A DNA stretch of 64,000 bases from Arcanobacterium sp. (GTDB lineage: Bacteria > Actinomycetota > Actinomycetes > Actinomycetales > Actinomycetaceae): NCBI GenBank assembly GCA_022778805.1, contig JALFSN010000006.1:279008-343007 (forward strand), in the 5' to 3' direction. Positions 1-64,000 of the stretch are shown in pieces. The first letter of the stretch is position 1; the number at the start of each line of letters is the position of its first letter. The notes beneath the pieces are model-generated. The model was not told where the DNA came from. It saw only the letters and a program-made list of their open reading frames with translations, and ran no database searches. Made by a program: the position numbers and the translations under genes.

Positions 1-481
1 TGAAGAGAATGACGAGGAAAACGGCACTCCAAATCCACATAGGGACGTCGGGGAGCCAGAATTTCATTACCAGCCCTGCTGCCACCAGTTCGGCGGCCAC
101 CGTGATTGCCCAGTTGAACCAGTAATTCCACCCCATGGCGAAGCCAAAACTAGGCGAGACAAAGCGGGTGCCGTATTCGCCAAAAGAACCGGCCACCGGC
201 ATGTACGCTGCCATTTCGCCCAAGCTCTGCATCAGGAAATACACCATAATGCCGATGAGGGCATACGCGAGCAGCGCGCCGCCTGGCCCCGCCTGCGAAA
301 TAGTGCCGCCAGATGCTACAAAAAGACCCGTTCCAATGGCGCCGCCAATGGCGATCATATTGAGATGCCGCGCCCGCAACCCGCGATGCAACTGCTGCGA
401 ACCACCGCCGTTATCCGTTGAATCCATTGAAGCGGATGCCACGGCAGCTGAAGCCTGCCCATCCGTTGCAGCAGAAGTCAT
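1..481 (-). CDS. LysP-like amino acid permease (APC family), N-terminal part only
   Basis: The first 160 residues of an amino acid/polyamine/organocation permease run off the left edge of the window. After a polar Ala/Ser-rich N-terminus of about 30 residues comes the APC signature: GLRARHLNMIAIGGAIGTG opens TM1, followed by a GGTISQAGPGG loop. The segment GWNYWFNWAITVAAELVAA around TM3 resembles lysine permease LysP. The product should be an inner-membrane proton symporter for a basic or related amino acid; the substrate is inferred. The start is the ATG at 481-479, preceded on the minus strand by AAGGAG at 5-6 nt spacing. The C-terminal TM helices lie outside the window. The long polar N-terminal tail is unusual for LysP. 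Confidence 0.88.
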   Translation of the reverse strand, partial: MTSAATDGQASAAVASASMDSTDNGGGSQQLHRGLRARHLNMIAIGGAIGTGLFVASGGTISQAGPGGALLAYALIGIMVYFLMQSLGEMAAYMPVAGSFGEYGTRFVSPSFGFAMGWNYWFNWAITVAAELVAAGLVMKFWLPDVPMWIWSAVFLVILF

Positions 482-860
482 ACATTCTCCTTGACGTGCC
501 TTGACGTATGTGAGCAAGATAAGAGGAATCGACTATCTCGCACGTAATGCATACGGCCATACCCCCATACGCCCCTTGTTCAAACCATAAGTGTAACGCA
601 TTCTCAAAAACTCGCTTATTGGCCTCACGAAAATGGCGCGACATCACAAGCCCTACGGGCTGTGAACTACGGGCACGAGAAGGTGCAAAAGACCAAGGGC
701 GCGGAACGTGAGGAGCGGCGCATAGCTACAAGCACAGGCACGGCGCATAGCTGCGGTACAACGCCCTGGTGCTGCGCTACAGTGGCATCTGCACAGCAGT
801 TGTGCCATATCTCGTTTGGCGTGGAGAAATCTCGCTGTGATAACTCGCTACAATGAAGCC
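482..860. other. Intergenic spacer between divergent genes
   Basis: This 379-bp spacer lies between the permease (minus) and the methyltransferase (plus). Open frames in it lack start signals and family resemblance. It holds the permease ribosome-binding site at its left end, near-repeats such as CTTGACGT at 491-508, and the methyltransferase -10 element at its right end. Confidence 0.6.
849..854 (+). promoter_or_regulatory. Leaderless -10 element for the methyltransferase
   Basis: TACAAT ends exactly 6 nt before the ATG at 861, and no Shine-Dalgarno is visible. This geometry places the transcription start at or next to the start codon, as in actinobacterial leaderless mRNAs. Confidence 0.6.
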
Positions 861-1496
861 ATGACTGAGCACTACTTCACGGCGCAGCCCAGCTCCGAAG
901 CGCGCGAACACAACATTACTTACTCGGCGCGCGGTTTCGCCTATTCCGTGCTCGCTCCCGATGGCGTCTTCTCTGCTCAGCAACTCGATCGCGGCACCCA
1001 GGCACTGCTGACGAAAGTACCTCACACAGAGCTGTCCCACGCCGACGCGCTGTGCGTAGACGTCGGCTGCGGCTGGGGGGCACTGACGTTTGCGTTAGCC
1101 CACGAATACCCACATGCCACAGTGCTGGGGGTAGACATCAACGAGCGCGCGTTAGCTGCTGCTCGGCGTAACGCTCAAAAGCTGGGTTTGGGTGACGCCG
1201 TCACGATTGACGATGCTCAGGAGGCGCTGAAACAACTGCGAGCAGCTGGTACAGCAATTGATCTCATCTGGAGCAATCCGCCGATTCGCATTGGGAAAAC
1301 GGCGCTACACGAGTTATTGACGGCGTGGCTCTCGCTGCTGCGCCCGGAAACGGGCGAGGCCTATTGGGTGGTGCAGAAAAATCTCGGAGCAGATTCGCTC
1401 ACTACCTGGCTCACCGCGCACGGGTTCCCCAGTGAAAAAATAGCCTCCAGCAAGGGGTATCGGATTATTCGTTCGACGGCGAGAGCCGGCAGCTAG
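861..1496 (+). CDS. RsmC-like class I SAM-dependent methyltransferase
   Basis: The 211-residue protein has the Rossmann-fold glycine motif VDVGCGWGALTFALA (motif I), the acidic VDINERAL that binds the SAM ribose, and the catalytic SNPPIRIG (NPPY-type motif IV) of N-methyltransferases. This combination fits the 16S rRNA G1207 methyltransferase RsmC/RlmG family. It is the size of the C-terminal half of E. coli RsmC, the common short actinobacterial form. The frame opens upstream at a TTG (816), but the ATG at 861 is preferred because TACAAT sits 6 nt before it and the alignable sequence (HYFTAQPSS) begins there. It is convergent with the pirin gene. The exact RNA target is not provable from sequence. 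Confidence 0.85.
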   Translation: MTEHYFTAQPSSEAREHNITYSARGFAYSVLAPDGVFSAQQLDRGTQALLTKVPHTELSHADALCVDVGCGWGALTFALAHEYPHATVLGVDINERALAAARRNAQKLGLGDAVTIDDAQEALKQLRAAGTAIDLIWSNPPIRIGKTALHELLTAWLSLLRPETGEAYWVVQKNLGADSLTTWLTAHGFPSEKIASSKGYRIIRSTARAGS

Positions 1497-1537
1497 CCGC
1501 CCTGCACAATTCTGGGCAACGCAATACGCCTGAGCTA

Positions 1538-2560
1538 TCACCCTTGCTGCGGCTGAGCCGTCGGAGCTGGATTCGTGCGCGGACGGATGCGCCCTTGCGG
1601 CAGTTGCGGGGCGGAGAGCCACGCAGGGCCACTGGGATAATGCCCTACATAGCCCTCGACTGCGCCGAAGCGATCTGAATGCTCCTGCCACTGCGAACGC
1701 GCCTGCACGATCTCCTCATGGGTGCGAGCCACCAGATTCCACCACATGACGATCTGTTCATCGAATGGCTCTCCGCCGAGTATGACCATTCGCGCCGGTT
1801 GCTCGGTAGAGTTTTCGATATGCAGAGTATCTGAGCCAACTCCCGTGTAGGCAAGTTCCGTGCGCTGCACAGGTACTCCCTCCAGATGTACACTGCCAGA
1901 ATCGAGTAAGAGGCCGTGCTCAAAGTGGGGGTTCACGGCGAGTTCGAGCTGTGCACCGGGATTGAGGCAGATTTCGCTACCGAGTAACGGCGTAAACGTT
2001 TCGACGGGAGAATCAGATCCCAGCAGCGAGCCAATAAACACGATGGCTTCGCCGCCCTCAAAGCGCACAGGCCGCGGCGCATAATTTTCAAACTGAGGTT
2101 CTATTGCACGAGCTGAATCCGGCAACGCCACCCACAGCTGCAGTCCGTGCAGCGTCGTCACGCCTTGCGTAGACGTTTCAGAGTGGCAGATACCGTTGCC
2201 CGCCGTCATCAAATTCACCTCTCCAGGTTTGACGACGGCGTGATATCCGGCTGAATCGTTGTGCATAATTTCGCCCTCAAACAGCCACGACACCGTTTGC
2301 AAACCCATGTGCGGATGAGGAGCCACATCCATTCCGCCAGTGAGAAATACTGAATCTGGGCCGTAATGATCAGCAAAACACCATGCTCCGATAAGGCTGC
2401 GCTGGCGCTGTGGCAACGTGCGGTGCACCGCCATGGCATGGTCGCCCTCTCCCAGCGGCATGGTGCGGGCAAAAATGAGTTCCACTGGAGCGCCATTCTC
2501 ACAGTGCGGGGCGCTCGGGTGTACCACGCGCTCTTCGGGATGTTTCTCCGTGTTAGACAT
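1538..2560 (-). CDS. Pirin family protein
   Basis: This 340-residue bicupin has the pirin N-terminal cupin with metal-site histidines in APHPHMGLQTVSWLFEGE and GICHSE, and a C-terminal cupin ending in the family motif ILGGEPFDEQIVMWWNLVA. Pirins are cytosolic iron-binding cupins; some have quercetin dioxygenase activity and others regulate enzymes, so the role here is open. The frame extends upstream to 2647, but the ATG at 2560 is chosen because AGGAGG lies 8 nt before it on the minus strand. The tail (PTNPAPTAQPQQG) is low complexity. The gene appears monocistronic and is convergent with the methyltransferase 41 bp away. Confidence 0.92.
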   Translation of the reverse strand: MSNTEKHPEERVVHPSAPHCENGAPVELIFARTMPLGEGDHAMAVHRTLPQRQRSLIGAWCFADHYGPDSVFLTGGMDVAPHPHMGLQTVSWLFEGEIMHNDSAGYHAVVKPGEVNLMTAGNGICHSETSTQGVTTLHGLQLWVALPDSARAIEPQFENYAPRPVRFEGGEAIVFIGSLLGSDSPVETFTPLLGSEICLNPGAQLELAVNPHFEHGLLLDSGSVHLEGVPVQRTELAYTGVGSDTLHIENSTEQPARMVILGGEPFDEQIVMWWNLVARTHEEIVQARSQWQEHSDRFGAVEGYVGHYPSGPAWLSAPQLPQGRIRPRTNPAPTAQPQQG

Positions 2561-2570
2561 ACACTTTCCT

Positions 2571-2714
2571 CCTATACAAAGAGTACGTCGCCACATAAAG
2601 GGTATGCCGTTACCTAAAGAGTCGCTACATAAAGAGTACGTCGCCACGGTTTATAGCGCACCGTTTATAGCGCAGCTGTATCGCAGTTATAGCGCCGTTA
2701 TAGCGCCGCGCAGC
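2571..2714. repeat. Short direct repeats upstream of pirin
   Basis: AAAGAGTACGTCGCCAC occurs twice (near 2578 and 2631), and TTTATAGCGC / TTATAGCGCCG recur four times between about 2649 and 2708. CTTGCGCAACATCTGC is then repeated in tandem near 2726-2755. The copies are diverged and look like successive local duplications. Confidence 0.7.
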
Positions 2715-2782
2715 TCGAACATCTGCCTTGCGCAACATCTGCCTTGCGCAACATCTTCCTCTGCGGAGCACCCTCCTCCTCT

Positions 2783-2960
2783 GCCGCCACGTTCAAATCC
2801 ACGTGCAAACCTGAGTGTGAATCCAGGTGCCAACCCAGGCACACCTCGAATGCAAACCGAGTGCAAGCCAGGCTCGAATCCACGTGCAAACCGCGCACAA
2901 ATCCCAAGTGCGAATCCACAGGCAAATCCGAGCACAAACCCGCATACAAACTCAAGCGTA
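2783..2960. repeat. Degenerate 12-bp-like tandem repeat array
   Basis: About 180 bp are built from diverged copies of a roughly 12-nt unit of the type AATCCACGTGCA / AACCGAGTGCA. In one forward frame this reads as a chain of Asn-Pro/Ala-Asn residues, and in a reverse frame as a Gly-Phe-Ala/Cys chain. No start signal, operon context or domain supports translation of either, so it is listed as a repeat. Confidence 0.7.
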
Positions 2961-2971
2961 GATACCGCCAA

Positions 2972-3000
2972 TAATGTGATATCATATTAATATCACATTA
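2972..3000. promoter_or_regulatory. Perfect 11-bp inverted repeat, probable operator of the SPFH operon
   Basis: TAATGTGATAT (2972-2982) and ATATCACATTA (2990-3000) form a perfect dyad with a 7-nt AT-only-plus-C spacer. It stands out sharply from the GC-richer surroundings, overlaps plausible -10 sequence, and lies 70 bp before the SPFH gene. It is a good candidate site for a dimeric regulator, possibly the ribbon-helix-helix protein encoded two genes downstream. Confidence 0.6.
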
Positions 3001-3069
3001 AATGAGGAGTACAGCCGCCCATAGCTAGTATTCACCAGCAACAACTACGAGAGGTTAAGGAATCCCATC

Positions 3070-4017
3070 ATGAACACACCGCAGCAACCCACCGCCATCG
3101 GACTGAACGAGGCAGGTATCTCCATCGACGAAAGGTCAGCGAAACACACCAACGGCTTCGTGGGACTCATGGCGATAGTCGTCGCCACACTTGGCATCAC
3201 GGGGCTGAGCGTGCTGCTCGCCCTCCGCGAATCCGCAGGCACTCTCACTCCCTCGTTCACCACCTTTGGGGTAGTCGGAATTGTAGTGCTGGCACTCCTC
3301 TTGCTGATATGCACTACTGCAATAACGGTGGTACAGCCAGGAGAGACTCGCGTCCTCACATTCTTCGGTACGTACATCGGCACAATTCGCAAGCCTGGAT
3401 TTTTTACCGTCGCACCGTTCACAGCAAAAAAGAAAATAAACGTGCGCATCAACAACTTTGAGACGAACGAGCTCAAAGTGAATGACGCCGATGGGAACCC
3501 AATCAATATCGCAGCAATTATCGTGTGGCAGGTAAACAACACTGCGAAAGCCGCATTTGCAGTAGAAGATTACACCGAATTCGTACACGTGCAGTCTGAA
3601 GCAGCTTTACGCCACGTTGCCTCAGCCCATCCTTATGATAACGCCGCACAGGATGAACCGACGTTGCGCGGTTCTATGGAACAAGTGGCCGACGAACTTG
3701 CCACCGAAGTGGCCGAACGCATCTCACTTGCCGGCCTAGAAGTGGTCGAAACCCGCATCTCAACTCTCGCTTACGCCCCTGAAATCGCGCAGGCAATGCT
3801 GCAACGCCAGCAGGCATCCGCCGTCATCGCCGCACGCGAAAAGATAGTGGAAGGTGCCGTGAGCATGGTGCAAGATGCTCTCGAACAGCTGGAGGAAGCA
3901 CAGGTCGTAGCGCTTGACGACGAGCGAAAAGCTGCGATGGTTTCCAATCTGCTCGTGGTGCTCTGCTCCGATTCTCAAGCCACGCCAGTGGTCAATACTG
4001 GTACGCTTTACAACTGA
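3070..4017 (+). CDS. SPFH (band 7/flotillin-like) domain membrane protein
   Basis: This 315-residue protein has two N-terminal membrane segments (about residues 32-52 and 63-85). An SPFH domain follows, opening with [26 protein letters not shown] and continuing through the strand [10 protein letters not shown], then a helical tail rich in Glu/Ala (about 215-285). SPFH proteins oligomerise on membranes and scaffold proteases or microdomains. AAGGA precedes the ATG by about 8 nt. The small Arc-type protein gene follows 134 bp downstream. I know this SPFH + small Arc-like pair from other actinobacteria, but its function is unknown. The operator-like dyad at 2972-3000 sits in its promoter region. 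Confidence 0.9.
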
Positions 4018-4151
4018 CACTGGCACTGACATGCAAGTACAGCAATGGTTTATGCGCAGCCCACAGCAGTCATATGCAGACGGTTCAGCAGCCCGAGGCA
4101 CAGGACACATCAAAATTCAGCAGTGAAAGACACGTTTAGTGCAGGTTTCCC

Positions 4152-4352
4152 ATGAGTGAACGCAAACAGCTTCTCCTTCGGCTTGATCCAGCGGTCTATG
4201 ATGCCATAGCCCGCTGGGCAGCCGACGACCTGCGCTCCGTCAATTCCCAAATCGAGATCCTCCTGCGCACCGCCCTCGCATCTCACGGACGTCTCCCCGC
4301 CGCTGCTAAGCCTCCACGCAAGCCAGGGCGCCCGAAGAAAACCGCGAGCTAA
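4152..4352 (+). CDS. Arc-family ribbon-helix-helix DNA-binding protein
   Basis: This 66-residue protein begins MSERKQLLLRLDPAVYDAI, a canonical Arc/MetJ beta-strand followed by the two helices (RWAADDLRSVNSQIEILLRTAL). A basic proline/lysine tail (PPRKPGRPKKTAS) follows that resembles an AT-hook (PGRPKK). Such proteins bind DNA as dimers with the beta-strand in the major groove. Lying directly after the SPFH gene, it may autoregulate the pair through the upstream dyad; this is inference. No toxin-like partner is adjacent, so it should not be called an antitoxin from sequence alone. Confidence 0.85.
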   Translation: MSERKQLLLRLDPAVYDAIARWAADDLRSVNSQIEILLRTALASHGRLPAAAKPPRKPGRPKKTAS

Positions 4353-4610
4353 AACTGCGGGCTAATCTCCTAGACCTCAGCCACCTAGCGATGTCTCACC
4401 GCCAGTAATCAGCTACCACTGCTCAGCTAGCAGCATTTTCCGTTACACTCTCGTGCGGCGACTGCACTACACGCCCTCATTTGGCGTGCGCTACACTCGC
4501 CGTTTGACGACTGCGCTATGCTCTCGTTCGACGGCGCATATCCAGCAACGCACGCGCCGACACACCACCAGCGGAACATCGCCGTCACTGCATCGTCAGC
4601 TGCACACTCA

Positions 4611-5201
4611 TCAGTCAAACTCACCGATATAGTCCCACGCCGCAATCACGTGCTGCGCATCAGGCGCCCAACGCACTATGCCGTCTCCTGCTGGAATTGG
4701 CGTCTGCAGTTGGAAACGAAGCGTCTGGCCAGGTTGCAAACTCGCCGGCATCTCTTTCATGTCATCGCTTCGGGGCTGGAATGTGTGGATTCCTCCCGTA
4801 CGGTCCTGAATGTTGAACTCCGCAAGCGAGAGCGGTATCTCAGCGCTGGCATCCGACATCTCCACTGTCCACCAGCTCAGCAACGATTCCACATCAGGAT
4901 CAGAGTTCGGCGCATGTTCAGGCCCCGTCACACTGACTTTCACGGAATCCGTGTCTGAAAGCTGAATCTTCACTGTCTCGCCCTGGCTGACGAGAACGGG
5001 ATTCAGCGGCGAGGCGACCAATTGCCGTGCCGGCCGCACATAGCCCATTGCGCGCGTAGCGAGATCTGCCGCGGTTACAGACGAACGCTGCCCACTGCTG
5101 GCTGCAGCCGAACCAGACTCAGATGACGCCGCCTGCCCGCTACATCCTGCCAACACGAGAGCAATCAGTGCAAGAGCCGTGTATTTTTTCTTCGCGCTCA
5201 C
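4611..5201 (-). CDS. Putative lipoprotein of unknown function
   Basis: The 196-residue protein starts with a basic n-region (MSAKKK), a hydrophobic core and the lipobox LVLAGC, so it should be exported and lipid-anchored at the Cys. A Ser/Ala-rich linker follows. The mature part has TVKIQLSDTDSVKVSVTGPEHAP and a C-terminal segment (LRFQLQTPIPAGDGIVRWAPDAQHVIAAWDYIGEFD) that look all-beta. I recognise no family. The start is GTG (5201). It lies 52 bp downstream of the wall-anchored phosphoesterase on the same strand and is probably co-transcribed with it. Confidence 0.8.
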   Translation of the reverse strand: MSAKKKYTALALIALVLAGCSGQAASSESGSAAASSGQRSSVTAADLATRAMGYVRPARQLVASPLNPVLVSQGETVKIQLSDTDSVKVSVTGPEHAPNSDPDVESLLSWWTVEMSDASAEIPLSLAEFNIQDRTGGIHTFQPRSDDMKEMPASLQPGQTLRFQLQTPIPAGDGIVRWAPDAQHVIAAWDYIGEFD

Positions 5202-5253
5202 GCCCCCACCATTCCCTTACGCAGCGTTCCTTTGCCTATCTTTCCTTTTCGCA

Positions 5254-7866
5254 TCATTCCCTCTCAGCTGGCACAGCATCTGCCGTCGCGCCAGCACGCG
5301 CATGTTTACGGCGAATAAGCACAGCCCCAGCGCCCGCAAGTACCAGCGCGAAAGCTGCGAGAGCCAACCCCGTCACGGCAGAGCCAGTGAATGCGATACG
5401 TCCAGAACGTTGCGCGCCATCCGCACCAACATTGCCGTGCGATCCCGCGCTAGGAGCCTTTGCGGTAGGCGCCGCCGCACCAGAGGTAGGTGCCGGCGTC
5501 ACCGTACCAGAAGCTGACGGCGTCACCACATCAGCGGGTTTCTCGCGCGTTGGCAGATTCGTAAATACATCGGTACCCATAGGCTTCAGTCCGGCTTGCG
5601 CGGCATAGCCGAGGTGGCCATAGCCGTCAAGACCGCCAGCGACGGTGCCTGCAACCAGCTTATGATCCTGCTCAGATCCAATCCCTTTCGTCACGTTCAG
5701 CAAGTCTTCCCAGGTGCGGAGATTTGAATAATGGTTGTAGTGAGTGTGCGATACCGTGCCTGGCTTGATATATGGGGAGAGCAGCACAGCACCCACATTG
5801 CCGCCGCCTGGCGTGGCATCCTGAGCATCAAAGGTGGGGTATGGCGTCTCGCCTTCCCGCAGATGGCCTGGCGTGCCTTGCGCAGAAAGCGTAATCTTTG
5901 AACCCTCAGGGATGTCCGCGGTAGTTTCCAGCGGATTGCCGTCCTTGTCTACCAGGACGATACCGGCACCCCATGGGTTATGCGTATCAGGCGTGGCATT
6001 CGCCGTTATCGCCTCTGCACTCTGCATGGTATCGGGGAGAGCATTCTGGACTTGCCCAATGTAAGCACCTTTCGGAATGCCGTCGCCCGTCACTGCGCGC
6101 CCAAGATCCGTCACGCCAATAGAGTTGAGACTCAAGGTCTTACTGCCTTTGGAAGCTGCCTGCGTCACCGTCTTGGCAGCCGCAGCCTTACGCGGCGAGC
6201 CATCGAAGTTCTTCGCACCTACGACCTGATCGTCGCCGGTGCCAACCTCTGGACGCTGGATGTAGCCGTTGTCTCCTTGCCCTGGAGCTAGCTGGTTACC
6301 ATGTTCATCCTGCAGCAGAGTGCTATTGGGGCCCTGCGGTTCCATATTGACGTCTTGACCATTGATGTTTTGACCAGCCTGATCTGCGAGAATATAGTTC
6401 TTCGCCATCAGCGATGGAGCAGGGAATGTGTGGGGAGCGTACTGCTCATATCCCCGAGCGAGGTCTGCCATCGTCTGCTTATTGTATTGATACACCATGT
6501 TTGCGCGGGCGGCTGCAGCCATCTGCGTATCATCGGTGGCATTGTTGAACGACATCCCCGCGAATGGAGGGTTGGCCTCGTCAAAAGTAATTTCAATCAG
6601 GCCACCATCTTGATAGGCGTCAGAAGCCATAATCAGTGGCACATAGTAGCGCAGCCACAAGTCTGCCGCATACAGTCCGCCAACGTGGTTCTTCGGCTCC
6701 GTGAGTTGCGGCATATACGGCTCTAGGCCAGCTGGCTTGTAGATTGGCTTTCCATCAGCGCTGAAAGCACCAGAAAGATTATTGCCACCGCAGGAAGAAT
6801 CGTGTGCATCTGAGCAGTTGTTGGGAGTAATCCAGTTGAACGCCGGCACCTGATCAGCGGGAAGCTGCAAATCTTTGACTAATTCCTGCTCCTGATTCGC
6901 AATATGCGCAGCATCGGAATCGAGATTTTGCTTCACCGCCTTTGTGCCATTGGGAACCGGAGTGGTCAGGGCATCCTGGCCGGTGTTGTCGATGCCATTT
7001 AGCGAGTGGAACCAAGCGTTCGGGAAGTGCTTGGCTACGTAATAATCTTCGTTCTGGCCGGTGGCAGAGTTGGCAGTCTGACCGCCCGTGAAAGACGCGA
7101 TGCCTTTTGCTTTGTCGGCACTGGATGCTTTCATCAGCCGGCTCGTGGTGTTCGGATCGGCTTTCACCGATTTTGCAGCCATATTGCTGCGCGCTCCTGG
7201 AGCACCGCCCAGAGCATCTTCACGTCCAGGCTGGTTGCCCAAATCCTGCGCGTAGGATTTCCAGCTGATTCCTGCAGCGTCTAGCTGATTGAATAGCGTC
7301 GGAACTTGCTTCGGATATGTGCAGCCGTTTTCGCCATTCTCGGCGTTCGCACCGGCACCGGAGACCGCTTGGCCATACGTATCGTCCATGCTGAACGGCG
7401 TAGCTGGCTCGCCCGCAGCATCGACATGTTTCGTTTGAATGTGGCTATCATCTGCAAAGTCGAAATTCTCAACACTGCAGTCACTCTGAATATCGTACGA
7501 AGCGCTCTGTCCGGACGCCATTGAGGTGTAGTTGCCCATCGAATAATGGCTCGTACCAAAGTAGTGATCGAGCAAAGCACCCTGCGCAGGCAGATCTTTC
7601 CACAGGTACGAGTTCGGATTCAGAGAGGAAAACGTAGCATCGTACGACTTGTTCTCTAGGAGAATCACCCACACATGCTTGATGGTTCCAGGAGCAACGC
7701 CAGTCCCATTGTTTGAATTGACGACGATCGAGCCGTTTTCCTGTGGAGATAGAGCCGGCGTGACGCCGTTAGCGAACGCGCTAGGAGCAGTGAATATCGA
7801 CATACCTGCAGCTGCAGCCATGGCAAGGATGCCCGCAGCCATTTTCTTCTTCTTTTTTATTGCCAT
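5254..7866 (-). CDS. Cell-wall-anchored phosphoesterase (phospholipase C/acid phosphatase family)
   Basis: This 870-residue exported protein has a Sec signal peptide (basic KKKKK, hydrophobic core, cleavage near AFA). The phosphoesterase family core (PF04185 type) starts with IKHVWVILLENKSYDATFSS. Later motifs are GLIEITFDEANPPFAG and, near the C-terminal part, VGAVLLSPYIKPG followed by HTHYNHYSNLRTWEDLL. Enzymes of this family hydrolyse phosphate mono- or diesters outside the cell. The C-terminus has a Pro/Ala/Thr linker, IAFTGS, a hydrophobic helix and an RRKHAR tail, a sortase signal of the LAXTG kind, so it should be attached to peptidoglycan. It is longer than typical family members because of inserted loops. 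The downstream lipoprotein shares its operon. Confidence 0.88.
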   Translation of the reverse strand: MAIKKKKKMAAGILAMAAAAGMSIFTAPSAFANGVTPALSPQENGSIVVNSNNGTGVAPGTIKHVWVILLENKSYDATFSSLNPNSYLWKDLPAQGALLDHYFGTSHYSMGNYTSMASGQSASYDIQSDCSVENFDFADDSHIQTKHVDAAGEPATPFSMDDTYGQAVSGAGANAENGENGCTYPKQVPTLFNQLDAAGISWKSYAQDLGNQPGREDALGGAPGARSNMAAKSVKADPNTTSRLMKASSADKAKGIASFTGGQTANSATGQNEDYYVAKHFPNAWFHSLNGIDNTGQDALTTPVPNGTKAVKQNLDSDAAHIANQEQELVKDLQLPADQVPAFNWITPNNCSDAHDSSCGGNNLSGAFSADGKPIYKPAGLEPYMPQLTEPKNHVGGLYAADLWLRYYVPLIMASDAYQDGGLIEITFDEANPPFAGMSFNNATDDTQMAAAARANMVYQYNKQTMADLARGYEQYAPHTFPAPSLMAKNYILADQAGQNINGQDVNMEPQGPNSTLLQDEHGNQLAPGQGDNGYIQRPEVGTGDDQVVGAKNFDGSPRKAAAAKTVTQAASKGSKTLSLNSIGVTDLGRAVTGDGIPKGAYIGQVQNALPDTMQSAEAITANATPDTHNPWGAGIVLVDKDGNPLETTADIPEGSKITLSAQGTPGHLREGETPYPTFDAQDATPGGGNVGAVLLSPYIKPGTVSHTHYNHYSNLRTWEDLLNVTKGIGSEQDHKLVAGTVAGGLDGYGHLGYAAQAGLKPMGTDVFTNLPTREKPADVVTPSASGTVTPAPTSGAAAPTAKAPSAGSHGNVGADGAQRSGRIAFTGSAVTGLALAAFALVLAGAGAVLIRRKHARAGATADAVPAERE

Positions 7867-8240
7867 AAATCCAGGCTAAGCCCCCATTACGGCAGAAATT
7901 GAAGAGTTCACATTACTGTTCCAATAGTTTTACTGACTCTTCACATTGGACGGAAAACCACGTAACGTGTGCTTTACGCATGAGACCATGCGAGAGATTG
8001 ACTGCACAGGCAACCAAGCGGCACAGACCCGCGCGGGAGGCCAGGCTGCACAAGAGAGCAGACTGCACGAGCTCACACGCCGCCGTCATGCAGCAGTAGT
8101 AAAGCAGAGTAGTAAAACAGTAGGGGTCACGACGACGGCGTACAGCCACCACACCCACAAATCTCGCTATAAACCCCCACGGCACAGAGCCGCGAATCTC
8201 ACATTACAAATCTGCGTATGCCCACTGCCAGCACCTTTGC
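7867..8240. other. Intergenic spacer before the Cys/Met leader peptide
   Basis: No supported gene. It contains small repeats such as AGTAGTAAA (around 8094-8121) and a copy of ACGACGGCGT at 8133. It presumably holds the promoter of the leftward phosphoesterase gene and the -35 region of the rightward leader transcript. Confidence 0.5.
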
Positions 8241-8246
8241 TATAGT
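8241..8246 (+). promoter_or_regulatory. -10 element for the Cys/Met leader peptide
   Basis: TATAGT ends 7 nt before the ATG at 8254 with no Shine-Dalgarno in between. This is the layout of a leaderless actinobacterial transcript. No good -35 is visible. Confidence 0.55.
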
Positions 8247-8253
8247 GACTCGC

Positions 8254-8376
8254 ATGAACACGACAACTCACCGAATGCAGGCAGCACACATGCGTATGAG
8301 CCTCACTTCTGGTATGCGTTGTATGTGCACTATGCGCAGCATGTGTCAATCTGATTGTTGTCGCTGCAGCTGTTGA
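8254..8376 (+). CDS. Cys/Met-rich leader peptide (putative attenuator uORF)
   Basis: A 40-codon ORF has 7 Cys codons (residues 23, 25, 31, 35, 36, 38, 40) and 8 Met codons (1, 8, 13, 15, 21, 24, 27, 30), with Cys concentrated in the last 18 residues, ending CCRCSC then TGA. No neighbouring reading frame has such a composition. It appears to be leaderless and is the first ORF on the path to the CjaA-like cysteine-family ABC importer that starts at 8948. Mycobacteria are known to use leaderless polycysteine ORFs as cysteine-responsive attenuators, so the analogy is strong. The 571-nt distance to the importer and the added Met codons are unusual. The TGA overlaps an ATG opening a 7-codon ORF (8376-8399). 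Confidence 0.7.
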   Translation: MNTTTHRMQAAHMRMSLTSGMRCMCTMRSMCQSDCCRCSC

Positions 8377-8947
8377 TGCTCGCGCAGGCATTGGCGTAAG
8401 GCTGTGCCGTACTACACAGTACGGTCGCAAACCCGTAGAGCTTCGCATAGCCCATAGAGTACGGAACACGGTAAGTGTCGAATGGCATAGCTCCGCACTG
8501 TAGAGCGCTCCGCCGATAGTTTTTTGAACACTGGGTACTGCGGGCGCCGTAAAAGCTCTTAGCTCAGCCCGTGTCTCGACTCCGCCCGCGTCTCAGCCTC
8601 GCATTTTCGCCTGAGCATTCTCGTCCGACGTCACTCACACCTCAATCGCCCACCGTATTCTCTACATATCGCACTGAGAAGCTCTACGCCTCTCGTTCTC
8701 GGCAAGCCACTTTTTACACATTACGCTCGGCACACCAAACCGTAGAGAGCGAGACACGGCGATGAAAAGATGCGCAAGTGCACAGCTGGAGCGGGAGTGC
8801 AACCGGTACTGGATTGTGGAGAGCGTAAATCTATGCGGACAAACGCATAAGACCATCACACATAAGACCATCGAAACAACCTCATAGGTCATCCGAAACA
8901 ATAGAGAACTAAAAATACAGAAAATAAAATATAGAAAGAGAGAAATC
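8377..8947. other. Long leader region of the ABC importer operon
   Basis: It contains a 6-bp stem-loop CCGTAC/GTACGG (8407-8412 with 8419-8424) shortly after the leader peptide stop, and a self-complementary GAGCGCTC (about 8503-8510) followed by six T residues at 8520-8525, which could form part of an attenuator. AT-rich sequence (8905-8940) just before the importer gene could also hold a second promoter. Short frames here (for example from the ATG at 8762) have no supporting features. Confidence 0.45.
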
Positions 8948-9853
8948 ATGGCACTATCAGGCATCCGAAAGCAGACACACATCTTCGGAATCATTGCCGC
9001 CGCAGCGTTGGCTCTCGCCGCTTGCTCTGGCCCAAACCTCAGCGATTCAGCAGGCACGGGCACTGCCGGTTCCGCCGCGAAGAGTGCACCTGCCACGGTT
9101 GGCGAGCGCACCCCAGAGCAAATCAAACAAGATGGCACTATTTACCTTGCCACGTTTGCTGATAAGTCTCCGTTTGGTTCGCTCGTGCAAGGCGATACCT
9201 ACGAGGGCTACGACATCGAATACGGCAATCGCATCGCCAAAGATCTCGGCGTGAAAGTCGCATGGCTACCCGTGGATGCCGCAGCGCGAGTCGAGTATCT
9301 CACCTCCGGAAAAGTCGATGCAGTGCTCGCCAATTTCACGGTGACCCCTGAGCGTGCTCAGCAAGTGGATTTTGCCAATCCGTACATGAGAGTTTCCTTT
9401 GGTGCCGTCTCGCCTAAAGAGCGCCCCATCACCGACGAAAAAGCCCTCGATTCCGCGAAAATCCTGATTGTGAAAGGCACGACGCAGGATGCCTGGATCA
9501 CCGCCAATAAGCCGCAATGGAACGTGACGAAGTACGAACAGTACGCCGACGTGACGAACGCGCTGGCTGACGGACGTGGTGACGTGTGGATTACTGACAA
9601 CACCGAGGCGCTTGCATATACCGCTAAAAACTCCGCTTTCGTCACAGGCATACAATCTTTTGGCGAGCCATCGTATATCGCTGCAGCCGTGCAGAAAGGC
9701 AACAAAGAGCTGCTCGATTGGCTCAACAATGAACTCGTCACGCTCGGCAAAGAGAAGTTTTTCCACAGCAACTTCGATAAGACCCTCAAGCCCGTCTATG
9801 GGAACGTCGTCAAGCCCGACGATCTCGTGATCGAGGGCGGGGCTACGGAATAA
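8948..9853 (+). CDS. CjaA-like amino acid ABC transporter substrate-binding lipoprotein (cysteine-binding type)
   Basis: The 301-residue lipoprotein has a signal peptide with lipobox LALAAC. The type II periplasmic-binding fold (family 3 SBP) follows. It includes GYDIEYGNRIAKDLG, RVEYLTSGKVDAVLANFTVTPERAQQVDF and PYMRVSFGAVSPK, and a C-terminal block VKPDDLVIEGG. From memory these blocks match the Campylobacter cysteine-binding protein CjaA closely, more so than GlnH/GluB. The likely ligand is therefore cysteine or cystine, which fits the upstream Cys-rich leader. A purine-rich GAAAGAGAG lies before the ATG. It heads a four-gene importer operon with two permeases and an ATPase. A 250-bp repeat-rich spacer separates it from the first permease. 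Confidence 0.9.
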   Translation: MALSGIRKQTHIFGIIAAAALALAACSGPNLSDSAGTGTAGSAAKSAPATVGERTPEQIKQDGTIYLATFADKSPFGSLVQGDTYEGYDIEYGNRIAKDLGVKVAWLPVDAAARVEYLTSGKVDAVLANFTVTPERAQQVDFANPYMRVSFGAVSPKERPITDEKALDSAKILIVKGTTQDAWITANKPQWNVTKYEQYADVTNALADGRGDVWITDNTEALAYTAKNSAFVTGIQSFGEPSYIAAAVQKGNKELLDWLNNELVTLGKEKFFHSNFDKTLKPVYGNVVKPDDLVIEGGATE

Positions 9854-9876
9854 ATCGGGCGCTCAAGGTATCGTGA

Positions 9877-10072
9877 GCTATTGGCTGTGAGCTATTACGC
9901 ACTACGAGTACAGCTGCGAATTGTGCTCAGCCGGACACTTGGGGCGCTCGCGAGCTACCACTGCGAGCCACCAGCCGCGAGCTACCACTGCGAGCCGTAG
10001 GCCACCAATCGCGAGCCCCGAGTTATTGGCCGTAAGCTATTAGCCGCGAGCCTTGAGCTACCAACCGTAATC
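9877..10072. repeat. Degenerate GAGCTAYYR-type repeats inside the ABC operon
   Basis: Variants of CGCGAGCTACCACTG / CGTGAGCTATTGGC recur about ten times. A perfect 20-bp direct repeat starts at 9950 and again at 9977. The array fills most of the 250-bp gap between the binding-protein gene and the first permease. Confidence 0.7.
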
Positions 10073-10103
10073 CACCAATTGAAAACGAAACATTCATCCT
10101 GCA

Positions 10104-10766
10104 ATGAACTCAGATATTTTAGGGACGGCGATACCGCTTTTTGCGCAGGCGGCGCTCCTCACCGTGCGGATTTCTATCATCGGCATTGTGCTGGCCGTAG
10201 CCGTGGGGATCATCTGCGCCACCGTTCGCGAACTGCGAGTGCCGGTACTGCGCCAGATTGCCGGAGCATACATTGAGCTTTCGCGCAACACTCCGCTCTT
10301 AATCCAGCTGGTCTTTCTCTACTACGGGCTGCCCAAAGCGGGCATCGTACTCTCCGGCGAGACCTGCGCCATCATCGGGCTGGCTTTTCTCGGCGGCTCC
10401 TACATGGCGGAAGCATTTCGCTCAGGCCTTGACGCCGTACCAACCACGCAATACGAATCAGCCGTGGCACTGGGGCTTTCACGAATGCAAGCACTACGCA
10501 CAGTGCTGCTGCCGCAAGCCTTCGTTACGGCAGTTCCAGGACTGACGGCCAACCTGATTTTCCTCGTCAAAGAGACGTCCGTCGTGTCCATCATCGCACT
10601 GCCAGATCTCGTGTACCGTGCCCGAGACATGATGGGCGTGGGCTATCACACCGACGAGGCACTGCTGCTGCTCGTGGCGAGTTACTTCATTATTCTCGTG
10701 CCCGTCGCCGTTGCAGCGCGGATTTTCGAGAAGAAAGCGAGGCGCTATGTGGGTACCACTAACTGA
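10104..10766 (+). CDS. Polar amino acid ABC transporter permease (HisM/GlnP type), first subunit
   Basis: The 220-residue integral membrane protein has about five TM helices. The cytoplasmic EAA loop EAFRSGLDAVPTTQYESAVALGLSRMQALRTVLLPQA contacts the ATPase, and SRNTPLLIQLVFLYYGLP is the HisMQ-family signature. It should form a heterodimeric channel with the next gene product. No clear Shine-Dalgarno precedes the ATG at 10104. Its 3' end overlaps the next gene by 20 bp, implying translational coupling. Confidence 0.9.
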   Translation: MNSDILGTAIPLFAQAALLTVRISIIGIVLAVAVGIICATVRELRVPVLRQIAGAYIELSRNTPLLIQLVFLYYGLPKAGIVLSGETCAIIGLAFLGGSYMAEAFRSGLDAVPTTQYESAVALGLSRMQALRTVLLPQAFVTAVPGLTANLIFLVKETSVVSIIALPDLVYRARDMMGVGYHTDEALLLLVASYFIILVPVAVAARIFEKKARRYVGTTN

Positions 10767-11511
10767 CGCCGTCACGCACGCCGCCGGATTATCGCTGCCC
10801 GCGCGCCCCGCTCTAACGGCGTCACTGCCACTCACAATGACCTCCGATTGGATGCTGATTTTTCAAGGCAACAACTTCTTCAATCTGCTGCTCGGCCTGT
10901 GGGTGAGCGTGCGCATTGCGCTCATTTCCATGGCTGGCGCGATACTGCTTGGCGTGCTGCTCGGTATGCTGATGACCGCCAAAAGTCGTGTCCTGCGCTG
11001 GGTCAGCGTGGTCTATGTGGAGATTATGCGGCTTACCCCGCAAATCGTCTTGCTCTTCATCGTGTTTTTCTGGGCAAGTAGCAAAATGCAACTCACGATG
11101 AGCGGAGAAATGGCAGCGTTGATCGTCTTCACGGCGTGGGGAACCGCCGAAATGGGAGATCTTGTGCGCGGCGCTATCCAGGCCATCCCGCCACATCAGT
11201 ACGAGTCTGCACAAGCGCTCGGCCTCACCCATATCCAGACAATGCGCTACGTCACGCTCCCGCTCGCCATCCGGCAGCTCATTCCGCTCACCGTCAATCT
11301 CACCACTCGCATGATTAAAACGACGTCGTTGGTGTCTCTCATCGGCGTCATCGAAATCCTGAAAATGGCGCAGGTGATTATTGACCGCGGCCGTTTCGAC
11401 TATCCGAACGCGGCACTGTGGGTGTATGCCACCGTGTTTTTCCTCTATTTCATCGTCTGCTATCTCATCTCCCTCGTGGCTGCTTATCTAGAAAAGAGAC
11501 TCGCATTATGA
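10747..11511 (+). CDS. Polar amino acid ABC transporter permease (HisM/GlnP type), second subunit
   Basis: A 254-residue permease with the same fold as its neighbour. It has IMRLTPQIVLLFIVFFWASS in the place of the RNTP motif and EAA-loop sequence GAIQAIPPHQYESAQALGLTHIQTMRYVTLPLA. The ATG at 10747 is preferred over the earlier in-frame start at 10711 because GAGG lies 5 nt before it; an ATG at 10837 would give the more usual family length, so the first 30 residues are uncertain. Its stop overlaps the ATPase start (ATGA at 11508-11511). Confidence 0.88.
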   Translation: MWVPLTDAVTHAAGLSLPARPALTASLPLTMTSDWMLIFQGNNFFNLLLGLWVSVRIALISMAGAILLGVLLGMLMTAKSRVLRWVSVVYVEIMRLTPQIVLLFIVFFWASSKMQLTMSGEMAALIVFTAWGTAEMGDLVRGAIQAIPPHQYESAQALGLTHIQTMRYVTLPLAIRQLIPLTVNLTTRMIKTTSLVSLIGVIEILKMAQVIIDRGRFDYPNAALWVYATVFFLYFIVCYLISLVAAYLEKRLAL

Positions 11512-12401
11512 CTAGCTTTCCTGATCCTCTCACCCCATCAACATCCATATTCGGTGACGCTGCTGCATCTACTACTCGTGACGCCGGAGCACCTGTCGAG
11601 GCTACCCCTACCAGCATCACTATGCCCACCCCCGTGGACGCCGGTACCCAAGATGCCCACAGTACCGTACTATCGCTGCTCGACGTGCAAAAAACGTACC
11701 CGAACGGCGTACACGCCCTGCGCGGAATCTCGCTAGCGGTGAAGTCAGGCGAAGTGGTGGCCATCATCGGACCCTCAGGCTGTGGAAAATCCACACTGCT
11801 GCGCACAATCAACGGCCTGACCCCCATCACCGCCGGTCACATCACTTTTGAGGGAGCCGATATCGCCCAGCCTGGCACCAAGTGGGAAGATGTGCGCCAG
11901 AAAATCGGGATGGTGTTTCAAAGCTATGATCTCTTCCCACACCTGAGCGTGCTGAAAAATTTACTGCTCGCCCCGCGCGTGGTGAAGGGGCAGAAAGATG
12001 ACGCCGTGCGCGAGCGCGCGCTCGCCCTGCTGGAGCGGGTGGGGCTGAAAGATCGTGCTCAGTCTCTGCCGAGCCAGCTCTCTGGCGGCCAAAAACAGCG
12101 CGTCGCCATCGTGCGAGCCTTGATGATGCAGCCTGAGCTGCTCCTGCTCGACGAGATTACCGCCTCACTCGATCCGGAGATGGTGCGTGAGGTGCTCGAC
12201 GTCATTCTCGATCTCGCCCATCACGGCATGACTATGCTCCTCGTCACTCACGAAATGGCTTTCGCTCGGGCAATCGCCGACCGCGTGGTGTTTATGGACG
12301 CCGGACAGATCGTAGAAATGGGGCAGCCGCACGAATTTTTCACTGCACCTCGCACCGAGCGCGCCCAAAAATTCCTGCGCACATTTAGCTTTGATGACTA
12401 G
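11508..12401 (+). CDS. Amino acid ABC transporter ATP-binding protein (GlnQ type)
   Basis: The 297-residue ATPase carries Walker A GPSGCGKST, Q-loop MVFQSYDLFP, signature LSGGQKQR, Walker B LLLLDEI and switch-His LLVTHEM. These are the features of the GlnQ/HisP family that energises polar amino acid uptake. The start is the ATG in the ATGA overlap with the permease. About 50 residues before the first family block (LLDVQKTYPNGVHALRGI) form a Thr/Pro/Ala-rich, low-complexity extension not normal for this family. It completes the operon beginning at 8948. Confidence 0.92.
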   Translation: MTSFPDPLTPSTSIFGDAAASTTRDAGAPVEATPTSITMPTPVDAGTQDAHSTVLSLLDVQKTYPNGVHALRGISLAVKSGEVVAIIGPSGCGKSTLLRTINGLTPITAGHITFEGADIAQPGTKWEDVRQKIGMVFQSYDLFPHLSVLKNLLLAPRVVKGQKDDAVRERALALLERVGLKDRAQSLPSQLSGGQKQRVAIVRALMMQPELLLLDEITASLDPEMVREVLDVILDLAHHGMTMLLVTHEMAFARAIADRVVFMDAGQIVEMGQPHEFFTAPRTERAQKFLRTFSFDD

Positions 12402-12773
12402 CTTGACGTAGTTGGCTGTACAGCTAGCTATTCGACCAGCTGTACGGCTGTCTACCCGTGTGGCCATACGACTGCACCGCGTCCACAGCGGAGAGTGTAC
12501 ACACCTGGGCAGAGCTGAAACAGGCGCAGCGGCAGTGGTCAATGGTGTCCAACGGCCGCACAAACGGCCGATAGCAATACGACTACGCCTGTACAGCAAC
12601 GATGACGCCGCAGTCACGCCGCTGCGGCACGTGCTGTCTCATACGCAGGTCCTATTTTTATACCGGCCTCCCCTCTAGAATTTAATACATGCAGTCTGCG
12701 CAAAGGTGCACCTAGACAGTGCGATGACATACCGTCTGGATCAGATTGCATCAGCGATAACTCGGGGAGAAAT
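12402..12773. other. Intergenic spacer upstream of the hexosaminidase
   Basis: No gene is supported. The left half has diverged copies of CAGCTAGCTATTCGACCAGCTGTACGGC-type words (12414-12460). The right end has TAGAAT (about 12675), which could be a -10, and GGGGAG before the downstream ATG. No convincing factor-independent terminator is visible after the ABC operon. Confidence 0.45.
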
Positions 12774-15700
12774 ATGATATTAAGAAGACTAGCTACTTCT
12801 ATAACCACGTCCATGAGCATAGCTGCTCTCGCTTTTACATCCTTTACTCCGTTGGCCACGGCAGATGAACCGACATCTGGCGGCTGGAATGGAGCGGCGG
12901 CAGAAATCGCACTGCCCAGCACCGTACCCAGCTTCGACGGCTTCACGGAAACTGCTGGCACGTGGACGCTCGCATCAGGAGCGCGCATCGTCACCGAGAC
13001 ATCTACGGCGGATCGCGCAGAGATGCTTTCCACGGAGCTCACCGCTTATCTCGGGGCGAGCGTGCCGGCGGTCGTTGGCGTAGCAGCTACTGATAAAGAC
13101 GTCCGCTTAGCGCTTGCCGCTGATCGCACTGATCTTGGCGACGAAGGATTTGAGATGAGCATCGGCGAGGGAGGGGTGACGATCACCGCCGCTAAAGATG
13201 CTGGCATCTTTTATGGCACGCGCACCCTCAGCCAGTTGCTACGCCAAGAAAGCCGCGGAGATCAGCAGCTCACATTGCCTGGAGGCACTGGCACATCTGT
13301 GCCCAAATATCGCCAACGCGGTGTCATTCTCTGCGCCTGCCAAATCAACATCTCCCCCGAGTGGGTCGATCGTTTTCTGGATGATATTGCCGATCTGCAC
13401 ATCAACCAAGTGCTCATGGAGATGAAAGTAAAGAGCGATAACTATCCAGACACTCAGACGTGGAGCTACTACAGCAAAGCGGACGTCGAAAAGTTTGTGC
13501 AGAAAGCTGAAAAGTACAATATCGACGTCATTCCAGAAATTAATTCGCCTGGGCACATGAATATCTGGCTGGAAAATTCGCCGCAGTATCAATTGGTTGA
13601 TAGAAATGGCAGATATTCCCCTGATCGTCTTGACATTTCCAAGCCAGAAGCTCGCCAGCTGCTGAAAGATCTCATTGATGAGTATGACGGCGTGTTTGAT
13701 ACCGACTACTGGCACATGGGCGCTGATGAATACATGATCGGAAGCGCTTATGGGAATTATCCGCAGCTCGCCGAGTATGCCCGCGAGCGCTTTGGTGCTC
13801 AAGCTACGGCCAATGATGCTTTCACTGCGTTTATCAACGAGATTGATGAGTATCTCAACGGAAAAGGGAAGCACCTGCGGGTGTTTAATGACGGCGTCGT
13901 GCGCTCCGCGCAGCAGAAGCTCGATACCGACGTGGTAGTGGACTACTGGTTGAATAAAAGCTCCTACACTCCTCAGCAATTCCTTGACGACGGCTATGAG
14001 ATTATGAATACCACGCAGGCTCTCTACTGGAGCCGCCAGATGTCATACGGCGTCGATTCACAGAATCTCTACAACTCGCACTGGAACGTAGGGAAGTTTG
14101 ACGGAAACCAGCAGGTAGACCAGAACCATCCGAATTTACTCGGCGCACGCGTAAGCCTCTGGCCAGACAATTCCTACATGACGGAGAACGAGGTGGAGCT
14201 GCAGACTGCTGATTCTATTGCATTCTTGGCACAGATGACCTGGAGCGCCTCGAATCCCTGGCCTCGCTGGGAGGGCACCGACGGCATGAAAGCCGCTATT
14301 GACTCGATTGGCAAGCCCACAATTCGCGCCAAAGTGGCTGGCACTAATGTGGCTCCTGGGATTTATGCTTTCCCAGAGCTGGCTCCCGTAGGCACCGGCC
14401 CGTGGCAGATCACCCCTACCTATGATGGCTATTATCAGGTGCGCAACACAGCTAGCGGCACCTGCTTGAGCATTGATCAAAATGCCACGAAACACCTGAG
14501 CGTAGTGACGGAAGTGGGCGCCAGGGCAGTGCTCGCTGACTGCAAAGATATGAGCGTAAAATGGCCGAATCGCGGCAGCGATTCCCCCATGGCACGCACA
14601 CATCAAAAGTGGCAAATCGTGCAACGTGACGCCGGTAGAGTGTCGCTACGAGGCGCCGTCACGAATCAGTATCTCGCCGTGGCCACCGGCAATGAAAAGC
14701 ATGTGGATATTCAAGGTGTGAGCACCCCTGAGGTGCGCAATGATCCCGCTATGCTGGCACGTACTACCTCACGCGCAGGCAATCACGTAGCAGCGGGTAC
14801 ACTGGTACAATTGCCACCGGATTTGGTAAGCACTAACGGGGTGATCTCCGATAATGCTCTCTTTACAATGGCTCGTGAAATGGGCATGAGTGCCAACCCT
14901 GGGAGCGTGGCAAACGTCAATCCCAGCACGTGGAAAGACGTCACCGTGACGCTATTTGCCCCATCAGACACTGACCTCCCAGCTTCTAGCGTGGGCGTCA
15001 ACCTCTCGGATGGGTGGCGGGCACTTCCGGCCACTGTGAATATTCCGCAGATGCCAGCAGGATCCACTGCCACGGCGGTGTTCCGCGTGCAAAATACTAC
15101 GGCTACTGAGGGTACAGCTGAGTTCACGTGGACAGCAGGAAACAAGACTGCCACCACGAGCGTGCGCTTGCAGGGAGCTATCGGCCCTAGACTCTGCGGC
15201 GGGTTTACAGATATTTCTACGAACTCCGAAGAACGTGGCGGAGAAGGGGCAGTGAGCGGGTACGTGAGCGCGGCTTTCGATACGAACGCCGATGGCACCG
15301 CAAAGATGGATACTTTCTGGCACACTCGCTGGAGTGGCGGAAACGATCACTTCCCATTCTGGGTGGTGTTTAATCCCACGACGGCGCTCAATGGAAACTA
15401 CATGACGACGATTGAGTATGCTCCGCGCCAGAATAAAGTGAACGGGCGTATCAAGAGCTACGAAATCTACCTCTCCTCCACGGCAAAAGCTGGCGGAGAT
15501 GATTGGGGTGACGCCGTGCTCAGTGGCGAACTGGAAAACACCACCAGTTGGCAAACTATCACGCTCCCTCCGAATACTCCTGGGCAATACGTGAAATTCC
15601 AGATCACCGACGTCTGGGACGAAGTACCTGGAACCGAAGATAGCTTCGCTGCTGCTGCAGGGTTCTGCGTCGCTTCTGCCGTGCCAGCGGCAGAACTGGA

Positions 15701-16610
15701 AAATCCGACGCAGCCCGATAATCCAGTGGTGGCTGGAGAGGAGTTCCACCCTGGCACGCCAGCTGGCGATGATCCCACCGTGTCTATCGCGCTAACGGTA
15801 GCTGCTAACGCGAGTGGAACTCTGAACACTGAACTGACTCCTATTGACATAAACGCCACTGTCGATCCAGCACGAGGATACGTGCTCACATTCAATCCTG
15901 CACTCCCACAAGGGCTGAACTACGATGCGACATCTGGAACGTTGGTGGGCACCCCCAAGCAAGAATTTGATGGAGACATCACCGTGACGCTGGCTCAAGG
16001 TGAGCAGAGCAAGACAGCTACGCTGCATCTGACCATCAAGCCACCAGCAGACACGCCGCACGCCGTCACTCCTGCAGCCCATTCCAACGTGGAAGCAGGG
16101 GCTGAAGATCCGGTGAGTTGCACGATAGCCCCATACGCTAACGTGACGCCCATCGAGGGTGTGCACTACACCGTCACTATCACAGATACCAATGGCGAGA
16201 ATCGCACTGCCACGCCAGATAACGACGGTCGCGTGAACTACGGCTACGGGGAGACGATTAGCATCACCGCCAAAGCGGAATCGGGCTATACTTTCCCAGC
16301 TAATGCCACTTCGCAGTGGAGTTGGAAAGCTCCCACCAAAGGATCGCTGAAGTGCAATCCTGGCGGAGAAAATCCGTCTAGCGGCGATGTAGTGACGCCC
16401 TCAGTACCTGGCGCCCCGCACGCCGACATACCAAAAGTGAATACGCCAAAGTCAGGCAAGCCACAAGGCTCTGCCCCCGACGTCAGCGCCGTCACTCCGC
16501 CACGTGTGGCCAATACAGGATCACAGACAGCAGCGGTGATTGCTCTGGCACTAGCAATGCTGGGAATCGGCACAGCAGCACTAGCTACTGCTCGCCGCCG
16601 ACGTAGCTGA
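12774..16610 (+). CDS. Cell-wall-anchored GH20 beta-N-acetylhexosaminidase, multidomain
   Basis: This 1278-residue exported enzyme has a signal peptide (about 1-30) and a GH20 N-terminal domain (about 45-160). The GH20 TIM barrel follows (about 175-515), with the catalytic Asp-Glu pair in WHMGADEYMIG. A ricin-like/trefoil carbohydrate-binding segment (about 540-680) comes next, then an NEW3-like beta domain. A discoidin/CBM32 domain (about 805-965) contains FWVVFNPTTALNGNYMTTIE, and Ig-like repeats follow. The C-terminus is VANTGS, a hydrophobic helix and ARRRR, a sortase signal. It should release GlcNAc/GalNAc from host glycans at the cell surface. GGGGAG precedes the ATG. A strong terminator follows at 16783-16831. 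Confidence 0.92.
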   Translation: MILRRLATSITTSMSIAALAFTSFTPLATADEPTSGGWNGAAAEIALPSTVPSFDGFTETAGTWTLASGARIVTETSTADRAEMLSTELTAYLGASVPAVVGVAATDKDVRLALAADRTDLGDEGFEMSIGEGGVTITAAKDAGIFYGTRTLSQLLRQESRGDQQLTLPGGTGTSVPKYRQRGVILCACQINISPEWVDRFLDDIADLHINQVLMEMKVKSDNYPDTQTWSYYSKADVEKFVQKAEKYNIDVIPEINSPGHMNIWLENSPQYQLVDRNGRYSPDRLDISKPEARQLLKDLIDEYDGVFDTDYWHMGADEYMIGSAYGNYPQLAEYARERFGAQATANDAFTAFINEIDEYLNGKGKHLRVFNDGVVRSAQQKLDTDVVVDYWLNKSSYTPQQFLDDGYEIMNTTQALYWSRQMSYGVDSQNLYNSHWNVGKFDGNQQVDQNHPNLLGARVSLWPDNSYMTENEVELQTADSIAFLAQMTWSASNPWPRWEGTDGMKAAIDSIGKPTIRAKVAGTNVAPGIYAFPELAPVGTGPWQITPTYDGYYQVRNTASGTCLSIDQNATKHLSVVTEVGARAVLADCKDMSVKWPNRGSDSPMARTHQKWQIVQRDAGRVSLRGAVTNQYLAVATGNEKHVDIQGVSTPEVRNDPAMLARTTSRAGNHVAAGTLVQLPPDLVSTNGVISDNALFTMAREMGMSANPGSVANVNPSTWKDVTVTLFAPSDTDLPASSVGVNLSDGWRALPATVNIPQMPAGSTATAVFRVQNTTATEGTAEFTWTAGNKTATTSVRLQGAIGPRLCGGFTDISTNSEERGGEGAVSGYVSAAFDTNADGTAKMDTFWHTRWSGGNDHFPFWVVFNPTTALNGNYMTTIEYAPRQNKVNGRIKSYEIYLSSTAKAGGDDWGDAVLSGELENTTSWQTITLPPNTPGQYVKFQITDVWDEVPGTEDSFAAAAGFCVASAVPAAELENPTQPDNPVVAGEEFHPGTPAGDDPTVSIALTVAANASGTLNTELTPIDINATVDPARGYVLTFNPALPQGLNYDATSGTLVGTPKQEFDGDITVTLAQGEQSKTATLHLTIKPPADTPHAVTPAAHSNVEAGAEDPVSCTIAPYANVTPIEGVHYTVTITDTNGENRTATPDNDGRVNYGYGETISITAKAESGYTFPANATSQWSWKAPTKGSLKCNPGGENPSSGDVVTPSVPGAPHADIPKVNTPKSGKPQGSAPDVSAVTPPRVANTGSQTAAVIALALAMLGIGTAALATARRRRS

Positions 16611-16782
16611 GGACAGCCAAGATAGCCGGAATGGCAGGTAGCCAATGCAGCGGGGATAACTGATGCAGGGTAGCCAATGCGCAAGGCTCGCATAGCTAAA
16701 GGTATGCAGCCCGAGCTGAAAGGCAGTGCAGCTTGGCAACCAAAGTCACCGAACCGTGCCGGTAATCATTGCCAGTAAAATC

Positions 16783-16831
16783 GTGTGGGAAGCCCAACTA
16801 ATTGTGTGAATCAATTGTGGGCTTCCCACAC
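16783..16831. terminator. Hairpin terminator after the hexosaminidase
   Basis: A perfect 14-bp stem (GTGTGGGAAGCCCA 16783-16796 with its complement 16818-16831) encloses a loop with a further AATTG/CAATT pairing. There is no long T-run, as is common in actinobacteria. Confidence 0.75.
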
Positions 16832-16832
16832 C

Positions 16833-16886
16833 TCTATTTCCGGATCCATCTATTTCAAGGCCTGTCTATTTCCGGCTCCATCTATT
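16833..16886. repeat. 22-bp direct repeat upstream of the toxin-antitoxin promoter
   Basis: Two copies (16833-16854 and 16865-16886) differ at one position and are spaced 32 bp apart. Both start TCTATTTCCGG. The second copy runs into the -35 hexamer of the toxin promoter. Confidence 0.8.
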
Positions 16887-16912
16887 GACGTTTGTAGCAC
16901 AACGACTACAAT
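16885..16912 (+). promoter_or_regulatory. Toxin-antitoxin promoter with overlapping operator
   Basis: -35 TTGACG (16885-16890), a 16-nt spacer and -10 TACAAT (16907-16912) form the best promoter in the window. A 6-bp dyad TTGTAG/CTACAA (16892-16897 and 16906-16911, 8-nt gap) lies in the spacer and over the -10, where a HigA-like antitoxin would block RNA polymerase. Confidence 0.75.
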
Positions 16913-16918
16913 TCATTT

Positions 16919-17230
16919 ATGGAAGTGAGGACGCTGGAAGAATTCGATACCTGGCTAGGCAAACTGCGTGATCGCAATGCGCAGCACAGAATTTTTGCGA
17001 GCGTGCGCCGATATCAGGCGCGGGGCGATGTAAACGGGGATATAAAGTATCTAGGCGAGAATGTGTCAGAAGCTCGGTTTCATTTCGGCGCTGGCTACCG
17101 AGCGTACTTTACCGAAATTGAGCACGTCGTCATTTTCCTCCTCATAGGTGGCGACAAATCATCACAGCAAAAAGACATCATCAAAGCTAAACAATTAGCA
17201 CAAAAACTACGAGAAGAGGGATGGGAATGA
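16919..17230 (+). CDS. RelE/HigB-family toxin (Gp49-like addiction module killer)
   Basis: The 103-residue protein matches the Gp49/HigB killer family: EEFDTWLGKLRDRNAQHRI at the N-terminus, a central GDIKYLGENVSEARFHFGAGYRAYF and the terminal GGDKSSQQKDIIKAKQLAQKL. These are RelE-fold mRNA endonucleases. The start is the ATG at 16919, only 6 nt after the -10, so the toxin is probably read from a leaderless message. The toxin-before-antitoxin order and the 4-bp ATGA overlap with the next gene are typical of HigBA. Confidence 0.9.
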   Translation: MEVRTLEEFDTWLGKLRDRNAQHRIFASVRRYQARGDVNGDIKYLGENVSEARFHFGAGYRAYFTEIEHVVIFLLIGGDKSSQQKDIIKAKQLAQKLREEGWE

Positions 17231-17559
17231 CAATAAAAACGAAAATCTTTGACCCAGCTCAATATATAGAGACTCCCGAAGATGTAGCAGACTACCTCTC
17301 AATTGCGTTGGAGGATGGCGACCCCGCTACACTCCAAATGGTACTTGGCGATATTGCCCGCTCTGAAGGCATGAGCAAACTCGCCCGCGAAACTGGCCTG
17401 AACCGCGAATCACTCTACAAATCACTCTCAGCACAAGGAAACCCCACCATGGACACTATCTTCAAAGTCACCAAAGCACTCGGCCTACGCCTCAGCCTCG
17501 TACCCGCAAACAGCGCGCCCAGTGCAAATACCGAATTAAAAGAAACACAAGCAGCCTAA
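17227..17559 (+). CDS. HigA-type antitoxin with helix-turn-helix
   Basis: This 110-residue protein begins with a short toxin-binding region (FDPAQYIETPEDVADYLSIALEDGDPATLQMVLGDIARSEGM), followed by an XRE-like HTH: MSKLARETGLNRESLYKSLSAQGNPTMDTIFKVTKALGLRL. It neutralises the neighbouring toxin and should repress the promoter at 16885-16912. The ATG at 17227 (ATGA overlap with the toxin stop) is chosen over the ATG at 17221 because GAGGG sits at a normal distance only from the former. It ends in a low-complexity tail. Confidence 0.9.
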   Translation: MTIKTKIFDPAQYIETPEDVADYLSIALEDGDPATLQMVLGDIARSEGMSKLARETGLNRESLYKSLSAQGNPTMDTIFKVTKALGLRLSLVPANSAPSANTELKETQAA

Positions 17560-17679
17560 AACCATATTCTTCGCACTACCGACAAATCCTCTAAAAAGAT
17601 TACGGGTGCCGATTGCCCGCACCTAGCAAACACAGAGCTCCTGCGGCACTTCGTTGTGTACCCAACCGCCGGTACCTCA

Positions 17680-17774
17680 TTGTGCTTGCAACCACGCTCC
17701 GCATGGTTGCGCACAACTTCGTCGATTTTTAATCTCGAAAATAAATTTTCGGATTAAAAATCTCCTCGTTGTGC
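17680..17774. other. Compound hairpins with mutually exclusive pairing between TA module and tRNA-Arg
   Basis: Hairpin A pairs TTGTGC (17680-17685) plus GCAACCA (17688-17694) with TGGTTGC (17704-17710) plus GCACAA (17711-17716). Hairpin B pairs GCACAAC (17711-17717) with GTTGTGC (17768-17774), then GATTTTTAATC (17724-17734) with GATTAAAAATC (17752-17762), then CGAAAAT (17736-17742) with ATTTTCG (17745-17751). Segment 17711-17716 is shared, so A and B exclude each other. Hairpin B reaches the 3' end of the tRNA gene. Confidence 0.7.
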
Positions 17775-17844
17775 CCCCGAGCCGATTCGAACGGCCGACA
17801 CCCGCTTTAGGAGAGCGGTGCTCTATCCCCTGAGCTACGAGGGC
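17772..17844 (-). tRNA. tRNA-Arg (anticodon CCU)
   Basis: A complete cloverleaf reads on the minus strand. The 7-bp acceptor GCCCTCG/CGGGGGC has one G-U-type wobble. The D-arm is GCTC...GAGC-like, the anticodon stem CCGCT/AGCGG surrounds the loop CTCCTAA (anticodon CCT, reading AGG), and the T-arm GGCCG/CGGCT carries TTCGAAT. CCA is not encoded. AGG is a rare Arg codon in such genomes. Confidence 0.95.
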
Positions 17845-17993
17845 TTGAGTTTACTCGCGCATCTACTCTAGCTGAAGACCCCACAAAAGAGCTAGCAACT
17901 CACGCCCTCAAGAAACCCCTCAAAAACTTGCGCCGCACCTCAGTCACGCGCTTCAAGAAACTTGTACGAAAAGGAACTCGTACGGAATCGACC

Positions 17994-18725
17994 TCAGGAA
18001 ACCCGCACGAACTGATACGAGCCATAGAGCGATGTCTCTACGGTACCGACTCCCTCAGTCTGCGCGCCAATGATCTGGCCATTGCCCGCATAGATGGCAA
18101 TATGCTGCCCTGGCCACCACACCAAATCACCTGGCTTAGCCTCAGAGGCCGGAATCGACGTAAACGCTTGCGCGATGGAATCAGCACCGTGCGAAACAGA
18201 GATCCCCACATGTCCTAATACCCACATGACGAAGCCTGAGCAGTCCCATCCGGCGGGCGTAGAACCACCCCACACGTATGGCACGCCAATGCCCGTGCGG
18301 GCGACAGCTACAATCTCTGCCCCAAGAGACGGATCAGCAGGCGGCACGTACTGCTGCAGATGCGACCCTGAGCTACCAGTAGCAGCCGCAGAGCTGTCTT
18401 CGCTATTATCTGCGGAATCCGCCACAACCTTAGGAGCCGGTTTCACGCCAGCTTTCGCCACCGTAAACGCCCAGCCAGACTGATTGCCTTTCTGCGCACC
18501 ATCTTTGGCAGCAGACGCATCTTTAGATATCCCTTTGGCCAAATCAACCTTAGCGGCCACTACTTTATTAGCCTGCTGAGCAACACTTCCCGCTTCCGGC
18601 GCAGCGACAGCCATAGAGCTGCCAATCCCAAAGAAAGCCCCCGCCACAGTCGCCACTGCACATGCCTTAGCTCCTGGTTTAGCGGCAATTCCTTGCGCCG
18701 TCTTCACGATCGAATGCTTACCCAT
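17994..18725 (-). CDS. Secreted NlpC/P60 peptidoglycan hydrolase
   Basis: The 243-residue exported protein has a long signal region (hydrophobic ACAVATVAGAFFGIGSSMAVAAP), a Lys/Ala-rich, Ser-rich linker and a C-terminal NlpC/P60 domain (about 130-243). The nucleophile Cys is in WDCSGFVMWVLGHVGI and the His in GQHIAIYAGNG; PYVWGGSTPAGWDCSG is the family signature. It should cleave gamma-D-Glu to diamino-acid bonds in stem peptides. The frame extends to 18782, but the ATG at 18725 has GGGAG 5 nt upstream on the minus strand. A good promoter lies at 18788-18816. No separate cell-wall-binding domain is present. Confidence 0.9.
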   Translation of the reverse strand: MGKHSIVKTAQGIAAKPGAKACAVATVAGAFFGIGSSMAVAAPEAGSVAQQANKVVAAKVDLAKGISKDASAAKDGAQKGNQSGWAFTVAKAGVKPAPKVVADSADNSEDSSAAATGSSGSHLQQYVPPADPSLGAEIVAVARTGIGVPYVWGGSTPAGWDCSGFVMWVLGHVGISVSHGADSIAQAFTSIPASEAKPGDLVWWPGQHIAIYAGNGQIIGAQTEGVGTVETSLYGSYQFVRVS

Positions 18726-18787
18726 CCAAACTCCCATGCGTTTAGCGCGCACCCACATACGGGCACCCGTTCCACTGTCCACGAACC

Positions 18788-18816
18788 AGTATAAATGTAT
18801 TGCAACGAATTGTCAC
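18788..18816 (-). promoter_or_regulatory. Promoter of the NlpC/P60 gene
   Basis: On the minus strand GTGACA (18816-18811), a 17-nt spacer and TATACT (18793-18788) form a near-consensus vegetative promoter 63 nt upstream of the chosen start. The rest of the spacer up to 19062 holds no supported gene; it includes TGACGACGTCG-type words at 18850. Confidence 0.65.
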
Positions 18817-19062
18817 GATTTTATAACGGCGTCTTTATCATTTGTTTAGTGACGACGTCGCATGCACCTTTTCCTTGAAATTGAGCTGTTTTAAGGGTGA
18901 CGATGGAGGCGAAATAACGCCCCGAGAGGTCATCACCACCCCTTTCCGCAACTGTGCAATGCGTCGCATTACTAGACTTACGGCTCACATCGGCGTCACC
19001 TATCGTCACGACAGATCGCTACAACGACACGCACCTATCGCTGCAACCAATGCGCATCGACG

Positions 19063-19770
19063 TCACGAGCAAATATATATGCCCTTAGCGATGGCAACGG
19101 GTACCAGAAGTTCTTTGCCGTCCACTGCCACCACCACATCATCTCCGCGTCGGCCATGCACCGTAATTGACGCATGCGGACGCATCCCCGCAGCGGCAAA
19201 TACTGCGAGATCCTCCGGATCACTTTGTGCCCGCTCGGAAAACCTCACCACTTCACAGCTTTGGGGATCGATAGTTTTCGTCGCCACATCCGCTAACGAT
19301 TTCAAACCAGCCACAGCCCCATCCGGATAAGCAGGATTACCTTTTCCACACTTTTGCGGACGCGTCTGCGGAATTGGATTGCCGAACGGATCCGTCTGCG
19401 GATTTTTCAGCAACTCGTCGATTTTGTCAGCCACAGCATCACTCACCACGTGCTCCCAGCGGCATGCTTCATCGTGCACATGCGCCCAGTCGAGATTAAT
19501 CACGTCTAGTAGCAACCGCTCAGCCAAACGATGGCGGCGCATCACGGCTTCGGCGCGACAAAATCCATCATCCGTAAATTGAATCTGGCGTCCCGCCCCG
19601 ATGCGAAGCAGCCCATCGCGCTCAAGACGTGCCACCGTCTCCGATACCGTTGGCCCACTCTGCCCTAGCCGCTCCACAATCCGCGCCCGCAGCGCCGGCA
19701 CACCCTCTTCCTCAAGCTCATACACCGTCTTGAGATACATCTCAGTGGTGTCGATCAGTTCACCGCCCAC
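19063..19770 (-). CDS. DtxR/IdeR-family iron-dependent transcriptional regulator
   Basis: The 235-residue protein has the DtxR layout. An N-terminal winged helix (LRARIVERLGQSGPTVSETVARLERDGLL) is followed by a dimerisation/metal domain with the ancillary ligands H and E in RRHRLAERLL and H in WAHVHDEA, and the primary-site C, E and H in DEACRWEHV. The Met ligand is in TTEMYL. A C-terminal SH3-like domain follows (about 150-235). This full ligand set marks an iron (IdeR/DtxR) rather than a MntR sensor; such proteins repress iron uptake when Fe(II) is bound. The start is GTG with AGG about 7 nt before it. No target operator was recognised nearby. Confidence 0.92.
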   Translation of the reverse strand: MGGELIDTTEMYLKTVYELEEEGVPALRARIVERLGQSGPTVSETVARLERDGLLRIGAGRQIQFTDDGFCRAEAVMRRHRLAERLLLDVINLDWAHVHDEACRWEHVVSDAVADKIDELLKNPQTDPFGNPIPQTRPQKCGKGNPAYPDGAVAGLKSLADVATKTIDPQSCEVVRFSERAQSDPEDLAVFAAAGMRPHASITVHGRRGDDVVVAVDGKELLVPVAIAKGIYICS

Positions 19771-20056
19771 GTCACACCTGCCTTGTCGTCACGATTCATT
19801 CCACAGTCCTTATACAGTCCCATATTGCGCTGCATATCTCCATACTTCTATACACCTACAACGCCTCTGTATTGTGGAATTATTCTAGACTTCTCAGCGC
19901 GGACTGCACCCACAATCTCGATATTCACGAAATCTCGATTAAGACCCGCATATTATCCACAGCTTCAGCAACCGTCGCCATCCCCGCCAGCCTGGCCCCC
20001 TGCCAAGCCGACACCCCCACCAAGCTGGGCATCTCCGCCAGTCTGCCCTAGCCACG

Positions 20057-21622
20057 TTAGCTGACAGCCGACGCCAGCGAGTGAATAACGCAACGCCGCA
20101 CCGCTATTGTGCCATTCACAGATGCAAGCGAAATAGCTCGCCGAGCTTCATCGACATCGCACGGAAAAGTGAGCGAGGAGATGCATCGCTCTCCGCCGTC
20201 AATAAAAACCTCTATCGAAGCGCGATCAAGAAAAATTCGCAGCGAAAGCACACCGGAAGTTTTCGCTGGAGCTGAACGTTTACCACGGTTAGTACGAGAT
20301 GTGACCCCGCGATCAAGGACGACGCGCTGCGACTGCGAATCGTACGCGAGAAGCACATAGTGCGAATCCGACGTTTGCTGCACCAACATCGCTATAGTCT
20401 CACTGGATGACGCATCAAGATCAACGTCGCATTCTATTTCCACGCACTGCGCATTGTCCGCCAAGCGCAGCGTCTCATTTACGCCAATCTCAAATGAGCC
20501 GTAGTCTTTGCTCTCACATCGCAGCTTCTCAAGCTCTGCTATTGGCTTCGCCACAATATTTCCAGTGACGCCGGTACACAGTTCTCGCGGAAGCGCTAGC
20601 TGCCCACTCCACCCGTCTTCCCGCTGGCTTGCTAACGGGAGAGAAAAACCACCCATCCAGGCAAATACGATAAGACGACGATCTGGATCTGGAAGCCGCA
20701 GTGTCTGCCCTGCGTAATAATCATGCCCCCAATCTAGTGGCTGAATTTCTCCCTCGATAGCGAAATTTTCTCGGGGGCTCCACGTACCAGACACGTACCC
20801 CATGTTGTGCCCATTTCGGAAAGCATAGCCACGCAAACGATGTGGCCGGAGCGCGCCATAGATCAATACCCACTTTCCGCCAAGATAGATAAAATCAGGA
20901 CATTCGATCATCGACACGAGCGGATCTGGATCCTCATAAAGTACTTGCACAAATTCCCAGTGAATGAGATCGTCGGATTCGTATAGCCACACTTGCCCTC
21001 GTTGCTGCGATACCTGCTCCTGCCGCTGCGGAGTTTGCCCCTCCCGAACCGGCACGCCCACGCCAATAACCATTCGATACAGCGAACCATCCCGCCAAAT
21101 TTTTGGATCGCGGAAATCTTCAATGCCTTCTGGGGACTTCAGCACCACGCCGTACTTTTCAAAATGGATGCCATCAGCAGAGAGAGCGAGAATCTGCGAT
21201 TGCTTCTTTCCCTCACGGTCATCCACACCATTGAGCCATTGATTTCCAGTGTAGATAACGGCTAAATCTCCGTTTGGTGCCTCAATTGCCGAACCGGACC
21301 AACACCCACCTGAATCTTCCACAAGGCTTGGAGCTAACGCGATTGATTCATGTTTCCAGTGCACGAGATCTTCACTCGACACATGCCCCCAATGCATCGG
21401 CCCCCATTCGGGAGAAAACGGGTGGTGCTGATAAAACACGTGGTACGTGCCCTTGAAATACGCTACCCCATTAGGATCATTCATCCACCCAGCTGGCGGT
21501 GCAATATGAAAGGAAGGATACCACCGATGCTTCACCTGGCTAGCGCCGTCCCGTTGCGCACGTTGAGCACGCGCGAGTGCTATCGCATGTTTGCCATGCA
21601 CATCTGCCGAGATCTTCTCCAT
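20057..21622 (-). CDS. Sucrose-6-phosphate hydrolase / beta-fructofuranosidase (GH32)
   Basis: The 521-residue cytosolic enzyme has the three GH32 acidic residues: nucleophile Asp in GWMNDPNGVAYF, transition-state Asp in FRDPKIW and acid/base Glu in MIECPDF. A C-terminal beta-sandwich (from about residue 370) includes SLRIFLDRASIEVFIDGGE. It has no signal peptide, so it acts on sugar already imported. It is the last gene of the lacI, permease, hydrolase locus. Because the neighbouring transporter is a proton symporter, free sucrose rather than sucrose-6-P is the likelier substrate. The frame opens at a GTG (21661), but the ATG at 21622 fits better. Confidence 0.92.
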   Translation of the reverse strand: MEKISADVHGKHAIALARAQRAQRDGASQVKHRWYPSFHIAPPAGWMNDPNGVAYFKGTYHVFYQHHPFSPEWGPMHWGHVSSEDLVHWKHESIALAPSLVEDSGGCWSGSAIEAPNGDLAVIYTGNQWLNGVDDREGKKQSQILALSADGIHFEKYGVVLKSPEGIEDFRDPKIWRDGSLYRMVIGVGVPVREGQTPQRQEQVSQQRGQVWLYESDDLIHWEFVQVLYEDPDPLVSMIECPDFIYLGGKWVLIYGALRPHRLRGYAFRNGHNMGYVSGTWSPRENFAIEGEIQPLDWGHDYYAGQTLRLPDPDRRLIVFAWMGGFSLPLASQREDGWSGQLALPRELCTGVTGNIVAKPIAELEKLRCESKDYGSFEIGVNETLRLADNAQCVEIECDVDLDASSSETIAMLVQQTSDSHYVLLAYDSQSQRVVLDRGVTSRTNRGKRSAPAKTSGVLSLRIFLDRASIEVFIDGGERCISSLTFPCDVDEARRAISLASVNGTIAVRRCVIHSLASAVS

Positions 21623-21806
21623 ATGCTCGTTTCCCACTTTACCACTCTCCACTTTCCGCACGTTTTATCACCAAGCACCAGTCTTTTATGGCTTTATGGC
21701 AGTAGCTATGCCAGCACAGCGTTTATATCTGTGCGATGTTTTAGTGACGCCTGCAACTCTTTAGTGACGTCGTAAAGAATTATCTGCCATTATCTGTCAT
21801 TGCCGT

Positions 21807-23077
21807 CTATTGCTGTAGGCCAGCTTCCCCAGAAGGAGAGGCATGATAGGTGTGTTCATCTTTTTCTAAGAGTAGGAATGCCCAGATCGCTGCCACTGCG
21901 ACGACGCCTACGATCACGAAAAACGTCGGCTGATACCCAATGCGATCGCGCAGCGAACCCAACGGCGCGGAAAGGATAATATTTCCCACCTGCGACGCGA
22001 GATTGAATGCGACTAAATAGAGCGTAGCCGACAGGCTGGAACTAAAGTGGAGCGAAAAGTATTCAAAAATCCCCAAAACGAAAAGCGGAACTTCTAGCGA
22101 GTGAAAAAGCTTGGCACATGAGATGAGGATGGCCGTATCAAACAATCCACACAGGAGGATGCGAACTAGCATGACAGCAACCCCGAGGAGCAGCGTCTTG
22201 CGCGCGCCTAATCTGCGTACAGCAATGGCGACGACGCTCATCATAATCGCTTCGAGGAAGACTTGAATGGAGTTCAGCACACCATACGCATTCTGCCCCA
22301 TGGCTTCCGTGTCGAAAAGAGAGGTGTAAAACGCCGGAAACATTTGTTGATCAAACACCGTGTAGAACGTCCACGAGAGAAATACAAAACCAATCACTAT
22401 CCACACGCGAGCGTTGCCTAGCAAACTCACCATCTCGTTTAGTGACGGCGTACTAGCAGCAGCACGCGAGCTCTGATTGTCCTCCGTCTCCGGATGCCAG
22501 AAGATCTGAATGGCAAGCTCCACTACCCCTAAGCATGAACCAATCCAAAAAAGCATGTAGGGATTTATCGGGAATAGCAGGCCAGCAGCAAGAGCGACGA
22601 TAGCATATCCGAAAGACCCCCACATCCGAGCCTGCCCAAATTCAAAGCCGTGACGTCTACTTAGGCGTTCAACATATGCCTCAAACAGACCAGTACTCCC
22701 AATGAATCCGGCAGAGAGAAATACGCCACCGACGGCAGCGCCAAGCACCAGATTCATCTTGAGCAGTGGAGCGTAGACGAACTGCACGAATGGCCCCGCA
22801 AGTGCCATGATTGCCGAAACGAATATCAGTAAAGTGCGTTTGAGATCCAATTTATCTTGGATAAATCCATAGATCACCATGAGCGGAAGAGTGCACGCGC
22901 CATTGATGGCATAGATGATGCCTACTTCTCCCCCGTTGAGTTGAAGTCCGCCCGCCTCCGACGTCAGCCAAATCTGGAAGAACGACCACCAAATTCCCCA
23001 CGAAGCAAAGTAGAGCAGTATTGTGGCTGACCCATTGAGATATGCGGGATTCGTTAGAAGTTTTTATACGTTTGCAT
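21807..23077 (-). CDS. LacY/CscB-type sugar:H+ symporter, 5' end frameshifted
   Basis: From 22880 leftwards an intact frame encodes an MFS oligosaccharide:H+ symporter (VIYGFIQDKLDLKR between TM2 and TM3, RMWGSFGYAIVALAAG in TM5, PLGSLRDRIGYQPTF near the end). No start codon exists upstream in that frame, although it continues with convincing TM1 sequence: AYLNGSATILLYFASWGIWW, then FFQIWL. The frame is closed by TAA at an A5 run (T run at 23061-23065 on the plus strand). Adding one A joins it to the ATG at 23077, giving a 423-residue protein, the normal size for CscB. So this is either a real one-base deletion (inactive or variable gene) or an assembly error. Sucrose is the likely substrate given the GH32 and LacI neighbours. 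Confidence 0.75.
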
Positions 23078-23116
23078 CGCCAACACTTTCTCCATTGAAA
23101 GAATGTCTTACTCCTA

Positions 23117-23132
23117 AGTTAATCGATTAACT
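23117..23132. promoter_or_regulatory. LacI-family operator, perfect 16-bp palindrome
   Basis: AGTTAATCGATTAACT is fully self-complementary with a central CG, the classic form of a LacI/GalR operator. The half-site CGATTAAC recurs at 23146-23153 inside a 6-bp dyad TTATTC/GAATAA (23138-23161), suggesting a second, weaker site. Both lie between the LacI gene and the permease. Confidence 0.75.
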
Positions 23133-23266
23133 GCACTTATTCAAACGATTAACCGAATAAAATTATGATGCTTGTCACATAAATGATGTGTCACGCTGAG
23201 GAGGTGTGACTCACCGACTCCCGCTGCGCTGCCCACGCCACGCTACCGAATCACATAAGCGCGCAC

Positions 23267-24274
23267 TCAGATCGACCGAACAGATCCGCGTTCTACCAGT
23301 TCCATTTCGACAATCGCCGACTCAACTGGCTGACCAGCAATAGCGCGAATCACAAGCGAGGCCGCACACTCTCCCATTTCCCGATACGGAAGACGCATCG
23401 TCGTCATCCCTGGATGTACGATGCCAGCAAGCTGTTCATCATCAAACGACATAATCGACACATCCTCCGGAATTCTTCGCCCTTGAGCTCGAAATCCTTC
23501 ATACAATCCAAAGGCAATGCGGTCGTTTGCCGCAAGCACAGCCGTGACGTCCGGAGCATCCTCAAAAATACGACGAGCAGCCTCATACCCCAGCGCAGGC
23601 TCCCACACATTGCCTGGCACTTCATATGCAAACGCCAGTTGCTGATCGTCCATTGCCTTGTCAATCCCACGAAAGCGAATCGGGATATTCACAGACCGTT
23701 CAGCGCCACTACTTTTTTCATGACGCCCCACCAGAGCAATACGCCGATGCCCACAATCCAGGAGGTACTGCATTGCCGTGTGACCGCCCGTCAATTCATC
23801 AGGTAGCACACTCGCGTGCCCATTTGATTGCCCATTAATGATCACCGTCGGCACCTGTATAGGAGAAAAAATATCCTGGACGGCGTGAGAATCCATCATT
23901 CCCACCAATAAACCATCTACGCCACGCCGACGTAACGCATCTACTGCACGCAGAAAACGCTGCTGATCTTTACCTGTTTCTACCATCATCACCGAGTAGT
24001 GACGACGCTCAGCTTCGTCTAGTAAACCGCGAATCATAGCTGACGCAAACCGAGTGACGATCACCTCATCAGAAATAAAGCCTAACGTCTGCGTTTTACC
24101 CATTCTCAGCCCGCGCGCATTATCGTTGCGCACATAGCCAACACGCTGAGCTGCTGCACGAACTCGTTCCACCGTTGCAGGGGAAAGCCTCGTCTCTTTC
24201 TCTGAAAGTGCAAGGCTCACCGTAGCCGTGGAGACGCCTACCTCACGTGCAATATCCGCCAGCGTCGGTCTCAT
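23267..24274 (-). CDS. LacI-family transcriptional regulator of the sucrose locus
   Basis: This 335-residue repressor starts with the LacI HTH and hinge (PTLADIAREVGVSTATVSLALSEKETRLSPATVERV, then AAAQRVGYVRNDNARGLR). The periplasmic-binding-like effector domain follows, with QYLLDCGHRRIALVGR and ICFDDE-type SIMSFDDEQLAGIVHPGMTTMRLPYREMG. The ATG at 24274 is preferred over the GTG at 24283 because AGAGG sits 8 nt before it. All three genes of the locus read leftwards with the repressor first. The palindrome at 23117-23132 is its probable target. Confidence 0.9.
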   Translation of the reverse strand: MRPTLADIAREVGVSTATVSLALSEKETRLSPATVERVRAAAQRVGYVRNDNARGLRMGKTQTLGFISDEVIVTRFASAMIRGLLDEAERRHYSVMMVETGKDQQRFLRAVDALRRRGVDGLLVGMMDSHAVQDIFSPIQVPTVIINGQSNGHASVLPDELTGGHTAMQYLLDCGHRRIALVGRHEKSSGAERSVNIPIRFRGIDKAMDDQQLAFAYEVPGNVWEPALGYEAARRIFEDAPDVTAVLAANDRIAFGLYEGFRAQGRRIPEDVSIMSFDDEQLAGIVHPGMTTMRLPYREMGECAASLVIRAIAGQPVESAIVEMELVERGSVRSI

Positions 24275-24682
24275 CGCTATCACCTCTTGCTCGGTTTAAT
24301 CGGACTCCGCGTATTTTCAATTCTCAGCTTTCAGCCAGAAACACCTTTTATCCCACAGATATATTTCACCTTACACGCCCCAGCCTCAGAGACTTGGAAC
24401 CAATTTCAGGATATGCGCAGGACGATATATGCGGACACATCGCGGCAGCGACAGATTGCAGCAGCGAACTCTAGCACCCCCACCAAGCCGACATCCCCCA
24501 CCAAATATATGCACGCCTAGTACCAGGCGTGCATCTACCAGGCGCACACACCGCTACCACGTGTGCCTAGGTACCAAGCGTGCACCCTTTCCAGCCTAAT
24601 CAGCCTGAATCACGCCCGATCTGACTTTTTCGCCACGTGAACGTGCCACCGCTCAAACATCCGCGCGTGCCACAATAGCACT
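24275..24682. other. Spacer between lacI and serC with stem-loops
   Basis: No supported gene. Four diverged direct repeats of TACCANGCGTGCAC type occupy 24519-24585. They form two stem-loops: GCACGCC/GGCGTGC (24511-24517 with 24526-24532) and GCACAC/GTGTGC (24544-24549 with 24561-24566). Confidence 0.6.
24671..24676 (+). promoter_or_regulatory. Leaderless -10 element for serC
   Basis: CACAAT ends 6 nt before the serC ATG (24683), with no Shine-Dalgarno. The same CACAAT + 6 nt arrangement precedes the genes at 32963 and 45394. Confidence 0.5.
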
Positions 24683-25789
24683 ATGGCTAATTTTTCTCAG
24701 GAATCACTGCCCGCAGATGGACGATTCGGCTCGGGCCCCTCAAAAGTGCGCGAGGCCCAGGTGAAGGCTGTGACGGCGAGCCCACTAGGCACATCACACC
24801 GCAAACCACCTGTGAAAAATCTCGTCGGCAGTATTCGTGAGGGCATGCGCGAGCTGTTTTCACTACCAGACGGGTATGAAGTGCTGCTCGGCAACGGCGG
24901 CGCCACCGCTATCTGGGATGCCATCCCGTTCACGCTCGTCGAAAAGCGAGCTCAGTGCGCCGTAATCGGCGAATTCTCTCAAAAAGCAGCAAAAGAACTA
25001 AGCGCCGCTCCTTGGCTTGAGGGCGTTGAAGTGTTGCGCACTGAGCCAGGGACGATGATTCTCAACCACGCACACGAAGGCATCGACGCCTATCTCTACG
25101 CACACAACGAGACGTCCACCGGAGCGATGAGTCCACTCGTCCGCTACGGCACTGCTCCGATTTCTGGCGGTGACGACGGTGCTCTCACCATCGTGGATGG
25201 TACCAGCATCGCCGGAGGTGCTGTGTTTGATGTAGCGAATGTGGATTTCTACTACTTTTCTCCCCAAAAGTGCTTCGGCTCTGACGGCGGGCTTTGGATT
25301 GCTCTCGCATCTCCCGCCGCATTGGAGCGCATTGAACGCTTGGCGGCCGAGCGTTGGGTACCAGATTTTCTCAACCTACAGCTCGCCGTCAATAACTCAC
25401 GGAAAGATCAGACACTCAACACTCCCGCTGTTGCAACGATTGCCATGCTGGAAGCGCAAGTGCAGTGGATGCTAACTGGCGGCGGGCTAGCTGGAATGGA
25501 GGCTCGCAGTAAAGCGAGTTCCGATGCGGTCTACAGCTGGGCTAGCGAGCGCCCCTATGCGAATTCGTTTATTCAGCAGCCAGAGTATCGCTCTATCACC
25601 GTCACAACCACGGATTTTGATGAAGCAATTTCAGTGCCAGAGATTTCACGTCAGCTGCGGGAGGCTGGCGTAGTAGACGTGGATCCCTACCGCTCACTCG
25701 GCCGCAATCAGCTGCGCATCGCCACTTTCCCCGCAATCGAGACGGATGACGTGCTCAAGCTGCTCAGCTGCATTGACGCCTTAGTCTAG
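24683..25789 (+). CDS. serC: Phosphoserine aminotransferase
   Basis: The 368-residue PLP enzyme converts 3-phosphohydroxypyruvate and glutamate to phosphoserine in serine synthesis, and can also serve pyridoxal phosphate formation. Family features are the N-terminal DGRFGSGPSKVREAQ, the PLP phosphate-binding region LLGNGGATAIWDAIPF, and FYYFSPQKCFGSDGGLW containing the Schiff-base Lys. This is the actinobacterial SerC subtype. No serA or serB is adjacent. The message is probably leaderless. Confidence 0.93.
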   Translation: MANFSQESLPADGRFGSGPSKVREAQVKAVTASPLGTSHRKPPVKNLVGSIREGMRELFSLPDGYEVLLGNGGATAIWDAIPFTLVEKRAQCAVIGEFSQKAAKELSAAPWLEGVEVLRTEPGTMILNHAHEGIDAYLYAHNETSTGAMSPLVRYGTAPISGGDDGALTIVDGTSIAGGAVFDVANVDFYYFSPQKCFGSDGGLWIALASPAALERIERLAAERWVPDFLNLQLAVNNSRKDQTLNTPAVATIAMLEAQVQWMLTGGGLAGMEARSKASSDAVYSWASERPYANSFIQQPEYRSITVTTTDFDEAISVPEISRQLREAGVVDVDPYRSLGRNQLRIATFPAIETDDVLKLLSCIDALV

Positions 25790-26192
25790 AGCGACGTCTT
25801 AGCCTGGGCAGTCTGACGCAGAAGCAGAGCATGCACAGCTAATGAAACGCATGGAAAACGCAGCACAGTGCAATCTGCAATGCTGGTAGGTACCGTGATG
25901 ACAAGCCCACAGCCGTTTAGAGATGCAAGAACTAACTAGAGATACAAGAAACTCGTTAGAAATCTAGAAACTCGCGGCTCTACAGCTGATCGGGGCATAT
26001 CGCGTCTGCGCCCAAAAATTCCAGTGGGTGGGAGAGCAAACTCGCCAATGACTCTCCCACCCATCGCTGCTATGTGCGTACGCGCCTACCTGTGAGTGCA
26101 CGCCTGAGTTCGACGTCACGCCTTATGCGTCACGCCCGAACTCGCCGTCATCGCTATCGACGTCACGCCTCATGCACTCATCCAATCTGCAC
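25790..26192. other. Convergent spacer serC / purine permease
   Basis: No gene is supported. It holds local word repeats (AGATNCAAGAA and CTCGTTAGAAAT variants around 25919-25970), a strong hairpin at 26025-26063, and several TGACGTCACGCC-like words at 26113-26167. Confidence 0.55.
26025..26063. terminator. Hairpin terminator between serC and the purine permease
   Basis: A perfect 12-bp stem, TGGGTGGGAGAG (26025-26036) with CTCTCCCACCCA (26052-26063), and a 15-nt loop. On the minus strand it is followed by a T5 run within 10 nt, so it may serve the permease more than serC. Confidence 0.7.
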
Positions 26193-27677
26193 TCACCCAA
26201 GCAAGGCCTTTTGAATCGGCCCCATCAGGAAGTAAATCACGAAGAGCACGGCCACCACCCACATCAGAGGGTGCACTTTCTTGGCGCGGCCAGCAAAGCT
26301 CTCGATGAGCACGAACGAAATGAAGCCGATGCCGATGCCAACCGTGATGGAATAGCCGAATGGCATAAAGACAATCGTGAGGAATGCCGGCACTGCCACT
26401 GCGAGATCTTTCCACTTCAAATCACCCACCTGCTGCATCATCAGCACGCCCACAGCAATGAGCGCCGGAGCAGCTGCTTCGCTTGGCACGAGTGAGACGA
26501 GTGGAGCAAAAACGATGGAGAGCAAGAACAGGATGCCAGTCACGACTGAAGCCAAGCCGGTGCGTGCGCCGTCAGCCACACCAGAAGTCGATTCCACAAA
26601 GCTCGTATTTGAGGAGACGCCGCCAAGGCCACCTGCCACAGCAGCGAGCGAATCAATGAGGAGAATGCTGCGGGTATTCGGCGGATTACCCTCGTCATCA
26701 AGCAAATCACCCTCCGAGGCCACGGCGACCATCGTGCCCATCGTGTCGAAAAAGTCGGCGAGCATCACGGAGAAAGCCAGCACTACCACGGCGATTACAC
26801 CGAGCTTCTGGAATGGCCCGACGATAGAGAATGTGCCAAGCGTGCCGAAATCTGGAACCTGCACGATCTGCGCTCCCGAAAAGCTCGGCACGGACCCTTT
26901 CCATCCTCCGAGATTGACAGCACCAAGTTTCTCATCGGCGTTATAGCTGCCCAGCTTGAGGATAGCTTCCATGATGAATGCCACCACGGTGCTGCCGAGG
27001 ATGCCGATCAAGATAGCTCCTGGGACCTTGCGAACCATCAGGATGAACGTCAAGAACATGCCGAAGAGGAACAGCACGAACGGCCACGTGTCAATGGATC
27101 CACCATTGCCAAAGGCGAGCAGCGTGCCATTGCCATTCTTGACGATTCCCACATTCGAGAACCCCACGAGTGCAATGAACAGGCCGATGCCCACAGAAAT
27201 AGCCGTGCGCAAGAATTTTGGAATTGCACGGAAAATCGCCTCGCGCAAACCGGTGAGCACCAGCAAGACGATCACAATGCCTTCAATGACGATAATGCCC
27301 ATGCCGTCAGCCCAGGTCATCCCTGGAAGCTGCACCAGCGTATAGGCCACCACCGCATTCAAGCCCAGGCCAGCCGCGAGCGCGAGCGGGAAATTGGCCA
27401 CAGCGCCCATGAGGAGAGTCATCACCCCAGCTACGAGTGCCGTCCCCACGGCAATAGCCACCTTGTTAGGCTCCGTGCCACCCCCGAGGAATGCGCCAGT
27501 TGAATCTGGCCCAGAGAGAATGATTGGGTTGAGGACGAGAATGTAGACCATAGCCAGGAAGGTCACGAAACCGCCGCGAATCTCGCGCTTGACGTTTGAA
27601 CCACGCTCGGTGATATGGAAGAACTTATCGAGAACACTGTGCTGCTGTGCGGGTGCAGCTCCCGTTTTAGTATTCAC
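26193..27677 (-). CDS. NCS2 family guanine/hypoxanthine permease (AzgA type)
   Basis: The 494-residue protein has about 13 TM helices and the AzgA-like motifs FVTFLAMVYILVLNPIILS near the N-terminus, LAAGLGLNAVVAYTLV in TM3, FFDTMGTMVAVASEGDLLDDEGN in TM8 and the downstream SSNTSFVESTSGVADGARTGL block. These fit a proton symporter for hypoxanthine, guanine or adenine. The start is a GTG at 27677 without an evident Shine-Dalgarno. It lies downstream of DUF3027 on the same strand with a 250-bp gap. I looked for a purine riboswitch in that gap and saw none. Confidence 0.92.
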   Translation of the reverse strand: MNTKTGAAPAQQHSVLDKFFHITERGSNVKREIRGGFVTFLAMVYILVLNPIILSGPDSTGAFLGGGTEPNKVAIAVGTALVAGVMTLLMGAVANFPLALAAGLGLNAVVAYTLVQLPGMTWADGMGIIVIEGIVIVLLVLTGLREAIFRAIPKFLRTAISVGIGLFIALVGFSNVGIVKNGNGTLLAFGNGGSIDTWPFVLFLFGMFLTFILMVRKVPGAILIGILGSTVVAFIMEAILKLGSYNADEKLGAVNLGGWKGSVPSFSGAQIVQVPDFGTLGTFSIVGPFQKLGVIAVVVLAFSVMLADFFDTMGTMVAVASEGDLLDDEGNPPNTRSILLIDSLAAVAGGLGGVSSNTSFVESTSGVADGARTGLASVVTGILFLLSIVFAPLVSLVPSEAAAPALIAVGVLMMQQVGDLKWKDLAVAVPAFLTIVFMPFGYSITVGIGIGFISFVLIESFAGRAKKVHPLMWVVAVLFVIYFLMGPIQKALLG

Positions 27678-27928
27678 ATGCTAAGTGTTCCCGCATGAAG
27701 AAAAATTAGCCAGTCTAACTCGCTATTCGGAATGGCGCCGTCCGCATAATGGTACGTATCGTACATCCGTGCATAATACCGATGCGTGACGTCGTGCGGT
27801 AGCCGACGTGGCTGATGTGCGGTGTCACGTGAGCTGCGCGGGTGCGTGACGCCGTACACGTAATGGTGCGTTCAGAATCGGCACTATGCTCCTTTAACGC
27901 ATCAGTCTTTAACGCATCAGTGCCAGAG

Positions 27929-29008
27929 CTAGGCTTTCTCGGCACCGCTGCGGGAGACCACTTCTAAATCTGCCTCATCTATGACCGGCTCAGATTGTAC
28001 CCACAGGCGCTCACGCCGCTTCACGTCCGTCTCCGAATGGGCTCCGCAACCGTGATCGACAGACACGACTCTGCCATCGAAAGGACTCCACATATTGGCG
28101 CACACACCGAAAAGGAGCCGCGCGGAACCAGCCATCTTCATAAAATATCCGCAGCTGGAGCACTGGGCTTTAGCCTCGCGCGTAGCCTGATTTCTCGGCC
28201 CTCCCTCGCCGCGATACCACCGGCGAAAGGCATCAGCCCTGCCAGATTCTGAGAGCACTCGTGCCCGTCCCAAACCGAGCTCCCACTGAGCTGCCCGATC
28301 GGCGTCACAGTCTGCAGATTCATAGCCCTGCTTCAAATCCGGATCAAATTGCGGCGCATCATACTGCGGCGACGTCACACCACTGGCAACACGTCCGCCG
28401 TCCGCGGCATCACCCGCAGCGTCACCGGCAACGTCACCCGAGCCGGCAGCTCCATTGCTAGCGCCCTCGCCGTCATCCGCGCTAGGGCTAACAGCCGCTG
28501 CAACAGACGGCATATCGAACGATGCTTCCGCTGTAGAACTGGCAGAAGCGGCAAAGCCTGCAGAACCGGCAGAGATCTCGCCAGCAGCTGCAAGTGCATC
28601 CGCCTCTGCTTCGCTATTGACGCTCACGAGATGGGGATCATCCGGATTGTAGGGCAGACGATCAGTAGCCCCGATATCTCCTGGCCGCAGACGATCTGCC
28701 CACGGCACCCACTCCGGAGCGAGCAGGGCATCCATCCCTGGCCGGAGCGAGATCTCATCCACGGTCACGCTCTTGGAACGAGCAGCCCGAGCGAGCGTCA
28801 CCGTCCAATACCATCCACGATATCCAGGCATGAGACACACAAAAGCATGGGTGACCACGCGATCTCCCTCTTGCACGAGACCGGCGTGCTCCCCCACATT
28901 TTTAAGGCTCGTGACGTCGTTCAATGCCTCTCGCGCCACATCCACAGCTTGCGCAAGCAGCGGCTCTTTCGTGAGTTTTTCCTTGGGATTGATTCGTAAA
29001 TTAGGCAT
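27929..29008 (-). CDS. DUF3027 family protein
   Basis: The 359-residue actinobacterial protein has an N-terminal block (LLAQAVDVAREALNDV), a central GYRGWYWTVTLARAARSK and a C-terminal Cys-containing segment (KAQCSSCGYFMKMAGSARLLFGVCANMWSPFDGRVVSVDHGCGAH). The four Cys (CxxC...C...C) and His look like a zinc site. Function is unknown. Between the two conserved parts lies an Ala/Ser/Asp-rich low-complexity insert of about 70 residues. The ATG at 29008 overlaps the cold-shock gene stop, with GGAGG 6 nt upstream, so the two are translationally coupled. Confidence 0.88.
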   Translation of the reverse strand: MPNLRINPKEKLTKEPLLAQAVDVAREALNDVTSLKNVGEHAGLVQEGDRVVTHAFVCLMPGYRGWYWTVTLARAARSKSVTVDEISLRPGMDALLAPEWVPWADRLRPGDIGATDRLPYNPDDPHLVSVNSEAEADALAAAGEISAGSAGFAASASSTAEASFDMPSVAAAVSPSADDGEGASNGAAGSGDVAGDAAGDAADGGRVASGVTSPQYDAPQFDPDLKQGYESADCDADRAAQWELGLGRARVLSESGRADAFRRWYRGEGGPRNQATREAKAQCSSCGYFMKMAGSARLLFGVCANMWSPFDGRVVSVDHGCGAHSETDVKRRERLWVQSEPVIDEADLEVVSRSGAEKA

Positions 29009-29375
29009 CAAAATCCTCCGCTAGTGCACGCAGAGCCTGCGCTATCCGCGCTCCACCCTCAGGGTATTTTCCGCGGCGGAGCTTATCTGAAGCGTGATCT
29101 AAAATTTTAATGAGATCTTCCACCAACGGCACCAATTCTGCGGGCTTACGCCGATTCGCTTCCGCGAGACTCTTCTCTCTGTGCACCACCGACACTTGGA
29201 GCGCCGCAGGGCCACGTCGAGTGTCTCCTACGCCATATTCGACTTTTGTACCTGAGTGCAGCCGCACTCCAATCGGCACAGAACTCGCAGGCAGATACAC
29301 CTCTTTTCCGTCGTCACCGAGAATAAAGCCGAAGCCTTTTTCGGCGTCAAAGAATTTTACTTTTCCAGTTGGCAC
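29001..29375 (-). CDS. Cold-shock domain protein with C-terminal extension
   Basis: The 124-residue protein starts with a cold-shock OB fold: VPTGKVKFFDAEKGFGFI carries the RNP1-like motif and EVYLPASS the RNP2 position. An extension of about 60 mostly helical residues follows (RKPAELVPLVEDLIKILDHASDKLRRGKYPEG). This long CspA-like form beside DUF3027 is a recurrent actinobacterial pair. The start is a GTG at 29375 with AAGGAGG 5 nt before it; the longer frame to 29441 encodes a Cys/Arg-rich stretch with no support. It acts as an RNA/ssDNA-binding protein in the cytosol. Confidence 0.9.
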   Translation of the reverse strand: MPTGKVKFFDAEKGFGFILGDDGKEVYLPASSVPIGVRLHSGTKVEYGVGDTRRGPAALQVSVVHREKSLAEANRRKPAELVPLVEDLIKILDHASDKLRRGKYPEGGARIAQALRALAEDFDA

Positions 29376-29908
29376 CCTGGCCTCCTTTTCCCGCTCACCA
29401 TGCCCGCAGCCACACCGGCACGCCGCACGCATAAAGCTCATCGTCGTAGAGAATCAACAATACGCCACTACGAGCTACTATGAATGGGCAACTTCTGGCA
29501 CGTCATGCTTTTCACTGCTTTCCATTATGACATCTTTCCATTATGACATCCTTCACGCAATTGCCCTGGTGGGAAAAGATCCAGTGTCCAGCCGCCCATC
29601 TGACCACTTGTCCAGCCATCTGTCTAGCCAGTTGTCTAGCCGCCCGCGCCGCTCGCTGCTAGCGTAAATTAGTTCAAATTTTCCCCCACGGCCTTGGTAG
29701 GCTTATTTCGTACTGAGAGCAGTGGGGCAGCGTCCATAAGGGACACGTCCATAGTCCATAAGATGCGTCCCACACGACGCTCCAAACGCATCCGCGATGA
29801 TCATGCGAGGAACTCTTCATAGGAAGAGTCTTTGCGTGAAAGGAGTCTTCAGGTGAGACTTCTGCCCAGCGGGAGGCGTTTGCCAAAATTTTGCAATCAG
29901 AGGTGCCC
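29376..29908. other. Divergent spacer between the cold-shock and TPM genes
   Basis: No supported gene in 533 bp. TTCCATTATGACATC is repeated in tandem (29520-29550), and CCAGCCRYCYGTCTAGCC-type words repeat at 29580-29650. The right end carries GAGAGTCTTTGCGTGAAAGG-like sequence and the SD of the TPM gene. Confidence 0.5.
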
Positions 29909-31795
29909 ATGCAGCGAATGTACAAACTTGCAGCGACGTTGCTCATAGCAGCCGCCATGATAGGCACGCCCGCTGTGGCTTTCGCCGAAGAGCCGACCGA
30001 ACTCACCAGCAATTTCCAAGATTTGGCTGGCGTCGTCAAGGATGACGCCGCCACTCGCAGCGCCATAGAGGAAGTGCCAGGAAAAGACCTGTGGGTTGTG
30101 GTGGTGAAAAATTTCGGCGGCACGGACGCATACACCTGGGCGCAACGAACAGCCCAGAAATCAGGCTTGCAGCAGTATGACGGCTTGGTGGCAATATCCG
30201 CTGAAGGCAGCGACCTCGGGTATCAAGCCGGTGGCACCGGTATCACCGCCAGCCTGTTAAAAGAGGCCCTCTCAGATAAGAGAGTTCTCGACGCTTTCCA
30301 CAATGGAGAGTGGGATGCAGGCATCCAGCGCCTTGCTGCCAACGTCAAAACGCTGCTGGAAGGCGGCTCTATTGCGAGCAAAACTCCGCTCTATATACTC
30401 TTGGCCGCAGCACTCGTAGTCGTTGTGCTGCTCGTGATTATCCTTCGACGCAATGCTAAGAAAAAGGCACAAGCAGACGCCGAGAGTCTGCGCGAATTGG
30501 CTGCCCGCGCCAGTTCTGAGCTCGTGCAGGTGGATGACGCCGTACGCTCCGCGAGCGCCGAACTTGAGTTTGCCCGAGCAGAATTCGGTTTGCAGGCTAC
30601 TCAGGATTTTGCTGCCAGCCTCGAACAAGCTAAACAGAATATGCAACAAGCGTTCTCACTGCGCACATTACTTGACGATGATCATCCCGAGACTCCTGCT
30701 CAGCAGCGCCAGATGAACACGCAGATTTTGCAGCTGGCGGATTCCACGCGCGCAGCTTTGCAAGCGCAGGAAAAAGGATTTAGCGAGCTGCGCAATCTGG
30801 CGGCGCGCGTAGAAGAGAAAATAGCTCAGCTGGAGACGCGCAACTCTGAAATCACTCATCAGCTTCCACTCGCTCAGGCAAAACTCGACAATCTTGCGCT
30901 CAGCTATCCTGAAGCCATGCTCCGCACGCTCAACAGCTACCCTGATCAGGTGGCAAAGCTACTAGATGGCGTGCAGACATCTCTAGCACAGGCTCGCGAA
31001 CACATCGCCCACGATGATAGAAACTCAGCCGTGAGCTATGCCAAGCTCGCCGAGGGCACCCTCGAAAGTGCCGCCCAAATGGTCTCCCGCATTGATGCAG
31101 CTCCGCAGCTGATAGAGCAAGCGCAGAGCCAACTTGCGGCCAATATCCAATCATTGAGCTCCGACGTAGCAGATGCCCAGCGCCTAGGCGCAGGCGATAC
31201 CACTATTTTGGATGCCCAGCGTACAGCTCAAGCAGCACTTGACGCAGCGCAGAACGCTGCCGCTCAAGATCTCTTTGCTCTCAATGAGCGTCTGGAAGAC
31301 GCCGAAGCACATCTCGATAGGGCGCTGGCAGGGGTGCGCGAACAAGAACAAGTGGCGCTTAAGCAAGCACAAGCTATCAGTGCCGCCAAAGCCACCGCGC
31401 AAGCGCGGATTGATGAAGCAGAGCAGTTCATCACGAGCTACCGTTCTGGGGTTGGCCCAGATGCACGCACGTATCTTGCCCGCGCCCACACGCAGTTTGC
31501 ACAGGCTCTCAGTGCTCCAGCTGTGCAGCAAGAACAACTTTTCCGCAGCGCAGCTTCGCTGGCAAAGCGGGCACTCTCCGCCGCTGAGCAGTCCATTGAG
31601 AGCGATCACCACGGCCAATCAGGCGATTCTACTATGGGAAGTTTTCTCGCTGGTATGGTCATTTCCTCGGTGCTCAGCGGCATGAGTCGCGGGCCTGGCA
31701 GCACTTTCGGCGGAGGAGGTAACTTCGGGGGCGGTGGCTTCGGCGGGGGCAACTTCGGGGGTGGTGGCGCTGGAGGTGGCAGAATCGGCTTTTAG
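29909..31795 (+). CDS. TPM-domain membrane protein with coiled coil and Gly-rich tail
   Basis: The 628-residue exported protein has a signal peptide (to about residue 26), a TPM domain (about 30-150; ELTSNFQDLAGVVKDD at its start, DLWVVVVKNF strand), a TM helix (about 158-180) and a very long coiled coil rich in Ala/Gln/Glu (about 185-560). A glycine/phenylalanine tail (GGGGNFGGGGFGGG type) ends it. TPM domains face outside the membrane in stress-related proteins. The next gene is PspA, suggesting a shared envelope-stress role. The start is the ATG at 29909 with AGAGG 5 nt upstream, not the TTG at 29891. Confidence 0.88.
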   Translation: MQRMYKLAATLLIAAAMIGTPAVAFAEEPTELTSNFQDLAGVVKDDAATRSAIEEVPGKDLWVVVVKNFGGTDAYTWAQRTAQKSGLQQYDGLVAISAEGSDLGYQAGGTGITASLLKEALSDKRVLDAFHNGEWDAGIQRLAANVKTLLEGGSIASKTPLYILLAAALVVVVLLVIILRRNAKKKAQADAESLRELAARASSELVQVDDAVRSASAELEFARAEFGLQATQDFAASLEQAKQNMQQAFSLRTLLDDDHPETPAQQRQMNTQILQLADSTRAALQAQEKGFSELRNLAARVEEKIAQLETRNSEITHQLPLAQAKLDNLALSYPEAMLRTLNSYPDQVAKLLDGVQTSLAQAREHIAHDDRNSAVSYAKLAEGTLESAAQMVSRIDAAPQLIEQAQSQLAANIQSLSSDVADAQRLGAGDTTILDAQRTAQAALDAAQNAAAQDLFALNERLEDAEAHLDRALAGVREQEQVALKQAQAISAAKATAQARIDEAEQFITSYRSGVGPDARTYLARAHTQFAQALSAPAVQQEQLFRSAASLAKRALSAAEQSIESDHHGQSGDSTMGSFLAGMVISSVLSGMSRGPGSTFGGGGNFGGGGFGGGNFGGGGAGGGRIGF

Positions 31796-31899
31796 AATCC
31801 GCCAGCGGCAAAAGAGACATGACGAAAAGAAATCAGAAATAGACGAGACATTTTCTTTTACCATAGAAGACGAACTCCGACGAAGAAAGGTTCACATCG

Positions 31900-32655
31900 A
31901 TGGCAGAAAAGCAATCAATCTTAGGGCGTATCACGCAGCTTGCCAAAGCTAATATCAATGCCCTGCTCGACAAAGCTGAAGATCCGCAAAAAATGCTTGA
32001 TCAGATGGTTCGTGACTACACCAATTCAATCGCCGAAGCCGAAGATGCCATCGCCGTCACTATTGGCAATCTGCGGCTCGCTGAAGCCGACTACAACGAA
32101 GACGTTCAGTCAGCCAGAGAATGGGGACAGAAAGCTGCTGCTGCAGTGGCTAAAGCTAAAGAGCTCACCGCTAGCGGCAACGCGGACGCTGCTGAGCGTT
32201 TCAACAACCTCGCAAAAGTGGCGATTGAACGCCAAATCCAGGCTGAGAAAGAGGTGAAAGAGGCTGAGCCGATTATCACCTCGCAGCGCGAAGTCGTCAC
32301 TAAGCTGAAAGACGGCCTCAACGTGATGCGCAGCAAGCTCACGGACCTCAAGACGAAACGCGACCAGCTCGTAGCGCGTCAGAAGAGCGCTGAGGCACAA
32401 AACCAGGTGCAAGATGCTATTTCTTCCATCAACGTCCTCGATCCCACTTCTGAACTTGGCCGCTTTGAAGACAAGGTGCGCCGCACTGAAGCTCTCGCTG
32501 CTGGAAAAGCTGAAGTGGCTGCCAGCTCTCTGGAGGATCAATTCGATCAGCTCATGGCGAGCGAAGATACCACCGAAATTGAGGCACGGCTCGCCGCTTT
32601 ACAAGCTGGTGAAGCTCCCGCCCAGATTGAGGGCAAAGATTTTACGGCGTACTAA
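31900..32655 (+). CDS. pspA: PspA/IM30 family membrane-protecting protein
   Basis: The 251-residue all-helical protein matches PspA/IM30 (ESCRT-III fold). The N-terminus MAEKQSILGRITQLAKANINALLDKAEDPQKMLDQMVRDY is diagnostic, and the rest is coiled coil with Lys/Glu heptads. It binds stressed membranes and limits proton leakage. AAAGG lies 9-10 nt before the ATG. It is 104 bp downstream of the TPM gene in the same direction, probably one operon. No PspC or PspF-like regulator is adjacent; the PhoP-like pair downstream could be one. Confidence 0.92.
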   Translation: MAEKQSILGRITQLAKANINALLDKAEDPQKMLDQMVRDYTNSIAEAEDAIAVTIGNLRLAEADYNEDVQSAREWGQKAAAAVAKAKELTASGNADAAERFNNLAKVAIERQIQAEKEVKEAEPIITSQREVVTKLKDGLNVMRSKLTDLKTKRDQLVARQKSAEAQNQVQDAISSINVLDPTSELGRFEDKVRRTEALAAGKAEVAASSLEDQFDQLMASEDTTEIEARLAALQAGEAPAQIEGKDFTAY

Positions 32656-32962
32656 TCAGGCGCATCCATCCATGTGCTGATTGAGCATGCACTAAATGAA
32701 CACGGCATCGCAATAGTGATCGTTCAACGCAGATGATGGGGTTGGCGCTAGCCGAGCTGGCGGCCAACCCCATCGCTACAACCGCTCGCATCAACATTCT
32801 TTCTGTCACAGCCATACCCTCGCTCAACCCTAGCTACAACGTCCACCCACCAGAATTAACCACCAGACACCCACCAGGATTTTCAGTGCCGAAATTAACC
32901 ACCGGAATTAACCACCAGGGTTTTCACAGCCAATTCCCAGACAGGCGGCGCACAATATAGCC
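32656..32962. repeat. Repeat-rich spacer upstream of the two-component system
   Basis: GAATTAACCACCAG occurs at 32853-32866 and 32905-32918, with a variant at 32892-32904. The interleaved CCACCAGGRTTTTCA words recur at about 32872 and 32913. CAACCC/AACCCC words repeat further left. The copies lie 45-110 bp before the response-regulator start and could be binding sites or plain duplications. Confidence 0.6.
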
Positions 32963-33703
32963 ATGGCTGAAGACAAAGCACCAGAAGCACGCCTACTCGT
33001 CGTAGACGACGAGCCGAACATTAGGGAACTACTCTCTGTTTCCCTGCGTTTTGCCGGATTCACCGTAGAAGCGGCAGCAGACGGCCGGCAGGCTCTGAAG
33101 ATTGAAGATATGTTCAATGCCGATCTCGTTATTCTCGACATTATGCTGCCTGACATGGATGGTTTCGAGGTTTTGCGCCACCTACGTGAACACGAGCCGG
33201 ATCTCCCCGTGCTTTTCCTCACTGCAAAAGACGACGTTCACGATAAAATCCAGGGCTTGACGATCGGAGCGGATGATTACATCACGAAACCGTTCTCCCT
33301 AGAAGAACTCATTGCCCGCGTGAGAGCAATTCTGCGGCGCACCCGCCCGACGCAAGAAGAGAGCTCCATCATTCGTTACCACGATTTAGAGCTAGATGAG
33401 GATTCTTACGAAGTGCGGCGAGCAGGCCACGATATTGAACTGTCTCCCACTGAATTCAAACTGCTGCGTTACCTCATGCTGAACGCCGAAAGAGTGGTGT
33501 CAAAAGTTCAAATTCTCGATCACGTGTGGGATTACAACTGGCATGGAGATACCGCTATCGTGGAATCCTATATCTCTTATTTACGCCGCAAAATTGACTC
33601 TCCTGAGGGGATAGGCATCACCGACCCCACGGAAGCAGCCACCATTGAGCCGCTTATCCACACGAAACGCGGCATCGGGTATATGCTGCGCCTGCAAAAA
33701 TGA
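32963..33703 (+). CDS. PhoP-like response regulator (OmpR/PhoB family)
   Basis: The 246-residue protein has a receiver domain (1-120) with the acidic pair in VVDDEPN, phospho-acceptor Asp in LVILDIMLPDMDGF, Thr in LFLTAKD and Lys in ITKPFSLEELIARV. A winged-helix effector domain follows (about 135-246; LSPTEFKLLRYLMLNAERVVSK, then the recognition helix near AIVESYISYLRRKID). The sequence resembles mycobacterial PhoP/TcrX. CACAAT ends 6 nt before the ATG, so the message is probably leaderless. Its kinase follows 42 bp downstream. Confidence 0.93.
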   Translation: MAEDKAPEARLLVVDDEPNIRELLSVSLRFAGFTVEAAADGRQALKIEDMFNADLVILDIMLPDMDGFEVLRHLREHEPDLPVLFLTAKDDVHDKIQGLTIGADDYITKPFSLEELIARVRAILRRTRPTQEESSIIRYHDLELDEDSYEVRRAGHDIELSPTEFKLLRYLMLNAERVVSKVQILDHVWDYNWHGDTAIVESYISYLRRKIDSPEGIGITDPTEAATIEPLIHTKRGIGYMLRLQK

Positions 33704-33745
33704 AGCGCGAGCTGCACCGTTCTAAGTTTGAGAAACCGAGCCACG

Positions 33746-35272
33746 ATGAAGTTCAGCAAGCAAAAAACGCCGACGCGCATCCCCGTACCAGAGCCTAATC
33801 TCACGCTCCCTCCCGTACAGCCGAAACAAAAGCTCCTGGGATCGCTGTCTTTTAGAATTATGCTTGCGTTCGTGGCACTACTCTCAGTGGTGCTCACAGC
33901 AGTGATTGTGCTCATCGGATTCACGCTGCGCCTCTATCTCACCGACGAAGTGGATCGCTCCCTCATATCGTCGGGGCGAATCATCGCCAGCCAGACGCTG
34001 GATAAGATCGTCAATAACTCTGAAGTGCAGGTAATCCCCTCAGATTTTTATCTTTATATTGACCTCGCTTACCACGCCCCCATTGAAACAATTCACGCAC
34101 AAGTAGATGCCACATACGGCCGTCCCATGAAGCCAGCTGCCATGCTGCAAACTGAAGCGGCAAGCACTGGTTCTCCTTTTACGATGAAAGGGACGAAAGA
34201 TGGCGTGCTCTGGCGGGGCATCATCGTCCCACTCAAATCAGATACATCTGGAGAGACAGCAGGCAGTGTACTCATAGCTCTGCCATTATTTTCCGTGATG
34301 CAAGCGGTGAGTAGCCTCGTGCAGATGATGATTGCCCTATCGATTCTCATTATTTTGATCGGCGCTTTCCTCTCCTACATTATGGTGCAGCGAGCTTTGC
34401 GCGGGGTGCGCTCCATCGAACGCGTCACTCACCAAGTAGCCGCCGGCAATATCTCCAGCCGCGTGCCTCCTATTCCACCCAGCACTGAAGTGGGCGCACT
34501 GGCCGACTCTATCAACACCATGCTGGCCAGCATCGAGTACGCTTTTGGAGTGCAACAAGCCTCTGAGCAGCGAATGCGCCAATTCGTCTCCGACGCTTCG
34601 CATGAATTGCGCACCCCACTGGCTACAGTGCGAGGATATGCCGAGCTCTACCGCATGGGTGGCGTGCCTAGCGATCAGGTCGATCACGCTTTCGAGCGCA
34701 TCGAATCTGAGGCAAACCGTATGGGCAACCTCGTGGAAGATTTACTCAAGCTGGCACGCCTCGATGAGGGTCGTGGCCTCACCTACACTGAGGTCGATCT
34801 CACCAGCGCCGCACTCAACGCCGTCGATGACTTTCACGCCCGCGCTCCAGAGCGCCAAGCCACCGTGATCGCACTGGATGGAAGCACCCCGAAGCCGGTG
34901 ATGGTGATGGCGGATTCCGATAAAGTGGCGCAAGTCTTGGCAAATTTGTTAGCGAACGTGCTCACGCATACACCATCTGACGCTGCCGTCGAAGTGGCCG
35001 TTGGCCTAAATCCGCAGGCGCCACAAGAGGCCATCGTAGAAGTGCGCGATCACGGCCCAGGCGTGAAAGATTCAGACCGCTCGCATATTTTTGAGCGCTT
35101 CTACCGCACAGACTCTTCTCGCTCGCGCAATACTGGTGGCACCGGCCTTGGCCTATCCATCGTCGCCGCCACTCTCGCGGCACACGGCGGGACGGCTCGC
35201 GTCTCGCCTACCCCAGGAGGCGGACTTACCGTAAGCCTCACGTTTCCTACCGCAATTGCCAAACGCGCCTAG
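33746..35272 (+). CDS. Sensor histidine kinase partner of the PhoP-like regulator
   Basis: The 508-residue kinase has a cytoplasmic Pro-rich N-terminus, TM1 (about 35-58), an extracytoplasmic sensor loop (about 60-185), TM2 (about 190-213) and HAMP. The HisKA helix carries the phospho-acceptor His in SDASHELRTPLATVRGYAELYR, and the HATPase domain has N-box NLLANVLTHT, G1 VRDHGPGV, F-box IFERFYR and G2 GGTGLGLSIV. All catalytic motifs are intact. The start is the ATG at 33746 (an in-frame TTG lies at 33728), though neither has a strong SD. The signal cannot be read from sequence. Confidence 0.92.
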   Translation: MKFSKQKTPTRIPVPEPNLTLPPVQPKQKLLGSLSFRIMLAFVALLSVVLTAVIVLIGFTLRLYLTDEVDRSLISSGRIIASQTLDKIVNNSEVQVIPSDFYLYIDLAYHAPIETIHAQVDATYGRPMKPAAMLQTEAASTGSPFTMKGTKDGVLWRGIIVPLKSDTSGETAGSVLIALPLFSVMQAVSSLVQMMIALSILIILIGAFLSYIMVQRALRGVRSIERVTHQVAAGNISSRVPPIPPSTEVGALADSINTMLASIEYAFGVQQASEQRMRQFVSDASHELRTPLATVRGYAELYRMGGVPSDQVDHAFERIESEANRMGNLVEDLLKLARLDEGRGLTYTEVDLTSAALNAVDDFHARAPERQATVIALDGSTPKPVMVMADSDKVAQVLANLLANVLTHTPSDAAVEVAVGLNPQAPQEAIVEVRDHGPGVKDSDRSHIFERFYRTDSSRSRNTGGTGLGLSIVAATLAAHGGTARVSPTPGGGLTVSLTFPTAIAKRA

Positions 35273-35325
35273 CTATAGCACGATCTTCACCACAGCAGAA
35301 CCACAGCAGATAAGCCCACGCCTCG

Positions 35326-36030
35326 TCATGCCTCGTGCGGCCACGCCGTCTGCTGTTCCAACATTGCCTGAATATGGCTTTTGACGCGCGCCATGAACGT
35401 TTCGGCATCTTCGCCGTCATTCGCCCACATCGGCTTACCAATATATAGCTCTACTGGTTTGTGATCGAGCGTAGGCCACGAGCTTCCCACCGGCATCGCC
35501 TCATGCCCTCCATGCATGGCGAGCGGCACAATCGGCACATGGAGCTTGATCGACAATGCCGCAGCCCCCGATTTGAATGCACCCATCTCTCCAGTGCGCG
35601 AGCGCGTACCCTCAGGGAAAATCAAAATCGGTATCCCATCCTGTAGCAAGCGCGACGTCATGTGCGCAGCACGGCCTGGATGTGGGCTTGGCTTGCCTTT
35701 GCGCTCCACTGGATACGTGTTGAAGAAAAGCGACGTGAGCTTAGAAATCCCCCGCTTGCGATAAAAGTAATCGGCCGCTGCTCCAGTGGCGAGTTTCGAC
35801 GTCATATGATCCGGCAAAAGTGAAAACACCATTGGGGCATCGAGGTGGGACGAATGATTTCCCACCACTATGTATGCACCCTCAAGGTCCTGCACATTCT
35901 CTTGTCCCTCTACATGCGGCTTGACCACGGCTTTCACCACTGGGCGGGTGATAGCTTTGCGCACAACCGCACGCAATTTAGCTTTCTTTTCAGAGTGATA
36001 AGGCTCAAGAGAATGAGGGCTCTCCGCCAT
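35326..36030 (-). CDS. 1-acyl-sn-glycerol-3-phosphate acyltransferase (PlsC type)
   Basis: The 234-residue membrane-associated acyltransferase has the catalytic H-x4-D box in VGNHSSHLDAPM, the substrate-binding FPEGTRSRTG and the block HVPIVPLAMHG. It adds the second acyl chain to lysophosphatidic acid in phospholipid synthesis. The ATG overlaps the stop of the upstream SDR gene by one base (TGATG), so the pair is translationally coupled. The C-terminal ~20 residues are polar. Confidence 0.92.
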   Translation of the reverse strand: MAESPHSLEPYHSEKKAKLRAVVRKAITRPVVKAVVKPHVEGQENVQDLEGAYIVVGNHSSHLDAPMVFSLLPDHMTSKLATGAAADYFYRKRGISKLTSLFFNTYPVERKGKPSPHPGRAAHMTSRLLQDGIPILIFPEGTRSRTGEMGAFKSGAAALSIKLHVPIVPLAMHGGHEAMPVGSSWPTLDHKPVELYIGKPMWANDGEDAETFMARVKSHIQAMLEQQTAWPHEA

Positions 36031-36860
36031 CAGCGCCTACCTTTGTTGAGTTTCGTCACGACCGCATTCACAGCATTCTGAGGAGCGTAGATAGCGAGCC
36101 ATGAGAGCACCTTAAAACGCTTTGACGGCGTCACGCTTGTTTTACCTCGTGCAGCAGCGTCGAGAGTCTCAGCTACTACTCGATCAGCATCCATCCACAC
36201 CCAGTCTGGCAGCGACTCGTTTGAGACTCCCGAACGCTCGTGAAATTCAGTGTGCACCCATCCTGGCAAGAACGTGAGCACCAGCACTCCCGTTCCTTTG
36301 AGCTTAAGGGAGAGAGAATCACTCCAGACTTTCACGAGACTCTTGATCGCGGAGTAGGCACCCATGGGGACGAGCGCAGAGACTGACGACGTCGTAATAA
36401 TCAAACCGACTCCACGGCGTTTCATGTGCAGAGCAGCCGCGCCTCCCACTTCCATCGGGGCCAGGCCCATCACTTCTGCCGCCGTGCGAATCTCAGAGAA
36501 ATCAGTGGTAATCATAGATGCATACAGCCCTATGCCAGCGTTATTAATCAAGATAGAGATAGGGCGCACATCGCTGGCAAGCCGCTCTTTCAGAGCTTCC
36601 ACCCCAGCGCGCTCAGCGAGATCCGCATGCAGAATCTCAGTCTCGACGCCATATTCTTCAGCGAGCAGTGCCGCCGCTTGCTTCATGCGGTCTTCATTGC
36701 GTGCCGCCACTACGATATTGATGCCCTGGCTCGCCAGCGCATGGGCAAAAGCGAGACCCAAGCCTGATGAACCTCCAGTAATGAGTGCCCATCCTTGACG
36801 CACCACTTCGGGCAGGAGGAGCTTTGGCAATTGACGAGAATGCGCTACAGTCTTCTTCAC
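36030..36860 (-). CDS. Short-chain dehydrogenase/reductase (SDR)
   Basis: The 276-residue protein has the classical SDR signatures: NAD(P)-binding TGGSSGLGLAFA, the strand motif LINNAGIGLY, catalytic Ser in ITTSSVSAL and Tyr-x3-Lys in AYSAIKSLVKVWSD, then PGWVHTEF. ARNEDR after the second strand suggests NADP(H). The substrate is unknown; the overlap with plsC hints at lipid metabolism. The start is uncertain: the frame opens with an ATG at 36899, but the GTG at 36860 has TACGTT 7 nt upstream (leaderless layout) and avoids a non-homologous N-terminus. Confidence 0.85.
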   Translation of the reverse strand: MKKTVAHSRQLPKLLLPEVVRQGWALITGGSSGLGLAFAHALASQGINIVVAARNEDRMKQAAALLAEEYGVETEILHADLAERAGVEALKERLASDVRPISILINNAGIGLYASMITTDFSEIRTAAEVMGLAPMEVGGAAALHMKRRGVGLIITTSSVSALVPMGAYSAIKSLVKVWSDSLSLKLKGTGVLVLTFLPGWVHTEFHERSGVSNESLPDWVWMDADRVVAETLDAAARGKTSVTPSKRFKVLSWLAIYAPQNAVNAVVTKLNKGRR

Positions 36861-36987
36861 GTATATAAACGTAAACCATTTCTCTGAAAAAACAATCATT
36901 TTCGCAAAAGCAGCTCAAAGAGCTACGATATCCGGCGTGCGGCGCTTAGCACGCTACACATCGGGGATTAGTATATCGGAGGGCGTT

Positions 36988-38202
36988 ATGCTCACACAGG
37001 ACGTGCCTCAGTGGATGCAGCAGAGCTTCATTCGGAGCGCGAAAGCTGCTGGAGCTACTGCAAGCACTGAAGAGATTATTGCCTGCTACGAAAAACTCGT
37101 ACAGCTCTGGAGCGCACCAGATAGGCACCACCACGACATTCGGCATTTGCTTGATATGCTCCGCCGAATTGATACGATGGCACCGGAGACGCCGCACGCA
37201 GATTGGGTGCGGCTCGCAGCATGGTTTCACGGCATTGTTTTCTCTACGTCTGATCTCGCCGTCTACACCCGCAACGGTGGAGAGGATGAGCGCGCATCCG
37301 CCAAGGTTGCCCAGGAATACCTCGCCCGCCTTGGCGTGGAGCCAGACGTTGTCCGCGCCGTCACCAAGCTGATCGTTGGCTTGAAGAAGCCACACCGAGT
37401 AGAGGAGAGCGCTCCTGCAGCCAGCTCTGCGGTTACCAGCTCTGCTGCCACCACTCCTGCTATTGGTGCTGCAGCTGTTGGTGCCACAACTGTTGGTGCC
37501 ACGGCCAGCGCTAAGGATGAAACCTCCACGATCGAAATGATCGATATGGATCAGCTCGCTATCTGCGATGCCCATTTAGGCGCATTGGCAGTGGAACCGC
37601 AGAAATATCGCCACTATTTGCATGATATACAGGTGGAATACACCCACATTCCCTTTGCGCATTTCCTCTTCGCGCGAGCGCAGATCGTCAGCAAATTGCT
37701 CGCACGGAAAAAACTGTTTTACTCTCCGCTTGCCACCCAGTGGGAAAGGCCGGCTCGTGAAAATCTAGAAGCGGAGCTAGAGCGGATTAAAGCAAAACTT
37801 GAGCAGCTGAGCACGGTGCCCGTGGCGGAGAAAAAACATGAGCTCGATAGCAATGCCGCAGACGAGCCAGCTATGCACTCTGATGCTGATGCGGACGTGC
37901 CAACAGGTAACCCAGCAGGCAGCACCGATGTGCCTGATGTCGAGACGGATACTGACGCCTCCGATACACGCGAGCAGCTGCTCGCTGACGATACCGCTGC
38001 CTTCGCCGAGGCCACCGCTCGCAGCAGCGCAGACGAGCTGCGTTCGTCACTCGAAAAACTCGACGACATGTTTTCCCCTGGCCCTGCGCCCAAGAAGAAC
38101 CTCACTCCTGAAGAGGCTGAACGCGAAGCGCGCAAAAAGACAGCTAAACAGGCGTGGGAAACGATTGAGGCCAAAAATAATGAGGCCAAAAACGGGCTGT
38201 AA
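36988..38202 (+). CDS. HD-superfamily phosphohydrolase-like protein with degenerate HD motif
   Basis: The 404-residue protein aligns in motif order with the 'predicted metal-dependent HD superfamily' proteins: RHHHDIRHLLDMLRRID (first His), AAWFHGIVFS (normally WFHD), EDERASA and DQLAICDAHLGALAVEPQKYRHY (C-terminal Asp). The Asp of the HD doublet is Gly here, so hydrolase activity is doubtful. An Ala/Thr/Gly/Val-rich insert of about 40 residues (about 135-175) splits the domain, and the last 140 residues are acidic and low complexity. The ATG at 36988 has GGAGGG 5 nt upstream. It converges on groEL across a strong terminator. Confidence 0.8.
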   Translation: MLTQDVPQWMQQSFIRSAKAAGATASTEEIIACYEKLVQLWSAPDRHHHDIRHLLDMLRRIDTMAPETPHADWVRLAAWFHGIVFSTSDLAVYTRNGGEDERASAKVAQEYLARLGVEPDVVRAVTKLIVGLKKPHRVEESAPAASSAVTSSAATTPAIGAAAVGATTVGATASAKDETSTIEMIDMDQLAICDAHLGALAVEPQKYRHYLHDIQVEYTHIPFAHFLFARAQIVSKLLARKKLFYSPLATQWERPARENLEAELERIKAKLEQLSTVPVAEKKHELDSNAADEPAMHSDADADVPTGNPAGSTDVPDVETDTDASDTREQLLADDTAAFAEATARSSADELRSSLEKLDDMFSPGPAPKKNLTPEEAEREARKKTAKQAWETIEAKNNEAKNGL

Positions 38203-38241
38203 GGCTTATAGGACAAAATTTAAACTGTGGCTTAAAAGCCA

Positions 38242-38287
38242 AAATGTGGTGGTTTCCGACGGATAACCGTCAGAAACCACCACATTT
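38242..38287. terminator. Bidirectional terminator between the HD gene and groEL
   Basis: AAATGTGGTGGTTTC (38242-38256) pairs perfectly with 38273-38287. Inside, GACGG/CCGTC (38258-38262 with 38267-38271) adds 5 bp below an ATAA tetraloop. This is the longest simple hairpin in the window and lies between convergent genes. Confidence 0.85.
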
Positions 38288-38404
38288 CATAGCCTAGCGG
38301 CGGATGGGACACACCCTATGTGATACCCATCCTGGCTGCTTTCTCTTCGCTACTCATCTTTTGCTGCTCGTCTTCAGTTGAGGCGAGCAGCAACGGAATG
38401 CTTA

Positions 38405-40380
<1,976 letters not shown>

Positions 40381-40998
40381 TTAGCCGCGCAACACCACGA
40401 CGATATCAGTGGCTCCTGGCGCCTTTGCAGCATCCTCGGTGAGAGTGGTAATACCCAGCTCGGCAGCAATCTTCTGCGCAGTCACCCGCAGATCGGAGCC
40501 ATGGTAGAAAATCGTGCTCTGCTCCGGATCGCCGTCACTGTAGTCGTCAGTTTTTACCGCCGTAAAACCAGCCGCTTTGAGCTTATCCGCGTTGCTAGCT
40601 GCTAGCCCATCTTCATCTGTGCCGTTGAGAACTGAAACTTTCGCCCCAAGATTGGGCTGGCTATCTGCCGCCGTGGCAGACGCTCCCCCGTCTTTGCCGG
40701 TATCAGCTGTTCCAGTCGATTTCTGAGCGGTGCTGGCACCATTCGATGCCGGTGTGCTCTCTTTGGAAGCGCTCCCACTATCTTTCTGGGCAGATGTCTG
40801 TGCCGTCTGCGTGACGCCGGTGCGCATCACACTCATCGCGGTACCGATTCCCACCCCTACCAGTGGGGAGATCAGCACCACTAGCACCAGGGCAATAAGC
40901 CACTTATGCGATTTCTTTTGCACCCGATGCGCTCCCACAGATGCGCGATTTTGTGCCATCTGATCAAATTGGTCGAAACTAAACTTCTCTTCTGCCAC
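40381..40998 (-). CDS. LytR C-terminal domain protein, membrane-anchored
   Basis: This protein of about 205 residues has a cytoplasmic N-terminus (KFSFDQFDQMAQNR), one TM helix (WLIALVLVVLISPLVGVGIG), a Ser/Thr/Ala-rich linker and a C-terminal LytR_C domain (VSVLNGTDEDGLAASNADKLKAAGFTAV, ending DIVVVLRG). It is probably involved in envelope biogenesis; the exact role is unknown. It sits between DUF3263 and groEL, a conserved actinobacterial arrangement. The frame opens at a GTG at 41034; the GTG at 40998 is preferred for length, but the evidence is weak. Confidence 0.85.
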   Translation of the reverse strand: MAEEKFSFDQFDQMAQNRASVGAHRVQKKSHKWLIALVLVVLISPLVGVGIGTAMSVMRTGVTQTAQTSAQKDSGSASKESTPASNGASTAQKSTGTADTGKDGGASATAADSQPNLGAKVSVLNGTDEDGLAASNADKLKAAGFTAVKTDDYSDGDPEQSTIFYHGSDLRVTAQKIAAELGITTLTEDAAKAPGATDIVVVLRG

Positions 40999-41049
40999 GG
41001 CAACCCTATCGCAAGTTTTGGCGGAATCCGCCACGTATCAACAGTATCT

Positions 41050-41421
41050 CTAGCTTCCACGCCGCTCGTCAAATTTGCTATCGCGTCCATGCCGCAAGCG
41101 ATCAACGAGCACCGGATCCGCTCGCCAAAAACGCGGCTGATCGAGCAGCGACGAGAGCAGCACGTAGTACCGTGACGGCGTCAAACCCGTCTCTCTCTTA
41201 ATCGCCGCTTCCCGAGTATCCGCAATTCGCCACCATTCGCGCTCGACGTGCAAGACGGCTCGTTCCAGTTCATTCAGGTCATCTAGCTCATCCCGCGGAT
41301 CATCCTGCGATTCATTCCGCAACTTATCCAGCGGCTCATCCCGCTCGACTGGCTCAGTGAAGGCATTGGAATCGCCTGCGCCATACCGACTCTGAGCAGC
41401 TTCGCCCTCTTGACTATCCAT
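41050..41421 (-). CDS. DUF3263 family protein
   Basis: The 123-residue protein has the actinobacterial DUF3263 domain: LNELERAVLHVEREWWRIADTREAAIKRETGLTPSRYYVLLSSLLDQPRFWRADPVLVDRLR, which looks like a small helical, HTH-like fold. The first ~45 residues are an acidic extension. On the minus strand TAGGCT ends 6 nt before the ATG (leaderless layout). It lies immediately upstream of LytR_C on the same strand. Function unknown. Confidence 0.88.
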   Translation of the reverse strand: MDSQEGEAAQSRYGAGDSNAFTEPVERDEPLDKLRNESQDDPRDELDDLNELERAVLHVEREWWRIADTREAAIKRETGLTPSRYYVLLSSLLDQPRFWRADPVLVDRLRHGRDSKFDERRGS

Positions 41422-41740
41422 ACTTCAAGCCTAACGGGCAGCTACCATAAATTTTCAGAAAATTTATCCTGCGTGCTCGTGAAATCATATGTAGACGAGG
41501 TATATAGAGGGGAGCAGAGCTCCATGCGAGCTGCGTATGTATTCCTAGACATTGAAACGAGGGCTATATGGCTATGCCATCAACACCCACATCCCATGGG
41601 AAGAGGGACTCAACATCCGAAAGGGCTGAAGCAAAGGGCTGGAGTAAACCGATACGTAAACCCGAACGACCAGCCACGACACGCCACCATAAGCAACCAT
41701 TTTGGCGCTTAACCCAAAGAACTGGAGGCTTTCACGGCTG
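41422..41740. other. Spacer upstream of DUF3263 with a perfect palindrome
   Basis: ATAAATTTTC (41447-41456) and GAAAATTTAT (41458-41467) form a perfect 10-bp dyad around one base, very AT-rich and placed about 26 bp before the DUF3263 start codon, in its promoter. A 100-residue open frame (41410-41712, plus) has no start signal or homology and is not called. Confidence 0.5.
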
Positions 41741-41813
41741 AGCCACCTGAGAGAATCGAACTCTCGACCTATTCATTACGAGTGAATCGCTCTGCCGACT
41801 GAGCTAAGGTGGC
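41741..41813 (-). tRNA. tRNA-Thr (anticodon CGU)
   Basis: The minus-strand cloverleaf has acceptor GCCACCT/AGGTGGC, D-arm GCTC...GAGC, anticodon stem ATTCA/TGAAT with loop CTCGTAA (anticodon CGT, codon ACG), and T-arm GAGAG/CTCTC with TTCGATT. All stems pair perfectly. CCA is not encoded. Confidence 0.95.
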
Positions 41814-42093
41814 GCGCTCCCGTGCATGCGCTCGCTCAACTCACTCAGCTCACGCACGAACTAGCGTAGCTAATCTACCTAAAACATCACCTGCTTTTCA
41901 AATACGGAATTACACTGCGGCCACAGCTGCAACCTCTAACGCGTGTGAGATGCTCATATGCTGCGCCCACTCCCAGCGAAACAAGGGAAACGCAGTAAAA
42001 TGCGGTAAAGCACAGAAAAATACAGCGAAAGTTCCGCCGCAACAGTTCCGCCGCAACATTCTCAGCACCTTACTGAACTGGACACACCAGACT
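41814..42093. repeat. Spacer with tandem duplications
   Basis: GTTCCGCCGCAACA is present as a perfect 14-bp tandem (42031-42044, 42045-42058). A 22-bp near-repeat (42070-42091 and 42094-42115, two mismatches, period 24) duplicates the last six codons and stop of the adjacent peptidase gene. Confidence 0.8.
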
Positions 42094-43647
42094 TTACTGA
42101 GCTGGGCACACCAGATTATTTTTTGGCACGCTGCCGCTTAGCAGATAGGCGTTAATAGGATCGCTCACGCATGGTGTCGAACGCCCGTAGGCAGTATGAC
42201 CAGTGCCCTGCCACGTAATGAGCCGTGAATTCTCAAGCGTATTCGCCAAATCTTGTGCCCACGAATACGGCGTAGCTGGATCTCCCGACGTGCCCACTAC
42301 GACGATAGGAGCAGAACCACTTGCCACGAATGGCCCCACTCGCTTAGTTGGTTTGACTGGCCACAGTGAGCACGTGAGCTCGTCGTAGCCAAATACCGGC
42401 CCAAAAATCGGTGCTGCCTTCACCAATTCTGACTCTTGCTGCGCCCACTTCTCGGCATTTCCTTCGACGGGGTAATCACCGCAGTTAATCACGATATTTG
42501 CTTCCATCGCATTGTCCGAAAACTTCCCATCTTTGCGCCCGAGGTAAGCGTCAAAAAGCACCTGGAAAGCACTGCCGTCTTCACGCTCAATTACATCCCG
42601 AAAAGCCTTGGTGAGACTGGTGTAGTTAGAGCTATAAAGTGGCGTAATCACGCCGTAAAGGAGCGCTGATTGGGTGAGTGGCCGCTGCGAATCACTCGTC
42701 TGTATGGGATGCTCAAGCGCCTGCGTGAAGAGCGTCGCGACTTTGTCCCGTGCCTGCTCTAAAGTGCCTGAAAATGGGCAGCTCGCCTCTTTTTGGAGGC
42801 AATCAACGAGGTATGTATCCAGCGCTTTTTCAAAGCCAACAAGCTGATCGCGGGTCTGCTCAAAATTAGTTTTGGTGGCAGCCACAGCTCCATCAAGCAC
42901 CATCCTGCCCACGTTTTTAGGGAAGAGCTGAGCGTACTCGGCTCCTAGCTCAGTGCCGTAAGAAAATCCAAGATAGTAGAGCTTCGGATCCCCTTGCACC
43001 GCTCGAATAATGTCCATATCCCGTGCCGTATTTTCAGTGTTGATATAGGCCAGCTCCTTACCAGAGTGGCTCACACATCCTGCGACAAACTCTTCGGCAT
43101 CGCGCCTGCTGGCAGCTTCGCCCGCAGAAGTGCGCGGATAGCTCGCTTCTGCAAACTTCAAAAGCTGATTGTCATCAACGCAATCAATGGGCCGAGATTC
43201 CCCCACCCCACGAGGATCAAAACCGATAATATCGAAATGCCGCAGTACGTTCGCCGGGAAAAAACTATCAGCAGCTTGGGCGAGTGTTTGCCCACTTTCG
43301 CCAGGCCCACCTGGATTTACGAGCAAAGAACCAATTTTTTTGCCACTAGCTGCATGTTTGGTGACGGCGATGCGCAGTACTGCACCCGCAGGATTTGCGT
43401 AGTCGAGAGGCACAGTGTATCGGCCGCACTCTAGAGACTCACCGCATTCTTGCCACGTCACCCCTTGGCTGTAAAAGACCTCAAGGTCAGTAGGTATCTC
43501 AGGCATGGGAGCTTCAATCGGCACTACAGCATCCTCCCGTGTATTCCCACTGGCACCCGAACTTCCATCAGGAGAAGCCCCACTTGCGCAAGCTCCTAAA
43601 AGAAAGGCACTCACCAGTGCTGCTACGGCATATTTCTTCTTCGTCAT
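42094..43647 (-). CDS. Secreted S33-type peptidase lipoprotein (alpha/beta hydrolase, TAP C-terminal)
   Basis: The 517-residue lipoprotein (lipobox LLGAC) resembles tripeptidyl aminopeptidase Tap of streptomycetes: an alpha/beta hydrolase with oxyanion region LLVNPGGPGESG, nucleophile Ser in YYLGFSYGTELGAEYA, and the TAP-like C-terminal domain (IVVVGTSGDPATPYSWAQDLAN containing the Asp, and GTGHTAYG containing the His). It should trim peptides from the N-terminus outside the membrane. The start is the ATG at 43647 with no strong SD. Its 3' end is duplicated just downstream (see the repeat at 42070-42115). Confidence 0.92.
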   Translation of the reverse strand: MTKKKYAVAALVSAFLLGACASGASPDGSSGASGNTREDAVVPIEAPMPEIPTDLEVFYSQGVTWQECGESLECGRYTVPLDYANPAGAVLRIAVTKHAASGKKIGSLLVNPGGPGESGQTLAQAADSFFPANVLRHFDIIGFDPRGVGESRPIDCVDDNQLLKFAEASYPRTSAGEAASRRDAEEFVAGCVSHSGKELAYINTENTARDMDIIRAVQGDPKLYYLGFSYGTELGAEYAQLFPKNVGRMVLDGAVAATKTNFEQTRDQLVGFEKALDTYLVDCLQKEASCPFSGTLEQARDKVATLFTQALEHPIQTSDSQRPLTQSALLYGVITPLYSSNYTSLTKAFRDVIEREDGSAFQVLFDAYLGRKDGKFSDNAMEANIVINCGDYPVEGNAEKWAQQESELVKAAPIFGPVFGYDELTCSLWPVKPTKRVGPFVASGSAPIVVVGTSGDPATPYSWAQDLANTLENSRLITWQGTGHTAYGRSTPCVSDPINAYLLSGSVPKNNLVCPAQ

Positions 43648-43857
43648 CTTTGCCCATCTCAGCCAACATCACATATCCGCAACCTATCCTACAAGATGCC
43701 CGGTACCCTCACCCGTCCGTGGGTATGGATTCTAAAGCCACGTGGGTTTCAAATCGGGCGACATTTTGCAGGTCTGTGGACGTAGAATCCGTGAGCTACG
43801 AGGAAGGTGCACTCCTAAATGGAACCCACAATTTCACTGATGCTCACACCATGTGAG

Positions 43858-43863
43858 TACCCT
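43858..43863 (+). promoter_or_regulatory. Leaderless -10 element for ung
   Basis: TACCCT ends 6 nt before the ATG at 43870; there is no Shine-Dalgarno. Confidence 0.5.
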
Positions 43864-43869
43864 AGAAGC

Positions 43870-44556
43870 ATGACAGCAGTTTCTCCGCTCAGCAGCATCA
43901 TGGCACCCGATTGGGCACAGGCTTTGGCTCCGATGGAAGACGCGATTCACGCGATGGGAGATTTTCTACGCTCGGAAATAGCGGCGGGGCACGGCTATTT
44001 ACCCGCAGGGAAAAACGTCTTTCGCGCCTTTGCTTACCCGCTGGCCAACGTGCGCGTGCTCATCGTGGGGCAAGATCCGTATCCCACGCCTGGCCATCCT
44101 GTAGGTCTGAGTTTCTCTGTGGCGCCTGACGTTCGCCCGCTGCCCCGCTCACTCATCAACATCTTTACCGAGCTGCACTCCGATCTGGGCATCACTCCAG
44201 CTCCCTGCGGGGATCTCACTCCGTGGTGCGAGCGCGGAGTAATGCTGCTCAACAGAGTACTGACAGTGCGACCCAATGCTCCTGCCAGCCACCGTGGAAA
44301 AGGCTGGGAAGACATCACGGAGTTTGCTATCCGCACTCTCGTGCAACGCGGCGGTCCACTTGTGGCCATCCTCTGGGGCCGTCAAGCGCAAGAGCTCGCA
44401 CCGATGCTGGGCACAACGCCCATTATTGCGAGCGCCCACCCCTCCCCGCTCTCCGCTTCCCGAGGGTTTTTCGGCTCGAAGCCTTTCTCACGAGCCAACG
44501 ATTTACTGGCGAGCCAGGGTGCGGCGCCAATTGATTGGGATCTCAGCCACCGGTGA
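43870..44556 (+). CDS. ung: Uracil-DNA glycosylase (family 1)
   Basis: The 228-residue enzyme removes uracil from DNA to start base-excision repair. The water-activating loop is [21 protein letters not shown], with catalytic Asp; the uracil-binding strand is [11 protein letters not shown] and the Leu-intercalation loop is [24 protein letters not shown], with catalytic His. The in-frame upstream ATG (43819) is rejected in favour of 43870, which has TACCCT 6 nt before it. The ogt repair gene follows 26 bp downstream with its own -10, making a small DNA-repair cluster. Confidence 0.96.
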
Positions 44557-44570
44557 GCACGCAGCAGACA

Positions 44571-44576
44571 TATTCT
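44571..44576 (+). promoter_or_regulatory. Leaderless -10 element for ogt
   Basis: TATTCT ends 6 nt before the ATG at 44583, within the short ung-ogt gap. Confidence 0.5.
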
Positions 44577-44582
44577 AGGCGC

Positions 44583-45188
44583 ATGCACTATCTTTTCTCG
44601 CTGACGCCGAACCCACCGGTGCTACACCATCCCCCAGATGCGGCAGTGCTTCCAGACGCAGCAGCGCTCCGCTCCTGGGAAGTGCTCCGCTCGTGGAAAT
44701 TTGCCGTGGACATCGACGAAAGTGGTGCTATTGCGCGCACATGGTTTGTATCAGGCGCTGAGCAGTCTGATGAACAGCCTGATGCTCCTGCCGATATCCC
44801 TGAGCTTGCTGCCCCTATAGCAGCAGCACTGCGTGCGTGGGCACGCGGCGAGGCCCATGCGTTCGCCGCACTTCCTTTGCACCCTGCTGCCACTGCGTTT
44901 GCGGCCGATATTCGCCGTGCACTCATGCAGATACCGCTAGGCGAGGTGGTGACGTATGCAGAATTAGCAGCCCGAGCTGGCCACCCCCACGCCATCCGTG
45001 CAGCAGCGAGCGCTTGCGCGCGCAATCCACTCCCCCTCATCGTGCCCTGCCATCGGGTAGTGCCCGCTGCTAGCACGCGCACATCTGAGCGTGCCACGCA
45101 TACGCCTGACTACGGAAACTACGCCTTTGGGCGGGCGCTCAAAAGCGCGCTCATCACCTGGGAAAAGGCTGCTAAGAAAGCTGGGTAA
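44583..45188 (+). CDS. ogt: Methylated-DNA--[protein]-cysteine S-methyltransferase
   Basis: The 201-residue protein transfers the alkyl group of O6-methylguanine to its own Cys in LPLIVPCHRVVPAA. The DNA-binding helix region is IPLGEVVTYAELAARAGHPHAIRAAASACARNP, containing the Arg finger. The usual final G(G)Y...LL tail appears as YGNYAFGRALKSALITWE, with an inserted Ser/Thr/His loop after PCHRV where other family members have a Gly-rich turn. The N-terminal RNase-H-like domain is present but divergent. It probably has its own leaderless transcript. Confidence 0.93.
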   Translation: MHYLFSLTPNPPVLHHPPDAAVLPDAAALRSWEVLRSWKFAVDIDESGAIARTWFVSGAEQSDEQPDAPADIPELAAPIAAALRAWARGEAHAFAALPLHPAATAFAADIRRALMQIPLGEVVTYAELAARAGHPHAIRAAASACARNPLPLIVPCHRVVPAASTRTSERATHTPDYGNYAFGRALKSALITWEKAAKKAG

Positions 45189-45381
45189 AGCATCCGCCAC
45201 CGCTGAGGTTTGCCGCTGCTGAAGTTCACCACTGCTGAGAGCATTTTCCTCGGCAGTGGCACATGCTTTCAGCTGCCGCCGTTTCACACGTGCCGTTCTA
45301 CATCTGCCGTTTTTACACGCCCTGGCTTTCACGCACTCTGGCTTTCACACGCTGGCGGTGTTCAGCTCCTCGTCCACGTGG

Positions 45382-45387
45382 CACAAT
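45382..45387 (+). promoter_or_regulatory. Leaderless -10 element for hrpA
   Basis: CACAAT ends 6 nt before the GTG at 45394, the same layout as at serC and the response regulator. This decides the hrpA start. The spacer to its left (45189-45381) consists largely of diverged CTGCCGTTTCACAC / TGGCTTTCACRC words. Confidence 0.55.
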
Positions 45388-45393
45388 AGGCAC

Positions 45394-48300
45394 GTGAGTG
45401 TGGGAGAAAAGGGCGATAAGAAGGCGTTCAAGAGCAGCGAGCGAAACGGCGCCATCGCTTCTCGTGCCGCCACCTCGAAAACTCCAAAATCCGGCAATCG
45501 TTCCCGCTCTTCTCGCCGTCATAGCCACCGCTCTCAGCACCGTTCGTGGCGTGGCTTTTCGAGCGAACAGCTGGAACTTCGCCGCCGAGCAGTGCCCACT
45601 ATTACGTATCCTGAGGAACTTCCGGTCTCAGCGCGACGTGAAGAAATCAAACGCGCCATCAAGTATTCGCAGGTCGTAATCGTGGCTGGCGAGACGGGTT
45701 CGGGGAAAACGACCCAGATTCCTAAGATGTGTCTCGAACTCGGCCTCGGTATCACCGGCATGATTGGGCACACTCAGCCGCGGAGAATAGCGGCGCGTTC
45801 CGTGGCCGAACGCATTAGTGATGAACTCGGCGTGGAACTCGGCGGAGCGATCGGCTATCAGGTGCGCTTTACGGATCGCGCTTCGGATAGTACGCTCGTC
45901 AAACTCATGACCGACGGCATCTTGCTGGCAGAGATTCAGTCTGACCCGCAGCTGCGAAAATATTCTGCCCTCATTATTGACGAAGCTCACGAGCGCAGCC
46001 TCAATATCGATTTCCTGCTCGGGTATTTAGCCCGTCTGCTCCCGCAGCGCCCTGATCTCAAATTGATTATCACGTCAGCGACCATTGATTCTGAGCGCTT
46101 TGCCGCACATTTTGGTGAGCACATGTACGGCGGTTTCCCTGGCAATAAAGCGCCTATCATTGAAGTTTCTGGCCGCACTTACCCCGTGGAGATCCGCTAC
46201 CGACCACTTTTTGACGATGACGCCGTGACGCCGAGCACGGGGGGTATGCGTGACGCCGAACGTATCGCCCGCTCTGAGACTGGCGGCGATTTTGGCACCA
46301 CAGCCGGCAGAGATGGCAGAAATGCCAGCGCTCACGGATACTCCAATGCCGACGTCACTACCGGCATCGGCATTGGTAGAGAGAATGAGCGCCCCACGGC
46401 ACAGGATCAGACCAGCGCAATCGTGGATGCTGCACATGAGCTTTTCGCTGAAGGGTCTGGAGACATTTTGGTCTTTCTCTCGGGCGAGGGAGAGATTCAC
46501 GAGACGCAAAAGGCTTTCCACGACGATCTCGGCGTGCGCTATATTGAGCCCGGTGGACGCAGCAGCATCCCCGACGCCGTGGAAGTCGTACCGCTCTTTG
46601 CCCGTCTGAGCGCGGCAGAGCAGCACCGTATTTTTGAGCCACACCAGCACCGCCGCATCGTCCTCGCCACTAACATTGCCGAGACGTCTCTCACCGTGCC
46701 TGGCATTCGCTACGTTATCGATCCTGGCACGGCGCGCATTTCTCGATTTTCCAACAAGACTAAAGTGCAGCGCTTGCCCATTGAGGCTATCTCTCAGGCC
46801 TCTGCAAACCAGCGCTCCGGCCGCTGTGGGCGCGTAGCTGATGGTATTGCTATCCGGCTTTATTCGCACAGCGATTTTGAATCTCGTCCAGAATTTACCG
46901 AACCGGAGATCCAGCGCACGAGCTTGGCAGCTGTGATTTTGCAGATGGCATCGCTGCACTTGGGCGCAGTGGAGGATTTCCCTTTTATTGACCCGCCGGA
47001 TATTCGAGCGGTACGAGCGGGCGTGCAGCTGCTCGAAGAGATCGGGGCGCTCGAACCAGCGCCACCTGGCCGCCGGCAGGCCAGTCATCAGCAGCCGACC
47101 GAGCTGGCCGGCAAGCACTCCGCGCGCTCGGATGCTGCTCACTCGGAGACCTCAGGGAACTCGAAGATCGCTCCTCTGTCGGCTGCCCTCCCCTCAGCTG
47201 CTGCCTCATCGGTAGCTTCCTCATCGCCGGCTGCCCACTTGGAGAACTCGAATAGCGCTTCCCCATCGGCCACGCCAGCCCCTTACCGCCTCACGAAAAT
47301 TGGCCGCGAGCTGGCGCGGCTTCCCATTGACCCACGCCTGGGGAGAATGCTGCTGGCTGGAGCGGACAATGGAGCTGCGGCCGAGGTGCTAGTGCTTGTG
47401 GCGGCGATGAGTGTGCAAGATGTGCGCGAGCGCCCCGCCGATTTTAAGGCGCAGGCCGATCAGCTGCACGCCCGTTTTACTGAGCCACATTCAGACTTCC
47501 TGGCGTATTTGAATCTGTGGCGTTATTTGAGCACTCAGCAGCGTGAACTTTCCGGATCTGCTTTCCGCAGGCTGTGCAAAGCAGAATTTATCAACTGGTT
47601 GCGCTGGCGAGAATGGCAAGACGTCGTCACCCAGCTGCGTGAGCTAGCACAGCCGCTCCATTTGCACCTACGCCCCATCACGCTTCCCAGCGCTGCGCGT
47701 ATTCGTGAAGCCGAAGAGGAACTCTTGCGCACAGCGGCAGATACCAGCCACCATCGCGCCGTAATTGCTGCCGTCAAGGCCGTCGGAAAAGGCTCCGACA
47801 CTCCGGCAGCAAACGCCATTCATCGCAGTTTGCTCGTAGGGCTGCTCTCGAATATCGGCTCCTGGGATGAGCGCAAGCGCGACTATGAGGGGGCTCGTGG
47901 CACTCACTTCGTCATCTGGCCAGGATCGGGGCTGAATCGCAAGCATCACCCGTGGGTGATGGCCGCAGAGCTGGTGGAGACTTCACGTCTTTTTGCGCGT
48001 TCCGCCGCTCGCATTGAGCCCGAGTGGATTGAGCCTATTGCCAAGCATCTCGTGAAACGCACCTATTCTGAACCTTTTTGGAGTGCGAAGCACGGCGCAG
48101 CCATGGTGCATGAACGGGTGACGCTCTACGGTCTGACGGTGACGCCCGACCGCGTTATCCTCGCCAGCTCACTTGGCACAGCTGCAGCGCGCGAGTTGGC
48201 GCGCGAACTCTTTATTCGCTGCGCATTAGTAGATAACCAGTGGCGCGGTTCGCATCACGCTTTCGTGCGGCATAATGCCGCTGAAGTGGAGAAAGCACAC

Positions 48301-50223
48301 GAGGTCGAGACTCGGCTGCGCCAATTCGGGTTGGTGGCCGATGATGCCGCACAGTTTACGTTCTTTGACGAGCGGATTCCTGAGAACATCCTGAGCGCTA
48401 GAGATTTTGATAAATGGTGGAAGAATGAGCGCCAGCGCCATCCGCACCTGCTTGATTTTACTCAGGATTTTCTGCTGGGCACCACGGCGGCTGCCAGCAG
48501 TGATTTCCCTGATGAATGGCGTCAGGGCACAATCAGCTTGCCCATCACGTACACATTTAACCCAGGTGGGCATGCCGACGGAATCACTATCGACATTCCG
48601 GTGACGGTTTTGCCGCAGGTGCGTGACGTCGGCTTCGATTGGCTCGTCCCAGGTATGCTGCCGGAATTGGTGACGGCTACGATCCGTGCCCTGCCGAAGC
48701 GTATTCGCCGCAATCTGGTGCCAGCTCCCGATGCAGCTCGCGATATTCTCGCTCTTTTTTCTCAGAATTTTTCTCAGAATTCTTCCTCAGGGGGTGCCAC
48801 TTCCCAGCCGTCCACTGCCGCTCGCCCAAGCTTCCACGCAGCTTTTAGCGCCGCCGTCACGAAATTGCGCGGAGTTCATATTGACGATTCTGCATGGGAT
48901 GAGGCCCAAGCGGCTATGCCAGCACATTTGCAGGTGACGTTCGTCGTTCGTTCGGAGCGCGGAGCCGTATTAGACGAGTCCACAAGTATCGCGGCGCTTC
49001 AGCATGATCTGGCTCCGCAGAGCCGTTCTGCTGTGCAGTCCGTGATGGCAAGCGCCGTCTCTCAAGCTCTCGACGAAGCACGCGATCGGATTGTGGCCGA
49101 CCAAAAGGCCGCACAGCGAGCGCAAGAAAAAGCCGCTGCAGCCCAGGCGAGGCGTGAGCGCTCAGAGCTGGCGGAGCGCGCCAGTGCGGCAAAGCTCAGC
49201 GACTCTATCGACGATCTGCACACGTGGCCAGTCCTCAGCTCCGGTGAACTGCCCGAAGTGATCGAAACCATGGGCGCGAATGGCATGGCAATCCGCGGCT
49301 ATCCGGCACTCGTAGAAGTTCAGGGCGGGACTGCTAGTCCAGCAAGTGGAACTACCACCCCAGCAGGCGTTTCCACTGTTAGCACCGCTTCCACTGTGGG
49401 CGCTACCGCCGCTGCCAACGCTACATCCGCTGATAGAGCTTCTACTATGTCTGTGGCTCTGCGAGTGCTCACCAGCGCAGCTGAGCAACAGCGAGACCAC
49501 CGCCACGGCGTCATTCGACTGCTGGCAAACGAACTCCTTTTGCCACAATCACGTATCGTCACCCGTTGGAACGCCCGTGAATCTCTCGCGCTGGCAGCAT
49601 CTCCCTACCCCAATACGAGCGCGCTCAGCGCCGATATGCAATTCGCTGCCACTCGAAATGTGGCGCAGCGCTGGGCACGAGAGCACAAACAGCCGCTGGG
49701 TACGCTGCGTCGGCAAGCTGACTACGAGCAGCTGCGCGCTTACACCCGCGAGCGCAGCGAGGACGAGACGTATCGAATCGCCCAGATCAGCGCACGCATC
49801 ATGGAAGAATGGGCAGAGACGGAATCAATGATCCGCACCCACCAGCACATCTCGCTCATCTCCACGCTCACTGATGTGCGTGACGCCGTCAATCGGCTGG
49901 TTTTCGACGGCTTTATTTCTGCTACACCAGAAGAGCATCTCGCAGATGTGCCACGGTATCTCGCCGCAGCTCAACGCCGAATCGCCAAAGCTGAAAACGA
50001 TCCTGCCGCTGACGACGCCCTCGCCTGGCAAGTACGCGACGTCGAAGAGCTTCTCGCCAGCGAGCAAGAACGCGCTGATTCTCACCCCTACGATCCCGAG
50101 CGCGCTGCCACGCTGACGAAAGCGCGCTGGCTCATCGAAGAGCTGAGAGTCTCACTTTTCGCCCAGCAACTCGGTACTCGGGTCAAGGTCTCTGTGCAGC
50201 GAATTCAAAAATTGCTGGCGTAA
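45394..50223 (+). CDS. hrpA: ATP-dependent RNA helicase HrpA (DEAH box)
   Basis: This 1609-residue DEAH helicase is larger than E. coli HrpA (about 1300). Motif I is AGETGSGKTTQIPKM, motif II IIDEAHERSLN (DEAH), motif III TSATIDSERF, motif V NIAETSLTVPGIRYVIDPG and motif VI QASANQRSGRCGRVADG. The HA2/OB domains and the HrpA-specific C-terminal region follow. It remodels RNA or ribosomes; bacterial HrpA rescues collided ribosomes. Three low-complexity inserts account for much of the extra length: about residues 275-345 (between helicase lobes), 570-630, and 1310-1350. The N-terminus is basic and Ser/Arg-rich. The GTG start follows CACAAT by 6 nt. Confidence 0.95.
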   Translation: MSVGEKGDKKAFKSSERNGAIASRAATSKTPKSGNRSRSSRRHSHRSQHRSWRGFSSEQLELRRRAVPTITYPEELPVSARREEIKRAIKYSQVVIVAGETGSGKTTQIPKMCLELGLGITGMIGHTQPRRIAARSVAERISDELGVELGGAIGYQVRFTDRASDSTLVKLMTDGILLAEIQSDPQLRKYSALIIDEAHERSLNIDFLLGYLARLLPQRPDLKLIITSATIDSERFAAHFGEHMYGGFPGNKAPIIEVSGRTYPVEIRYRPLFDDDAVTPSTGGMRDAERIARSETGGDFGTTAGRDGRNASAHGYSNADVTTGIGIGRENERPTAQDQTSAIVDAAHELFAEGSGDILVFLSGEGEIHETQKAFHDDLGVRYIEPGGRSSIPDAVEVVPLFARLSAAEQHRIFEPHQHRRIVLATNIAETSLTVPGIRYVIDPGTARISRFSNKTKVQRLPIEAISQASANQRSGRCGRVADGIAIRLYSHSDFESRPEFTEPEIQRTSLAAVILQMASLHLGAVEDFPFIDPPDIRAVRAGVQLLEEIGALEPAPPGRRQASHQQPTELAGKHSARSDAAHSETSGNSKIAPLSAALPSAAASSVASSSPAAHLENSNSASPSATPAPYRLTKIGRELARLPIDPRLGRMLLAGADNGAAAEVLVLVAAMSVQDVRERPADFKAQADQLHARFTEPHSDFLAYLNLWRYLSTQQRELSGSAFRRLCKAEFINWLRWREWQDVVTQLRELAQPLHLHLRPITLPSAARIREAEEELLRTAADTSHHRAVIAAVKAVGKGSDTPAANAIHRSLLVGLLSNIGSWDERKRDYEGARGTHFVIWPGSGLNRKHHPWVMAAELVETSRLFARSAARIEPEWIEPIAKHLVKRTYSEPFWSAKHGAAMVHERVTLYGLTVTPDRVILASSLGTAAARELARELFIRCALVDNQWRGSHHAFVRHNAAEVEKAHEVETRLRQFGLVADDAAQFTFFDERIPENILSARDFDKWWKNERQRHPHLLDFTQDFLLGTTAAASSDFPDEWRQGTISLPITYTFNPGGHADGITIDIPVTVLPQVRDVGFDWLVPGMLPELVTATIRALPKRIRRNLVPAPDAARDILALFSQNFSQNSSSGGATSQPSTAARPSFHAAFSAAVTKLRGVHIDDSAWDEAQAAMPAHLQVTFVVRSERGAVLDESTSIAALQHDLAPQSRSAVQSVMASAVSQALDEARDRIVADQKAAQRAQEKAAAAQARRERSELAERASAAKLSDSIDDLHTWPVLSSGELPEVIETMGANGMAIRGYPALVEVQGGTASPASGTTTPAGVSTVSTASTVGATAAANATSADRASTMSVALRVLTSAAEQQRDHRHGVIRLLANELLLPQSRIVTRWNARESLALAASPYPNTSALSADMQFAATRNVAQRWAREHKQPLGTLRRQADYEQLRAYTRERSEDETYRIAQISARIMEEWAETESMIRTHQHISLISTLTDVRDAVNRLVFDGFISATPEEHLADVPRYLAAAQRRIAKAENDPAADDALAWQVRDVEELLASEQERADSHPYDPERAATLTKARWLIEELRVSLFAQQLGTRVKVSVQRIQKLLA

Positions 50224-50347
50224 GCTGTGCATCGCCGGCCGTGCATCGCTAGCTGACATCACCAGCTGTGCATCATTGCCGCTTTATCTGCTCCCTATCA
50301 CTACCTGCCTCGTATTTGCTCTATCTCCACTGCTCGCACCTGATGCT

Positions 50348-51703
50348 TCACATCCGCTGCTTGATTTCTCGCGCCACGATTCGCGCATCTCGCCTAGCGC
50401 CAACGGTCGATGCTGATGCTCCATAGCCGATGAGGTAGACACGTGAATCACGCGCCGCCCGTACCCCCTCCATCTGGATTCCACCGAGCGGTGAGCGCAA
50501 CTTGAGCGGACGCAAATGCCCAAGATCATGTCGGAATCCGGTGGCCCAGATAATCGCATCGAAATTCTCGTGTTTTTCTGCCCACCATGCTCCATCAGCA
50601 TCGAGAGAGTCGAACATCGGTTTGCGCTTCAAAATGCCGCTCGCGCGCAGCTCTCGCACATGCTCTGTGAGCAGCAAACCCGTCTGAGCCACCACTGGCA
50701 ACGGCGGCAAACCCGCCTCCGCGCGGGCGCGCGCCCGCTCCTCTGCATCACGGCCGGCGTTCGGAGAAAGCCCTGACTCTCCGTGCCTACTGCCGTTTCC
50801 CCCGCCGTTTCTCTCGCTGTGCCTGTTTCCTGCAGAAGCTCCCCGCTTGCCCTGCCGCTTTCCTCGCGCTTGCTCTAGCGAATGCTCGTGCTCTGGTTCG
50901 CGCCAGCGCGGCGGGGTGCGCGTCACCCACCGCACTTTTTTCGCCTCGCCGGCGAGCTCTTCCACGTGGTTGATGGCTGAGACACCGCCGCCTACTACCA
51001 GCACTCGCTGTTTCCAGAAGCGTTCGGGCCCAGGATAAGTCTGCGTGTGATATTGCTTGCCGCGAAATTTCTCCGCTCCTGAGACGTATGGCACGAATGG
51101 GTGTCGCCATGTGCCAGTGCAGTTGATAATGAAGCGCGCTCGCCAGATTCCGGCGCTGGTGTGAGCCTCAAGCAACCCTGGCTGCGAGCTTTCCTGACGT
51201 GTGCCCGCTGGAGTGTCTGCCGCCAAAAGGCTGAATTCTTTCACCTCGTCTTTGCCTGTGGCCGTTTTTTCAGCGTCCACTCGGGCAGTCTCGTCTTCGG
51301 CATTTTTCACTGCATACACACACACTGGCCGCAAAATCGGCAAATCGTTCTCGTATTCAAATTCAGCAAAATAAGCGGGCACGAAAAGTCTCGCCGGAGC
51401 ATCGTCATCCATCTCTTCTATAGGTTGTCCTGGCAGATCAGCAATGTGATTCACGGTGGCCATCGTGAGGGTCGGCCAGCGATGTTGCCATGCCCCTCCA
51501 GGAGCATCTTCGGCGTCAAGCACCACGAACGTGCCGAGCGCTGGTTTTTTACGCCACTTCGTGACGCCGTCATCAGCTCCCAGTGTTCCTGCAAAACCTG
51601 TAAATCCACGTTTTTGCAGTTCGTAGGCAGCGCAAATCCCCGCCTGGCCGGCGCCAATCACGAGCACGTCTACACTGTGGACGCTGCAGCTGAGAATCCC
51701 CAT
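50348..51703 (-). CDS. FAD-dependent oxidoreductase (flavin monooxygenase-like)
   Basis: The 451-residue protein has an N-terminal FAD-binding VDVLVIGAGQAGICAAYEL, a GGAWQHRWPTLTM block typical of flavin monooxygenases, a second (NADPH) Rossmann motif RVLVVGGGVSAINHVEEL, and the C-terminal ATGFRHDLGHLRPL with DSRVYLIGYG. It is probably an NADPH-dependent monooxygenase or thioredoxin-reductase-like enzyme; the substrate is unknown. About 60 residues after the NADPH motif are a Gly/Arg/Ser-rich insert. On the minus strand TACCGT ends 6 nt before the ATG (leaderless). It is divergent from the lipoprotein gene. Confidence 0.88.
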   Translation of the reverse strand: MGILSCSVHSVDVLVIGAGQAGICAAYELQKRGFTGFAGTLGADDGVTKWRKKPALGTFVVLDAEDAPGGAWQHRWPTLTMATVNHIADLPGQPIEEMDDDAPARLFVPAYFAEFEYENDLPILRPVCVYAVKNAEDETARVDAEKTATGKDEVKEFSLLAADTPAGTRQESSQPGLLEAHTSAGIWRARFIINCTGTWRHPFVPYVSGAEKFRGKQYHTQTYPGPERFWKQRVLVVGGGVSAINHVEELAGEAKKVRWVTRTPPRWREPEHEHSLEQARGKRQGKRGASAGNRHSERNGGGNGSRHGESGLSPNAGRDAEERARARAEAGLPPLPVVAQTGLLLTEHVRELRASGILKRKPMFDSLDADGAWWAEKHENFDAIIWATGFRHDLGHLRPLKLRSPLGGIQMEGVRAARDSRVYLIGYGASASTVGARRDARIVAREIKQRM

Positions 51704-51858
51704 AGTTCTACGGTAATCTACGCTGCACTATTTTGCCGCTATTACGGCTGCCGCTATGCATCGCAAGCAGCTCTACCCTGCCAGCCTGCCCACAGAACGT
51801 GCTGGCAGAATCTCCCGCAGAGAACTGTGCATACGATAATTGCATTACGATAATGCCT

Positions 51859-52587
51859 ATGAACGTCACACGTCTTGCCTGTGCTATCGCAGCCCTTGCG
51901 CTCACCGCCACTGGCCTTGCCGGCTGCGGCTCCACAACTCCGCAACGCCTGTGCTCTCATCCGCTCGCATCTGCGTTCGCTACGCTGGAAGCAGGCAAGC
52001 AAGCCGACACAGCAATCTCCGTCAGCGCCCCTGATCTTGCCATCTGCACCGCCGAAGCATTAGGCCAACTCAAAGGCTATCAAGAAGAAACCATGAAGAA
52101 TGGAAAAATCCACAGCCACTCCCGAGTGAACATCAATCCGCTCAAGGTAGACATGGTGATAGACGAACCACTTTCAGGCCAATTTGAGCAGGTTATTCTC
52201 ATTGAGGGATTTGCCTTTGCCAAAGTAAACGGAACATGGATACAGGCAACTGAGGATGCAGACGACCCAGCTATTCGCAGTTTGTTGAATCTGCCGCAAA
52301 GCTTTCAGACCCAATTCAACCCGCGGTTGCGCGCTGCTGGCACGGATTCTTCTATCAGATACACGGTAGTTGGCACCGATACCGTCCTTGGCCAGCCGGT
52401 AATAGTTATGGAAGCCACGATTGCAAACAAAGCTGAGAGCTACACATCGCGCTATTACCTCAATAAAAACTATGTGCTACTGCGCTCTGACGCCGTGAGC
52501 TCCGCCGGCACTACTACCACTTCTCGACTCACCGAAATAGATGTGCCACAGACAATTACGAACCCGCTGCTCCCCGCTAAGTCTTGA
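51859..52587 (+). CDS. LppX/LprG-like lipoprotein
   Basis: The 242-residue lipoprotein has a signal peptide with lipobox GLAGC. The mature part (MKNGKIHSHSRVNINPLKVDMVI, VILIEGFAFAKVNGTWIQA, then YTVVGTDTVLGQPVIVMEA and TSRYYLNKNYVLLRSDAV) resembles the LppX_LprAFG fold in topology, a hydrophobic-ligand carrier at the outer face of the membrane. The assignment is by pattern, not certain. The start is the ATG at 51859; TACGAT ends 7 nt upstream. A terminator follows at 52672-52706. Confidence 0.8.
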   Translation: MNVTRLACAIAALALTATGLAGCGSTTPQRLCSHPLASAFATLEAGKQADTAISVSAPDLAICTAEALGQLKGYQEETMKNGKIHSHSRVNINPLKVDMVIDEPLSGQFEQVILIEGFAFAKVNGTWIQATEDADDPAIRSLLNLPQSFQTQFNPRLRAAGTDSSIRYTVVGTDTVLGQPVIVMEATIANKAESYTSRYYLNKNYVLLRSDAVSSAGTTTTSRLTEIDVPQTITNPLLPAKS

Positions 52588-52671
52588 CGGCTAAGTCTCG
52601 ACTTGCCCTCATGCACATGGCCTGCAGCTTTCGGGCAGACCTCCCCACTCGGGCAGACTTTCAGATCCAGT

Positions 52672-52706
52672 AGACCTTTCCGATCAGAATGTGACCGGAA
52701 AGGTCT
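52672..52706. terminator. Bidirectional terminator between the lipoprotein gene and nrdF
   Basis: A perfect 11-bp stem, AGACCTTTCCG (52672-52682) with CGGAAAGGTCT (52696-52706), and a 13-nt loop between convergent genes. TCGGGCAGAC is repeated just to its left (52631, 52650). Confidence 0.75.
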
Positions 52707-52716
52707 GCCATACCGC

Positions 52717-53715
<999 letters not shown>

Positions 53716-53856
53716 TTACTACAGCGGTGAAGCACAGCCGCGCCCCACGGTGTCTATTAAATTATCGTTTATTTACTTTTACGCACTTTACTTTTATATG
53801 CAGATATGCGAATTTCTATGCATGTTCGCTCGCATATATGCGTGCTCACGTCCGCA

Positions 53857-53888
53857 CATGTATGCACGTACGCGAGCGTGCATACATG
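53857..53888 (-). terminator. Intercistronic hairpin between nrdE and nrdF
   Basis: A perfect 12-bp stem, CATGTATGCACG (53857-53868) with 53877-53888, and an 8-nt loop begin 13 nt beyond the nrdE stop. CGCATATATGCG (53831-53842) is a second self-complementary element further on. There is no T-run, so it may stabilise or attenuate the mRNA rather than end it. Confidence 0.6.
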
Positions 53889-53901
53889 CCTCAGAACGCC
53901 G

Positions 53902-56055
53902 TCACAGCATACAGCTTACGCAACCCTCTACCTCAGTGCCCTCAAGCGCCTGCTGGCGAATACGCATGTAGTAGAGACTCTTAATGCCTTTGCGCCATGC
54001 GTAAATATAGTTGCGATTGACGTCGCGCGTCGTGACGGTATCTGGATAGAAGAGCGTGAGACTTAGCCCCTGATCGACGTGCTGTGTAGCCACAGCGTAC
54101 GTGTCAATAATAGCTTTCGGCCCAATCTCGTAGGCATCTTGGAAATACTCAAGATTGTCGTTGTTCATATATGGAGCCGGATAGTACACGCGCCCAACCT
54201 TGCCCTCTTTACGAATCTCGATCTTAGCCGCAATCGGATGGATTGAACTCGTGGCATGGTTGATATACGAAATCGACCCCGTAGGCGGAACGGCCTGCAA
54301 ATTCTGGTTGTACATTCCGTATTTCTGTACATCGGCTTTGAGAGTGCGCCAATCATCCTGGGTAGGGATATGGATATTGGCAAAGAGTTCTTTCACTCGC
54401 TCAGTGCGTGGCTCCCACACCTGATCGGTGTATTTATCGAAGAATTCTCCGCTGGCATACTTCGAGTGCTCGAAATTGTAGAAAGACGTGCCCCGTTCTT
54501 TCGCCAGCTCCATCGAAGCCTGAATGGCGTGGAAAGTCACGGTGTAGAAATACATATTCGTGAAATCCAAAGCCTCGTCAGAGCCGTAATAGATGTGTTC
54601 ACGCCCAAGATAGCCATGCAAATTCATCTGCCCAAGCCCGATAGCATGGCTCAGTCGGTTACCACGATCAATCGACGGCACGGCTGAAATATCAGCAATC
54701 TCTGACACAGTGGTGAGTGCTCGAATGGCCGTGTGAATCGTCTTAGCAAAATCGGGCGAATCCATTGTGCGTGCGATATTGAGCGAACCGAGGTTGCAGG
54801 CAATATCCTTACCCACCGTCTTGTACGTGAGGTCGGCGTTGAATTCGCTTGGCTCGCTCACCTGGAAGATTTCGGTGCAGAGGTTGCTCATCGTGATGCG
54901 CCCCTCGATTGGGTTAGCGCGATTTACCGTATCTTCATACACGATGTAGGGATATCCGGATTCAAATTGAATCTCAGCGAGCGTCTGGAAAAATTGCCGA
55001 GCGTTGATCTTCGTCTTGTGAATGCGCTTGTCATTGACCATCTCTTCATATTTCTCGGTGACGGAGATATCCGAGAATGGCACGCCGTACACACGTTCGA
55101 CGTCATACGGAGAGAAAAGGTACATATCGGCGTTTTTCTGCGCCAGCTTAAATGTGATATCTGGAATGACGACGCCGAGTGAGAGCGTCTTAATGCGGAT
55201 TTTCTCGTCGGCATTCTCGCGCTTCGTATCGAGGAACCGCAGAATATCTGGGTGATGCGCATGCAGATACACCGCACCAGCACCCTGACGTGCACCGAGC
55301 TGATTAGCATACGAGAACGCATCTTCCAGCAGCTTCATCACCGGATTGACGCCGGAGCTTTGATATTTGATCTTCTTGATCGGAGCGCCCTGCTCGCGCA
55401 AATTGGTGAGGTTGAGCGCTACGCCACCGCCACGTTTGCTCAGCTGCAACGCCGAATTGACGGCACGGGCGATGGATTCCATATTGTCTTCCACACGCAG
55501 CAAGAAACAGGAAATGAATTCGCCACGCTGCGCTTTTCCGGCGTTGAGAAATGTGGGAGTGGCTGGCTGATAACGCCCTGTGATGATTTCTTCCATGACG
55601 TCGTGTGCCAACTGCTCGTCTCCCCCGCCAAGGGTGAGCGCCACCATACAGACGCGATCTTCAAAGCGTTCAAGATAGCGGGTGCCGTCAAACGTTTTGA
55701 GCGTATAACTCGTGTAGTACTTAAACGCCCCTAGAAATGTGGAGAAACGGAACTTATGGGCGTAGGCATCCTTGTAGAGCTGCTTGATAAACGAAAAATC
55801 ATACTGGTCAAGCACGGCTTTCTCGTAGTACCCCTCACGCACGAGGTATTCCATCTTCTCTTCGAGATCGTGGAAAAACACGGTGTTTTTGTTCACGTGC
55901 TGCAAGAAATACTGCCGCGTGGCCTCACGGTCTGCATCAAACTGAATCTTGCCGTTCTCATCGTAAAGATTCAACTTGGCATTGAGTGAGTGGTAATCGA
56001 GCGCCGGATCGATGATCTCTTCGCCGGTGTCGGTCAGAGTTGCTTCTGCGTCCAA
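53902..56055 (-). CDS. nrdE: Ribonucleotide reductase class Ib, large (catalytic) subunit
   Basis: The 717-residue R1 protein reduces ribonucleoside diphosphates. Visible are the catalytic Cys in [11 protein letters not shown], the redox-active Cys in [10 protein letters not shown] with its partner near the N-terminal third, and the C-terminal shuttle pair in EGCVSCML that is re-reduced by NrdH. There is no N-terminal ATP cone, as expected for class Ib. The start is a TTG at 56055 overlapping the end of nrdI by 22 bp, with GGAAG just upstream. Confidence 0.97.
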
Positions 56056-56450
56056 AATTCTTCCAATCCTTCACGAACTTTTTGCACATCTTCAGGAGTG
56101 CCCAGTAGTTCAAATCTATACATATGGGGTACGTGGCACTTAGCGGAGACGATATCTCCCGCCACACAGTAGTACTTGCCAAAATTTGTGTTGCCGCTGG
56201 AGATCACCCCACGGATAAACGAGCGATTGTGCTCGTCATTGAGGAAATGAATCACCTGCTTGGGCACGGCGCCGCCCAGATTTCCACCGCCATATGTGGG
56301 CACAATGAGCACGTATGGTTCATTGACCTCAATGGGCGGATCAACGCGGCGCAGCGGAATCCGCTTGGCCGGAAATCCAAGCTTTTCCACGAAACGCTTT
56401 GTGTTGCCCGTCGCAGACGAAAAATAAACGATATTGACCACGAAAGTCAT
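56034..56450 (-). CDS. nrdI: NrdI flavodoxin-like protein
   Basis: The 138-residue flavodoxin has the FMN phosphate loop [17 protein letters not shown] and the later PTYGGGN and [12 protein letters not shown] segments. NrdI supplies the oxidant that builds the Mn-tyrosyl cofactor of NrdF. The ATG at 56450 has GAGG 5 nt before it; the longer frame to 56600 is Cys/His-rich noise. nrdE overlaps its 3' end. Confidence 0.95.
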
Positions 56451-56762
56451 CATCTCCTCGGGCTTATGCGCCCATATTTCCCCTATAGACCACGTGCATG
56501 GCATTGCCGCACACATAGCACAGAATTTATGCCATTTATGCCGCATCTCAATCCCGATGCGCCTCATGACGCTGCTTTCAGCACTGCAGCAACGCTCCAA
56601 GAATTCCGGGAGATTTTACAGGCACTTTTACAGGCAATGCAGCACTCAGCAAACACGAATGATAGCAACCGTGAACGATTGAGAGAGCGCAGACGACAGA
56701 GCCATAGCACAAGCAATCCAGCCACAATCGACAGAGCGCGAGCGGTAAGGCGCAGTGAAAAA
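56451..56762. other. Spacer between nrdH and nrdI
   Basis: A 312-bp gap, unusually large for an nrdHIEF operon. I see no gene, no strong hairpin and no clear promoter in it. Weak word repeats (GCAGCAACGC, TTTTACAGGCA) occur around 56580-56640. Confidence 0.45.
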
Positions 56763-57020
56763 TCAGGCTACAGCCACTTTTGCCTCTGCCGCGAGCGCCA
56801 TCGTTGCCAGTGCTTTGATTTTGTCTGGCCGGAAACCGCTCCAGTGGTCGCCGTCGGCGAATACCACAGGTGCCTGCTGGTATCCGAGGGCTTTCACCGT
56901 ATTTAATGCGTCCTCATCTTGAGTGAGGTCCACCTCGGTATACTCAAGCCCCCGTTTTGCAAGCGCACGCTTCGTAGCCCTGCACTGCACGCACTGTGGC
57001 TTCGTATAAACGGTGATCAT
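56763..57020 (-). CDS. nrdH: NrdH redoxin
   Basis: The 85-residue glutaredoxin-like protein has the redox pair in YTKPQCVQCRATKRAL and the class signature WSGFRPDKIKAL. It is reduced by thioredoxin reductase and hands electrons to NrdE. The start is the ATG at 57020 with AGAGGGAG upstream; the frame to 57056 has no support. It is first in the nrdH-I-E-F order, but 312 bp separate it from nrdI. Confidence 0.95.
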   Translation of the reverse strand: MITVYTKPQCVQCRATKRALAKRGLEYTEVDLTQDEDALNTVKALGYQQAPVVFADGDHWSGFRPDKIKALATMALAAEAKVAVA

Positions 57021-57169
57021 CGCTCCCTCTCCATTCTCTCTATCGACACTCTTCATTCACACCCTGGCGGCACTGCATGGACTCATGCCCTGGCCGTACC
57101 TCCGGTAATTACATGAAAGTAATTTACCCCAGAATCTATTCCCGCACCATTCGGGCGGCTCGGAAATAG

Positions 57170-57215
57170 ACACTACACCTAGTGGTAATCTTCGTGAAGC
57201 ACCCCTAGATGGTGT
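57170..57215. promoter_or_regulatory. Candidate NrdR-box pair upstream of nrdH
   Basis: ACACTACACCTAGTGG (57170-57185) has the dyad CACTA/TAGTG and fits the general ACAC...GTGT shape of NrdR boxes. A weaker partner, CACCCCTAGATGGTGT, lies at 57200-57215. Centre spacing is about 30 bp, slightly short of the usual 31-32. The sites lie 150-195 bp upstream of nrdH. Confidence 0.35.
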
Positions 57216-57272
57216 GGCGCGGCGGCGTATCTCACACTGTTGCTCGTCACCTGTGGAACGCCGTCACGCAGT

Positions 57273-57449
57273 GGTGGATAGCTCCATCTGACCTCGCTTA
57301 CGACGGCGCCGTTATACACCTACTTTCCACTTACTATGCTCACACCCTCACTTACTCACGACCAGGAAAGTGCTACTATCCACAGCTCGTGGAAAATTCT
57401 TGTCCACTTTTCCACATTTTCGTCCTACTTTTTCCACAGCCGTGGATAA
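57273..57449. promoter_or_regulatory. Cluster of DnaA-box-like 9-mers
   Basis: Compared with TTATCCACA, four sites have one mismatch: CTATCCACA (57376-57384), TTTTCCACA (57408-57416), TTTTCCACA (57430-57438), and CGTGGATAA on the other strand (57441-57449). Weaker sites are GGTGGATAG (57273), TTATACACC (57312) and TTGTCCACT (57400). Seven sites in 180 bp, inside an 825-bp gene-free stretch (57021-57845), is far above chance. No dnaA or dnaN is in the window. Confidence 0.6.
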
Positions 57450-57845
57450 CGTGTCTCATGCAGCCCCTGACGCCGTAAAAATTACGCGCACATAGTCGGC
57501 GTGTTGGATTTCGCGCGTGTCGCAATACGCCGCACTCCGAAACAAAACCACATGCGCCTCGCGCGGCGCACTCTCGCTGTATGCTTTCTGCACGAAACGC
57601 TCTCGCCAGACACCATCCCCAGCGGAATCGCAACCAATAGCGGGGCGGTGTGTGCCCCTAGTGGATTCACACCCAGCAGTGGATGTGTACCATCTCAGCA
57701 GTGAACGCGCACTGCCGCACGTCATATCTGGCAATCCCGCTACGCCACGCTTTTCCGCAGGTGTGCAATGAATGTTCAGCGGGTGCTCAGTGAGCGCGCT
57801 AGCACAAGTCTTGCAGTACACCAGTAAAGCTATGAAAATGTAGGC

Positions 57846-58340
57846 ATGGAGTCCGTACGTACCACCCAAGCATCCGCCGAGAGCACTACCGGCGCAGGCA
57901 TCCTCGCCGAGAGCGCCCCCGATTTTGCTTCACTATTGCGCAATGCACAGCTGCGAGTGACGAAACCGCGGCTCGCCGTGCTGGAAGAGCTCGCTGCTCA
58001 TCCGCACCAGACTCCCGACTCCCTGCGATCCGCCGTCAAAAAACGTTTAGGCGCCGTCTCTATCCAGGCTATTTATGACGTCGTCCACACGCTCACCGCC
58101 AAAGGCATTCTGCGTATGGTGGTGCCCGCCGGATCACTGCCGCTCTTTGAAATCTCGCGCCACGACAATCATCATCATCTCGTCTGCCGCTCGTGCCGCA
58201 CAGTGGTTGATATCCCCTGCGTAGTAGGCGAAGCTCCCTGCCTTGAGCCATCGGACGACCACGGATTTGTACTTGATGAAGCCGAGGTGACGTTCTGGGG
58301 ACTGTGCCCGCAGTGTGCCGCCTCAAAGAACGCCGCCTGA
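57846..58340 (+). CDS. Fur-family transcriptional regulator (FurA/PerR-like)
   Basis: The 164-residue protein has the Fur winged helix (LRVTKPRLAVLEELAAHPHQTPDSLRSAVKKRLGAVSIQAIYDVVHTLTAKGILRMV), the His-rich metal site in SRHDNHHHLVCRSCRTVVDI, and a second CPQC near the C-terminus, giving the structural zinc (CxxC...CxxC). This fits iron or peroxide sensors. The usual katG partner is absent. The first ~28 residues are a Thr/Ser/Ala extension. It stands alone beside the DnaA-box cluster and, across it, the nrd genes. Confidence 0.92.
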   Translation: MESVRTTQASAESTTGAGILAESAPDFASLLRNAQLRVTKPRLAVLEELAAHPHQTPDSLRSAVKKRLGAVSIQAIYDVVHTLTAKGILRMVVPAGSLPLFEISRHDNHHHLVCRSCRTVVDIPCVVGEAPCLEPSDDHGFVLDEAEVTFWGLCPQCAASKNAA

Positions 58341-58807
58341 GGTGTGCCTCGCCCGCAGAAGTCATCACCAGCTACACCAGCTACAACCGACGCGGAATCA
58401 CCGACGCGGAATCACCCAGCTGCCCGCACAAAAAACAGAACCGCGCTCAGGGCGCTTCACCTAACTTTATCCTGGACACAGATTGCAGGAAGGGCAGATT
58501 GTAGGAAGGTTTGAGAAACGCACACGAAGAATTTTGCAGCATAGTTCCCAGGTGTTGTGCGGCATAGTTCTCCATGACGAAACAGCAAAAATCTCTGGAA
58601 CATCTATGGAATAAGTTTGATAGTTTTCGCCTTATACCCTGCGTTCAGCTCGGAAGATTCTGATATCTGGCTTTTGAGAGCATCTGGCACCCAGCTTAGG
58701 AATGCCCGGCGCTCAGGTGAGATATCTGGATGGCATCTGGATTTATGCTGACGCCAGCGAAGAAGTCGCCAGCGAACGAATAGGCTCAGCTAAAGAGAGG
58801 GAAAATC
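58341..58807. repeat. Spacer with short tandem duplications
   Basis: No gene in 467 bp. CCGACGCGGAATCA is a perfect 14-bp tandem (58387-58400, 58401-58414). AGATTGYAGGAAGG is duplicated near 58481-58510, and GCRGCATAGTTCYC near 58535-58573. GGCATCTGG-type words also repeat. AGAGGG before 58808 is the next gene's SD. Confidence 0.7.
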
Positions 58808-59071
58808 ATGGGACAAATTATTGGCATGATCGTTGTAGGAGCCGTGATCGGTGCGCTTGCTCGGCTTGTAAAGAAGGGTGAGCAACCCATTGGCATTGTG
58901 TGGACGATTATCCTCGGTGCATTGGGCGCTGGCATTGGCGGCTGGCTCGTCGGCGTCTTTGGCTACAGCAATGCAAATGGTGGGGTGGAGTGGGTCCGCT
59001 GGATCGTCTCCATCATCGTCGCCGTCATTCTCATTGGAATTTACATGGGCGCTACTGGAAAGAAAAAGTAA
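58808..59071 (+). CDS. GlsB/YeaQ/YmgE family stress-response membrane protein
   Basis: The 87-residue protein has three TM helices and the family signature: GQIIGMIVVGAVIGALARLV, then GIVWTIILGALGAGIGGWLVG with glycine zipper, and a third helix ending KKK. Members are induced by general stress; the biochemical role is unknown. AGAGGG lies 7 nt before the ATG. The stop codon lies at the start of an 11-bp tandem duplication (59070-59080, 59081-59091). The next gene follows in the same direction. Confidence 0.92.
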   Translation: MGQIIGMIVVGAVIGALARLVKKGEQPIGIVWTIILGALGAGIGGWLVGVFGYSNANGGVEWVRWIVSIIVAVILIGIYMGATGKKK

Positions 59072-59145
59072 GGATACTTAAAGGATACTTAGACGTATTT
59101 TTCCACTGATACCCAGAAGTAAATATCTACTGGTAAATATCTACT
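59070..59145. repeat. Two tandem duplications before the hypothetical membrane protein
   Basis: AAGGATACTTA is perfectly repeated (59070-59080, 59081-59091) and TAAATATCTACT is perfectly repeated (59120-59131, 59134-59145). The second pair lies just before the SD of the gene at 59164. Confidence 0.85.
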
Positions 59146-59163
59146 TTCAGAAAGGATGCTTTT

Positions 59164-59880
59164 ATGGAAGCAAAAATCTATAAGACGCTCGCCAAAATTC
59201 TTGGCGTTGTGCTATTTCTCATTGGCGTTGGCGCTTTTGCCGGCGGGCAATTTGCTGGCTCTTTTGTGGGTAGCCAGCTTCGAGCTCAGCAAATCACCAT
59301 GCCAAAGGTGGAGGAGCTGAAAACCACAGATCAGGGCGGCCAATACAGCAAAGAAGATGTGGACGCTCTCGCTCCTTTCGCTGGGCAACTGATGAGCACT
59401 GGAGACATGGCCGCTGCCTATGCTGATCACTATATTGCCGTGCATCTGCAGTCGGCAGCCAAGCGAGCCAACGTGCCAGAAGATAAAGCAACATTCGCCG
59501 GAATTGGTGACGTCGTCAATGAAGTGGAAGCGCAGCTCGCGGATGAGATCAAAGCAGATCCCACGAAGATTTCGGCTAAGACCCTCAGTCAGTTGAAGAT
59601 CACTGCCCAGGAAGCTACGTCTGATGAGAACATTAAGAACGTGGTGAGCGCTGAGGAAAAGAACTCAGAATCGGCTTATCCCAGTGCCAAGCAGGCTAGC
59701 CAACTCAACAATTTGAAGAACAATACATTCTTCCAGGGCAATATGATTCGCGGCACCCTACTTAGCGCTTATGGCTGGGGCTTGATTGGCAAGATCGCCA
59801 ACATCGCTGGCATCGCTCTGATTGTGTTGGGCGTCGTGGTATTTGCCGGTAGCTTTGCTATCAAGAGCAAGAAAGAATAG
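59164..59880 (+). CDS. Hypothetical membrane protein with two TM helices
   Basis: The 238-residue protein has an N-terminal TM helix (about 9-37), a large polar, mostly helical extracytoplasmic domain (about 40-200; EDVDALAPFAGQLMSTGDMAAAYADHYIAVHL) and a C-terminal TM helix (about 205-232) with a KSKKE tail. The segment around MSTGDMAAAYADHYIAVHLQ recalls small actinobacterial 'aromatic ring-opening dioxygenase LigA'-like hypothetical proteins, but I cannot assign a function. AAAGGATG precedes the ATG. It may be co-transcribed with the GlsB-like gene and is ended by a strong terminator. Confidence 0.8.
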   Translation: MEAKIYKTLAKILGVVLFLIGVGAFAGGQFAGSFVGSQLRAQQITMPKVEELKTTDQGGQYSKEDVDALAPFAGQLMSTGDMAAAYADHYIAVHLQSAAKRANVPEDKATFAGIGDVVNEVEAQLADEIKADPTKISAKTLSQLKITAQEATSDENIKNVVSAEEKNSESAYPSAKQASQLNNLKNNTFFQGNMIRGTLLSAYGWGLIGKIANIAGIALIVLGVVVFAGSFAIKSKKE

Positions 59881-59936
59881 TGCAGAGCACAGCACAGCGT
59901 GAAGCGTGATTCTGGCTCGCGTTAGTGAGTGCTAGT

Positions 59937-59977
59937 GAAAATCCTGGCAAATGGGTGTCTCGTTTGCCAGGATTTTC
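59937..59977 (+). terminator. Hairpin terminator
   Basis: A perfect 15-bp stem, GAAAATCCTGGCAAA (59937-59951) with 59963-59977, and an 11-nt loop. The TTTTC arm supplies the U-rich end. Confidence 0.85.
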
Positions 59978-60144
59978 TGTATCGCCAGCTGCGAGTGAGA
60001 TAATCGCCAGATAGATAGCCGTTAGGCAGGTCATTGCTCGTGTGATTGGCTAGTTCATCGGCAGCTAGAAAGCGGTTTCGTCGTCATTTTCGTCGGCATC
60101 AAGAAGGCTTCGTGCGTGATATGCAGAGCGTGTAGTCTACTGCT

Positions 60145-60972
60145 ATGCGAGAACTTCAAGCCCATATCATTAGTGAACTCGGCGTCAAACCTCAGATTGA
60201 TCCAGCTGCTGAAGTGGAAAGCCGTGTGCAATTTCTGGTGGATTATCTCGATTTTGCTCATGCCAAGGGATTCGTGCTCGGCATCTCAGGTGGTGTCGAT
60301 TCTACGCTGGGGGGACGACTGAGCCAGCTTGCTGCCCAGCGGGCTCGCGAGCGCGGTCTGGATGCACATTTTATAGCGCTCCGTTTGCCATACTACGTGC
60401 AGGCGGATGAAGCTGATGCTCAGCGTGCTCTAGAATTTATTCAGCCAGATACTGCGTTTACGCTTGATATTGGTGACGCCGTAGATTCCTTTGAAAAAGA
60501 TTTCGCCATGGCTACTGGCACGTTGATCTCTGACTTCAACAAAGGCAATATGAAAGCTCGTATGCGCATGATCGCCCAATACGCCGTGGCAGGAGATCGC
60601 GCAATGCTCGTGGTGGGCACCGATCACGCAGCAGAGGCTGTCACGGGTTTCTACACCAAGTTTGGTGACGGCGGCGCGGACCTCACACCGCTCTCTGGCC
60701 TGGATAAACGGCAGATACGCCAGATCGTGAGGTACTTAGGTGGTGCCGACGATTTGGCTGGCAAAATGCCAACGGCAGATTTGCTCGATGAAAATCCTGG
60801 ACGCGCTGACGAAGATGAACTGGGTCTGAGCTATGCGGATATTGATGCCTATTTGGAGGGGCGCGATGTGCCAGATGCTAGTGCCGAAAAAATTGAGCAG
60901 TATTTTTTGCGTACCCGCCACAAGCGCATCACTCCCGTGACGCCGGCGGATACCTGGTGGCGAGCTGATTAA
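60145..60972 (+). CDS. nadE: Ammonia-dependent NAD+ synthetase
   Basis: The 275-residue enzyme amidates nicotinic acid adenine dinucleotide with ammonia and ATP. The PP-loop is [16 protein letters not shown], the NaAD/ATP contacts are in [41 protein letters not shown], and [26 protein letters not shown] is the family C-terminal block. There is no glutaminase domain. TAGTCT ends 6 nt before the ATG (leaderless). The gene is flanked by terminators on both sides, so it is monocistronic. Confidence 0.96.
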
Positions 60973-61066
60973 TAGCTTACAGCTTGATGGCCTGGTTAAG
61001 TGCCGGCTCACATCCGGAGAATTCAATAGTCTAAGAACTAGGATGCCAGCAAAGAGCAGCGGATAG

Positions 61067-61106
61067 TCATGTGGGGTTACGTCTGTGCAGACGTAACCCC
61101 ACATGA
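61067..61106. terminator. 19-bp perfect hairpin between nadE and metS
   Basis: Arms 61067-61085 (TCATGTGGGG...) and 61088-61106 are perfectly complementary, leaving only TG between them (a 4-nt or larger loop in practice). It serves as terminator for both convergent units. Confidence 0.85.
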
Positions 61107-61114
61107 TGACCTTG

Positions 61115-61243
61115 TCACTTCACTTGTGATGCTTCATCTTCGTCACGCATGGGGTGAGTGACGAGGTAGGTGATGGAAGCGCCAAGCCCACCCCAGATTA
61201 CAATCATTGCCCCACACATTAATGCTATTGCTGATCCAGTCAT
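61115..61243 (-). CDS. metS: MetS-like small subunit of the methionine/alanine NSS transporter
   Basis: This 42-residue ORF is missed by length cut-offs. It has one TM helix (about 5-28, ending VIWGGLGASITYLVTH) and an acidic tail (MRDEDEAS). The WGG-x-AS-I core and tail match the MetS peptide that corynebacterial MetP needs for methionine and alanine uptake. Its ATG (61243) overlaps the metP stop by one base (TAATG), so translation is coupled. Confidence 0.85.
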   Translation of the reverse strand: MTGSAIALMCGAMIVIWGGLGASITYLVTHPMRDEDEASQVK

Positions 61244-62910
61244 TAGATTTCCTTCATCGGGTTGTATGTGCCAGGTTTGCGCTCATCCGTCAACCCCATG
61301 AGTTCGCGGGTGTACGGGCCAGTATTGCCAGTATCTTTTGGCGAGTCACTCATGCCAGGGGTGGCTTCAGCGCCGTGATAGGAGACGGCGTCAAAATCAT
61401 CTACTGGCGTATGCCACGGCGAGACGGTGAGGAAGTACGCCACCGCTACCACGAGCATGATCATGATCCATCCATACTGGTAGAGGAAACCGGTGGGGTA
61501 TGTATCGTAACCATCGCGAAGCAGAGTGACGACGGTAATCACCATCATGACGCCGAGAATAATAGGCATCACGATAGCGATGCAGGCATACCAGAATTTG
61601 CCTACGTGCAGGCGAGAATTGTAATTGAGGTGAGCGCGCAGGAGTGGCAGTCGCTTGAGCACAAAAGCCACCACGATACAGGTGAGGACGGCGCAGCTGA
61701 CCACGCCAATTTCGTTGATATATTTATCGACGACGTCAAGTGCATTGAGGCCATTCGAGGTGGAGAAAATCACCACGGAGGCGACGCCGTCAAAAATCAC
61801 GACGCTGATCGAGGCAACTCTGCGACTCATGTTGAACTTTTCTTGCAGAGCTGCACTGATGACCTGCGTGAGCGAAAGCAGCGAAGTGAAACCGGCGATA
61901 AGCAATGACGCAAAGAAGATTATGCCGAAGATGGCACCACCAGGCATCATAGAGATCACCTGCGGGAACGTCATGAAGCTTAGCCCTACGCCGGTGAGAC
62001 CTTCGAGTTGATCGACGCCAATATTCTGCGCATTGGCCATGAATCCTAGGGTGGCGAATACGCCGATCCCAGCCAGAATTTCAAAGGAAGAATTGGCAAA
62101 GCCCGTCACGAGGCCAGTGGGCACGATGTTGCTCTTGCGCTTGAGATAGCTGGAGTATGTGACCATAATGCCAAAGCCAACTGAGAGCGAGTAGAAAATC
62201 TGCGCGTATGCGGCTATCCACACCTGCGGGTTTGCTAATGCGCCCCAGTTGGGAGTGAAGAGAGCGTTCAATCCCTCAGCGGCACCTGGCAACGTGAGAG
62301 CCCGAACGACGAGCGCCAAGAAGATCAGCACGAGTATCGGAATGAAAAATTTATTGGCTTTTTCAATCCCTTTGGATACGCCGAGCGCCATAACGATTGC
62401 CACAGCAACCCAAATAAACACTAGCGGCCAGAAAATACCTGGCACGATCTCTGCGGCAGCTCCAGGATCAGTGAGGTGCAAGAAGTCTTTCACGAAGAAC
62501 GTCGTAGAATCTTCGCCCCAGGCAAGTGTGCCGGAGAAGATCATGTACCGTGCAGCCCAGGCCAAGATGACGGCGTAATATGCTGTGATGACGAAGCACA
62601 CCAGCACTTTTAACCAGCCAATCATTTCAAATTTCTTGCCGATACGCCGAAAAACTGCGGGGGCGGAGCCGCGGTACCGGCTTCCCAGAGCATAGTCGAG
62701 CAGCAGCATGGGGATGCCAGCGGTGAGAAGTGCCACGATGTAGGGCACGATGAATGCGCCGCCACCATTTGTGTAGGCCACGCCAGGGAAGCGCCAGATA
62801 TTACCAAGGCCAATAGCCGAGCCAACAGCTGCCATAATAAAGCCAAATTGCCCCGTCCATTGTTCACGTGGGGCTATTGCAGCAGTTGCTTGCGTGGAGT
62901 GTTCAGCCAC
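61243..62910 (-). CDS. metP: Sodium-dependent methionine/alanine importer, NSS family
   Basis: The 555-residue neurotransmitter:sodium symporter has about 11-12 TM helices. The sodium-site TM1 motif GFIMAAVGSAIGLGNIWRFP leads into TNGGGAFIVPYIVALLTAGIPMLLLDYALG; TM6-TM8 features include SLSVGFGIMVTYSSYL and SLLIAGFTSLLSLTQVI. The adjacent metS identifies it as the MetPS type (methionine and alanine). The GTG at 62910 is chosen since AAGGAGG lies 5-6 nt upstream; the GTG at 62931 has no SD. I saw no SAM riboswitch in the 290-bp upstream region. Confidence 0.92.
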   Translation of the reverse strand: MAEHSTQATAAIAPREQWTGQFGFIMAAVGSAIGLGNIWRFPGVAYTNGGGAFIVPYIVALLTAGIPMLLLDYALGSRYRGSAPAVFRRIGKKFEMIGWLKVLVCFVITAYYAVILAWAARYMIFSGTLAWGEDSTTFFVKDFLHLTDPGAAAEIVPGIFWPLVFIWVAVAIVMALGVSKGIEKANKFFIPILVLIFLALVVRALTLPGAAEGLNALFTPNWGALANPQVWIAAYAQIFYSLSVGFGIMVTYSSYLKRKSNIVPTGLVTGFANSSFEILAGIGVFATLGFMANAQNIGVDQLEGLTGVGLSFMTFPQVISMMPGGAIFGIIFFASLLIAGFTSLLSLTQVISAALQEKFNMSRRVASISVVIFDGVASVVIFSTSNGLNALDVVDKYINEIGVVSCAVLTCIVVAFVLKRLPLLRAHLNYNSRLHVGKFWYACIAIVMPIILGVMMVITVVTLLRDGYDTYPTGFLYQYGWIMIMLVVAVAYFLTVSPWHTPVDDFDAVSYHGAEATPGMSDSPKDTGNTGPYTRELMGLTDERKPGTYNPMKEI

Positions 62911-63221
62911 AAAATCCTCCTTACATTCCACAATCAGATTGGAACTAAAACTAATAGCCCGTCTCGCTTAATGGTCTCACAGTTCAAATGGTGGACATTT
63001 TGTGAGTTGCTGCCGTTATAACAGGCGTGTTCATGACAGGCGTGTGAGGGGGCATGTGTGACGTTTGAAATGCGCCGTTATATCGATACTGAAGTCTCCG
63101 TCGTCACTGATGCTTGCGAATAATTGCAGCAAGGCTGAAAAGAGGATAGTAGGCTGTGGGTAAGTGCGCTGACATGAGCCAGTATGGGGCTAAGTCGTGA
63201 CGGCGTTAGCTGGCATGACGT

Positions 63222-63965
63222 TCACGAGTCAACGTGATGGCCGTGATCGGATGTCCGTGGATGCGGGCGTACAGTACGATATGTGCGACGTCGGCGATCC
63301 CGAGGGAAACGCTGCTCGCGTGGCCAACGCCCCCGAGCTGTGGAGGCGAGATCGTAGGCGTGCGTGGGAAGAACCCAATTTCGTCTACGTGCTACCAACG
63401 AGAAAACTGTGCACAGGATAATTGCACACGCCATGCCGATAGTGGCATGTCCGTAGGTCTGCCAGAGCACCATCTGCGTCGATGCTACGACGGCTAGCGT
63501 GGCATAGAGCGGTTTGCCACCGAAAATGGCGGGCGTTTCTTTGCATAAAACGTCGCGGATCATTCCGCCACATACCGCCGTCACGATGCCGAGAAAAATA
63601 GCTGGAAACCAGCCTAGCCCCGCCGTCAAACCTTTGGAAGCTCCCGTGGCACTCCAGCATCCGAGAGACAGCGCGTCAGCTACGACGAGAAGACGGTGCG
63701 TCCATTTGTGCTCAAAGGTGAAAAAATACCCTATGAATGCGGCTCCGAAAGCTCCAGAGAGGTACCACGGATCCGTCAAAGCTACCGGAAAGCCACGGGT
63801 GAGCATCATATCGCGCAGCAGTCCCCCGCCCAGTGCCGAGGCTCCACCGAGTACAAAGAACCCAATAATGTCGTAGCCGTGCCGCCGAGCCGCTGCCGCT
63901 CCTAAGAGTCCGTTCGCTATCACACCCGTGACGTCTACTACGCGAAAAAGGAGATCTGCATCCAT
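63222..63965 (-). CDS. Trimeric intracellular cation channel (TRIC/UPF0126) family protein
   Basis: The 247-residue membrane protein contains two UPF0126 repeats, each with the Gly-rich LGGASALGGGLLRDMML / VTAVCGGMIRDVL signature and about seven TM helices in total. Prokaryotic TRIC proteins conduct K+ or related cations, and some members are linked to glycine uptake. The ATG at 63965 has AGAGG 5 nt before it; an in-frame ATG at 63986 lacks one. The last ~45 residues (RGRWPREQRFPRDRRRR) are a basic tail unusual for the family. The spacer to metP contains a 10-bp direct repeat (63021, 63036). Confidence 0.92.
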   Translation of the reverse strand: MDADLLFRVVDVTGVIANGLLGAAAARRHGYDIIGFFVLGGASALGGGLLRDMMLTRGFPVALTDPWYLSGAFGAAFIGYFFTFEHKWTHRLLVVADALSLGCWSATGASKGLTAGLGWFPAIFLGIVTAVCGGMIRDVLCKETPAIFGGKPLYATLAVVASTQMVLWQTYGHATIGMACAIILCTVFSLVARRRNWVLPTHAYDLASTARGRWPREQRFPRDRRRRTYRTVRPHPRTSDHGHHVDS

Positions 63966-64000
63966 GCGAACCTCTGCGTCACTCATTCACCCACGTCGTC

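Follow-up and report, generated by a model that had tools for sequence, protein, structure and literature searches.

The intergenic region ahead of a CjaA-type importer operon in the window (the whole 64-kb stretch of Arcanobacterium DNA analysed) contains a short ORF rich in Cys codons, which very probably serves as a ribosome-read cysteine sensor controlling the importer; we infer its translation, the stalling and the direction of control. Transcription would begin with the first base of the leader's own start codon (8254), and a 70S ribosome would initiate on the leaderless mRNA and run into the Cys codons. With ample Cys-tRNA, the ribosome would get to the stop codon and depart, leaving the importer low; with scarce Cys-tRNA, it would pause in the Cys cluster and importer expression would go up.

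The first-pass annotation had described an ORF of 40 codons with 7 Cys and 8 Met codons, a TATAGT located 7 nt before its ATG and no SD (Shine-Dalgarno sequence), and all of this was confirmed on the sequence (Table 1). If transcription starts at 8254, there is no space for an SD before the leader ATG. With a -10 element 6-7 nt before the ATG and no SD, the ORF has the make-up of a putative leaderless gene. It is the first coding feature in the intergenic region before the importer; the other side of this region is bounded by a divergent phosphoesterase-family gene (5254-7866, minus strand).

Table 1. Features of the leader region and the importer operon (window coordinates).
Feature	Position	Strand	Remarks
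Extended -10 (TGC-TATAGT)	8241..8246	+	would put transcription start at or adjoining 8254; same TANNNT 6-7 nt before relatives' leader ATG
Leader ORF	8254..8376	+	leaderless, 40 codons, MNTTTHRMQAAHMRMSLTSGMRCMCTMRSMCQSDCCRCSC (ATG 8254-8256, stop TGA 8374-8376); basis: ORF reading, shuffles, recurrence in relatives
Putative sensor stretch	8320..8373	+	Cys codons 23, 25, 31, 35, 36, 38, 40; Met codons 24, 27, 30; relatives' Cys clusters at same end
7-bp stem-loop CCGTACT-ACAC-AGTACGG	8407..8424	+	30 nt past leader stop; no U-tract/T-run behind
C-rich, G-poor stretch	8556..8741	+	possible Rho-loading (rut-like) region, by inference only
CjaA-type cysteine-binding lipoprotein of amino-acid ABC importer	8948..9853	+	homology to solved structures
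Permease 1	10104..10766	+	importer operon
Permease 2 (start approximate)	10750..11511	+	importer operon
ATPase (start approximate)	11508..12401	+	importer operon

The top solved relatives of the importer binding protein were 1xt8 (4.5e-63) and 2yjp (1.7e-62), with the alignment spanning most of the protein. 1xt8 is CjaA, and cysteine binding is described for both proteins. By kinship along most of its length, the binding protein can be assigned to the CjaA type, as had been proposed, and the genes downstream of the leader appear to function in cysteine supply. A sulfite reductase domain (PF01077, NIR_SIR) was absent from all 10 Actinomycetaceae genomes tested, the window's genome among them, so reduced sulfur probably has to be imported in these bacteria, as judged from this single enzyme family. 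In the genomes without sulfite reductase, a cysteine importer is therefore a sensible target of control. Ribosome-read cysteine control would thus extend from the synthesis genes of mycobacteria to the importers of Actinomycetaceae that lack sulfite reductase.

The 900 nt preceding the importer were dinucleotide-shuffled 1000 times, and leaderless ORFs were scored by their Cys count in 12 codons. None of the shuffles produced such an ORF with at least 4 Cys (0/1000), and 3 of the 1000 produced one with at least 3. When both strands of the 64 kb were scanned, the ORF at 8254-8376 was the sole leaderless ORF with at least 4 Cys in 12 codons; the Cys content of the proteins encoded by neighbouring genes is 0.5%. 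The Cys-rich leader ORF is thus not a chance product. No other copies of the leader or the spacer were found in the genome. The leader rule was run over about 237 kb of it, and no convincing Cys leader turned up ahead of the PF01053 gene or any of the four PALP (cysK-like) genes.

To define leaders in other genomes, we used a strict rule: TANNNT, 6-7 nt, then an ATG opening an ORF of at most 60 codons, of which the final 10 include 3 or more Cys. In the sense direction, this architecture occurred at 11 of 39 ortholog importer loci, in 7 lineages; in the antisense direction of the same loci it occurred at none, the shuffle expectation being 0.00. The proposal of a Cys-codon leader for a cysteine importer is thereby supported. 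At distant importers, the rule found no leader (0/66 loci). Among the orthologs listed, the nearest binding protein is that of an Arcanobacterium sp. MAG (L035, 78% identity). The leaders found include MGNTPARLWLSTFNKCSHAMCSGCRAAACCC (Arcanobacterium MAG), MANRTTQMHTAMRGACVRTCMCPMCCMCCCR (Actinotignum importer), MEKKNTQYCFACALTAMVMSCMCCSVCCR (A. urinale), MFARQLIVPASMDAGRCLCCCR (Nigerium), MAHDFLTSACNAQCCAMCCCR (Ancrocorticia) and MEHPRMMQLGAHFTASSCRCCRSRQF (Arachnia). The codon cluster, whose absence from close relatives had been named as an argument against a sensor, is thus present in relatives. Leaders at L009, L152, L044, L049 and L051 narrowly missed the rule; those of L009 and L152 share the pattern MGF.A...CCxC..YSLAVSP, and that of L044 (MTSDIVFRMCPAFAGASCCRR) has the promoter spacing TATATT-7-ATG. 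No leader was seen at the 13 importer orthologs of genus g10 and at some others.

Between lineages, the 3'-terminal Cys cluster was retained, whereas peptide length and the remaining sequence diverged. The Cys codons of the leaders lie in frame: TGY was counted 51 times in frame 0, and the two other frames had 22 and 7. A short ORF with a conserved Cys-codon cluster at its 3' end is the apparent common element of these loci. The leader-to-importer spacer is 571 nt in the window (importer ATG at 8948) versus 35-333 nt in relatives; the leader of about 570 nt, pointed out earlier as distinctive, is indeed peculiar to this genome. Since peptide and downstream RNA diverge fast while the Cys codons persist, the set of leaders offers a natural series for identifying the essential parts of the attenuator.

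Cysteine leaders are known from other bacteria. Canestrari et al. (2020, Mol Microbiol 114:93; as cited in PMC9031893 and PMC13236596) are reported to have described cysteine-responsive attenuation by leaderless polycysteine short ORFs in mycobacteria, and ribosome-occupied leaderless Cys-rich ORFs were reported in mycobacteria by Shell et al. (2015; PMC4633059). Our Cys-cluster scan recovered mycobacterial-type leaders before sulfite/nitrite reductase genes, with the C-terminal ends VCTCCCLP (L231), VCSCCCLP (L237) and VCTCCCLA (L238). Like the mycobacterial polycysteine ORFs, the window leader is leaderless, has its Cys codons at the 3' end and lies before sulfur genes. Unlike them, it precedes a CjaA-type importer in Actinomycetaceae, is enriched in Met and is followed by a 571-nt spacer. 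An RBS-sequestering structure, in contrast to the mycobacterial type, was seen neither in the window nor in L035; it was seen in Actinotignum and indicated in L009 and L152. In its probable mode of action the leader groups with the known cysteine leaders; since folding of the window did not reveal this feature, we call it a variant of the mycobacterial control. Cysteine leader peptides were also predicted in Mycobacterium, P. acnes and B. longum by Seliverstov et al. (2005; PMC1262725); these share with the window leader the Cys runs near the stop and the lack of a conserved terminator, but lie before different genes, whereas our target is an importer and Arcanobacterium, Actinotignum and relatives are outside the genome list of that study. 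The uORFC-8-2 motif before cysS in Rhodobacterales, for which ribosome-mediated attenuation was inferred (PMC8632094), also has tandem Cys codons in its leader ORF; unlike the window leader, it has an intrinsic terminator and two prominent stems, and it belongs to unrelated bacteria and an unrelated gene. Cysteine leaders in Actinobacteria are therefore already known as a kind, and the importer leader in Actinomycetaceae is a new variant.

The earlier term 'attenuator' is right in kind, since a read-out through an SD hairpin is predicted in relatives (see below), but no such read-out is visible in the window. A classical attenuator was not found either: between the leader and the importer, no intrinsic terminator (hairpin plus U-tract) is present on the sense strand. 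A T6 run at about 8520 was rejected for want of a good hairpin in front of it. The stem-loop past the leader stop, noted previously, was confirmed, and a second AGTACGG at 8458-8464 could serve as an alternative 3' arm; the stem-loop was rejected as a terminator, no T-run following it. Rfam covariance models (T-box, SAM riboswitch and others) gave no match in the leader, and two tRNAs were the only matches in the window. Folding of the leader RNA does not exceed that of shuffled sequences (z = 1.0), and the spacers of the window and L035 do not align.

What the spacer does contain is the C-rich stretch, which ranks in the top 0.1% of 80- to 160-nt segments; 89 of 2538 spacer-length stretches (3.5%) attain the same level, however. 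Rho was suggested for the cysteine leaders of Mycobacterium, P. acnes and B. longum cbs (PMC1262725), and a C-rich stretch without an intrinsic terminator fits that guess. In the spacers of leader loci without a start-site switch, C over G was 1.2-6.5, and in those of L009 and L152 it was 0.86 and 0.95; because the Actinotignum spacer, in which a switch is present, has 1.26, the contrast between switch and non-switch loci is not clean. As the output in the window we tentatively favour, post hoc and with somewhat less than even confidence, premature transcription termination, perhaps by Rho at 8556-8741.

The Met codons had been put forward as an addition that might let the leader sense both sulfur amino acids. 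Their enrichment is statistically real across lineages. With codons treated as independent, Met made up 24 of 263 codons (9.1%) in ten leaders, whereas comparable random ORFs had 2.0% (p = 1.4e-9); the excess persisted without the two richest leaders, those of the window and Actinotignum (12/194, p = 7e-4). ATG occurred 24 times in frame in the ten leaders, and each of the two other frames held 2. The idea that Met is just a quirk of the window was rejected, as the excess recurs across lineages. It is echoed by a second Actinotignum leader, MAFNTAAFVSASMALGTCMCMCMRMCMCR, which has a TACTCT 7 nt before its ATG and ends in alternating Cys and Met (TCMCMCMRMCMCR). This leader (L251, 6509-6598, plus strand; L259, minus strand) precedes a cystathionine beta-lyase/gamma-synthase-type gene and a cystine-type ABC importer, and is retained in A. 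timonense with His as the final residue.

Pausing at either Cys or Met codons could control the importer, and both the in-frame Met excess and the alternating leader kept in A. timonense speak for such a dual sulfur sensor. We nevertheless consider it doubtful: Met positions vary among leaders, L152 has no Met past the start, Met is missing from the mycobacterial leader tails, and the ATGTGY/TGYATG runs could stem from short repeats or from RNA pairing, as the Cys codons of L009 and L152 lie in a hairpin. Equally speculative is the broader idea that mixed Cys/Met leader ORFs of Actinomycetaceae act as a single ribosome-read sensor for Cys and Met together and control several uptake and conversion operons (that of the CjaA-type importer and, in Actinotignum, also the cystathionine-lyase plus cystine-importer operon), with the output step freely swapped between start-site RNA switching and another mechanism. 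In any case, the in-frame excess and the alternating leader make two-amino-acid reading by one leader directly testable.

For the preferred cysteine sensor, the output might alternatively take the mycobacterial form, in which a stalled ribosome releases a sequestered importer SD. Translation attenuation is reported for M. smegmatis (Canestrari et al. 2020, as cited in PMC13236596 and PMC9031893), and predicted helices of this sort were found in relatives. Employing a folding model in which the ribosome is a mask on the mRNA and the readout is the cost of opening the importer SD and start codon, we obtained for all five Actinotignum genomes (5/5) a cost of 4.3-10 kcal/mol while the ribosome sat on Cys16-26. 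Once it had got as far as Cys28 or further, the cost was 11-14.5 kcal/mol, and at the stop it was 11.5-13.4 kcal/mol. None of 60 spacer shuffles of L036 equalled its switch (0/60). By eye, CGCAUUAUCCAC pairs with GUGGAUAAUGCG or, via CCACGGU, with ACCGUGG over the GUG start. An RNA switch is thus predicted in Actinotignum that hides or frees the importer start in the expected direction; its arms are identical in the five genomes and so show no covariation.

In L009, which belongs to the window's genus, and L152, the SD lies within a helix of 9-10 bp, with pairing-preserving changes between the two species, and an upstream GGCUGAG is an alternative partner for the SD-pairing strand. When a ribosome was placed on the Cys codons of an mRNA not yet extended to the SD, the competing helix rose in L009 from 0.27 to 0.83-0.86, whereas in L152 it barely changed (0.58 to about 0.60). 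At equilibrium, the SD remains closed in both, so their switch would need to be kinetic. The hairpin and the competing helices of these loci make a good structural test case. Using the same model, we found no significant start-site switch in the other leader loci (L042, L043, L044, L050 and L053).

Neither the window nor L035, its nearest relative, showed SD sequestration in any modelled ribosome state; in the window, the importer SD lies in an A-rich region that is open throughout (about 2 kcal/mol). The test is insensitive: three mycobacterial sulfite/nitrite reductase leaders were negative as well, so the negative result in the window carries low weight. Apparently, release of a sequestered SD is an unlikely output for the window.

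Two further explanations dispense with a codon sensor. Cys-rich peptides can bind metals, and the small peptide might itself function in metal or thiol binding; this is highly improbable, as only the 3'-end Cys cluster is kept between lineages, not the length or the rest, and the position before the importer is retained. The 571-nt spacer could contain a second promoter, and a single weak promoter-like match in it (8902-8930, with 0.8 expected) speaks for the view that the ORF arose by chance and the importer is driven by a separate promoter. This view is just as implausible, as the shuffles (0/1000) and the conservation in relatives stand against it.

Some additional features were observed. 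The leaders of L009 and L152 are located roughly 220 nt ahead of the importer match, and the hairpin holding their Cys codons carries compensating changes. The long spacer of the window contains a 41-codon ORF with 3 Cys (8762-8887, plus strand); nothing similar was seen in the L035 spacer. A degenerate 13-nt tandem repeat, GCGAGCTACCACT, separates the binding-protein gene from that of permease 1 (9950-9995). Directly past the importer operon lies a large GH20 glycosidase gene (12774-16610, plus strand), whose product carries a VANTG-like anchor at its C-terminus, besides F5/8 type C and ricin-type lectin domains.
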